This document shows, one piece after another, positions 1-36,361 of a stretch of DNA of 36,361 nt. Numbering within the stretch: the first letter of the stretch is position 1; the number at the start of each line of letters is the position of its first letter. The stretch lies in assembly GCA_947631295.1 (NCBI GenBank), contig CANRKU010000011.1, forward strand, positions 1 through 36,361, read 5' to 3'. The notes below the pieces were generated by a model. The model searched no databases. It saw only the letters and a program-made list of their open reading frames with translations, and was not told where the DNA came from. Made by a program: the position numbers and the translations under genes. The DNA is from an uncultured Bacilli bacterium (lineage in GTDB: Bacteria; Bacillota_I; Bacilli_A; RF39; UBA660).

Positions 1-38
1 ACTAAAATTTTTAGCTCTCTATATAGTTCATTTATCAT
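1..38 (-). other. Possible 5' end of a gene running off the left edge
   Basis: An ATG at 38-36 on the minus strand opens a frame of 12 codons (start MINELYREL) that stays open to the window edge. A 16-codon ORF (78-28, start MVQCQVVLVK) ends in a TGA that overlaps it in another frame. Neither has a convincing ribosome binding site, so this may be a real gene start, a frameshifted gene or chance. No function can be given. Confidence 0.25.
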
Positions 39-89
39 TAGTTTTTGGTTTCACCAACACTACTTGACATTGAACCATACTTTTATCTA

Positions 90-458
90 CTATACACTCT
101 TTTCTTTCATTTCCTGAATAATCCATTGCATAATGATTTCCACAATATAATCAATTTCTGCACTGGATAATTCTTTATTTTTTTCGATGTGATGCCACTT
201 ATATAAGCAATTTCTACAACAAGTAGCTGTTGCATGTTGAGCAATAAAAACAGGATGTCCTCGCATAGGAGTTTGTTTACCATCATTTAAAATAACTTTA
301 GGAGCTAACCTTTTTTGAATAAAATCATAGGCATGTCTATTTACTGTTTCTAATCCTTTTTCTTGTATATAAAGCCTCTCTTTTTCTTTTAAGTGAAAAC
401 TATTTCTAAACTTTGATTTTGATAAATCTTCTAGTTTTTTTATGATTTCTTTTTCCAT
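90..458 (-). CDS. DUF4186 family protein
   Basis: This 122-residue protein is recognised as DUF4186 from the block around residues 59-85, which reads DGKQTPMRGHPVFIAQHAT and continues into a TCCRNC cysteine cluster and a KWHHI motif. The conserved His and the paired cysteines look like a metal or catalytic site, but no reaction is established. There is no signal peptide or membrane segment, so it is probably cytoplasmic. It is the last gene of a run in which DUF1848 and an ASCH-transglutaminase-like gene lie just upstream (gap 15 bp), so the three are probably co-transcribed. Length is normal for the family and the start has no rival. Family assignment is firm; role is unknown. Confidence 0.85.
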   Translation of the reverse strand: MEKEIIKKLEDLSKSKFRNSFHLKEKERLYIQEKGLETVNRHAYDFIQKRLAPKVILNDGKQTPMRGHPVFIAQHATATCCRNCLYKWHHIEKNKELSSAEIDYIVEIIMQWIIQEMKEKSV

Positions 459-473
459 ATCATCACCGAATCA

Positions 474-1382
474 TTACAATTTGATTTGTTTTTGTTGTTC
501 ACAGTGTTTAAAAAATTCTTCTGTTGAAAGATGTGGTTTTGGTTTTTTATATTCATATAAGATTAAATTAGTGCTTTGATAGTGATTTTTTAATTCTTTT
601 TCAATAAATTTCTTTTTTACATCCAATAATAATTCTTCTTGACTAGAATATTCATGAATGCCTCGAAATATTTCCCAAGCATGTTCAAACCAATAATATT
701 TATTCTTTTTTTGATAAGTTAAAAAGGTATGAGTTGGACAAGTTTGATTATCATAGTATACGATAAAATAAGTATGAATAGGATCATAGCTTTTAAAATA
801 ATATCTTTCTAATTCTACTTGATCCCAACATACACCAATTTGATTTTTTAGTATTTCTTGAGGGGACTGCAATTGATAATCGTCAGCATAATTTTCATCT
901 TCATTATCATGCTTATGATTGTTTTTATCTACCCAACCATATTGTATATTTTCCATGAATTTCATAATTTCTGATTCTGTATAATAATTCCAAATATTAA
1001 GTTGACCCTTCGCTTGAATAGGTACTTCTAATGACATAATATCTTCTAAAATCCAAGCATATCTTCCTTCTTGATAATCACCACAAATATATTCCTGAGG
1101 ATGATTTTTTTTCATATCTTCTACATATTCTCGGGTCATATAAATACAATCTACTAACTGACACTTACAGATTATATAGCCAAAATTTAATGGGATACCA
1201 TTCAATTCCTGCATCAGTACTTTATTAGCCTTACTATCTTTGGAAATGGCAGTACTACTAGCATGAATATATAATTCACCACGGTAACTGGTTTTAAAAC
1301 TTCTAGTCTCAATTTGTTTCTTTTTTTCTTTGATCAAAGTTGCATAGGGTTCTGTTAAACTTAATACTTTCATTTTTTCCAC
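474..1382 (-). CDS. ASCH domain fused to a transglutaminase-like domain
   Basis: This is a two-domain protein of 302 residues. Residues about 4-140 form an ASCH domain, with the opening SLTEPYATLIK, then IETRS and RGELYIHAS. ASCH domains belong to the PUA-like, RNA- or nucleoside-binding group that includes the N4-acetylcytidine hydrolase YqfB. Residues about 145-290 form a transglutaminase-like (papain-fold) unit with Cys185 in GVCWDQ, His218 in CPTHTF and a WFEHAW segment at 231-236, a plausible Cys-His catalytic set. There is no signal sequence. Its start codon abuts the stop of the DUF1848 gene with no gap, which implies tight co-translation. The fusion suggests that a nucleic-acid-reading or nucleoside-processing part is tied to a thiol hydrolase or ligase part. 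The domain calls come from motifs; the joint function is inference. Confidence 0.75.
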   Translation of the reverse strand: MEKMKVLSLTEPYATLIKEKKKQIETRSFKTSYRGELYIHASSTAISKDSKANKVLMQELNGIPLNFGYIICKCQLVDCIYMTREYVEDMKKNHPQEYICGDYQEGRYAWILEDIMSLEVPIQAKGQLNIWNYYTESEIMKFMENIQYGWVDKNNHKHDNEDENYADDYQLQSPQEILKNQIGVCWDQVELERYYFKSYDPIHTYFIVYYDNQTCPTHTFLTYQKKNKYYWFEHAWEIFRGIHEYSSQEELLLDVKKKFIEKELKNHYQSTNLILYEYKKPKPHLSTEEFFKHCEQQKQIKL

Positions 1383-2261
1383 CTAAACTTTTCTTACTTT
1401 AATAATATCTCCTTCTTCTAATTGACCGATTAGTAATGAAGAATCAGGATGATGTTTTTGAATATTTTCTAATACCTTTGCTTCATCATAGTTGGCATAA
1501 CAGTATTTGCAAAAGTGACTACAGGAATTATAAACACCGATATCTACCATTTCAATACAATGACATCCACGAGACTGCCAGATTTTGAACTTTGTTTTAT
1601 TAGTCAAGCGAAAAGCTAAATTACGGTCTACACAATCTCTTTTTAAAAACCCATACTCGACTAAATTTTCTTTTTCAAAACAAGTTTGAACAGTCATATG
1701 ATGCTTCTTAGCAGATTGTACAAAATTTTTTCCAATTTGTTCATAATCTTCTTTGGTAAAGTTTCTTAATTTTAAATCTTTTTGATTCTTTCTTACATTT
1801 TTGTAATCATCAACAAAAGATATAATAATATGTTTAATATATCCATCTAATAATTCACATATTCGGTCAAAAGCCTTGACATGATAGATAGTGGAATACT
1901 GATCATTTAATAAAATTGGATCATATCTCACATAAGTATTTTCAGGACCAATGATATTAGAGATTTCTTTAATTCCTTCTATTATTTTTTTCTTATCCAC
2001 TACATTCTCTATATCTTTTTTATAAGGAGTTAATGTAATATGAAATAAAATCGGTTTTTTGATCTTGTTTAAATATTTAATAATAGGAAGAGGATTTTTC
2101 GTACAAAAAACAATGGCATCTACATCATCAAAATAAATTCTACTAACCTGTTTGGGATAAAAAGGATTTCTTACATCGACAAAGCCTTCTTGATATCTTT
2201 TTAGAAACCATTCTGTATAAAAAGCTACAATATCACATCTACCACTAACATTTAAAATCAT
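1383..2261 (-). CDS. DUF1848 family, radical-SAM-like iron-sulfur protein
   Basis: This 292-residue DUF1848 protein opens with MILNVSGRCDI and has AIVFCTKNP (49-57) and TYVRYDPI (109-116), all typical of the family. A CX3CX2C triplet sits near the C-terminus (Cys247, Cys251, Cys254, in CSHFCKYC). This is the spacing of a radical SAM [4Fe-4S] site, but placed after the barrel instead of before it; extra cysteines lie at 233 and 235. The family is uncharacterised, and the likely activity is AdoMet radical chemistry on an unknown substrate. The start at 2261 follows an AGAGG-like ribosome site. It heads the DUF1848/ASCH-transglutaminase/DUF4186 set, 27 bp downstream of the ABC exporter genes with no T-tract terminator between, so read-through from the marR promoter is possible. 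Confidence 0.85.
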   Translation of the reverse strand: MILNVSGRCDIVAFYTEWFLKRYQEGFVDVRNPFYPKQVSRIYFDDVDAIVFCTKNPLPIIKYLNKIKKPILFHITLTPYKKDIENVVDKKKIIEGIKEISNIIGPENTYVRYDPILLNDQYSTIYHVKAFDRICELLDGYIKHIIISFVDDYKNVRKNQKDLKLRNFTKEDYEQIGKNFVQSAKKHHMTVQTCFEKENLVEYGFLKRDCVDRNLAFRLTNKTKFKIWQSRGCHCIEMVDIGVYNSCSHFCKYCYANYDEAKVLENIQKHHPDSSLLIGQLEEGDIIKVRKV

Positions 2262-2287
2262 ACCAAAAATCCTCTACTTCTTATTAT

Positions 2288-2314
2288 TTTATAATTCAAA
2301 TTGTGAATTATAAA
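2288..2314 (-). other. Hairpin without T-tract at the end of the second ABC gene
   Basis: A 10-bp perfect stem (2288-2297 with 2305-2314, loop 7) contains the stop codon of the 721-residue ABC gene. On the minus strand it is followed by an A-rich run instead of T residues, so it is not a normal intrinsic terminator. It may protect a 3' end or partly reduce read-through into DUF1848. Confidence 0.4.
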
Positions 2315-4454
2315 GTTCTGCATAAAAGCCATTTTGTTTCATTAATTCTTCATGATTACCAGTTTCAATAATATTTCCATCTTTCATTACTAATATTAAA
2401 TCAGCATTTTTAATTGTAGATAAACGATGAGCAATAATGAAAGAGGTTTTTCCTTCTGTTAATTTATCCATTGCAGTTTGAACTAATTCTTCTGTTCTAG
2501 TATCTACATTAGAGGTTGCCTCATCTAAAATTAAGAAAGGTGCATCCTCGATCATACCACGAGCAATGGTTAATAATTGTTTTTGTCCTTGACTAATTGT
2601 ATCTGTATCACTTACAGAAGAATCTAATCCACCAGGTAATGTTTTAATAAAATGATCAATTCCTACTGTTTTACAAGCTTCCCATACTGCTTCTTTGGTT
2701 ACATTTTCTTTATTGAATTTAATATTTTCTAAAATACTTCCTTCAAATAACCAAGTATCTTGTAAAACCATACAAAATAATTCATGAATATTTTCTCGAG
2801 ATAGTTCTTTTGTAGATACACCATCAATGAAAATATCGCCATCTTTAATTTCATAAAATTTCATTAATAAATTTACCATGGTCGTTTTTCCAGCACCAGT
2901 TGGTCCTACAATCGCTATTTTTTGTCCAGGTTCAATAGAAGCATTAAAGTCTTTAATAATTGTTTTAGAAGAATCATAACCAAATTTTACATGTTGAAAT
3001 GTAATTTTTCCTTTCACTTTTGACTTATCTAAGAATTTTTTAACCTCTTTTTGATTAGACATTTCTTCTTCTTCTAAAAACTCAAATACTCTTTCACTAG
3101 CAGCAGCTGTTGATTGTAAAGATGTCATTGCTTGTGCCATTTGGGTTAAAGGATTTGTAAATAGTCTAACATAAATGGTAAAAGCAACAATTACGCCAAA
3201 TGAAATATAATCATTCATTACTAATAATGCCCCTGCAATACAAACAGCAACATAACCAAAGTTACCAATAAAATTCATAATTGGATGCATAAGTCCAGAT
3301 AAAAATTGACTTTTACGATTAGATTCATATAATTGGCTATTTAAAATCTGAAATTGTTTTTTTGCATCTTTTCCTCCATTATAAGCTTTTACTACATTAT
3401 GTCCAGAATACATTTCTTCAATATAACCATTTAATTCTCCTAATTCTTTTTGTCTTCTACTAAAATATTTTTGACTTTTTCCAAGAATCAAGAACATCAA
3501 ACTAAATCCTATTAAGCTAGATAAAATAGCAGTAAGTGCCATTACTCCATTGGTAACAAACATCATGATAATTGATCCAATAAATAAAGTAATACTAGTT
3601 ACTAAAGTGGCTAAACTTTGATTTAAGTTTTGAGCAATAGTATCTACATCATTTGTTACTCTGGATAAAACATCACCATTTTCATGCGTATCGAAATACT
3701 TTAATGGTAACTGATTAATTTTATTACTAATTCTGGTTCTTAAATTTTTCGCAAAATAATTAGAAACTGTTGACATAGAAAAATTTTGAATATAACTAAA
3801 AATAGCACTAATAACATATAAAGATGCTAATAAATAAACGTATTGCATTACCTCATCCATATCAATACTAGGTTTTACTAAATCATAAATAGAAGATGGC
3901 AATTGGTCAAATTGTTTTAATAATTCTGTTGTATCCATATCAGAATCACTATTCATAGCTAATTTCATAATATTAAGAAATTCTAATTGATCTTTAGGGG
4001 AAATCGTTGTCTTCTCTATTTCTATATCTTCTAATAATTCTAATAAAATAGAATCAGGTAAAGATAATAATAAACTACTTGTTTGCGTCTTGTCATCTAA
4101 AGTTGAAATAGTTTGTAAAGTACTTTGTAACTTTTCTTTATCTTCTATACTAATTTCAGGATTTTCCAAGATAGCACTTATTTTTCCATTCCATTGCAAA
4201 GTAGTAAATTGATTCGTAATACTAGATGCAATTTCTTCTAATTTTTCAGTTTTTGGACTTAATCCTTTGGTAATAACATCCGTAAAATCAGATAAACGAT
4301 TAGGAGCAATCAAAGCTAAAATAGCACTAATCATAGCTAAAACCAAAGCCATAATCATAATATATTTCCATGGTTTTAAATTTTTTAGTAGTCGTTTCAT
4401 AGAGCCAAAAAAATCTTTGGATTTTTCATTGACTCTAGGTCCAGGTCTAGGCAT
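2289..4454 (-). CDS. ABC exporter half-transporter, catalytically competent subunit
   Basis: This is a type IV (B-type) ABC exporter half of 721 residues with an N-terminal membrane domain and a C-terminal nucleotide-binding domain. Walker A is GPTGAGKT (517-524), the signature is the non-standard SQGQ (621-624), Walker B ends in Asp644 with catalytic Glu645 (LILDEATS), and the switch histidine is His676 (IIAHRLST). About 130 extra residues lie between the first two membrane helices (about 60-200), making it larger than the usual ~600 and suggesting an extracellular domain, as in some LmrD/YheH-like subunits. It overlaps the partner gene by 8 bp (start and stop share ATGCCTAG), so the two are translated together. 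The pair probably exports drugs, lipids or peptides; the substrate cannot be read from the sequence. Confidence 0.9.
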   Translation of the reverse strand: MPRPGPRVNEKSKDFFGSMKRLLKNLKPWKYIMIMALVLAMISAILALIAPNRLSDFTDVITKGLSPKTEKLEEIASSITNQFTTLQWNGKISAILENPEISIEDKEKLQSTLQTISTLDDKTQTSSLLLSLPDSILLELLEDIEIEKTTISPKDQLEFLNIMKLAMNSDSDMDTTELLKQFDQLPSSIYDLVKPSIDMDEVMQYVYLLASLYVISAIFSYIQNFSMSTVSNYFAKNLRTRISNKINQLPLKYFDTHENGDVLSRVTNDVDTIAQNLNQSLATLVTSITLFIGSIIMMFVTNGVMALTAILSSLIGFSLMFLILGKSQKYFSRRQKELGELNGYIEEMYSGHNVVKAYNGGKDAKKQFQILNSQLYESNRKSQFLSGLMHPIMNFIGNFGYVAVCIAGALLVMNDYISFGVIVAFTIYVRLFTNPLTQMAQAMTSLQSTAAASERVFEFLEEEEMSNQKEVKKFLDKSKVKGKITFQHVKFGYDSSKTIIKDFNASIEPGQKIAIVGPTGAGKTTMVNLLMKFYEIKDGDIFIDGVSTKELSRENIHELFCMVLQDTWLFEGSILENIKFNKENVTKEAVWEACKTVGIDHFIKTLPGGLDSSVSDTDTISQGQKQLLTIARGMIEDAPFLILDEATSNVDTRTEELVQTAMDKLTEGKTSFIIAHRLSTIKNADLILVMKDGNIIETGNHEELMKQNGFYAELYNSQFEL

Positions 4455-6204
4455 TTTCTAACTCCTCCTTTGATAGTTGTGATAAAGCAATTTCTTTATA
4501 GATATCACAGTTTTCTAATAATTCCTTATGCGTTCCTATACCAACACATTTTCCTTTATCTAATACAATAATTTTATCGGCATTAATAATGGTTCCAATT
4601 CTTTGTGCAACAATTAAACTAGTAGCATTTTTAGTATATTTTTTTAACTCTTTTCTTAAAATTAAATCTGTTTTATAATCTAAGGCTGAAAAAGAATCGT
4701 CAAAAATATAGATTTCTGGATCTCGAAATATAGCTCGTGCAATCGCAAGACGTTGTTTTTGTCCTCCAGAAATGTTCGTTCCTCCCCTAGCAATATGGCT
4801 ATCATAAGTATTTTCCATTTTCTCAACAAATTCTTTTCCCTGTGCTACTTCAACTGCTTTCATTACTTTGGTTTCATCTTTTTCTTTTCCGTTATCACCA
4901 TAACTTACATTGGATTTAACTGTTCCTGTAAACATTACTGCTTTTTGAGGAATATACCCCATTTTATTATGAAGTGCTTCTTGTGTATATTCTTTTACAT
5001 TGACACCATCTACTAATATTTCTCCTTCTGTTGCATCATAAAATCTTGGAACTAAATTGATTAAGGTAGATTTTCCACTTCCAGTAGATCCGATAAAAGC
5101 AATTGTTTCTCCCTGATTTGCTTTAAAGGAAATATTTTTTAAAATATACTCATCTGCATCTGGATATTTAAAAGATACATCTTTAAATTCTATAGTTCCT
5201 CTTTCTTCTGTTTCACCATCAAAATTACCATCTTGAATCGTAATTTTTTCTTCTAATACTTCATTAATACGATTGGCAGAAATACTAGCTCTTGGTAGCA
5301 TCATAAAAATCATTGCTAACATTAAAAATGACATAATCACTTGCATTCCATAACTAGTAAAGACTACCATATTACTAAAAATTACTAATTTATCACTCAT
5401 CATAGCTTTTTCAATTAAAATGGCACCAATCAAATAAATTCCCAATGTTAAACCATGCATCACAATATTCATAATTGGCATCATGACAGCAAAACATCTT
5501 TGATTAAATAATTGCATACTGGTTAAATTACTGTTTACTTCTTCAAAGCGATTTTTTTGATATTTTTCAGCATTAAAAGCACGTATTACACGAATACCTG
5601 ATAAATTTTCTCTAATGACCCCATTTACACGATCAATTAATTTTTGTACCTTAGAAAATCTTGGCATAACAATCATCATAATAATACTAATGGTAGTAAG
5701 TAAAATAATCACACAAGCTCCTGTTAACATACTCCATTCTAATGATTTATCTAGTATTTTGGTAACTGCCCAAATTGCCATAATAGGTGCTTTGATCAAT
5801 AATTGCATTCCCATACCGATTAACATTTCAATTTGCATGACATCATTCGTAGTTCTTGTAATTAGACTACTCGTTGAAAATTTTTTCATTTCTTCTGTTC
5901 CAAATGCTTCTACTTTTTCAAAAATTTTTTTTCTTAAATTCATCGAAAAATTAGAACTTACATGACTAGCTAAATAGCCAACAATAATAGCAGATATCAA
6001 ACTACCAAAGGCACAAGCTAACATATAACTACCTTGTTCAATAATTTCGCGCATTGTACTTCCTTCTGTCTGAACAAGTCTAGTAATACTACTCATATAA
6101 TCAGGCATCTTCAACTCTAGCCATACTTGACCAATGATTAAAATAAAACTGATTATAATAAAACAAATATCTTTTTTACTAAAATCTTTTAACAACTTTA
6201 TCAT
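4447..6204 (-). CDS. ABC exporter half-transporter, degenerate-site subunit
   Basis: This partner half-transporter (585 residues) has six membrane helices followed by a nucleotide-binding domain. Walker A is GSTGSGKS (372-379) and the signature is the canonical SGGQ (479-482). The catalytic Glu after Walker B is replaced by Asp (Asp502-Asp503 in IFDDSFS) and the switch His by Gln534 (VAQRIGT). Its own ATP site is therefore degenerate, while its intact signature completes the competent site of the 721-residue partner. This is the classic pattern of heterodimeric exporters such as BmrCD, LmrCD and TM287/288. It lies 33 bp downstream of a MarR gene and is presumably repressed by it. Multidrug export is the usual inference, but the substrate is unknown. 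Confidence 0.9.
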   Translation of the reverse strand: MIKLLKDFSKKDICFIIISFILIIGQVWLELKMPDYMSSITRLVQTEGSTMREIIEQGSYMLACAFGSLISAIIVGYLASHVSSNFSMNLRKKIFEKVEAFGTEEMKKFSTSSLITRTTNDVMQIEMLIGMGMQLLIKAPIMAIWAVTKILDKSLEWSMLTGACVIILLTTISIIMMIVMPRFSKVQKLIDRVNGVIRENLSGIRVIRAFNAEKYQKNRFEEVNSNLTSMQLFNQRCFAVMMPIMNIVMHGLTLGIYLIGAILIEKAMMSDKLVIFSNMVVFTSYGMQVIMSFLMLAMIFMMLPRASISANRINEVLEEKITIQDGNFDGETEERGTIEFKDVSFKYPDADEYILKNISFKANQGETIAFIGSTGSGKSTLINLVPRFYDATEGEILVDGVNVKEYTQEALHNKMGYIPQKAVMFTGTVKSNVSYGDNGKEKDETKVMKAVEVAQGKEFVEKMENTYDSHIARGGTNISGGQKQRLAIARAIFRDPEIYIFDDSFSALDYKTDLILRKELKKYTKNATSLIVAQRIGTIINADKIIVLDKGKCVGIGTHKELLENCDIYKEIALSQLSKEELENA

Positions 6205-6237
6205 ATGTATTCCTTTCTTTGTAGCAATTTTTTATCT

Positions 6238-6687
6238 TCATCTCATATATTTTTTTAAATTTTCTTTCATTTGTTTTAAAACGTTAGAAAAAATCTCTAA
6301 ATCTTTTGGCTGAATATCTTGTATAATTGCGTTTTCTAATTCACTAATTTTTGCTTCTTTCAATTGAAACATTTTTTTTGCTTTGGGATTTAAAATAACT
6401 TTTTTCGTCCTAGCATCTAAAGGATCAATCACTCTTTCAATTAATTCATTTTTTTCCATAGTCTGTAAAACTCCTGATACTGTTGCTCGTCTTAAATTTA
6501 AAACTTTTTCTAGGTCTTTTTGAAAAATATCAGTATTTTGATGTTTCAAAATATATTCCATAATTTGCATTTGAGTTGGCGTTGGATGGTGATTGGAAAT
6601 TTCCTTTAATTCTGTTTCTTGAACAAGTGCTCTAAAAATCATTTTTTCTAACGATTTAATTTCATACAATATTTTTTCTTCTTTCAT
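6238..6687 (-). CDS. MarR-family regulator of the ABC exporter
   Basis: This winged-helix regulator of 149 residues has the MarR core HPTPTQMQIMEYIL, a recognition region LNLRRATVSGVLQTME and the wing VIDPLDARTKKVIL. It is the first gene of the exporter operon, 33 bp before the 585-residue ABC gene, and its own promoter carries a perfect inverted repeat over the -35 box. Autoregulation with ligand-induced release, as for other MarR-exporter pairs, is the simplest reading. The gene ends with TGA, with TAA two codons later, so TGA appears to be a stop codon in this genome. The inducer is unknown. Confidence 0.88.
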   Translation of the reverse strand: MKEEKILYEIKSLEKMIFRALVQETELKEISNHHPTPTQMQIMEYILKHQNTDIFQKDLEKVLNLRRATVSGVLQTMEKNELIERVIDPLDARTKKVILNPKAKKMFQLKEAKISELENAIIQDIQPKDLEIFSNVLKQMKENLKKYMR

Positions 6688-6713
6688 ATTTTCCTCTTTT
6701 TTGCTACTATAAC

Positions 6714-6742
6714 ATCATATGCCTAATCTAAAAAATTGTCAA
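6714..6742 (-). promoter_or_regulatory. Sigma-A promoter of the marR-ABC operon
   Basis: On the minus strand TTGACA (6742-6737) and TATGAT (6719-6714) are separated by exactly 17 bp. The predicted start is near 6707, about 20 nt before the marR ATG at 6687. The -35 box lies in the operator repeat. Confidence 0.85.
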
Positions 6743-6755
6743 TACCCTGACAATT
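6734..6755. promoter_or_regulatory. Probable MarR operator (8-6-8 perfect inverted repeat)
   Basis: AATTGTCA (6734-6741) and TGACAATT (6748-6755) form a perfect inverted repeat with a 6-bp spacer. It covers the -35 hexamer of the marR promoter, as expected for autorepression. The size fits MarR operators; assignment to this regulator rests on position. Confidence 0.75.
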
Positions 6756-6772
6756 ATTCCATATAAAATAAT

Positions 6773-6796
6773 AAAAAAAGATGCATACACATCTTT
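6773..6796 (-). terminator. Intrinsic terminator of gpx-trxB-ohrR
   Basis: A 7-bp stem (6777-6783 with 6790-6796, loop 6) is followed on the minus strand by a T-run ending at 6773. It lies just after the ohrR stop codon at 6803. Confidence 0.75.
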
Positions 6797-6802
6797 ATAA
6801 TT

Positions 6803-7240
6803 CTAATTTTTTTGAATATTATCTAAAATTTTAGACAATAACTGATGTAGTTGTAGCATATCTTGTTTTTCTAATGAAATACATTGACTCATTTTTAAAG
6901 GAATAGTTTGTGCTATCTTTTTCAGACTTTTTCCTTTTTTTGTAATAGAAATAATTAAATTTCTTTCGTCTTTTAAATCACGTTTTCGTACAATATAACC
7001 TTTATTTTCTAATTTTTTTAAAAGTGGTGTTAAAGTTCCAGAATCTAAATATAATTTTTCACCTAGCGATTTGACATTAATTTCTAATTGTTCCCATAAA
7101 ATCATCATTGTAATATATTGTGTATAAGTTAAATCAAGATGATCTAAAAATGGTTTATATTTTTTTATGATTTCCTTAGAGCAAACATATAATGGAAAGC
7201 ATAATTGGTTTTCTAATTTTAAAGAGTCATTACGATTCAT
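6803..7240 (-). CDS. ohrR: OhrR-type peroxide-sensing MarR repressor
   Basis: This 145-residue MarR protein has hallmarks of the OhrR branch: an N-terminal LENQLCFPLY with Cys14 at the place of the reactive Cys15 of Bacillus OhrR, then LTYTQYITMMILWE and the helix-turn-helix LYLDSGTLTPLLKKLE, with DLKDERN in the wing. OhrR senses organic hydroperoxides by oxidation of that cysteine and then leaves its operator. A second cysteine, Cys20, is nearby. It is the last gene of gpx-trxB-ohrR (23 bp after trxB), and the operon promoter carries a match to the OhrR operator, so regulator, target and function agree. No ohr gene is in the window; here the regulated genes appear to be a glutathione-peroxidase-like enzyme and thioredoxin reductase. 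Confidence 0.85.
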   Translation of the reverse strand: MNRNDSLKLENQLCFPLYVCSKEIIKKYKPFLDHLDLTYTQYITMMILWEQLEINVKSLGEKLYLDSGTLTPLLKKLENKGYIVRKRDLKDERNLIISITKKGKSLKKIAQTIPLKMSQCISLEKQDMLQLHQLLSKILDNIQKN

Positions 7241-7263
7241 ATATCTACCTCATAATAAGAATA

Positions 7264-8154
7264 TTACTCCATTTCCTGAATTGCAGTAGTTGCAGCAATC
7301 GCTCCATCACTTACAGCCGTTACTAATTGTCTTAATTTTTTTACTCTTGCATCACCGGCAACATAGATTCCTGGAATATTAGTATGTACTCCGTCATTTG
7401 AAAGAATATATCCATACTGATCTAATTCTAATATATTTTGAAATATCTCATTCTTAGGCATTTGACCAACTGCAACAAAAAGACCATCGACCTTAATATT
7501 TTTTATATTGCCCTGATTATCTATCACATCAAGACTGGTTAGGAAATCATCACCATTCACTTTATGAATAGTAGAGTTTAAAAGAAATTCGATATTTTCT
7601 TCTTTTTTTATTTCTTCTAAATATTTATTTTCACCCCTAAAAGAATCTCTTCTATGGATGACATATATTTTACTCGCAATTTTAGATAAATAAATTGCAT
7701 CTTCTAAAGCTGTATTTCCACCACCAACAACAGCAACTATTTTATTTCTATAAAAATTACCATCACAAGTAGCACAATAAGAAATTCCCTTACCAATATA
7801 CTTATTTTCGTTTTCTATTTCTAATTTTCTATTTTCTGCCCCAGTTGCTAAAATAATAGCTTTACCATAGTATTGATTTTGATTAGTAAACACAGCTTTA
7901 TCTCTTTCTATACGAATTACTGTTTCATATTTTAATTCTGCACCTAGATTTTTTACTTGATTATATAAATTCGTTGCATAGTCAAAACCAGATATTTCTA
8001 AAATACCAGGATAGTTTTCTATTTTATTAGCATTAACAATTTGTCCACCATAATTTTTTGCTTCTAAAACTAAAACTTTCTTATTTGCCCTTAAAGCATA
8101 TAATGCGGCTGTAAGTCCTGCTGGTCCAGCCCCCACAATAATTATATCGTACAT
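7264..8154 (-). CDS. trxB: Thioredoxin-disulfide reductase
   Basis: This FAD/NADPH flavoenzyme of 296 residues reduces thioredoxin with electrons from NADPH. FAD binding is shown by VGAGPAG (7-13), the redox disulfide by CATC (127-130), NADPH binding by VGGGNTALEDA and HRRDSFR (167-173), and the C-terminal FAD site by GIYVAGDARV. Length is normal for low-molecular-weight TrxB. It sits 11 bp downstream of the peroxidase gene and upstream of ohrR; the peroxidase has a resolving cysteine of the thioredoxin-dependent type, so TrxB likely feeds it through thioredoxin. A flavin-dependent ferredoxin-type reductase is unlikely because CATC and HRRDSFR are both present. Confidence 0.93.
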   Translation of the reverse strand: MYDIIIVGAGPAGLTAALYALRANKKVLVLEAKNYGGQIVNANKIENYPGILEISGFDYATNLYNQVKNLGAELKYETVIRIERDKAVFTNQNQYYGKAIILATGAENRKLEIENENKYIGKGISYCATCDGNFYRNKIVAVVGGGNTALEDAIYLSKIASKIYVIHRRDSFRGENKYLEEIKKEENIEFLLNSTIHKVNGDDFLTSLDVIDNQGNIKNIKVDGLFVAVGQMPKNEIFQNILELDQYGYILSNDGVHTNIPGIYVAGDARVKKLRQLVTAVSDGAIAATTAIQEME

Positions 8155-8165
8155 AGTATTCTCCT

Positions 8166-8639
8166 TTATAATAATTCTTTTATTTTAGCATCTATATCTT
8201 TTGGTACAACAGTTGGTGCAAATCGATCAACTACTTTTCCTTTTCTATCTACTAAAAATTTGGTAAAGTTCCATTTGATATTTTTACTAATTAATCCTTT
8301 TTGACAACTTTTTAAATAAGTATACAAAGGTTCTTCATTTTTACCATTTACATCAATTTTAGCAAATTGATCAAAAGATGTATGATACTTTAACGTACAA
8401 AATCCATGAATCTCATCACTTGTTCCTGGTGCTTGATTTCCAAATTGATTACAAGGAAAATCTAAGATTTCAAATCCCTTTTCATGATATTTTTGATACA
8501 AGTTTTCAAGTCCTTCATACTGTGGAGTAAATCCACACCCTGTAGCAGTATTCACAATCAATAATACTTTTCCTTTATAATCACTAAGCCTTACTTCTTC
8601 ATTTTTTCTATTTTTTACTGTATAATCATAAAATTCCAT
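8166..8639 (-). CDS. Glutathione-peroxidase-like thiol peroxidase
   Basis: This 157-residue cytoplasmic thioredoxin-fold peroxidase reduces hydrogen peroxide and lipid or organic hydroperoxides. The peroxidatic cysteine is Cys35 in NTATGCGFT, with Gln65 in FPCNQF and Trp123-Asn124 in KWNFTKF completing the catalytic tetrad. Cys81 stands where thioredoxin-dependent members carry the resolving cysteine, so thioredoxin rather than glutathione is the expected reductant; trxB follows in the same operon. It is the first gene after a promoter with an OhrR operator. No selenocysteine is used: the codon in the active site is a normal Cys codon. Symbols used for homologues include gpx and bsaA. Confidence 0.92.
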   Translation of the reverse strand: MEFYDYTVKNRKNEEVRLSDYKGKVLLIVNTATGCGFTPQYEGLENLYQKYHEKGFEILDFPCNQFGNQAPGTSDEIHGFCTLKYHTSFDQFAKIDVNGKNEEPLYTYLKSCQKGLISKNIKWNFTKFLVDRKGKVVDRFAPTVVPKDIDAKIKELL

Positions 8640-8654
8640 AATTTTCTCCTTTTT

Positions 8655-8686
8655 TATACAATTAAATTGTATACAATCTAATTATA
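8655..8686. promoter_or_regulatory. OhrR operator, two overlapping inverted repeats
   Basis: A perfect 19-bp palindrome (8655-8673, centre 8664) contains TACAATTAAATTGTA, which equals the Bacillus subtilis ohrA OhrR half-operator as I know it. A second, weaker copy follows at 8672-8686 (TACAAT, 3 bp, ATTATA). Tandem overlapping repeats are also the arrangement at ohrA. It covers the -10 region of the gpx promoter. Confidence 0.85.
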
Positions 8687-8695
8687 TAAAGTCAA
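8666..8695 (-). promoter_or_regulatory. Promoter of gpx-trxB-ohrR
   Basis: TTGACT (8695-8690) on the minus strand is followed by TACAAT (8671-8666, 18-bp spacer) or TATACA (8673-8668, 16-bp spacer). Either -10 lies inside the OhrR operator, so bound repressor would block polymerase. Confidence 0.7.
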
Positions 8696-8696
8696 G

Positions 8697-8722
8697 AAAA
8701 AAAGATTATTTTTTATAATCTT
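8697..8722 (-). terminator. Intrinsic terminator of the copper operon, overlapping the ttcA-like stop
   Basis: An 8-bp stem (8702-8709 with 8715-8722) includes the stop codon of the TtcA-like gene and leads into a run of seven T on the minus strand (8703-8697). It ends 2 bp before the gpx -35 box. Confidence 0.8.
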
Positions 8723-9530
8723 CTAAAAAACTATGGTATTTTCCTTCTTTTTTTGTTCCTAAAACACAATTTAAATTGACATTATCTAATGCCTTAAAAA
8801 TATTGTAGTCAACATTCTTATTTATTTTTCTTAAGTCTTTAATTAATTTTTTCATTTCTAAACGTTTACTAGTACCATCATCGTTAATAAAACAGTTTTC
8901 CGTAAAACGACATGCACAATTAATAAATGTTAGTTCATTATATTTCTTCCAAGATAGAATATCTTCTTCCTTTACCAAATATAGAGGACGAATTAATTCC
9001 AATCCTTCAAAATGATCACTATGTAACTTTGGCATCATTGTTTTTATCTCAGATCCATAAAACATTGATAACAGAGTGGTTTCAATAACATCATCAAAAT
9101 GATGTCCTAAAGCAATTTTGTTACATCCTAATTCTTTGGCTTTACTATACAAATGTCCTCTTCTCATTCTAGCACATAAGTAACAAGGATTAGACTCAAT
9201 TCCTGCTACAATATTAAAAATATCACTCGAAAACATTTGAATAGGTACATTTAATATTTGAGCCATTTCTAAGATATGATTTTTATTTATTTCATTATAG
9301 CCAGGATCCATAACAACATAACAAGCATCAAATTTTACTTTACTATGTCTTTGTAGCTCCTGTATACATTTGGCTAGTAAAAATGAATCTTTACCACCAC
9401 TAATACAAACCATTACTTTATCATTTTCTTGAATCAATTCATATTCTTGTACAGCTTTTACAAATCTACTCCAAATTTCTTTTCTAAATTTTTTGATAAT
9501 GCTTCTTTCAATTTCTTTATATTTTTCCAT
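8706..9530 (-). CDS. TtcA-like tRNA thiolation enzyme (PP-loop ATPase)
   Basis: This N-type ATP pyrophosphatase of 274 residues has the PP-loop SGGKDS at 44-49 and the adenylation helper LGHHFDD at 141-147. Cys116 and Cys119 (CYLC) with downstream Cys205, Cys207 and Cys213 resemble the three-cysteine [4Fe-4S] site of TtcA, which makes 2-thiocytidine-32 in tRNA. Other TtcA/TtuA/Ncs6-like enzymes share the architecture, so the exact tRNA position is not certain. It starts 5 bp after the membrane thioredoxin gene and is the last gene of a CsoR-controlled operon, which is unusual company for a tRNA modification enzyme. A role in replacing or protecting iron-sulfur-dependent thiolation under copper stress is an inference. 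Confidence 0.78.
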   Translation of the reverse strand: MEKYKEIERSIIKKFRKEIWSRFVKAVQEYELIQENDKVMVCISGGKDSFLLAKCIQELQRHSKVKFDACYVVMDPGYNEINKNHILEMAQILNVPIQMFSSDIFNIVAGIESNPCYLCARMRRGHLYSKAKELGCNKIALGHHFDDVIETTLLSMFYGSEIKTMMPKLHSDHFEGLELIRPLYLVKEEDILSWKKYNELTFINCACRFTENCFINDDGTSKRLEMKKLIKDLRKINKNVDYNIFKALDNVNLNCVLGTKKEGKYHSFLEDYKK

Positions 9531-9535
9531 TTCTA

Positions 9536-10228
9536 TTAACTTTCTTTATTTTCTTTTAATACAGTTTCTAATTTTTGATAAGACTCTTTTAACATTTCCT
9601 CTGTTAACCTCATGTATCCATTATTTTGTTGTTTACTAATACCTGTTGTCATAGAAACAGCTTTTCCTTTTACAATACTCACAATATTAGGAGCAGAAAT
9701 TCTTTTTTCTCCTGTTAATACTTTATTACCATCTTGATCTGTTAAAGAATAATCACTTAGAACATTTTCTAAACGTTGAATTAATTCATAATAAGCATCT
9801 GTACCTTTTTGTTCAGTAACTGGTTGATTTTCATCATCTAATACCATCGTATCACGTATCGTTTTAATATCAACATAATAAATTTTATCAATATCTAAAT
9901 CTTTCGCTACTTCTATTAAAGTAGGAACGATACTTCTGCACCATGGGCAATCACTAAATCCAAAATATACAACAAATGTTTCTTTATTGTCCATCATAGT
10001 AACAATTTGACTAGCATCTTTATAAATAAAAGGATTATCTTTAGAAATTTCAATTGCTCTAATTTCTTGTCCATCTTTTTCACGAATGGTATTATTTAGG
10101 CTTTCATATTCTTCTTTAAATTGAATGGCATCACTAGATGTTTTAGTATTTTCAAAGTAAGTAAAAACACCAAGTACAAATATTATTGTCATTAAAATTG
10201 GAATTATTATCCATAACTTTTTTTCCAT
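9536..10228 (-). CDS. Membrane-anchored thioredoxin-like protein (CPWC)
   Basis: This protein of 230 residues has one N-terminal membrane helix (about 5-24, not followed by a clear cleavage site) and an extracytoplasmic thioredoxin fold. The redox motif is Cys94-Pro-Trp-Cys97 in FSDCPWCRS, followed by a strand-helix segment (IDKIYYVDIK). A second protein in this window (33936-34535) has the same layout with CQWC and shares IDKIYYY-type blocks. It begins 4 bp after copA, so it is co-expressed with copper export. Likely jobs are keeping cysteines of envelope proteins reduced when copper oxidises them, or disulfide exchange on copper-binding proteins. The fold and motif are visible; the client is unknown. 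Confidence 0.8.
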   Translation of the reverse strand: MEKKLWIIIPILMTIIFVLGVFTYFENTKTSSDAIQFKEEYESLNNTIREKDGQEIRAIEISKDNPFIYKDASQIVTMMDNKETFVVYFGFSDCPWCRSIVPTLIEVAKDLDIDKIYYVDIKTIRDTMVLDDENQPVTEQKGTDAYYELIQRLENVLSDYSLTDQDGNKVLTGEKRISAPNIVSIVKGKAVSMTTGISKQQNNGYMRLTEEMLKESYQKLETVLKENKES

Positions 10229-10232
10229 AAGG

Positions 10233-12431
10233 TTACCTCTTTCTTTTTAAGCGAAGGGAATTTAATACTACTGTTAAACTACTCATTGTCATAGCAAGAC
10301 TAGCAAACATTGGATTCATAGAAATATGCAATGGTTTTAAAAATCCTATGGCAATCGGAATCATACAAATATTATAGAAAAAGGCCCAAAATAGATTTTC
10401 TTTAATAATACGTAATGTCTTTTTTGATATATCTAAAAATTCCGGAATTTTTTCTAAATCATCTTGCATTAAAATAATATCTGCTGAATCTATCGCAATA
10501 TCTGTTGCACTATTCATGCTCACTCCGATATGACAAGTAGCCAAACTAGGAGCATCATTAATTCCATCCCCTACCATCATAACATAATGACCTTGATCAA
10601 TCAATTCTTTTAGGATTTTTGTTTTTTCTTGAGGAAGAACATTTGATATTACCTTTTGAATACCAATACTACTAGCAATGATATTTGCTGTATTTTCATG
10701 ATCTCCTGTTAGCATAATTACATTTTTCTTCATTTTGATTAGTTTTTCTACTGTTACTTTGGCATTTTCTCTTACGATATCTTTTACGCCAATTACTCCT
10801 ATTATTTTTTTATCTGACACACAATAAACAATACTATTTCCCTGTTTTGTTAATTCTTCTGTTTCTTTTTGTTTGGTATTTTTGATGTTTAATTTTTTCA
10901 ATAATTTCTCATTTCCTACATAAAATTCTTTTTGATTGATATTCGCTTTTATCCCCATACCACTTATATTCTGAAAAGAATCTACGTCTTCCAAAGCAAG
11001 TTTTTTTTCTTCTACATAACGTAGGAAAGCTTTACCAATCGGATGGGTAGATTGATGTTCCATACTAGCAATCAAGCGAATGAATTCCTCATCTTGATAC
11101 TTGCTATCATTATAGATTTTAGCTATTTTTAAATTACCATATGTTAAAGTTCCGGTTTTATCAAAAACGATGGTATCCACTTTTTTACTATTTTCTAATG
11201 TCTCACTTTTCTTTACTAAAATTTTCTTTTTGACACATTCGCCTTCGGAAACAATAATCGCTAATGGCGTTGCAAGTCCTAAACTACAAGGACAAGCTAC
11301 CACTAAAACAGTTACAAAAGAAGTTAGAGCTTCGTTCATAGAATTTCCGAAAAGAAGGTAGCAAATCAATGTGATGATAGCAATCATGATGATGGTAGGA
11401 ACAAAATAGCTACTCACAACATCTGCTAATCTTTGAATAGGAGCTTTTGTAGAAGTAGCTTCTACGACTAAGTGTACAATTTCGGAAATAGTAGAATCTT
11501 TTCCAATTTTTTCTGCTCGATATTCAATATAGCCATCTAAATTCATACTACCAGCAATCACTTTATCTTCTTTTTTCTTTTTTACAGGAAGAGATTCCCC
11601 TGTAATAAAAGCTTCATCAAAATGAGATTCTCCAGCGATAATCACTCCATCTACAGCCACTTTCATTCCTGGTTTACAAATTAAAATATCATTCTTTTTT
11701 ACCTCATCAATGGTGATTTCTTTTTCTTGTTTTCCATCTTTTAATAAAGCTTTAGTAGGAGTAATTTGTACTAGTTCTTTTAATGCTTCGGTAGTTTTTT
11801 CTTTATTTTGATGATCGATTAGTCTACCTAATTTAATAAAGAAAATAATAGTAGAACAAGATTCAAAATATAGATTTTCTACATACATTGTATTTCCTAA
11901 TAAAATCATCACTAAATGAAAACAACTATAGATAAAACTAGTAGCTACTCCAATAGATACTAAGGTATCCATATTTGGAGTTTTATGTATGAAGTTTTTA
12001 ATTCCATTTTTAAAAATATCCTTTGCATAGATTAAAAATGGTATAGTTAATAAAAATAAACTAACGCTATAGGAAATTGGATATTTTTTCATATCCAAAA
12101 ATGGTATCGTTGGAAGATATAACATATGAGACATCGATATATATAAAATGAGTATGGTAAGTGGCAAAAACATAAAGAGCGTTTTTTTACCAGAATCTTT
12201 TTTTTCTTCTAGTTTTTCTTGAAAAACTCCCAAGCTATCAAATCCTGCTTCTTCTACATATTTTTCTAAATCTTTTATGGTTAGGGAATCATCATATTCA
12301 ATTACTGCTTGCTGTAATACTAAGTTGACACTAGCCTGATAGATTTTTTCTTGTTTATTTAAATATTTTTCTAGTCCTGATGAACATCCACTACAACTCA
12401 TACCGCCAATTTTTAAAATCACTTTTTTCAT
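10233..12431 (-). CDS. copA: Copper(I)-exporting P-type ATPase
   Basis: This P1B-ATPase of 732 residues pumps Cu(I) out of the cytoplasm. It has one N-terminal heavy-metal domain (GGMSCSGC, Cys13 and Cys16), the actuator TGES (278-281), the membrane metal site Cys380-Pro-Cys382, the phosphorylation site Asp424 in DKTGTLT, the HP motif in STHPIG, and GDGINDAP in the hinge. Cu(I)-type residues follow in the last two helices (an Asn in FYNICM and Met/Ser in LAMTMSS). The ribosome site AGGAG lies in the 10-bp gap after csoR. Copper relieves CsoR repression of the csoR-copA promoter. A silver ATPase would look the same; CsoR favours copper. Confidence 0.95.
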   Translation of the reverse strand: MKKVILKIGGMSCSGCSSGLEKYLNKQEKIYQASVNLVLQQAVIEYDDSLTIKDLEKYVEEAGFDSLGVFQEKLEEKKDSGKKTLFMFLPLTILILYISMSHMLYLPTIPFLDMKKYPISYSVSLFLLTIPFLIYAKDIFKNGIKNFIHKTPNMDTLVSIGVATSFIYSCFHLVMILLGNTMYVENLYFESCSTIIFFIKLGRLIDHQNKEKTTEALKELVQITPTKALLKDGKQEKEITIDEVKKNDILICKPGMKVAVDGVIIAGESHFDEAFITGESLPVKKKKEDKVIAGSMNLDGYIEYRAEKIGKDSTISEIVHLVVEATSTKAPIQRLADVVSSYFVPTIIMIAIITLICYLLFGNSMNEALTSFVTVLVVACPCSLGLATPLAIIVSEGECVKKKILVKKSETLENSKKVDTIVFDKTGTLTYGNLKIAKIYNDSKYQDEEFIRLIASMEHQSTHPIGKAFLRYVEEKKLALEDVDSFQNISGMGIKANINQKEFYVGNEKLLKKLNIKNTKQKETEELTKQGNSIVYCVSDKKIIGVIGVKDIVRENAKVTVEKLIKMKKNVIMLTGDHENTANIIASSIGIQKVISNVLPQEKTKILKELIDQGHYVMMVGDGINDAPSLATCHIGVSMNSATDIAIDSADIILMQDDLEKIPEFLDISKKTLRIIKENLFWAFFYNICMIPIAIGFLKPLHISMNPMFASLAMTMSSLTVVLNSLRLKRKR

Positions 12432-12441
12432 ATTTCTTCTC

Positions 12442-12735
12442 CTAATCTAATTTTTTGATTAAATCCATCACTTCATCAATAATATCCAGTTTATTTTCTT
12501 TAATATCTTCTACTACGCAAGTAGATAAATGAATTTTTAAAATTTCATTAGCTAAACTTTTTAATGCTTTGGAAACAGCTGAAATTTGAATGAAAACCTC
12601 ATCACAATAACGGTCTTCATCAATCATACCAATAATTCCTCTAACTTGACCTTCAATAGTACTTAATCTTTTTTTCAGATACTTTTTTTCTTCTTCTGTC
12701 CTATGCTTTGTTTTTTGACAAGTTTCATTTTTCAT
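12442..12735 (-). CDS. csoR: CsoR copper-sensing repressor
   Basis: This 97-residue four-helix repressor has the copper ligands Cys44, His69 and Cys73; their spacing (25 and 4) equals the Cys-His-Cys set of CsoR (36/61/65 in the founding member). RLSTIEGQVRGI is the conserved DNA-binding helix. The start is set at 12735 because AAAGGTGATG lies 7 bp upstream. Longer frames would begin at 12756, inside the -10 box, or at 12783, at the -35 box, and so cannot be the translated form. CsoR binds its own promoter and releases it on binding Cu(I), switching on csoR-copA-thioredoxin-ttcA. Confidence 0.93.
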   Translation of the reverse strand: MKNETCQKTKHRTEEEKKYLKKRLSTIEGQVRGIIGMIDEDRYCDEVFIQISAVSKALKSLANEILKIHLSTCVVEDIKENKLDIIDEVMDLIKKLD

Positions 12736-12754
12736 AATATTCATCACCTTTTTC

Positions 12755-12783
12755 ATTATATACCCCCTAGGGGTATTAGTCAA
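12755..12783 (-). promoter_or_regulatory. csoR promoter with CsoR operator in the spacer
   Basis: TTGACT (12783-12778) and TATAAT (12760-12755) are 17 bp apart on the minus strand. The spacer is almost wholly the operator ATACCCC-CTA-GGGGTAT (12760-12776), the GC-rich pseudo-palindrome known for CsoR sites, and it stands out sharply in this AT-rich DNA. Transcription should start near 12748, leaving a leader of only about 12-14 nt. Confidence 0.9.
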
Positions 12784-12793
12784 TAAAAAGAAA

Positions 12794-12822
12794 AGATGAA
12801 TTTTGTAACGGAAAACTCATCT
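12794..12822 (-). terminator. Intrinsic terminator of the glycine-rich protein gene
   Basis: An 11-bp stem with one mismatch (12794-12804 with 12812-12822, loop 7) is followed on the minus strand by TTTTCTTTTTA, just upstream of the csoR -35 box. Confidence 0.7.
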
Positions 12823-12841
12823 AAAAATTTATAATATTTTT

Positions 12842-14230
12842 TTATTTACCTAAGTAAGTAATTTTGGCATATCCATTTCCCGCATTTCCTATGATAGTAT
12901 TTTTTCCATCATAGGAAGGCATACCGATATTGCCCTGCTTAGAAGTTGTCCATTGATACCCTTCTCCATCTATCATTACTGTATCTGTAAAGAAAAGTCC
13001 AGAATAATGAATACTTTGGTTAGAATGCTGAATATTATTTTCTGTAGATGTTTCTAAAATAGCATTACATCCATTATGACCGGAAATAAAGGATGAACCA
13101 CTTGCTCCTATACCAACTGTTCCAGTTCCATGAGGTCCAGAGCCACCACCATAATACCCTGAACCACCAGAACTAACGGAGCCCATTGCTTGTCCACCAC
13201 GTCCAAAAGATCCTGAAGTAGCATTTGTACTATTAAGGCCTCCTCCTTTTAATCCACCACTTGTTTGTGTTCCACCTGTAGGAACTATACCATCTGTACC
13301 ATACAATTTTCCATCATACCCCGTTAGTCCTCCACCAGCAACTCCATTATCTGGATGATAATAATTACTAGCTCCGCTTCCACCAGCTGCTACCATAATA
13401 CGACTTTTTAAACCATCAAATGAACTATTTACTAATCGCATATCTGTAGCACCGCCACCAGGCATTCCAAATATATTATTTTCTGCTGCTGTTTTATCAG
13501 CCCATAAATTAGAAACACAACCATTATTAAATGTTGCATTTCCACTTTGATTACCCTGTTCTCCTACATAAATATATAAAGTTTGATTCTTTGCTAAATT
13601 AATATTTCCTTTTGTATAGGAACCCAATCCTCCTTTATAGGAATCAATACTTCCTCCTTGAGCACCCCATAATTCTACTTTATAATTTCCACTACAAAGT
13701 GTAGTGAATTGCTGTTCTTTCCCTACGTAATCAAAAGCATAGATATGTTCCATTTCGCAATATGCAATTAACGCTTTTTCTGTACCTGTTAATACTAAAG
13801 CATTATGAATAAATCCTCTTTCTAATCCAAATGTAATAATTTTATCCATATCAGAATTATTTTCAATCATTATTTCAACAGTAATTTTGCTATCCTTTTC
13901 TAATGTTCCTTTACTAGATGGATTTTCTAAATAACTCACAACTACATTATTACTATCTTCTATTTTATAATATAATTCATATTTAAAATCGATATCATTT
14001 AAATTTTTAATCGTGATAGGAAAAATTTTTGTTTGTTTTGCTCCTACTGTAACTTGATTATTTATTAACTCACTACTTTCTAATTGATAATCTAGAGTTC
14101 CCGCTACTATATTTAACTTTCCATGCTCTTCCTTTAAGTTAGTAAAAAAGGCATAAGAAAAATATATGGTTGATACCATAATAATACTTAATAATAATAT
14201 TCCAAAATATATCTTTTTCCCTTTACTCAT
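12842..14230 (-). CDS. Secreted glycine-rich surface protein with TasA-like N-terminus
   Basis: This exported protein of 462 residues starts with a membrane or signal helix (about 7-27) followed by YAFFTN and IVAGTLDY, the style of SipW-type signal proteins related to TasA/camelysin. Residues about 30-150 look like a beta-sandwich. From about 155 on it matches the glycine-rich domain known from bacterial surface proteins and the ALK/LTK receptor ectodomain: ELWGAQGG, GGLGSYTKG, LYIYVGEQGN, GGGATDMR, MVAAGGSG, YYGGGSG and SGSSFISGHNGC. It has no sorting motif of its own. A good ribosome site (AAAGGAG) precedes ATG 14230. The only nearby upstream DNA is the inverted-repeat segment 14250-14406, so its promoter must lie in or beyond it. 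Adhesion or matrix function is an inference. Confidence 0.75.
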   Translation of the reverse strand: MSKGKKIYFGILLLSIIMVSTIYFSYAFFTNLKEEHGKLNIVAGTLDYQLESSELINNQVTVGAKQTKIFPITIKNLNDIDFKYELYYKIEDSNNVVVSYLENPSSKGTLEKDSKITVEIMIENNSDMDKIITFGLERGFIHNALVLTGTEKALIAYCEMEHIYAFDYVGKEQQFTTLCSGNYKVELWGAQGGSIDSYKGGLGSYTKGNINLAKNQTLYIYVGEQGNQSGNATFNNGCVSNLWADKTAAENNIFGMPGGGATDMRLVNSSFDGLKSRIMVAAGGSGASNYYHPDNGVAGGGLTGYDGKLYGTDGIVPTGGTQTSGGLKGGGLNSTNATSGSFGRGGQAMGSVSSGGSGYYGGGSGPHGTGTVGIGASGSSFISGHNGCNAILETSTENNIQHSNQSIHYSGLFFTDTVMIDGEGYQWTTSKQGNIGMPSYDGKNTIIGNAGNGYAKITYLGK

Positions 14231-14249
14231 ACTCTACTCCTTTGGTTTT

Positions 14250-14406
14250 TAAGTTAAATAATTAAAGCCATGAAAATATTGTTTTTATTCTTCATTTAAA
14301 AGGAAGATGATAGACAATATTTTTTGTTTTGAATTTTTTTCTTTTTAGAATATTCTTATTTTATATAGATAATATGCACTTGTTTAGTTTTTAATTATTT
14401 AACTTA
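14250..14406. repeat. 17-bp perfect inverted repeat bounding a 123-bp segment
   Basis: TAAGTTAAATAATTAAA (14250-14266) recurs as its exact reverse complement at 14390-14406; the match stops abruptly on both sides. Arm length, 123-bp interior and position 19 bp from a surface-protein start codon resemble invertible promoters of phase-variable genes. The interior carries a plus-strand TTGTTT-16-TAGAAT, pointing towards the sortase, and an AT-rich hairpin with a T-run on the plus strand. No recombinase gene is in the window. A long mRNA-leader stem is the main alternative. Confidence 0.5.
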
Positions 14407-14501
14407 CAACATCCTAATTATATAGTTTTATTGTATATTTTTTTATTTATTTAGTCAATTCTTCCTTCTATTTTTTTATATAACAGTGTAAATATTTAAA
14501 T

Positions 14502-14529
14502 TTGACATATTTTTTACATAAAATATTTA
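14502..14529 (+). promoter_or_regulatory. Possible sortase promoter
   Basis: A consensus TTGACA (14502-14507) is followed after 16 bp by a weak TATTTA (14524-14529). Transcription would start about 35 nt before the sortase ATG at 14571. Confidence 0.45.
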
Positions 14530-14570
14530 TTGTTTTTCATACTAATAAAGAAATAGAGACTGGTGATGCT

Positions 14571-15383
14571 ATGAAAAATAAAAATATCTATTTACATTTA
14601 ACCATGATTTTGTCTCTTAGTATTTTCGTATTTAGTTCTATGCATATTTTTTCATGGTTAGAAGAAAAAGAAAAAATAAAGCACTTAAATGAAAAATTAA
14701 AAGAACAAGCTGTTATTGAAGAAGACTTTTCTCAAGATGAATCTTTTTTAGTAAATCCACCGGTAGACAAAAATGATAGTTATTGGAACTATATAGAAGT
14801 TCCCTTTTTACAAGCAAATTTTTCTGAATTATACAATCAAAATCCTGATACCGTTGCTTGGATACAAGTAATGGGAACAAAAGTAGATTATCCTGTTGTT
14901 CAGGCAGAAAACAATAGTTTTTATTTAAACCACTCTTTTGATAAAACAGAAAGTAAAGCCGGTTGGATTTTTTCAGATTATCGAAATAATTTTAGCACTT
15001 TACATGATAATACTATTATTTATGGTCATGCTAGATTAGATGATACCATGTTTGGGAGTTTAAGATCCGTTTTAGAAGATTCTTGGTATCAAAATTCAGA
15101 AAATCATATTATTAAATTATCTACTCCTAAAATGAATTCTATCTGGCAAATTTTTAGTGTTTATACAATTTTAAAAGAAAGCTATTACATTAAGAATCAT
15201 TTTTATACGATAGAATCTTTTCAGAATTTCTTAGCTACAATTTCTAAAAGAAGTCGTTATTCTTTTCAAACTGCTGTTAATGAAAAAGATAAGATATTAA
15301 CTCTATCCACTTGTCAAGATAATTATGGAAATCGTATCGTCATCCATGCTAAGTTAATCAAAAAAGAAACTCTTTCTTTTTAG
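14571..15383 (+). CDS. Class B sortase
   Basis: This membrane-bound cysteine transpeptidase of 270 residues joins sorted proteins to the peptidoglycan. One N-terminal membrane helix (about 8-28) precedes a coiled, charged stretch and the catalytic domain. His153 (IIYGHARLDDTMFGSL), Cys248 (TLSTC) and Arg255 (GNRIVIHAKL) form the catalytic triad, and the D..MFG.L block is typical of class B. The start is ATG 14571 with GGTGATG just upstream; the longer frame beginning at TTG 14502 lies on the -35 hexamer and is rejected. It converges on a secreted protein with an NPSTG cell-wall signal (15394-16140), its likely substrate, and the two genes share a terminator hairpin. Confidence 0.92.
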   Translation: MKNKNIYLHLTMILSLSIFVFSSMHIFSWLEEKEKIKHLNEKLKEQAVIEEDFSQDESFLVNPPVDKNDSYWNYIEVPFLQANFSELYNQNPDTVAWIQVMGTKVDYPVVQAENNSFYLNHSFDKTESKAGWIFSDYRNNFSTLHDNTIIYGHARLDDTMFGSLRSVLEDSWYQNSENHIIKLSTPKMNSIWQIFSVYTILKESYYIKNHFYTIESFQNFLATISKRSRYSFQTAVNEKDKILTLSTCQDNYGNRIVIHAKLIKKETLSF

Positions 15384-15391
15384 AGTTTCTT
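15364..15391. terminator. Shared convergent terminator between sortase and its likely substrate
   Basis: A 10-bp perfect stem (15364-15373 with 15382-15391, loop 8) includes the sortase stop codon. On the minus strand a T-run follows directly; on the plus strand the tail is AT-rich but less T-rich, so it works best for the minus-strand gene. Confidence 0.75.
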
Positions 15392-15393
15392 AA

Positions 15394-16140
15394 CTAATTT
15401 TGTTTTATTGATTGACGTAATGTACTAATAAAGATAATAAATCCTAGAATACTCAAACCCATATATAAAGAAACAGAATCTCCTGTTGATGGATTTTCTT
15501 CATCAAGATCAATTAATTCAACAAGTTCAGCAAGTTCTAATTCTAAGCCTGATTTAATAGTAAAGATTTCACCATTCATTTCAATTGTTGCATCATCTGA
15601 ATCACTTGGTACCCAAAGAGTTGGTCTATCTGGATTATCCGTTGTATTAACAATTTTAATATCATCTGATAATTCTAATTTTACTTTTTCGGTTACATCT
15701 TTTCCTTGTGATAACTCAATTCCACCAAAGCCATTACCAGAAACATCGATTGTTCCTTCTAATTTAACATTAGAACCATTTACTAATAAAGCAGCATTTC
15801 CACCAGTTAATTTAATATCTCTAATTGTAGCAGTTGTTTTATACACTTGTAGTAAGTAGATACCATCCCAAACTGTTTTATCTTTTCCACCTTTAAAAGT
15901 ACCAACATATTTCATAGTATGATGATTACCATCGATAGTAACTGGTCTAGTAATTGTGATTTTTTCAGTTGTTTCGATATCACTTCCAAGTTTGATAATA
16001 CTAACATCATTATCTTCTAATGCTTCTTTTAATTCTGCCTGGTTATTAACTGTTTTAGTTGTTGCAGCATAAACTTGAGAAGCTGGAAGAACTATAGTTA
16101 CTAGTAATAAAGCGATAATCATTCCTAAAAATTTCTTCAT
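15394..16140 (-). CDS. Secreted beta-helix-like protein with NPSTG sorting signal
   Basis: The 248-residue precursor has a signal peptide (MKKFLG plus a hydrophobic core) probably cut after VYA near residue 25. Residues about 30-200 carry the opening AELKEALEDNDVSIIKLGSDI, then repeated short strands (ITITRPVTIDGNHHTM, IRDIKLTGGNAALLV, VKLEGTIDVSGNGFGGI), as in right-handed beta-helix pectate-lyase-like surface proteins. The C-terminus has NPSTG (216-220), a hydrophobic helix and a short basic tail RQSIKQN, a full sorting signal. The adjacent class B sortase is the natural partner. A Spo0A-type box lies 64-70 bp upstream of the start. Ligand or enzymatic activity cannot be told. Confidence 0.82.
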   Translation of the reverse strand: MKKFLGMIIALLLVTIVLPASQVYAATTKTVNNQAELKEALEDNDVSIIKLGSDIETTEKITITRPVTIDGNHHTMKYVGTFKGGKDKTVWDGIYLLQVYKTTATIRDIKLTGGNAALLVNGSNVKLEGTIDVSGNGFGGIELSQGKDVTEKVKLELSDDIKIVNTTDNPDRPTLWVPSDSDDATIEMNGEIFTIKSGLELELAELVELIDLDEENPSTGDSVSLYMGLSILGFIIFISTLRQSIKQN

Positions 16141-16203
16141 GTTTTTTATTTCCTCCTTTCTATTTATAGTGTGTTATTTATGGTAAATTTTATACTCGAA
16201 TTT

Positions 16204-16210
16204 TGTCGAA
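16204..16210 (+). promoter_or_regulatory. Spo0A box upstream of the NPSTG surface protein
   Basis: TGTCGAA, inside TTTTGTCGAATTTTTT, is a perfect match to the Spo0A box core and sits 64 bp upstream of the surface protein start. A degenerate ACTCGAA lies 10 bp away at 16194-16200. Spo0A itself is not in the window. Confidence 0.55.
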
Positions 16211-16275
16211 TTTTTTAATTTAAAAAAAAAATTAATGTATGAAAAATTAAAAAATTGGAAAAATAAGTAATAAAT

Positions 16276-16305
16276 AAAAAAGCATATTCCTGAGTCGAAT
16301 ATACT
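16276..16305 (-). terminator. Intrinsic terminator of the SDR-flavodoxin operon
   Basis: A 9-bp stem with one mismatch (16281-16289 with 16297-16305, loop CTGAGTC) is followed on the minus strand by a T-run ending at 16276. It lies 36 bp after the anchored flavodoxin stop. Confidence 0.75.
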
Positions 16306-16340
16306 ATTTTAATATTTTTTAATTTTTATAATTTCCACTG

Positions 16341-17015
16341 CTATCTATTATTGTCTATTTCTTCATTTTCCACACTTTCTGTATTATGAAAATCTAATTT
16401 TTGAATCCATTTTTCTACTTTCTTTTTAGCATTATTTAAATTATTGCTATGAATTGCTAAACCATCTAAATATTTAGAAGCATTTGAAGATTTTTTAATA
16501 TCTTCTTCAACATTACCGAATCCAGAACCTTCATGCGTTATAAAAGGAACAATTATCTTACCTTCGAAATCTTGACTCTCTAAATAAGTAAATACTGCCA
16601 TTGGACAAGTTTCCCACCAAATAGGAAAACCGATAAAGATAACATCATAATCTGTTATATCTTTCGTATCTTTTAATTCTGGTCTTTCATTTTCTTCTTT
16701 TTCTTCTTTAGCTATTTCTTTCGTTTCTTGATCATCTTCTGGGTAGGAATCTTTGGTTTCAATTTTAAATAAATCACCATTTGTTACTTCTTGAATATAT
16801 TTAGCTAGTTCTTCTGTGTGATTGGTTTTAGAAAAATAAGCAATTAAAACTTTTTTTCCATCTAAGCTTGCATTTTTTTCTTCTTTTTCCACTGAATCAT
16901 TTTTATTAGCTGTTTTTGATTGATAAACATTACCAGATAAAAAAAGAAATAAAATAACAGAAAAAACTCCTACCAAAACTAGGGTAACAATCTGTAAGAT
17001 ATAATTTTTAGACAC
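16341..17015 (-). CDS. Membrane-anchored flavodoxin-like protein
   Basis: This protein of 224 residues has an N-terminal membrane helix (about 6-29), a charged linker and a flavodoxin domain. KVLIAYFSKTNHTEELAKYIQ is the FMN phosphate loop, GFPIWWETCPM (about 133-143) the second FMN loop and ITHEGSGFGN the third. The helix would place the FMN domain on the outer face as a signal anchor, which is unusual for a flavodoxin. The start is GTG at 17015 after a GGAAGG ribosome site. It is last in the SDR-flavodoxin-DUF362-flavodoxin operon, and its domain resembles the soluble flavodoxin at 17922-18449, suggesting duplication plus anchoring. A quinone- or disulfide-reducing role is possible but not shown. 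Confidence 0.82.
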   Translation of the reverse strand: MSKNYILQIVTLVLVGVFSVILFLFLSGNVYQSKTANKNDSVEKEEKNASLDGKKVLIAYFSKTNHTEELAKYIQEVTNGDLFKIETKDSYPEDDQETKEIAKEEKEENERPELKDTKDITDYDVIFIGFPIWWETCPMAVFTYLESQDFEGKIIVPFITHEGSGFGNVEEDIKKSSNASKYLDGLAIHSNNLNNAKKKVEKWIQKLDFHNTESVENEEIDNNR

Positions 17016-17029
17016 ACCGCTACACCTTC

Positions 17030-17917
17030 CTAATCTATATTAATAATTTCATATTCTCTTGTTCCAAGCCCTAACTTTTGTGCTTCTTCTACAGTATGAA
17101 TAGCATGTTTTTCTAACATTCTATTTACTAAAGAATCTTTTCCTTGATCCATCGAATTCATAATTTGATCATAACAACATTGATCAATTGCGACAGGATC
17201 TAATGATGCAAAAATTCCAATATCCGCCATTTCAGGAGCATGAGGATTACTATCACAGTCACAATCAATCGATAAATTATTGGCAACATTAATATAAGCC
17301 ATATTTTCACTACCAAAATAATCTACTACTGCTTTATCTGCTTCTGCCATGCTCTCTAAAAAGCCATCCTGATCATTAGTATGATGCCACATTTCATCTG
17401 CGTCTTTTGTGATTCCAACAGAATGAATCCAAGCTTTTCCATTACGAGAAGCAACACCAATACTCATATTTTTTAAGGCTCCACCAAATCCTCCCATAGC
17501 ATGACCTTTAAAATGAGATAACATTAACATAGAATCATAATTTTTGATATGAGTTCCTACATAATTTACTCCCTGCAAATGTTTTCCTCCTACAACAGGA
17601 ATAGGCATATCTCCTTCTTCATCCATAATATCACATGGTGCGATATCCATAAATCCATGATCCTTAATTGCTTGATAGTGACTTTCTACATCAAATCTTT
17701 TACCACGATAAGCAGTACAACATTCAACGATTGTTCCATTTAACTTAGTTACTAATCCTTTGATTAAGTTAGGATTTAAAAAATGGTGTCCACCTGGTTC
17801 TCCTGTTGAAATTTTAACAGCAACACGTCCCTTTAACTCCCTATTTAATGCTTCATATACTTTAATTAATCCATCACTGCTGATATCTTTTGTGAAATAT
17901 ACTTTTGCTTTTTCCAT
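17030..17917 (-). CDS. DUF362 family protein
   Basis: This 295-residue protein matches DUF362: it has VAVKISTGEPGGHHFLNP, the HFKGHAMGGFGGALKNMSIG block (about 135-154) and DPVAIDQCCYDQI (about 243-255). Family members often carry a ferredoxin-like CX2CX2CX3C cluster; none is present here, although Cys-rich spots (DCDCDS) occur. A good ribosome site (AAGGAG) precedes ATG 17917. It lies between two flavodoxin genes with gaps of 4 and 14 bp, so a role in an FMN-linked redox process is likely by context. The family has no established reaction. Confidence 0.85.
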   Translation of the reverse strand: MEKAKVYFTKDISSDGLIKVYEALNRELKGRVAVKISTGEPGGHHFLNPNLIKGLVTKLNGTIVECCTAYRGKRFDVESHYQAIKDHGFMDIAPCDIMDEEGDMPIPVVGGKHLQGVNYVGTHIKNYDSMLMLSHFKGHAMGGFGGALKNMSIGVASRNGKAWIHSVGITKDADEMWHHTNDQDGFLESMAEADKAVVDYFGSENMAYINVANNLSIDCDCDSNPHAPEMADIGIFASLDPVAIDQCCYDQIMNSMDQGKDSLVNRMLEKHAIHTVEEAQKLGLGTREYEIINID

Positions 17918-17921
17918 AATT

Positions 17922-18449
17922 TTATTCTCCTTTTATCCATTTTTCTACTATATTTTTGGAATAATAAACTTCTGTTCCTTTGATTGCTATTCCTCTTTCT
18001 ATTTTAGCACCTATACATATCTTTTCAATAGCTGAGATACAATTTCCTAACCCCGAGCCTTCGTGAGTGGTAAATGGCATCACAATTTTACCATGCCAAT
18101 TTAGTTTTTCTAGTTGTGTATAAAGAGGCATAGGAGGATAGCTGCACCAAACAGGCATTCCTATATAAATAACTTCATAGTTATCGATATTATCTAAATA
18201 ACGCGAAAGTTCTGGTCGGTCATTATGACTTAATTCAATTTCTGCTTCCGAAACACAAGCTTGATAATCTTTAGGATAAGGATTTTTTCTTTCTACCTTA
18301 AATAATTCTGCCTGTGTAATTTCTTGAATATATTCAGCAATTACTTCAGTATTTCCTTTATCTATTTGACCAACTGCATAATTTTCATCTGCCCTACTAA
18401 AATAAATTACTAGACTTTTTTTATTCAATAAATCCATTTTATTGATCAT
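17922..18449 (-). CDS. Flavodoxin family protein
   Basis: This soluble FMN-binding flavodoxin-like protein of 175 residues shows SLVIYFSRADENYAVG as the phosphate loop, then GMPVWCSYPPMPLYTQLE and TTHEGSGLGNC. An insert after the phosphate loop, containing GNTEVIAEYIQ, is typical of the longer Firmicutes flavodoxins. Two starts are possible: ATG 18449 sits directly behind AAAGGA with no spacing, while ATG 18437 (four codons later) is about 12 nt from it. The SDR gene ends 6 bp upstream and DUF362 begins 4 bp downstream, so the four genes form one operon. An NAD(P)H quinone-type activity is possible. Confidence 0.85.
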   Translation of the reverse strand: MINKMDLLNKKSLVIYFSRADENYAVGQIDKGNTEVIAEYIQEITQAELFKVERKNPYPKDYQACVSEAEIELSHNDRPELSRYLDNIDNYEVIYIGMPVWCSYPPMPLYTQLEKLNWHGKIVMPFTTHEGSGLGNCISAIEKICIGAKIERGIAIKGTEVYYSKNIVEKWIKGE

Positions 18450-18455
18450 TCCTTT

Positions 18456-19196
18456 CTAATTTCTAGCTCCACCATCAATTTGAAGAATTTCTCCTGTAAT
18501 ATAACTAGCGAAATCACTTGCCAAAAACAAAAAACCATTGGCAATATCTTTAGGAGTTCCTATTCTTCCTAGGGGAATTGTTTTTACTAGTGGTTCTAAC
18601 ATTTCCTTTGGCAAGTTCTTAACCATATCAGTTTCAATCATACCTGGTGCAACGGCATTTACGCGAATTCCAAAACTAGCTAATTCTCTCGCTAAAGATT
18701 TGGTAATTCCATTTACTGCAAACTTACTAGCAGGATACATAACACCACTTGGTTGACCATAAATACTAACCATTGAACTGGTATTGATAATCGTTCCTTT
18801 CGTTTCTTTTAAATAAGGAACAATCTGTTTTGAACATACAAATACTGATTTAATATTGAGATTAGAAATCTTATCATATTCATCCATCGTATAATCTTCT
18901 AATTTTGTAGAAGAAGAAATTCCAGCATTATTGACTAAAATATCGATTTTACCAAACTGTTCTTTGACTTTTTGAAAAGTTTCAGCTACTTCCTCTTCTT
19001 GATATAACGTAGGATAAAAACCAATTACTTCATAATTTTCATTTTCTTTTTTTAATTCTTCTAAAGCTTTTTGAACGGTTTCTTCTCTTGATCCTAACAA
19101 AGCTACTTTAGCATTATTTTGTAGGAATGTTCTTACAATTTCTAAACCAATTCCTCTGGTACCACCTGTAACAATTGCTACCTTCTTTTCTAACAT
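18456..19196 (-). CDS. Short-chain dehydrogenase/reductase (FabG-like)
   Basis: This classical SDR of 246 residues has the cofactor motif TGGTRGIG (11-18), NNAG near 90, the catalytic Ser in NTSSMVS and YPASK (Tyr and Lys), with PGMIETDM and the C-terminal GGARN. Homologues are annotated as 3-oxoacyl-ACP reductase FabG, but it lies outside any fatty-acid cluster and heads an operon with flavodoxins and DUF362, so another alcohol/ketone substrate is as likely. NADPH use is plausible from TRGIG but not proven. The ribosome site AGGAGTGAT precedes ATG 19196, and an extended -10 lies just upstream. Confidence 0.88.
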   Translation of the reverse strand: MLEKKVAIVTGGTRGIGLEIVRTFLQNNAKVALLGSREETVQKALEELKKENENYEVIGFYPTLYQEEEVAETFQKVKEQFGKIDILVNNAGISSSTKLEDYTMDEYDKISNLNIKSVFVCSKQIVPYLKETKGTIINTSSMVSIYGQPSGVMYPASKFAVNGITKSLARELASFGIRVNAVAPGMIETDMVKNLPKEMLEPLVKTIPLGRIGTPKDIANGFLFLASDFASYITGEILQIDGGARN

Positions 19197-19216
19197 ATGA
19201 TCACTCCTTACTATTT

Positions 19217-19225
19217 AGTATATCA
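19217..19225 (-). promoter_or_regulatory. Extended -10 promoter of the SDR operon
   Basis: TGATATACT on the minus strand (19225-19217) is an extended -10 element 21 bp before the SDR start; the -35 region is poor. The 52-bp gap to the preceding gene contains no clear terminator. Confidence 0.4.
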
Positions 19226-19248
19226 ATATTTTTTAGAAAAATCACGAA

Positions 19249-20832
19249 TTATATCTGATATTTTTCAGCTATTTTTTCAGCAACTTTTATACCATCAATA
19301 CTAGCTGAAGTAATTCCACCTGCATATCCTGCACCTTCTCCACAAGGATAAATTCCTTTTATATTTGCTTCTAAAGATTCATCTCTTTCAATACGAATTG
19401 GTGAAGATGTTCTACTTTCTATTCCAGCAAGTATCGTATCACCATCATCAAATCCTTTTATTTTCTTACCAAAAGAAGGAAAAGCTTCTTTTAAAGATTG
19501 ATTGATTTCTCCTGTTAATAATTGATTTAAGTTCGCAAATTGATACTTTCCTTTTATCATAGGTTCTACTTTACCAAATGAATGAGATTCTTGATTTTTC
19601 ATAAAATCTTTTAATAATTGAATAGGAATTTTACCATTTCCTAACTGATATGCCTTTTCTTCTAATTGCCTTTGATAAGTAACTCCAGCTAAAGGACTTG
19701 TTCCAAAATCCTTTGGAAAAACCGTCACAATTACTGCGCTATTCGCATTTTTCGTATCTCTTTTATAATTACTCATTCCATTAATCACCAAACGGTTTTC
19801 TTCACTAGATGCATCAACAACATAACCACCAGGGCACATGCAAAACGAATACACACCTCTACCATTTGATGCTTTATAGGTTAATTTATAACTAGCACTA
19901 CCTAACTGATCTTTATATTTTTCTCCATACTGGCTTTGATTGATATCTTCTTGTCGATGCATTACTCTAATTCCTACTGCGAATGGTTTCGCTTTTAATT
20001 CTAATTTTCTCTTAAGAAGCATTTCAAAAGTATCTCGACTACTATGACCAATGGCTAAAACAAGACAGTTACAAGGAATTTTTTCTTGATGATTGATTTC
20101 TATTTCTTTTAACTCATTATTTTCAATTAGACAATCCGTAAGGCAAGTATGATATAAAAATTCGCCTCCCATCGCTATAATTTTATTTCGCATATTCTGA
20201 ATAACCGTTACTAAAATATCTGTACCAATATGAGGTTTATAACTATATAAAATTTCTTTAGGAGCACCACACTCTACAAAAATTTCAAATACTTTGCGAT
20301 TTCTAATATTATCATTTACTAATGTATTTAATTTTCCATCTGAAAAAGTACCTGCGCCTCCTTCTCCAAATTGTACATTAGAATTTGGATTTAGTTTACC
20401 TGTTTTCCAAAATGTATTGACCGTTTGAATTCTATCTTCTATTTTTTCTCCTCTTTCAATAATAAGTGGTTTATATCCATGTTCTGCTAATAGATAGCTA
20501 CAAAATAATCCTGCTGGACCACTTCCTACTATGATGATTTTATGATCTAATTGCTTGGTACCACTAGTAGGAAACTGATATTGATTGTTAGGAGCTAGAA
20601 AAACATCAGCATTTTTGATTTTTTTTAAAATTTTATCTTCTTGATTGACAGAAACATTTACCTCATATACATAAAAAATCTCATTTTTATTTCTAGCATC
20701 TATCGATTGTTTTTCAATCGTAAAATCTTTAATTTCTGAAAGTGCAATCTTTAGTTTTTTGGCAATTATTTTACGAATCATCTCTTCTTGATTAAGAGTT
20801 ACTTCTACTTTAATTTGTCTTACTCTTAACAT
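19249..20832 (-). CDS. COG2509-type FAD-dependent oxidoreductase
   Basis: This flavoprotein of 527 residues has an N-terminal domain of about 95 residues (start MLRVRQIKVEV) before the FAD dinucleotide fold IIIVGSGPAGLFCSYLL (about 100-115). NVQFGEGGAGTFSDGKL, CMCPGGYVV and the C-terminal GEGAGYAGGI-SASIDG block are typical of the large uncharacterised FAD-dependent dehydrogenase family COG2509. There is no second dinucleotide-binding fold like that of pyridine-nucleotide disulfide reductases. It overlaps the upstream flavoprotein gene by 7 bp with AAGGAG inside that gene's end, so the two are translationally coupled. The substrate is unknown. Confidence 0.85.
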   Translation of the reverse strand: MLRVRQIKVEVTLNQEEMIRKIIAKKLKIALSEIKDFTIEKQSIDARNKNEIFYVYEVNVSVNQEDKILKKIKNADVFLAPNNQYQFPTSGTKQLDHKIIIVGSGPAGLFCSYLLAEHGYKPLIIERGEKIEDRIQTVNTFWKTGKLNPNSNVQFGEGGAGTFSDGKLNTLVNDNIRNRKVFEIFVECGAPKEILYSYKPHIGTDILVTVIQNMRNKIIAMGGEFLYHTCLTDCLIENNELKEIEINHQEKIPCNCLVLAIGHSSRDTFEMLLKRKLELKAKPFAVGIRVMHRQEDINQSQYGEKYKDQLGSASYKLTYKASNGRGVYSFCMCPGGYVVDASSEENRLVINGMSNYKRDTKNANSAVIVTVFPKDFGTSPLAGVTYQRQLEEKAYQLGNGKIPIQLLKDFMKNQESHSFGKVEPMIKGKYQFANLNQLLTGEINQSLKEAFPSFGKKIKGFDDGDTILAGIESRTSSPIRIERDESLEANIKGIYPCGEGAGYAGGITSASIDGIKVAEKIAEKYQI

Positions 20833-22031
20833 GAAATACTCCTTCCGGCAATATAACCACTAATAAAAGCAAAAGCCATATTAAAGCCACCACATTTACC
20901 ATCTACATCTAATAATTCACCCACCAAATATAAATGAGGAATGATTAAAGATTCCATCGTATTTGGATTAATTTCCGATAAAGAAACACCACCTGCTGTT
21001 ACTTGGCATCGATCAAAAGATAAAGATTCCGTAATTTCTAATTCATAATCGGTAATTGTTTTGATGAATTGGGCTTTCTTTTCTTCGGATAAAGTATCCC
21101 AACTATCTTCTTTTCGAATTCCTGATTTTTTAAAAAGGACCAACATTAGTTTATAAGGAAGAATACTTTCTAATAACTCTTCTAACGTATGATTGGGAAT
21201 TTGTTTATTTCTTGCTTGAAACCAATTATCAAAATCTGTTTCTAAAGAAGGTAAAAAATTAATATGTAGGGATACTGCTTTCTTTTGCTCTAAACTTCTT
21301 GTTGCACAACCACTCAAATTAAAAATACAGATACCACTAACTCCATAATCAGTTAATTGAATTTCTCCTACTTCTTCTTTTATTTTTTGATTGTCAATAT
21401 ATAAACTCACTTTACTATCACATCTAACGCCATCCCAATCTTTTAAAGAGGAATCATTTGCCTTTAAAGGTACTAAAGATGGTGTTACTTTATCAATACA
21501 GTGATGAAAAGATTCTGCTAAGAAATATCCTGATCCATCACTACCTGTTTTAGGGCAAGCCTTTCCTCCCGTTGCTAAAATAACTTGATCACAGGCTAAC
21601 TCTTGATTAGAAGATTTTAAAATAAATTGATTTTCTTCTTTTTGAATCTTTTCCACTTTAAACTGATAAATGACTTTTACTTTTCTTCTTTCCAACTCTT
21701 TTATTAAAATAGTCCTAACACTACTAGCTTGATTAGAATAAGGATAATAATAACCATTTTTGATTTTGGGATAAATGCCTATACTTTCTAAAAAAGAATA
21801 AACCTCTTCTTGATTTTTTAAAATGGTATCTAAATTATCATAATGATCTGTATCATAATTTCGAATATGAATATCTTGATTCCAATAATTACATTTACCA
21901 TTTCCTGTTAATAAAATTTTTTTACCACATTTATCATTTGCTTCTAATAAAATCACTTCATGTTTTTGAGAAGCTACAATACTAGCAATTAGTCCCGATA
22001 CTCCGCCTCCTACTACTACAACTTTACTCAT
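20826..22031 (-). CDS. HI0933/BaiN-type flavoprotein
   Basis: This FAD-binding protein of 401 residues belongs to the HI0933/YhiN/BaiN group. VVVGGGVSGLIASI (about 4-17) is the FAD fold, ANDKCGKKILLTGNGKCN the family hallmark, VILATGGKACPKTGSDGSGY the middle block, and VTAGGVSLSEIN with GELLDVDGKCGGFNMAFAFISGYIAG the C-terminal block. BaiN of gut Clostridia takes part in bile-acid dehydroxylation, but most homologues have no known substrate, and no bai genes are near, so that function should not be transferred. It is followed by the COG2509 flavoprotein and preceded by an MBL hydrolase 18 bp upstream. Confidence 0.88.
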   Translation of the reverse strand: MSKVVVVGGGVSGLIASIVASQKHEVILLEANDKCGKKILLTGNGKCNYWNQDIHIRNYDTDHYDNLDTILKNQEEVYSFLESIGIYPKIKNGYYYPYSNQASSVRTILIKELERRKVKVIYQFKVEKIQKEENQFILKSSNQELACDQVILATGGKACPKTGSDGSGYFLAESFHHCIDKVTPSLVPLKANDSSLKDWDGVRCDSKVSLYIDNQKIKEEVGEIQLTDYGVSGICIFNLSGCATRSLEQKKAVSLHINFLPSLETDFDNWFQARNKQIPNHTLEELLESILPYKLMLVLFKKSGIRKEDSWDTLSEEKKAQFIKTITDYELEITESLSFDRCQVTAGGVSLSEINPNTMESLIIPHLYLVGELLDVDGKCGGFNMAFAFISGYIAGRSISC

Positions 22032-22049
22032 ATTACCACCACTTTTCTT

Positions 22050-22922
22050 TTATTTACTTTTCCATTTCATTTGATTATCGATAAATTCATAACTAATTTT
22101 TTCTTGTTCATATAAATAAGACAAATAAGATTTTATGGTACTTCCAATAATTAGATATTGATTGATATTCATGATTAGATGATATCTTTCAAAAATAAAC
22201 TTTAAAATTTCATCAAAAGTACTAGCCTTTTGACAACATTCTACGATGGTATCTGCTATTTCAAATATTTTCTTTTGATTCGCATCAATTAAAGAAGAAA
22301 TATCATCTGTTAGTTCAGAGTGTGATGGAATATAATATTTTCCATCTAAGGTCTTTAACCATTCTAAAGTATGTAAATATTCTGATACATCATATAAGAA
22401 AAAAACATGATATTTTAAAATCGTATCCATACTAATTAAAGAATCTGCTAAAAAGTAAACTTGATCACTGGTTTTAATACCAATCATATCCAAAGAATGA
22501 CCTTTTAAGGAAAAATATTCTAATCCTTCTGGTAGATTATGATCTAATACAGTAACTTTCGATTCTTTTGCATATAAAAATTTATTTTTTAAATCATTAA
22601 AAGGATATCCCCCATATAAAAAAGAGGGTTCTAAAATAGGATGTTCTGTTATATCTTTTTCAATTCCCATAGCATAAATCTTACAGCCAGTTTTTTCTTG
22701 AATGATTGCATTTCCACCAATATGATCTGCATGAGAATGTGTTGTAATAATTCCTTTTACATGCCAATTTTTTTCTTCTACTATCTTTAATATTTTTTTA
22801 CCACAATCTTTATCATTACCTGTATCAATTAAATAAATATTGTTTGCATCTATTTGATAAATACCAATATTTGTATGATTTTTTAGATAATACGTTTTTT
22901 CTCCTACTTGAACTAATTCCAT
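22050..22922 (-). CDS. Metallo-beta-lactamase fold hydrolase
   Basis: This 290-residue cytoplasmic MBL-fold enzyme has the zinc motif HSHADH (62-67 region, in GIITTHSHADHIGG), a further metal His in GHSLDMIG, the bridging Asp in FLADSL and a final His in PSHSEL. The C-terminal ~90 residues are helical and may form a winged-helix-like cap (ending in ISYEFIDNQMKWK), as in LACTB2/YflN-like members. The ribosome site GTAGGAGG precedes ATG 22922. It is the first gene of MBL-BaiN-COG2509. The substrate, a thioester, phosphoester or lactone, cannot be told. Confidence 0.88.
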   Translation of the reverse strand: MELVQVGEKTYYLKNHTNIGIYQIDANNIYLIDTGNDKDCGKKILKIVEEKNWHVKGIITTHSHADHIGGNAIIQEKTGCKIYAMGIEKDITEHPILEPSFLYGGYPFNDLKNKFLYAKESKVTVLDHNLPEGLEYFSLKGHSLDMIGIKTSDQVYFLADSLISMDTILKYHVFFLYDVSEYLHTLEWLKTLDGKYYIPSHSELTDDISSLIDANQKKIFEIADTIVECCQKASTFDEILKFIFERYHLIMNINQYLIIGSTIKSYLSYLYEQEKISYEFIDNQMKWKSK

Positions 22923-22969
22923 AAAGGCCTCCTACCATTGATTTGTTATTATTATAATATTTTTTTAGT

Positions 22970-22995
22970 AAAAAAACTAGATAGAATTCTAGTTT
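22970..22995 (-). terminator. Intrinsic terminator of the tocopherol-cyclase-like gene
   Basis: An 8-bp perfect stem (22974-22981 with 22988-22995, loop 6) is followed on the minus strand by a T-run ending at 22970. Confidence 0.8.
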
Positions 22996-23018
22996 CAATA
23001 ATAATCGTAGATCATGAT

Positions 23019-23972
23019 TTATTTTTTCACAATTTCTAATCCACTATTTAAACTGGTATCAGAAAAAATGATTTGCTTTTTCTTTTTTAAGATAATCGTT
23101 ATTTTAGACTGAATACTTTCCGTAATTTCTTTTTCCATATTTCCTTTTTTAGGAGCGATTAGTTTTTTTCCATTTAAATTATCTGCCTTTACATGAAGAA
23201 AGTATTTTCCCCTTTTTAAAACAATTTCTATTTTATTAGAAGTAATATGATATTTTATGATTTTAGAATGTTGATAAGTAGTAAATCGATATTCTTTTCC
23301 ATCTATTAATAATACACAAATGAAACCTCTAAAATGAAAAACTTTAAATGGAATATCTGCTATTGATAGCATAAAAGAAGCCTTTTTATTGAAAAAATCA
23401 TTTCCTTGTAACCAAATATATGATTTCGGAAAAGAATATCCCCAATCTTTTTCAATATATCCAACTCCATTTTTAAAGAAATATTTTTTACGATTGAATT
23501 CTATAAATCCATTTATTTGATTTTTCATACTAAGGATAGCATGATTACATTCCATAAAAGGAACATAGGAAAAGAAACCCATAATATTTGGATATAAAAG
23601 ATTTGTTTTAATATTTTGAGAATGAGAGTATTCTAGTTTTCCTTTCATCTTTAAATTTGATTTCGTATCATTAATATCAATAGAAATTCCTTCTTTAGAA
23701 AAAAAATTATTTCCTATTTGAATCCAGAAAGGTTTGTGATGATACTGAAAATCTTTGATATCATAATCAATGTAATAAGAATGAGAATTGGTAATGATTT
23801 GAATAAATGCTTTCTGCGTTTTCTTATAGATATGGATTCCTGGAATAAAAGAGATACTAGTATGATTGGTTGTATTTTTAAAATACCAACCTTCAAAATA
23901 ATTTTTCTTGGTTTTTAAATAGTTTTCTCCTTGAAATAAATCAGGATTTTTTATCAAATATATTTTTTTCAT
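23019..23972 (-). CDS. Tocopherol-cyclase-like protein
   Basis: This 317-residue protein resembles the bacterial members of the tocopherol cyclase family: FEGWYFKN near residue 26, GVGYIEKDWGYSFPKSYIW (about 169-187) and a beta-rich lipocalin-like pattern throughout. Plant enzymes close the chromanol ring of vitamin E, but Firmicutes make no tocopherol, so this is likely another lipid- or hydrophobe-binding or isomerising protein. There is no signal peptide. No Shine-Dalgarno is visible before ATG 23972, and a TATACT hexamer ends 2 bp before it, so the leader is unclear. It stands alone, divergent from the PepSY gene and closed by its own terminator. Confidence 0.75.
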   Translation of the reverse strand: MKKIYLIKNPDLFQGENYLKTKKNYFEGWYFKNTTNHTSISFIPGIHIYKKTQKAFIQIITNSHSYYIDYDIKDFQYHHKPFWIQIGNNFFSKEGISIDINDTKSNLKMKGKLEYSHSQNIKTNLLYPNIMGFFSYVPFMECNHAILSMKNQINGFIEFNRKKYFFKNGVGYIEKDWGYSFPKSYIWLQGNDFFNKKASFMLSIADIPFKVFHFRGFICVLLIDGKEYRFTTYQHSKIIKYHITSNKIEIVLKRGKYFLHVKADNLNGKKLIAPKKGNMEKEITESIQSKITIILKKKKQIIFSDTSLNSGLEIVKK

Positions 23973-24034
23973 AGTATAGTTTATTAAAAAATAGGAATAA
24001 AATATGCATAATTATGATTGAAAATAAATTTCAG

Positions 24035-24043
24035 TGATATAAT
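24035..24043 (+). promoter_or_regulatory. Extended -10 promoter of the PepSY gene
   Basis: TGATATAAT is a perfect extended -10 (TG at 24035, TATAAT 24038-24043), with TTGAAA only 14 bp upstream. The start codon is 24 bp downstream. Confidence 0.7.
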
Positions 24044-24066
24044 GGAAAATAGAAAGGGATGAAAAG

Positions 24067-24459
24067 ATGAAAGAAAAACAAAATCGTGATAAACTTTTGA
24101 TCATAGCATTATTAGTGATTATCATTTTATTATTAGTAATGATTCTAATTCTATTTTTAAAGGATGATAAAATTAGTTTTAGGAATCAAAATCTAAATCA
24201 AAATTCGGATGTTTATGAAAATGAAAATTCTACAAATACCAATCCTACCAACTCTATTTCTAAAGAAAAAGCATTAGAGATTGTATTAGAAGATGCAAAA
24301 TTAAATCAAAAGGATATTTATGATTTAAGTATTGAATTAGATTATAAATATAATCAAATGGTTTATGAAATTGATTTTAATTATCAAAACTATGAATATG
24401 AATATTACGTAAATTGTGAAACTGGTAAAATTATTCATTCATTTAAAGAAAGAGATTAA
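24067..24459 (+). CDS. Membrane-anchored PepSY domain protein
   Basis: This protein of 130 residues has one N-terminal membrane helix (about 10-30), a polar Asn-rich linker and a C-terminal PepSY domain (about 66-128): SKEKALEIVLEDAKL, then YEIDFNYQNYEYEYYVNCETGKII. PepSY domains often inhibit proteases or gate membrane enzymes from outside the cell. AAAGGGAT precedes ATG 24067. It is a single-gene unit with an extended -10 promoter and its own terminator. The function is known only at family level. Confidence 0.85.
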   Translation: MKEKQNRDKLLIIALLVIIILLLVMILILFLKDDKISFRNQNLNQNSDVYENENSTNTNPTNSISKEKALEIVLEDAKLNQKDIYDLSIELDYKYNQMVYEIDFNYQNYEYEYYVNCETGKIIHSFKERD

Positions 24460-24476
24460 ATATCTTTTTCTTTTTT
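24445..24476 (+). terminator. Intrinsic terminator of the PepSY gene
   Basis: A 12-bp stem with one G-T pair (24445-24456 with 24462-24473) spans the stop codon (24457-24459) in its loop and runs into T residues to 24476. Confidence 0.75.
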
Positions 24477-24528
24477 CCTAAAAATAAATTGATTTGTTGA
24501 TTCATAAACTTTAATGAGGTTGAAGGAT

Positions 24529-24816
24529 ATGCATTTACCAAATGTCCCTGCTAAAGTCTTTTCTTTTAGTGCTGTAGTAGTCGGCTATTTATTAATTGAT
24601 GATTTAACGGCAAATGAACAAAACGCTTTAGGAAATTGGCTGATGTTAACAGCACAAGTGTTATGTACAAATGCTTATTATAAGCAAGTACAAACTGAAA
24701 GAAGTGAAACAAATAGGAATAAAACACCAAATACTGAGGAAACTATTATTATGATGGAGAAAATGATAAAGGCAATGCAAGAAGAACTGAACGCTCTAAA
24801 GCAATCAAAAAATTAA
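24529..24816 (+). CDS. Small conserved protein of unknown function
   Basis: This is a 95-residue protein starting MHLPNVPAKVF. A hydrophobic stretch (about 10-25, SFSAVVVGYLLIDDL) is followed by NEQNALGNWLMLTAQVLCTNAYY and a charged C-terminal helix with coiled-coil character (MMEKMIKAMQEELNAL). I recognise it as a type common in low-GC Firmicutes without an assigned role. The start at 24529 is preferred over ATG 24514 because GAGG and AAGG lie just before it, while 24514 has no ribosome site. The location next to a tRNA gene gives no hint of function. Confidence 0.75.
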   Translation: MHLPNVPAKVFSFSAVVVGYLLIDDLTANEQNALGNWLMLTAQVLCTNAYYKQVQTERSETNRNKTPNTEETIIMMEKMIKAMQEELNALKQSKN

Positions 24817-24824
24817 AAAAAGTA

Positions 24825-24853
24825 TTGCCAAGGAAACTTTTATTTGATACAAT
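24825..24853 (+). promoter_or_regulatory. Promoter of tRNA-Met
   Basis: TTGCCA (24825-24830) and TACAAT (24848-24853) are separated by exactly 17 bp; the predicted start near 24860 is about 6 nt before the tRNA. Confidence 0.75.
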
Positions 24854-24865
24854 GGAAATGGTCAT

Positions 24866-24942
24866 GGCGAGATAGCTCAGCTGGCTAGAGCGTTCGGTTC
24901 ATACCCGAAAGGTCGAGGGTTCGATCCCCCCTCTCGCTACCA
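24866..24942 (+). tRNA. tRNA-Met (anticodon CAT, elongator)
   Basis: This 77-nt tRNA has an encoded CCA (24940-24942) and a seven-pair acceptor stem (GGCGAGA with TCTCGCT, ending in a G-T pair). The D-arm is AGCTCAGCTGGCTAGAGC and the anticodon loop is TTCATAC, giving anticodon CAT. It is the elongator form, because an initiator would have an unpaired 1:72 position and GGG/CCC in the anticodon stem. It does not resemble the lysidine tRNA-Ile2. The T-stem GAGGG/CCCCC contains one A-C mismatch (position 50:64). Confidence 0.93.
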
Positions 24943-24952
24943 GATAGATAAC

Positions 24953-24979
24953 AAACTCGAACTTTATAGTTCGGGTTTT
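24953..24979 (+). terminator. Intrinsic terminator after tRNA-Met
   Basis: A 10-bp stem with one wobble (24953-24962 with 24969-24978, loop TTTATA) ends in T residues. Confidence 0.75.
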
Positions 24980-25087
24980 AAAATGTTCAAATTGATGATA
25001 ACATATTTAATAAGTTTAATTGATAATTTGTCAATTTAAAAAACATATTTGCATATTGGCGATGCAATAAACAATAGAGGTAAAAAT

Positions 25088-25786
25088 ATGAATTATAATA
25101 GTATTGATATTAAAAATGTTGATTTGGAGCATTCATTTTTTCATTATACAAATATTAATAATTTAGAAAGTATTTTTAAAAATGGGCTTGAACCTAGAAT
25201 TGGTGCAAATTCATTATATCTTGAAAAATCATCTAAAATTTTTTTTGTTAAAGGAGAAATGGGCATAATCGATATAATGGATGTTTGGCTAAAATGGCTG
25301 ACTGCTAAAAGTAATGTCAACAAATTTATATATTGGATTGGTACAACATATATGAGATTTCCACTTTGTATCAAATCACTACCTAATCTGATTGTTAAAA
25401 AAAATTTAAATAATGTCAAAAAACGTCATAAAATTTATAATAATATGAAAAATATATTAGATGATAGTGTATTTTTAAAATTAGATTTGGAAGAAAATGT
25501 TGATTTTGATTACAATGATATTGATGAAGTAAAAGAAAGATATTATGATAGTTTTTTAAAAATGTTATACACAAAAAATAGTAACCTTCAAGATAAACGA
25601 ATGGAATATTGGAATATGCATACAAAATCAAATAGATGGATTGAAAAAGAAAAAATACAAATTTTATGTTATGATTCTGATTATAAAGCTAGTATATTAT
25701 TAAAATATTTAATAGAAAAGAATATGGAGTATGCAAAAAAGAATTGTCCTTTTTTAAATGAATATTATAATTATATATATAAATAA
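25088..25786 (+). CDS. Unknown protein with HYTNI-NL-GLEPRIG N-terminus
   Basis: This is a soluble protein of 232 residues with no signal or membrane segment. The N-terminal block FFHYTNINNLESIFKNGLEPRIG (about 18-40) recalls the opening of ADP-ribosyl- or RNA 2'-phosphotransferase folds, where a His starts a strand and a GL-x-P turn follows; this is only a resemblance. FFVKGEMGIIDIMDVWLKWL and a charged C-terminal half follow. The start is ATG 25088 with AGAGG 8 nt before; an upstream TTG frame (25049) has no ribosome site. It and the NlpC/P60 gene lie between tRNA-Met and murC and are even more AT-rich than their neighbours, so acquisition by transfer is plausible. Confidence 0.65.
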   Translation: MNYNSIDIKNVDLEHSFFHYTNINNLESIFKNGLEPRIGANSLYLEKSSKIFFVKGEMGIIDIMDVWLKWLTAKSNVNKFIYWIGTTYMRFPLCIKSLPNLIVKKNLNNVKKRHKIYNNMKNILDDSVFLKLDLEENVDFDYNDIDEVKERYYDSFLKMLYTKNSNLQDKRMEYWNMHTKSNRWIEKEKIQILCYDSDYKASILLKYLIEKNMEYAKKNCPFLNEYYNYIYK

Positions 25787-25832
25787 TGAGTGGTTATATC
25801 TCTTTCCTACCCATACCAAATTGATTCCAGAC

Positions 25833-25849
25833 TCGAAAGATCCGAGTGA
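25833..25849 (+). other. Small hairpin after the unknown gene
   Basis: ACTCG and CGAGT form a 5-bp stem around AAAGATC, followed by an A-rich instead of a T-rich tract. It may be a weak terminator or processing site in the 148-bp gap before the NlpC/P60 gene. Confidence 0.3.
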
Positions 25850-25890
25850 AAATAAAAAACATTAATACTTTTCGTTACCTACATAGTATT

Positions 25891-25919
25891 TTGACAAAAA
25901 AATTTTATTTTGCTATAAT
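25891..25919 (+). promoter_or_regulatory. Perfect sigma-A consensus promoter of the NlpC/P60 gene
   Basis: TTGACA (25891-25896), a 17-bp spacer and TATAAT (25914-25919) form an exact consensus promoter. The predicted start near 25926 leaves a leader of only about 9-12 nt. Confidence 0.88.
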
Positions 25920-25934
25920 CTAGGATATTTAGGA

Positions 25935-26450
25935 GTGATTAAAGCAAATACAATAGATAAAGAAAAAGAATTAAGATATAAAATTATGAAATTAGCCTTA
26001 TTACAGCATCATAAAAATTATGTACATGGAAAGAATGGACCAAATACATTTGATTGTGCTGGATTAGTATGGTTTGTATATCATGAAATTTTAAATATTA
26101 ATTTGTATGAAAATGGATTTGGAATATCTACCACTACAAAAATCATGACTAATAATTATGGAAAATTAACTGTATTTGAAGAAAATGATTTCAATAAAGA
26201 TTTAAAACTAATCAAAAATGGTGATATTATTTTCTTTCACAGGCAATCCTTAAAAGATACGATACCTAAAGAAAATAATAAATATCCAGGACATTGTGGT
26301 ATATATTTAGGAAATAATGAATTTATACATTGCTCAAAAGCAAAAGGAAAAGTGGTTATTAGTAATTTTATTGATAATGATTATTGGAAAAATATATTAG
26401 TTGGCAGTAAAGATATTTTTGGGGATAATGATTGGGAACACAAAAAATAA
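25935..26450 (+). CDS. NlpC/P60 family protein lacking a signal peptide
   Basis: This cysteine peptidase or amidase domain of 171 residues has Cys41 in FDCAGLVW, His120 in GHCGIYLG and His132 in FIHCSK, the NlpC/P60 catalytic set. The whole protein is little more than the domain, and no signal or binding domain is present, unlike typical secreted cell-wall hydrolases; a cytoplasmic, phage-like or toxin-like role is possible. The start is uncertain. GTG 25935 overlaps the ribosome site AGGAG, the next codon ATT is a rare start, and ATG 25986 would remove 17 residues just ahead of the domain. It has its own perfect promoter. The terminator near murC is shared. Confidence 0.8.
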   Translation: MIKANTIDKEKELRYKIMKLALLQHHKNYVHGKNGPNTFDCAGLVWFVYHEILNINLYENGFGISTTTKIMTNNYGKLTVFEENDFNKDLKLIKNGDIIFFHRQSLKDTIPKENNKYPGHCGIYLGNNEFIHCSKAKGKVVISNFIDNDYWKNILVGSKDIFGDNDWEHKK

Positions 26451-26500
26451 TTTATATTGAAATACAGTTATCAATAATTATCTGAAGGATATAGAATTTA

Positions 26501-26530
26501 AAAAAGATACTATTTATTTAGTATCTTTTT
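26501..26530. terminator. Bidirectional terminator between the NlpC/P60 gene and murC
   Basis: A 12-bp perfect stem (26501-26512 with 26519-26530, loop 6) has A/T-runs on both sides and spans the murC stop codon. Confidence 0.85.
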
Positions 26531-27830
26531 CTAATAAAGTTTCATAATTATCTTTTAAGTGACTAATACTTGCACAACTCATAAAGCAAACTACTGCATT
26601 TTGATATGCTAATAATTTTTCCATAGAACTTTCATCAATCAGTTCTCCATTTGGAATTTTATCTAATACCATTTTAGAATTAACATTTGGATAGTCTTCT
26701 TGTTTTTCTCGATTGCTATCAATTTCTGTCATATAGACTTTATCCGCTAATTGTAAAGCTTCTGCAAACTCTTTTGTAAAAGCCTCTGTTCTTGAATAAG
26801 TATTTGGTTTAAATACAGCAATTAGTGTTTTATCAGGATATTTTAATCTTGCAGCTTCTAAAGTTACCTTAATCTCTGTTGGATGATGTGCATAATCATC
26901 AATCGTGACAATATTACCAATTACTTTTTCAGCAAATCTTCTTTCAGCATTATGAAATCCCTTTAATAACTCTTTTATTTTTTCTACATCTACTTTTAAA
27001 TAACTACAAACAATAATACAAGCTAAAGCATTTAATACCATATGTTTTCCTACTAGTGGAATTTCAAAAGTATCAAAATATTCATGCTGATGATAAACAT
27101 CAAACTTACTACCATTTCGATTTATTTCTAGATTCTTAATTACAAAATCATTAGAATCCTCGAAACCATAAAAAATTACTTTTTTATCAAAATGAATTTT
27201 TCTAACATTTACATTATCCCCACATGCTACCACAAAATCTTTTGTATTTTGGACAAACTTTTGAAAAGTTGCAATGATATCTTCAATATCTTGATAACAT
27301 TCAGTATGCTCCAATTCAATATTCGTAATAACTGAAATCGTAGGATGATAAGCTAAAAAATGTCTATTAAATTCATCTGATTCAATCACAAATAATTCAT
27401 TATCTAAATTAGCATGACCTCTACCATCTCCGATAAAATAATTACATCCAAAAGTATGATCTAAGACATGACTAATCATCGAAGAAGTCGTGGTTTTACC
27501 ATGAGTTCCACTAATAGAAACAGTTTTAAATTGTGATGTTAACTCTCCAATAATTTCATTATAGGGTTTCATTTTTAATCCTAACTCTCTTACCCTTTTT
27601 AATTCTCTATGATCTTCACTAAATGCCCTTGAATAAGTTACAATAGTATCCTGATCTAATTCATGATTACCATCATAAAATATAGGAATATTTCTTTCAT
27701 CGAGTCCTTTTTCTGTAAACTTCCATTCTCTAACATCATCATATCCTAATACTGTATTTCCTAAATCATGGAGTAAACATGCTAAAGTTGCCATACCAGA
27801 ACCTTTAATTCCTAAACAATAATACTTCAT
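26514..27830 (-). CDS. murC: UDP-N-acetylmuramate--L-alanine ligase
   Basis: This ATP-dependent ligase of 438 residues adds L-Ala to UDP-MurNAc, the first peptide step of peptidoglycan synthesis in the cytoplasm. It has the N-terminal GIKGSGMATLA nucleotide-sugar loop (7-17), ATP loop GTHGKTT (108-114), ESDEFNR, ITNIELEHTECY and the C-terminal DDYAHHPTEIK and FKPNTYSRT blocks. Length is slightly short but complete. MurC rather than Mpl or MurD is indicated by the DDYAHHPTE motif. AGGAAGTGAT precedes ATG 27830. It stands alone between its promoter and a strong terminator. Confidence 0.95.
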   Translation of the reverse strand: MKYYCLGIKGSGMATLACLLHDLGNTVLGYDDVREWKFTEKGLDERNIPIFYDGNHELDQDTIVTYSRAFSEDHRELKRVRELGLKMKPYNEIIGELTSQFKTVSISGTHGKTTTSSMISHVLDHTFGCNYFIGDGRGHANLDNELFVIESDEFNRHFLAYHPTISVITNIELEHTECYQDIEDIIATFQKFVQNTKDFVVACGDNVNVRKIHFDKKVIFYGFEDSNDFVIKNLEINRNGSKFDVYHQHEYFDTFEIPLVGKHMVLNALACIIVCSYLKVDVEKIKELLKGFHNAERRFAEKVIGNIVTIDDYAHHPTEIKVTLEAARLKYPDKTLIAVFKPNTYSRTEAFTKEFAEALQLADKVYMTEIDSNREKQEDYPNVNSKMVLDKIPNGELIDESSMEKLLAYQNAVVCFMSCASISHLKDNYETLLEKDTK

Positions 27831-27848
27831 ACTATCACTTCCTATTCT

Positions 27849-27877
27849 ATTATATAAATAAAATAAATGATTTACAA
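27849..27877 (-). promoter_or_regulatory. murC promoter
   Basis: TTGTAA (27877-27872) and TATAAT (27854-27849) are 17 bp apart on the minus strand, 19 bp before the murC start. Confidence 0.75.
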
Positions 27878-27910
27878 CTAAATAACTTTATTTTTTGACT
27901 TAGAAAAAAT

Positions 27911-27948
27911 AAAAGTACACTATCTATAGCTAGATAAAGTGTATTTTT
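27911..27948 (-). terminator. Terminator of the histidine kinase gene
   Basis: A long hairpin (27911-27921 with 27938-27948, including one G-T pair, plus inner ATCTA/TAGAT pairing) lies just after the kinase stop, with T-rich DNA following on the minus strand (CTTTTATTTTTTC). Confidence 0.7.
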
Positions 27949-27955
27949 AATTTTT

Positions 27956-29119
27956 TTAAAAAGTAACATAATATGGTAAGAATACAGTAGCTGTTGTTTG
28001 TTTACCTAATTTTGATTCATATTTCAAGGTTCCTTGATGTAATTTAATAATCTCTTTAGACATATTTACACCAATACCAGTACCAGTGGGTTTCGTCGTA
28101 TAAAATAACTGTCCTATTTTCTTTAAATCATTAGTACTAATACCTTCTCCATTATCTGTAATAGAAATTTGAACTTTATCCTTCTCTATAGAAATTGATA
28201 ATTTTATCTCACTAGCATTTGCCTCATAGGCATTTTTAATAAGATTAACAAATACTTGCTTTAGTCGATCATAATCACCATCAATTAAAATTTCATCTTC
28301 GACTTTTGAAAATCCTAAATTAACATTTTTATCACTTAAAATAGAATTCATAGTAGCTATAACATCTTCTAATAATAATACAAGGTCCATAATATCTTTT
28401 TCTACAGTTAACCTTTTTAAACTTAAAAAATCATCCATAATAGTTAGAGCCCTATTCATTTCACTTTTGACAATAGGAATATATTTATTTACTTTATTTT
28501 GATCATTAGTATCTAGCATATCTAAATATCCTTTACAAACTGCAATTGGATTCTTCACCTCATGTGCAATTTGAAAAATTAAAGTATCATCATTTTTTTT
28601 AATTTCATAGTTTTTTAAGAAATAATAAGTAATTTGTAATAAACCATAAAAATATAAGAAAATAAATATTAAATAAATAATATCAATTACACGATATTCA
28701 AAATATAAAAAATAAAGAAAACTAGTTAAAAATGCTTTAATAGAAAAAAATATATGACAAGAATCCTTACGATGATAAGTAAGTAAGCAATCTATTGCAA
28801 AATATAGAACATATGACAAATAGTAATACCATGGAAATGAAAAACACATATTGATGTAAACAATATTGATAATAGATAATAAAAATGCTTCCCTTCTTCT
28901 TTTTAGTAAGTAGCTTAAAAAGCAAGGAAAATCCAAAAAAACAATAAACATAATATTGGTACGATTAGAAAAGAAAATAAACATGCTTTCTATAAAAATA
29001 AAATAGAATAAAACAGCTGTTTTTTTATGAATATTTTTATTGGAGCAAATACATCTGTAAATCGTAAAACTAGAAATAATAATAATAAAAATAAATAGAA
29101 TGGATTGAAAAAAATACAT
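27956..29119 (-). CDS. KinB-like membrane sensor histidine kinase
   Basis: This protein of 387 residues has about six membrane helices in residues 1-170, followed by the dimerisation domain with the phospho-accepting His186 (AHEVKNPIAV) and an ATPase domain (N-box NLIKNAYEAN about 292-301, DNGEGI 322-327, GTGIG 346-350). There is no PAS, HAMP or receiver domain and no response-regulator gene beside it. This layout resembles Bacillus KinB, a kinase feeding the Spo0A phosphorelay. Two tandem perfect Spo0A boxes just upstream support a sporulation link. Assignment to KinB by name is inference. A ribosome site (AAGG) lies 8 nt before ATG 29119. Confidence 0.82.
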   Translation of the reverse strand: MYFFQSILFIFIIIISSFTIYRCICSNKNIHKKTAVLFYFIFIESMFIFFSNRTNIMFIVFLDFPCFLSYLLKRRREAFLLSIINIVYINMCFSFPWYYYLSYVLYFAIDCLLTYHRKDSCHIFFSIKAFLTSFLYFLYFEYRVIDIIYLIFIFLYFYGLLQITYYFLKNYEIKKNDDTLIFQIAHEVKNPIAVCKGYLDMLDTNDQNKVNKYIPIVKSEMNRALTIMDDFLSLKRLTVEKDIMDLVLLLEDVIATMNSILSDKNVNLGFSKVEDEILIDGDYDRLKQVFVNLIKNAYEANASEIKLSISIEKDKVQISITDNGEGISTNDLKKIGQLFYTTKPTGTGIGVNMSKEIIKLHQGTLKYESKLGKQTTATVFLPYYVTF

Positions 29120-29142
29120 ATCATAGCCTTCTTTCTAAAACT

Positions 29143-29148
29143 ATTATA
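29143..29148 (-). promoter_or_regulatory. -10 box of the histidine kinase promoter
   Basis: TATAAT on the minus strand lies 24 bp before the kinase start. No -35 consensus is present; the Spo0A boxes occupy that place, as expected for an activated promoter. Confidence 0.55.
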
Positions 29149-29159
29149 TGTATTTATCT

Positions 29160-29176
29160 TGTCGAAAAATGTCGAA
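29160..29176 (+). promoter_or_regulatory. Two tandem Spo0A boxes
   Basis: TGTCGAA occurs at 29160-29166 and again at 29170-29176. The repeats are exact and exactly 10 bp (one helical turn) apart, the known arrangement for a Spo0A dimer at promoters such as abrB. They lie between the EIIB-like gene and the kinase, overlapping the kinase -35 region. Confidence 0.75.
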
Positions 29177-29201
29177 TTTTGTAGAGAATCATCGATTTAT
29201 G

Positions 29202-29516
29202 TTATTTTAAACTATCGATATATTTTTTTAATTGCTTACTTTCAGAACCTAAAATAATCTTTAATTGATTATCAATTTCTACAATTCCTTTTGCTCCCAA
29301 TTTTTGAATTCCCTCTTTATTAACAATACTAACATCTTTTAATGTAACTTTAAATCTAGATAAGCTAGTTTCTGTAGAAATAATATTATTTTTACCACCT
29401 AAATATTCTACTAATTTATTTAATTCTAAATGAGCATCTTTTTTCATTGATTTTAAAACAGCTAACAAGATTATTAAAAATATAATGATAATAATCACAT
29501 ATTGTATATAATTCAT
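29202..29516 (-). CDS. Membrane-anchored PTS EIIB-like protein lacking the active cysteine
   Basis: This 104-residue protein has one N-terminal membrane helix (about 5-22) and a domain similar to the glucose-type PTS EIIB (about 30-104): LVEYLGGKNNI, SRFKVTLKD, LGAKGIVEIDNQLKIILG. In true EIIB the phospho-accepting Cys stands in a NI-x5-CATRLR pattern; here the place is taken by Ser51 (TSLSRFK), so the phosphotransfer reaction cannot occur. A sensory or structural role is likely. The start is ATG 29516, with GGTGAT 4 nt upstream; two upstream ATGs (29534 and 29528) lie at the -10 box or before the predicted transcript start. No PTS genes are near. Confidence 0.75.
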   Translation of the reverse strand: MNYIQYVIIIIIFLIILLAVLKSMKKDAHLELNKLVEYLGGKNNIISTETSLSRFKVTLKDVSIVNKEGIQKLGAKGIVEIDNQLKIILGSESKQLKKYIDSLK

Positions 29517-29532
29517 TTTAATCACCATTAAC

Positions 29533-29538
29533 ATTATA
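29533..29538 (-). promoter_or_regulatory. -10 box of the EIIB-like gene
   Basis: TATAAT on the minus strand lies 16 bp before the chosen start; the -35 region is poor. The leader would be about 10 nt. Confidence 0.5.
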
Positions 29539-29648
29539 CTATAAAAATATAGAAAAAGAAAGTGTTTCTGAAACTAGGTAATAATAATACACCAAAAAAA
29601 ACACTTTGGAATATCTTATATTAGATAATTATAAAGGAGTACATCACA

Positions 29649-29708
29649 TTGACTAGGACAAAAAATATAGATCGATTATATATCGAAACAAATGCCTACC
29701 AGATGTAA
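29649..29708 (+). CDS. Possible 19-residue peptide upstream of the coat gene
   Basis: AAAGGAGT (29633-29640) is followed after 8 nt by TTG and a 19-codon ORF (MTRTKNIDRLYIETNAYQM) ending in TAA, 31 bp before the coat protein start. The strong ribosome site with good spacing in otherwise non-coding DNA is the only evidence. It could be a leader peptide or tiny coat component, or chance. Confidence 0.35.
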   Translation: MTRTKNIDRLYIETNAYQM

Positions 29709-29739
29709 TTATCAATAATTTATGAAAGGAGGTATTTAC

Positions 29740-30168
29740 ATGTGTCCAGAAAATAATAACACAAATAATGAAAACTGCTGCATAGCTAATATTCTAGAAG
29801 TAATCGTAAAACTACAGGATCGTAGTGAAAAATTTGATTGCTTAGGAGATGGTTGTGATAGACCATTCTTAGGACCTACTCCATCTACTGTATGTTATAA
29901 TACAAGACCAGTTACTTTCTATCGTTGTAGTGATGGAGAACTATGGGCATTTCCTTATACACTAAATGCAATAGCAGGAACAAGCACTGTATTTAGATGT
30001 GAGCATGTAGAAGGATGCTGTGCAACTTGTCGTGTACTTGCAGAAAATCCTGATACTACTACTGCTAGTGCTACTCCTTATGTTCCAACAGATTCATTCT
30101 TTACTATCAATCTAAACTGTGTAGGGGCATTAAGATGTTTACCAGATACTTTCATTGCATGTAGTTAA
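29740..30168 (+). CDS. Spore coat protein of the CotY/CotZ family
   Basis: This cysteine-rich protein of 142 residues has 14 cysteines, including CDCLGDGCDRP-like and EGCCATCR clusters, and no signal peptide. The order (N-terminal ILEVIVKLQD, GCDRPFLGPTPS, CYNTRPVTFY, STVFRCEHVEGCCATCRVL and the terminal TDSFFTINLNCVGALRCL) matches CotY/CotZ, the outer coat and crust proteins that assemble into disulfide-linked sheets around the endospore. The start is ATG 29740 with AGGAGG 7 nt before; an ATG at 29722 precedes that ribosome site. Expression in the mother cell is expected from the family, but I could not define a sigma-E or sigma-K promoter. Confidence 0.85.
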   Translation: MCPENNNTNNENCCIANILEVIVKLQDRSEKFDCLGDGCDRPFLGPTPSTVCYNTRPVTFYRCSDGELWAFPYTLNAIAGTSTVFRCEHVEGCCATCRVLAENPDTTTASATPYVPTDSFFTINLNCVGALRCLPDTFIACS

Positions 30169-30197
30169 TAAAAGATCGCTTAAAGGCGATCTTTTAT
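30168..30197. terminator. Bidirectional terminator between cotY-like and hypothetical genes
   Basis: A 12-bp perfect stem (30168-30179 with 30186-30197, loop 6) has A/T flanks. The stop of the minus-strand gene lies in the loop, and the last base of the coat-gene stop begins the stem. Confidence 0.88.
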
Positions 30198-30533
30198 GAT
30201 GATGTCATCAATATCTACAATAGGAATAATTTCCCCATCTACTGTAACTAAACTATTTTTTACCTTTCCAGCAATTTTGGTATCATATTCTTTTTTCCTA
30301 GTTTTAATTAATACATGAATATTAAAAATATATCGACTACTTTTAAAAAGTTGTCTTATTTTATCCTCAACGGAAAATAACTGAGAATCTGATGAATCCA
30401 TTATCGTAACATCTTTAGTTGATAGGGAATTCCTATCATCTTTTTTTTGTTCTGAAGTATAATATATTTTTTTATTATTACTATGGCTATTATCTACATC
30501 TTTCTTAAAAATACCAGGTAATTCTTTTTTCAT
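30180..30533 (-). CDS. Hypothetical protein
   Basis: This is a 117-residue protein of unknown function. The N-terminal half is polar and low in complexity (NNKKIYYTSEQKKDDRN); the C-terminal half (about 55-115) is a compact alpha/beta unit with VEDKIRQLFKSSRYIFNIHVLIKT and LVTVDGEIIPIVDIDDI. There is no signal or membrane segment. ATG 30533 is preferred over 30539 because AAAGGA is 8 nt away. It converges on the coat protein gene and is divergent from the SEDS gene, so a spore or envelope role is possible by context only. Confidence 0.65.
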   Translation of the reverse strand: MKKELPGIFKKDVDNSHSNNKKIYYTSEQKKDDRNSLSTKDVTIMDSSDSQLFSVEDKIRQLFKSSRYIFNIHVLIKTRKKEYDTKIAGKVKNSLVTVDGEIIPIVDIDDIIIKDRL

Positions 30534-30611
30534 AAACATTTTCCTTTCACTCTATTTTATTCTAAATAAATATTTTTAAAACTTTTTTACATATTAATAA
30601 AGAGGGATATT

Positions 30612-31745
30612 ATGCAAAAACTAAAAAAATTTAAATTTCATAAATCATTAATGATTTCTATTCTTTTATTCATGATTATTAGTACAGCTACAATCTTTAG
30701 TTCCATGACGTATTTATCCGCTTCGTTAGGTAATTTAGCTATCAAACAACTACTTTGGTATTTTGTCGGATTTATCATGATTATCATCATAATTCAATTA
30801 TCCAATAAAAAAATTTATCAATATGTCTGGTATATTTATATTACACATATTATCATTTTATTCCTATTATTAATAATTGGTAAACCTATTAATGGGAGTA
30901 AATGTTGGTTTATCATACCAGGAATTGGATCTATTCAACCTAGTGAGTTTATGAAGATTGTCATGATCATAACAGTAAGTATCATTACCAGTAATTGGAT
31001 CAGTAAAATGAAAAAAGAACCTACTTTAAAAGAAGAAAGCATATTTCTTGGAAAAGTATTCATGATTTGGTTATTGCCAGCTATTTTAACATTTTTAGAA
31101 CCTGACACAGGAGCTGTTTTTATGTATACAATTATTTTAATTTCTATTTTATGGACATCACCATTGCGAAAAAGATGGTTTGTAATTGGTATCATACTAA
31201 TTTTATTATTATTAGGATCTTTTCTAGGACTTTATTTTGTAAAACAAGATTTATTTGTAAAGATATTTGGTACAGATTTATTTTATCGTATTGATAGATT
31301 ATTAGATTGGAAAAATGGAACTGGAATGCAATTAGAAAACTCTTTAACTGCAATTGGATCAAGTGGTATTTTTGGTCATGGATATAATAAAACTCCTATT
31401 TATTTTCCAGAATCTGGAACTGATTTTATATTTGCGGTATTTGCATCTAATTTTGGATTACTAGGAAGTATTTTTCTATTAGGATTAATTCTTTATTTTG
31501 ATTATAGCATCATTGAAATCGCAAAAGATACAAATAATATATCTGATAAATGTATAATATCTGGTATTGTAGGAATGCTATTATATCAACAACTACAAAA
31601 TATTGGAATGACTTTAGGAATTCTTCCTATCACTGGAATTACACTACCTTTTATTAGTTATGGAGGTTCCTCTTTACTTTCATACATGATTATGATGGGA
31701 ATTATTTTTAATATTTATCATGATAGTCATAAAACTATCAACTAA
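30612..31745 (+). CDS. SEDS-family protein (FtsW/RodA/SpoVE)
   Basis: This integral membrane protein of 377 residues has about ten helices. It matches the SEDS glycan polymerases, which extend peptidoglycan from lipid II with a partner class B PBP. The family blocks NGSKCWF.PGIGSIQPSEFMKI, the extracytoplasmic segment with the key Asp (ESGTDFIFAV), and GITLPFISYGGSSLLSYMIMMGI are all present. No PBP gene is in the window. FtsW, RodA and SpoVE cannot be told apart from sequence alone; the neighbouring coat gene makes a cortex (SpoVE-like) role possible. AGAGGG precedes ATG 30612 by 6-7 nt. Confidence 0.9.
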   Translation: MQKLKKFKFHKSLMISILLFMIISTATIFSSMTYLSASLGNLAIKQLLWYFVGFIMIIIIIQLSNKKIYQYVWYIYITHIIILFLLLIIGKPINGSKCWFIIPGIGSIQPSEFMKIVMIITVSIITSNWISKMKKEPTLKEESIFLGKVFMIWLLPAILTFLEPDTGAVFMYTIILISILWTSPLRKRWFVIGIILILLLLGSFLGLYFVKQDLFVKIFGTDLFYRIDRLLDWKNGTGMQLENSLTAIGSSGIFGHGYNKTPIYFPESGTDFIFAVFASNFGLLGSIFLLGLILYFDYSIIEIAKDTNNISDKCIISGIVGMLLYQQLQNIGMTLGILPITGITLPFISYGGSSLLSYMIMMGIIFNIYHDSHKTIN

Positions 31746-31754
31746 AAAGAAATG

Positions 31755-32765
31755 CTATTTTTCTTTTAGCACTTCTTGATATACTTTCTTTAATTGTTTC
31801 CCAATATTTCTTTGATCTCTTTCTTTCGCAATAGAATAAGCATTTTTGCTAACACTTGGTAATTTGCCTGTTAAAATTTTTCGTATTTTTTCTTCAAATT
31901 CATCAATATTTTTAGCCTTATAAACATTTTTTCCATCTTCTAGCCAATCTTCAAAAATAGGAATATCACGAATAAGAGCATCTGTTTCACAAGCAATTGC
32001 TTCAATAATAGGAATTCCTTCTGTTTCTTCTAAAGTAGGAAATAAATATAAATCACACCCATTTAAAGCAGCACGAATCATATCACGTTCTACATAACCT
32101 GCAAAAATTAAATTATCCAGTTTAGTGCGAACAGCTTTTCGTACAGGTGCAGTTGCAGCAGAAATAGGACTATAACCAAACCAAATAAATTTATATTCTG
32201 GCATTCTTTTAGCTAATTCTACAAAATCAATAATTCCTTTTCTTTCAATGTATAAACCAATTCCCACAATAACTTTATCTTGGGGTGTGTAATTATATTT
32301 TTTACGAAACTCCTGTCCATATTTTTCATTTTTTTGGAAAAAATCCAATTCCACTCCATTAGAAATAGCATAAATTTTTTTATGTTCTAATCCCTTATAA
32401 TTTTGCAACAACTTTTTCGAATACAGCGTAGGAGTTACAATAACATCACCTAAAGAATAACATCGAATTAACCACCATTTAATAAGTTTAGAAGTTTGTT
32501 TTGCTAGAATAAATCCATTCTTATAATCTTCTTCTGTTGAATGAGCATGATATACTATTTTTTTACCCTTTCTTTTCGCCTTTTTAGCTACAAAATAGGA
32601 TTTTAAAAACCAGGTATTAATATGTAAAATATCATAATCATCTTTTGGATTTAAAGTATACTCAATTTTTTCATCCTCTAAAGCCTTCATTTGATGTTTA
32701 ATAGCCTTACCAAGACCACTTTTTCCAATTGTTTTTAGACCCTCTGCATATAGTAATACTTTCAT
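31755..32765 (-). CDS. Family 4 glycosyltransferase
   Basis: This GT-B fold transferase of 336 residues has an N-terminal acceptor domain (ending near IVYHAHSTEEDY) and a nucleotide-sugar domain with VIVGIGLYIERKGI, FIWFGY and the retaining E-x7-E motif in EETEGIPIIEA (about 260-270). It resembles the diacylglycerol alpha-glucosyltransferases that make membrane glycolipids and lipoteichoic acid anchors in low-GC Gram-positives; an exopolysaccharide enzyme is the alternative. It has no membrane helix and is probably peripheral. It begins 11 bp after the hypothetical gene upstream and likely shares its transcript. Confidence 0.82.
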   Translation of the reverse strand: MKVLLYAEGLKTIGKSGLGKAIKHQMKALEDEKIEYTLNPKDDYDILHINTWFLKSYFVAKKAKRKGKKIVYHAHSTEEDYKNGFILAKQTSKLIKWWLIRCYSLGDVIVTPTLYSKKLLQNYKGLEHKKIYAISNGVELDFFQKNEKYGQEFRKKYNYTPQDKVIVGIGLYIERKGIIDFVELAKRMPEYKFIWFGYSPISAATAPVRKAVRTKLDNLIFAGYVERDMIRAALNGCDLYLFPTLEETEGIPIIEAIACETDALIRDIPIFEDWLEDGKNVYKAKNIDEFEEKIRKILTGKLPSVSKNAYSIAKERDQRNIGKQLKKVYQEVLKEK

Positions 32766-32776
32766 AATCTCAAACT

Positions 32777-33274
32777 CTATAACGTTTTTATATTTGTCTC
32801 TAAATTTTCTTCTACATACTCATTTAATCTATCATTTCCATGTCTAATATCCATTAATTCTGTAAAAAGATCTTTAAATGGAAGAAGATCATCAGGAGAA
32901 TGAACTAATAAAAACATACAATGGAATTGATCTAATTGAGAATTCAAAGAATCTATAATATCTTTTTGGCTTTTAGAAATAACGGATGGTAAATAAACAT
33001 TTAACATCGATAAATCATTAGATGAATCAAGTTTAAAATTTTCTAAAACAATATTCTGATCTAGTACTAATTTTTCTAAATAAGAAAACTTAGTCTTAAT
33101 ATTCTGATTATTATCAAAAGAAATAGGTTCAGTACTATCTTGTAATACTAGATTCGTATTCATTAATTCTTTCATATATTGAATATGATTTTCAAAATGA
33201 TCATTTCTTGAAACACTTACTACATTACCATTAGCTTTTATCACCAAATATACTGTAGTATCTAAATTTATCAT
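32777..33274 (-). CDS. Hypothetical protein
   Basis: This is a 165-residue protein without recognised motifs, starting MINLDTTVYLVIKANGNVVSVSRNDHFENHI. It looks soluble and alpha/beta, with mixed charged helices. ATG 33274 is chosen over GTG 33286 because AGGTGG lies 8 nt before it. It stands 11 bp upstream of the glycosyltransferase gene, so it may be a partner of that enzyme, but nothing in the sequence says how. A 16-bp perfect palindrome lies 46 bp before its start. Confidence 0.65.
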   Translation of the reverse strand: MINLDTTVYLVIKANGNVVSVSRNDHFENHIQYMKELMNTNLVLQDSTEPISFDNNQNIKTKFSYLEKLVLDQNIVLENFKLDSSNDLSMLNVYLPSVISKSQKDIIDSLNSQLDQFHCMFLLVHSPDDLLPFKDLFTELMDIRHGNDRLNEYVEENLETNIKTL

Positions 33275-33319
33275 CAGCAACACCACCTATTTAAAATATA
33301 ATTATTTATTTTATTCAAT

Positions 33320-33335
33320 AATATGATATCATATT
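33320..33335. promoter_or_regulatory. 16-bp perfect palindrome upstream of the hypothetical-GT operon
   Basis: AATATGATATCATATT reads the same on both strands and lies between tRNA-Glu and the hypothetical gene start. It could be an operator; no matching regulator is in the window. Confidence 0.4.
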
Positions 33336-33409
33336 TTAACAAATTTTCAAAAAATAAAATTGTTTATTTATAAAAAAGATAAAAAAAGTTATCTAAATAA
33401 TTCACTTTA

Positions 33410-33486
33410 TGGTGATCTGTACGGGATTCGGACCCGTGAATGCCACCTTGAGAGGGTGGTGTGTTAAGCCACTTCACCAACAGACC
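33410..33486 (-). tRNA. tRNA-Glu (anticodon CTC)
   Basis: This 77-nt tRNA on the minus strand has encoded CCA (33412-33410), an acceptor stem beginning GGTCTGT, the D-arm TGGTGAAGTGGCTTAACA and the anticodon stem CCACC/GGTGG around loop CTCTCAA, giving anticodon CTC for Glu (GAG). The T-loop is TCCGAAT within ACGGG/CCCGT. The CTC isoacceptor is the less common one for Glu, and many AT-rich genomes keep only TTC. Confidence 0.92.
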
Positions 33487-33513
33487 AGAAAAGCTATTCA
33501 ACTAGCTCTTTTA

Positions 33514-33542
33514 TTTTAACATAATTCCATTTTAAAAAGCAA
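33514..33542 (-). promoter_or_regulatory. Possible tRNA-Glu promoter
   Basis: TTGCTT (33542-33537) and TTAAAA (33519-33514) are 17 bp apart on the minus strand, about 28 bp before the tRNA. A small AGCTA/TAGCT hairpin lies in the leader. Confidence 0.4.
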
Positions 33543-33606
33543 TATTTTCATTTGGAATATTTTATGATTTTAGGAACCAAAATTTAAATAAATCCAAAAA
33601 TGAAGA

Positions 33607-33897
33607 TTAGTTATCCAATTGATTGAGTTTTTGTCGAATCAATAAAGATAATTCAAGAGGAGCCTTAATAGAATGTAAAACAAGCAAACTATCTTGCAAT
33701 TTTGTTTTTAATGGAAGACTTTCCAGTTTCCTTGCTTCCTCTAAATAATGGAAATGAGAAATTGGATACTGTTTGATAAAATCTAAAATATAATTTTCAA
33801 TATCTTTGAGAATATATACTTTTAAAGGATATTCATCCATATCTTCAACACCATAGTAACCACTCACCAAAAGTCTAAAAGTATCTTCCAAATCCAT
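33607..33897 (-). CDS. Small hypothetical protein
   Basis: This is a soluble, acidic, helix-rich protein of 96 residues (start MDLEDTFRLLVSGYYGVEDMDEYP) without known motifs, signal or membrane segment. AGGAG lies 14-15 nt before ATG 33897, rather far, so translation may be weak or coupled. It is 38 bp downstream of the thioredoxin-like gene with only a 6-bp weak hairpin between, and likely belongs to the AI-2E transporter/thioredoxin transcript. Confidence 0.65.
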   Translation of the reverse strand: MDLEDTFRLLVSGYYGVEDMDEYPLKVYILKDIENYILDFIKQYPISHFHYLEEARKLESLPLKTKLQDSLLVLHSIKAPLELSLLIRQKLNQLDN

Positions 33898-33935
33898 AAT
33901 ATTTCTTCATCTCCTATGATAATAAAATCATAAAG

Positions 33936-34535
33936 TTATTCGCACTCTGTACATAGATTCATATCCGTATCTAAAATCATTTTTTCTAATTTTTCTTTTA
34001 GTTCTTCTACTTCATTATCTGTCCAATATTCATCAGGAGTAGAAAATCCCTTTGTATCCCAGGCAGTTTCATCATCGAAACCTATAATCTCTCCTTTTTT
34101 TAAAGCAATAATGCTAGGTACATAAATTCTTTTATTTCCTTCTTCATCATCTTGCAAATATTCTTTCAAAATAGAAACTATTTTTAAATATTCTTCACTA
34201 TTATCAATACGATCTTGTCGAATATTATAATAATAAATTTTATCAATTCCTAAATCTAATGCTACTTCATTTAAATATTTTGTGTATCGTTGACACCACT
34301 GGCATTCAGGAAAACCTAAATAGACGATTCCTGTACCCTTTTCTAAAATATTAATAATTTCATCAACAGTACGATATACATAAACATTATTTTTACTAAC
34401 CTGTGTATATTCACTACTAAATTTTTCTTGATCAGTTAAGGTTTTGGTATCCTTATGAAATATCCAAATAAATCCTAGTACAATTAAGATAAAAACCACT
34501 ATGACAATAACAGTTCTAATTATATTTTTTTTCAT
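33936..34535 (-). CDS. Membrane-anchored thioredoxin-like protein (CQWC)
   Basis: This 199-residue protein has an N-terminal membrane helix (about 5-26) and an extracytoplasmic thioredoxin-like domain with Cys78-Gln-Trp-Cys81 in GFPECQWCQRY. DLGIDKIYYYNIRQD follows, a close counterpart of the DLDIDKIYYVDIK segment in the copper-operon protein (9536-10228), so the two are paralogues. CQWC is an unusual redox motif. The start is ATG 34535 with GGAGG 8 nt before; the earlier ATG at 34553 precedes that site. The C-terminus adds two more Cys (LCTEC). It follows the AI-2E family gene by 24 bp. Confidence 0.78.
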   Translation of the reverse strand: MKKNIIRTVIVIVVFILIVLGFIWIFHKDTKTLTDQEKFSSEYTQVSKNNVYVYRTVDEIINILEKGTGIVYLGFPECQWCQRYTKYLNEVALDLGIDKIYYYNIRQDRIDNSEEYLKIVSILKEYLQDDEEGNKRIYVPSIIALKKGEIIGFDDETAWDTKGFSTPDEYWTDNEVEELKEKLEKMILDTDMNLCTECE

Positions 34536-34559
34536 TATTCTTACCTCCAACATAAAAAA

Positions 34560-35687
34560 TTATATCTTTAATTTTTTCTTTTCTAATTGTTCATTCGTTT
34601 CTTTTCTCAAAATAGCATATAAAATAGATGCTAATGGCAACCCAATAATCATACCAGTAATGCCCAATAAACTTCCACCTAAAATAACAGCCATTAAAGT
34701 CCACATAGAAGCAAGTCCAACTGATTTACCAACAACCTTTGGATAAATAAAATTATTTTCAATCTGTTGAACAATTTGGAAAACAATAATAAACAGAACT
34801 GCTTGCCAAGGATTCGTAACAGCTATTAGCAAAGCTCCTACTATCATCGCAATCATAGCACCAAACATAGGAATTAAGGCAGTAATTGCAGTTAAGATTG
34901 AAATAATCAAAGCATATGGAAAACGAAGAAGCGTTAAAATAACAAAGAAAATAGCTCCTAATATAATAGCTTCCACACATTGCCCCGAAATAAACTTAGA
35001 AAAAGTTTTATTTGACAATGTAGCAATTTCCAAAATCTTCTCAACATGCTCTTTTTTCATATAAGCATACATAACCTTTTTTATTCCTCTTTCCAAATAT
35101 TCTTTTTGACTTAACATATAAATCGCAAAAACAATAGCTGTAAACAATGTAAATACTCCCGAAATTAAATTAGTAATCATTTTTAAAGAACCATTAATAA
35201 CATAGTTTAAAACAGTAACAGCGATATTATTAAAGTTTGTAGTATTCTTAAAAGTATCAGCTATCCGTTGTTGAATATCAGGATAATTATCAACCAATTC
35301 TAATACCCATTCTTCTATATTTTCAAAAAAAGCAGGAATATTATTAATCAACAATTGAATATTTTCAATTAATTCCGGAATCAACAAAAAACAAATTAAC
35401 AAAATAACCCCTAAAAATAAAATTAAAGACAAAACAATAGAAAGTGTTCTAATAGGAAATATTATTTTCTGATTTTTATTCTTATCTCTAATAAAATTCT
35501 CAATCTTAGTCATTGGAATATTTAAGATAAATGCAATCACACCACCTAAAATAAAAGGAAATAATAGTTTTAAAACATGTGATAAAAATAAAATAATAAT
35601 AGATAAGTTATTTAATAACCAAAATAACCCAATTCCAAAAGTAATTAGCATAATAATTTTATTTAAATTTTTTTTATTAAGTTCCAT
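34560..35687 (-). CDS. AI-2E family transporter
   Basis: This membrane protein of 375 residues has about eight helices and matches the AI-2E/PerM family. It has an N-terminal helix pair, an extracytoplasmic middle (LIPELIENIQLLINNIPAFFENIEEW), GQCVEAIILGAIFF, LIPMFGAMIAMIVGALL and the C-terminal QQIENNFIYPKVVGKSVGL and LGGSLLGITGMIIGLPLAS blocks. Members have been described as exporters of the autoinducer AI-2 or as ion antiporters, so the substrate stays open. GGAGG precedes ATG 35687 and a TATAAT lies about 30 bp further up. It heads a transcript with the thioredoxin-like and a small hypothetical gene. Confidence 0.88.
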   Translation of the reverse strand: MELNKKNLNKIIMLITFGIGLFWLLNNLSIIILFLSHVLKLLFPFILGGVIAFILNIPMTKIENFIRDKNKNQKIIFPIRTLSIVLSLILFLGVILLICFLLIPELIENIQLLINNIPAFFENIEEWVLELVDNYPDIQQRIADTFKNTTNFNNIAVTVLNYVINGSLKMITNLISGVFTLFTAIVFAIYMLSQKEYLERGIKKVMYAYMKKEHVEKILEIATLSNKTFSKFISGQCVEAIILGAIFFVILTLLRFPYALIISILTAITALIPMFGAMIAMIVGALLIAVTNPWQAVLFIIVFQIVQQIENNFIYPKVVGKSVGLASMWTLMAVILGGSLLGITGMIIGLPLASILYAILRKETNEQLEKKKLKI

Positions 35688-35742
35688 AAAACCTCCATAT
35701 ATAACTTTATTATATAACGTTTTTGTACATTTTAAAAGAAAA

Positions 35743-35760
35743 AGAAGAGAAATCTCTTCT
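35743..35760 (-). terminator. gltX terminator
   Basis: An 8-bp stem (35743-35750 with 35753-35760; in practice 7 bp with a 4-nt loop) overlaps the gltX stop and is followed by TTTTCTTTT on the minus strand. Confidence 0.75.
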
Positions 35761-36361
35761 ACATAAATTTTTGGAATCTTTTTTCAATTCTATCTTTTCC
35801 AAGCAATCTTAATATTTCATATAAATCTGGAGTCATAGAACTAGTAGTAGTAGCAACACGAATCACAGTGGAAACATCAGCAACACTGCCTTTATATACA
35901 TCAGGATTTAATTTATATTCTTTCATATCACTACAATAACCTAACTCTGTAGATAACTCTTTAATTTTAGAAAACCAAGTATCTTTATCATCATTTTCAT
36001 TAAAATATTGATTTAGATAGGTAGAAAGAATAATCTTAATTTCTTCTTTATCGGTTATTTTCCCAAAGTCATAAGTTAAATCACCAGTAAAGTATTCATC
36101 ATACATATACCAGATATTTTTCTTAATAGTTGAAAACGATTCAAAATCTTTTCTCGGTTTTTTCTGTTCTCTTTCAATATTCAAGATAGAAATAGAATAA
36201 TCTTTATACTTTTCTAAGATAGAAGCAAATTCTACATCAAATTCTTTTGCCCAAACAAGTGCTTTTTCATAAACTTCCGTAGCTGTTAGACGACTAATAT
36301 AACTTCTGGAAATATTTAATAATTTTTCTAAATCAAATAAAGATCCACTTAAACTCATTTT
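35759..36361 (-). CDS. gltX: Glutamyl-tRNA synthetase, C-terminal part (cut by window edge)
   Basis: About 200 residues are visible and the frame continues past the right edge, so the apparent Met at 36358 is internal (preceded by a Lys codon). The segment matches the anticodon-binding part of Clostridium-type glutamate--tRNA ligases: GSLFDLEKLLNISRSYIS, EVYEKALVWAKEFD, LNIEREQKKPRKDFESFS and the C-terminal YKGSVADVSTVIRVATT and LLGKDRIEKRF blocks. It charges tRNA-Glu in the cytoplasm; one such tRNA is encoded 2.3 kb downstream. The HIGH and KMSKS motifs lie outside the window. The assignment rests on the C-terminal half only. Confidence 0.8.
   Translation of the reverse strand, partial: KMSLSGSLFDLEKLLNISRSYISRLTATEVYEKALVWAKEFDVEFASILEKYKDYSISILNIEREQKKPRKDFESFSTIKKNIWYMYDEYFTGDLTYDFGKITDKEEIKIILSTYLNQYFNENDDKDTWFSKIKELSTELGYCSDMKEYKLNPDVYKGSVADVSTVIRVATTTSSMTPDLYEILRLLGKDRIEKRFQKFM

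Follow-up and report, generated by a model that had tools for sequence, protein, structure and literature searches.

The window analysed, 36,361 nucleotides from an uncultured Bacilli bacterium, carries at 14250-14406 a segment bounded by 17-bp perfect inverted repeats (TAAGTTAAATAATTAAA at 14250-14266 and TTTAATTATTTAACTTA at 14390-14406) with 123 bp between them, as an earlier note on this DNA had described. On the minus strand, a ribosome-binding site (AAAGGAGT, 14235..14242) and the gene of a secreted or membrane-anchored glycine-rich protein of 462 aa (12842..14230; Pfam ALK_LTK_GRD) follow the segment. On its other side, and outside the repeat, a predicted near-consensus minus-strand promoter (TTGACT-17-TACAAT, 14458-14430) reads through the segment into this gene. 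The segment itself is a short leader stretch with neither coding sequence nor a promoter above background. Two plus-strand elements already recognized in the earlier note were found inside it: a hairpin followed by a T-run (14273-14329), predicted to be a terminator in the plus direction (dG -5.2 as found and -12.5 inverted), and the motif TTGTTT-16-TAGAAT (14324-14351). The two arms are the sole perfect 17-bp inverted pair with a loop of 20-300 bp in the 36 kb window; such a pair appeared in 1 of 60 random windows generated under a first-order Markov model and in none of 2000 random 340-bp intergenic sequences, so a chance origin is unlikely.

The divergent neighbour is a class B sortase gene (14571..15383, plus strand, start at about 14571). 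The surface protein and the sortase therefore do flank the segment, with the sortase facing it, as the earlier note stated, but with an upstream region of its own it is not the likely target. Adjoining it at 15394-16140 is an LPxTG-type protein with a pectate-lyase-like adhesive domain, which makes it a likely sortase substrate.

Copies of the segment in the same genome and in relatives

Further copies of the repeat, which the earlier note had suggested looking for, were located by a search of the window's own genome (G000). The module was present at twelve places, 11 of them intact (the window, C13:11060, C27:6327, C22:13824, C18:4109, C1:312, C3:2526, C29:160, C21:2136, C7:30156 and C7:26212) and one decayed (C15:21600), in which the gene-side arm and the gene have been lost. 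All intact copies show a constant order of promoter, arm, interior, arm, ribosome-binding site and start codon of a surface-type gene. The downstream genes fall into two families by their N-termini and vary in the outer parts of their products, which include glycine-rich sequences, DUF285 repeats and laminin-G-like and cadherin-like domains, several having no Pfam match.

When all copies were read from promoter to gene, the interiors of the window, C13 and C27 proved directly alike (72-80% identity). The other eight matched these three only as the reverse complement (70-84%), with collinear flanks. C13 and C21 have 95% of the promoter flank in common but opposite interiors, and the C27 interior is that of C3 reversed (84% identical). 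Both orientations occur among paralogues, not within one same locus, and in this genome the orientation tracks the gene family, all the reversed copies belonging to one of the two. Contigs ending at an arm (G000:C28 and G013:C67) were considered as a sign of mixed orientation and were not counted, because repeats shared by paralogues also break assemblies. A different repeat, roughly 200 bp long and including TTCAATTATTTAATTTA (L035:156-172, L036:282-298 and L037:195-211), was noticed near the starts of contigs C3, C7 and C25 of this genome; in two of them at least, it comes after coding sequence of surface type.

Diverged copies were found in two genus mates (G010 and G013) and in one further rabbit MAG. 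Allowing three mismatches, the site pattern was matched in the 17 genus genomes 9 times in G000, 13 in G010, 7 in G013 and once each in G007 and G014, these being pattern matches of which a part was checked as complete elements; reversed-pattern controls gave 0 or 1. With two mismatches, among 193 genomes of the family (mostly one or two per genus, including one genus mate) only this genome was matched. A search of viral contigs for the site pattern gave no match. The exact hairpin pattern, searched across the genus, was also restricted to this genome, and its sequence thus lacks conservation between species. Of the named records in GTDB, those carrying the exact site are uncultured Bacilli MAGs labelled Lapin, presumably meaning rabbit.

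In G010 and G013 the same site core also bounds stretches of about 440 bp that lie inverted, with a promoter on one side and the remainder of a surface gene on the other; they hold the ribosome-binding site, the start codon and the first 130-odd codons of that gene. Simulated inversion yielded a single open frame at all six loci (L159, L160, L161 and L162 in G010; L163 and L164 in G013), the longest of 796 aa and several ending at contig ends, a strong argument for recombination at these sites. Sites of the same family were also seen ahead of prepilin-like genes at L109 (G010:C32), L115 (G013:C22) and L154. In the inverted orientation L109 has a good interior promoter (TTGTCA-17-TAAAAT), and it may be a promoter switch.

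Probable recombination sites and candidate recombinases

The arms are near-palindromes, each centred on a 7-bp spacer, which in the window is TTAAATA in both the promoter-side arm (14390-14406) and the gene-side arm (14250-14266). The spacer was identical between the two arms in all 23 elements from four genomes (2.7 are expected by shuffling), and 15 different spacers occurred among them, so that loci differ, some sharing one. Similarity had served to pick the arm partners at first, so a second check relied on the half-site motifs alone: 21 of the 23 elements had exactly one candidate partner, always with the same spacer, and the other two had none. Strand exchange by tyrosine recombinases requires and maintains matching spacers, and we infer that such exchange is the cause of the matching observed here.

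With respect to the recombinase that the earlier note proposed looking for elsewhere in the genome, a XerD passing the equivalog cut-off, two integrases that appear to be borne by mobile elements and five serine recombinases (four large and one truncated at a contig end) are present; no small serine invertase was seen in this assembly. XerD (L048:1447-2361) is the only Xer recombinase of the assembly and adjoins an 856-codon surface-protein gene (L152:2415-4982, G000:C1). XerC was not found in it, though two Xer proteins occur in most genus mates. The best candidate for the flipping enzyme is a tyrosine recombinase, encoded at L148:1216-2187 and L149:1203-2174, that is 87% identical between G010 and G013 and adjoins uvsE in both. 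Judged by domain-hit length and score, no close counterpart was apparent in the rest of the genus. Neither this recombinase nor UvsE was found in the present assembly, which is 92% complete, and for UvsE true absence and missing sequence are indistinguishable.

Predicted promoter position and terminator orientation

The earlier note had interpreted the segment as an invertible promoter, found in the OFF orientation with no clear promoter for the surface gene, which inversion would supply. The promoter described above contradicts this, and its position and spacing are those of the paralogous copies. The best outside promoter ended 16-29 nt ahead of the first arm in 21 of 23 copies and exceeded the 95% level of shuffles in 18 of 23. 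Outside the arms the mean promoter score was 9.1 of a possible 10.5, compared with 7.4 for shuffles and 7.6 for the interior in either orientation. The copies do not conserve the interior motif TTGTTT-16-TAGAAT. Although a surface gene preceded by an inverted repeat with such a motif inside is what would be seen with a promoter that inversion points toward or away from the gene, and invertible promoters are common in Bacteroides, an interior at shuffle level both ways and a near-consensus promoter outside the repeat make an invertible promoter, of the fim or Bacteroides type, very unlikely here. What would flip is the hairpin.

Both orientations of the copies were scored for hairpins with a T-run behind them, the labels ON and OFF being taken from the site ends. 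In 18 of the 19 copies labelled OFF a predicted terminator lies in the path of the gene and is weakened or lost on inversion. The window, C13 and C27, the three labelled ON, have no terminator facing the gene as found, and inversion reverses this. By prediction, then, 21 of the 22 labelled copies behave as expected for a terminator acting in one orientation. C22 is the exception, with scores about equal both ways; G010:C23 was marginal and G010:C32 carried no label. The hairpins are AT-rich, which counts against reading them as terminators. In most copies of G010 and G013 the promoter-side arm and its flanks build the terminator, as in GGATTTAAGTAATGTACTTAAATCC-TTTTTT. The pattern that finds the copies of these two genomes detects mainly the OFF form, and ON/OFF ratios are therefore not derivable from them. 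Because terminators face the OFF genes and promoters lie outside the arms, an invertible terminator explains the pattern and an invertible promoter does not.

From the sequence, we consider that 14250-14406 is an invertible transcription terminator controlling the surface gene, with a probability of roughly 0.83. Directly visible in the sequence are the inverted repeat, the promoter outside it, copies in either orientation and spacers matched between arms, and the segment is very likely an invertible switch. The phase-variable control of a surface gene advanced in the earlier note is thus supported, with another mechanism and the opposite state: the terminator of the window faces away from the surface gene, and its present orientation is predicted to be ON. 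The fixed promoter would always fire; in one orientation the hairpin and T-run would halt the transcript ahead of the surface gene (OFF), and in the other the RNA would continue past the segment and the gene would be expressed (ON). Inversion of the segment between its two arms would be the work of a site-specific recombinase, probably one of the tyrosine family. The ten other surface genes of this genome that stand behind the same module would probably each be switched independently.

About as unlikely as the invertible promoter is a static attenuator or RNA regulator whose two fixed orientations were inherited with the two gene families, with no present-day flipping. The leader hairpin with its T-run and the tracking of gene family by orientation within this genome fit such an element. 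However, Rfam gave no credible match, the first-family genes of G010 and G013 carry the other interior orientation, the arm spacers remain matched while the loci diverge, and the relatives invert gene starts with the same site core. The least likely alternative, a dispersed miniature transposable element with terminal inverted repeats placed in leaders by happenstance, would account for a length of about 160 bp, inverted ends and many copies in both orientations, but the segment always occupies one fixed slot between promoter and ribosome-binding site, its ends differ among copies yet match within each copy, where miniature inverted-repeat transposable elements have conserved ends and varied insertion sites, and the same core serves gene-start inversion in relatives.

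Relation to known phase-variable systems

To our knowledge, switching by a flipped terminator has been described for a single gene, cwpV of Clostridioides difficile. In that experimentally demonstrated switch, whose recombinase is RecV, the promoter lies outside imperfect 21-bp repeats, the 195-bp element contains neither promoter nor coding sequence, and an intrinsic terminator upstream of the surface protein gene exists in the OFF orientation only (Emerson et al. 2009; PMC2784873). The invertible terminator proposed here resembles cwpV in its predicted outside promoter, its short leader segment, a terminator in the gene's path one way and a surface gene as target. It differs in that eleven paralogous loci of about 160 bp each, instead of one, are found in a Bacilli MAG, an unrelated host lineage, with spacers matched within loci and differing between them. 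The place proposed for the cwpV terminator (PMC2784873) is close to that of the promoter-side-arm terminators in G010 and G013.

Seven invertible sites are known in C. difficile R20291, RecV being needed for some of them, and at least thirteen regions are attributed to the Mpi system of Bacteroides fragilis in work cited there (PMC5903667). The present genome shares with both the many dispersed switches and, probably, a common recombinase, but most R20291 sites have unrelated repeats, whereas here one site family has a variable spacer. The multi-locus system of B. fragilis flips promoters. Promoter inversion also controls the mpl (P35) lipoprotein genes of Mycoplasma penetrans, which offer a parallel in their small AT-rich genome and large surface gene family with one small invertible segment per gene; there the segment carries the promoter, and here the terminator. 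Intragenic invertons, in which coding segments are inverted within genes, are also known. The coding-segment flips of G010 and G013, which would join the gene start to the 3' part or cut it off and were not found in the window, are like them except that they use the site core of their own genomes' terminator switches.

We infer that the segments flip in living cells and that their hairpins terminate transcription, a cwpV-like invertible terminator having been multiplied across a surface gene family. At least ten more such switches are carried by the same genome, so random variation of the surface coat is probable in this uncultured gut bacterium. More tentatively, and at somewhat less than even odds, these switches may form a genome-wide switchboard, in which one recombinase acts on one palindromic site family with the spacer as the address of each locus, flipping terminators and, in relatives, gene starts for roughly a dozen surface genes in each genome, and giving many surface combinations without recombination between loci. 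The matched, locus-specific spacers suggest how a single enzyme could act on many sites and yet cause few rearrangements across loci. In uncultured gut Bacilli with small genomes, the flipped terminator seems to be the usual arrangement for a large family of surface proteins, and metagenome assemblies of such bacteria are predicted to understate their surface diversity, which gives a precise pattern to seek in reads.
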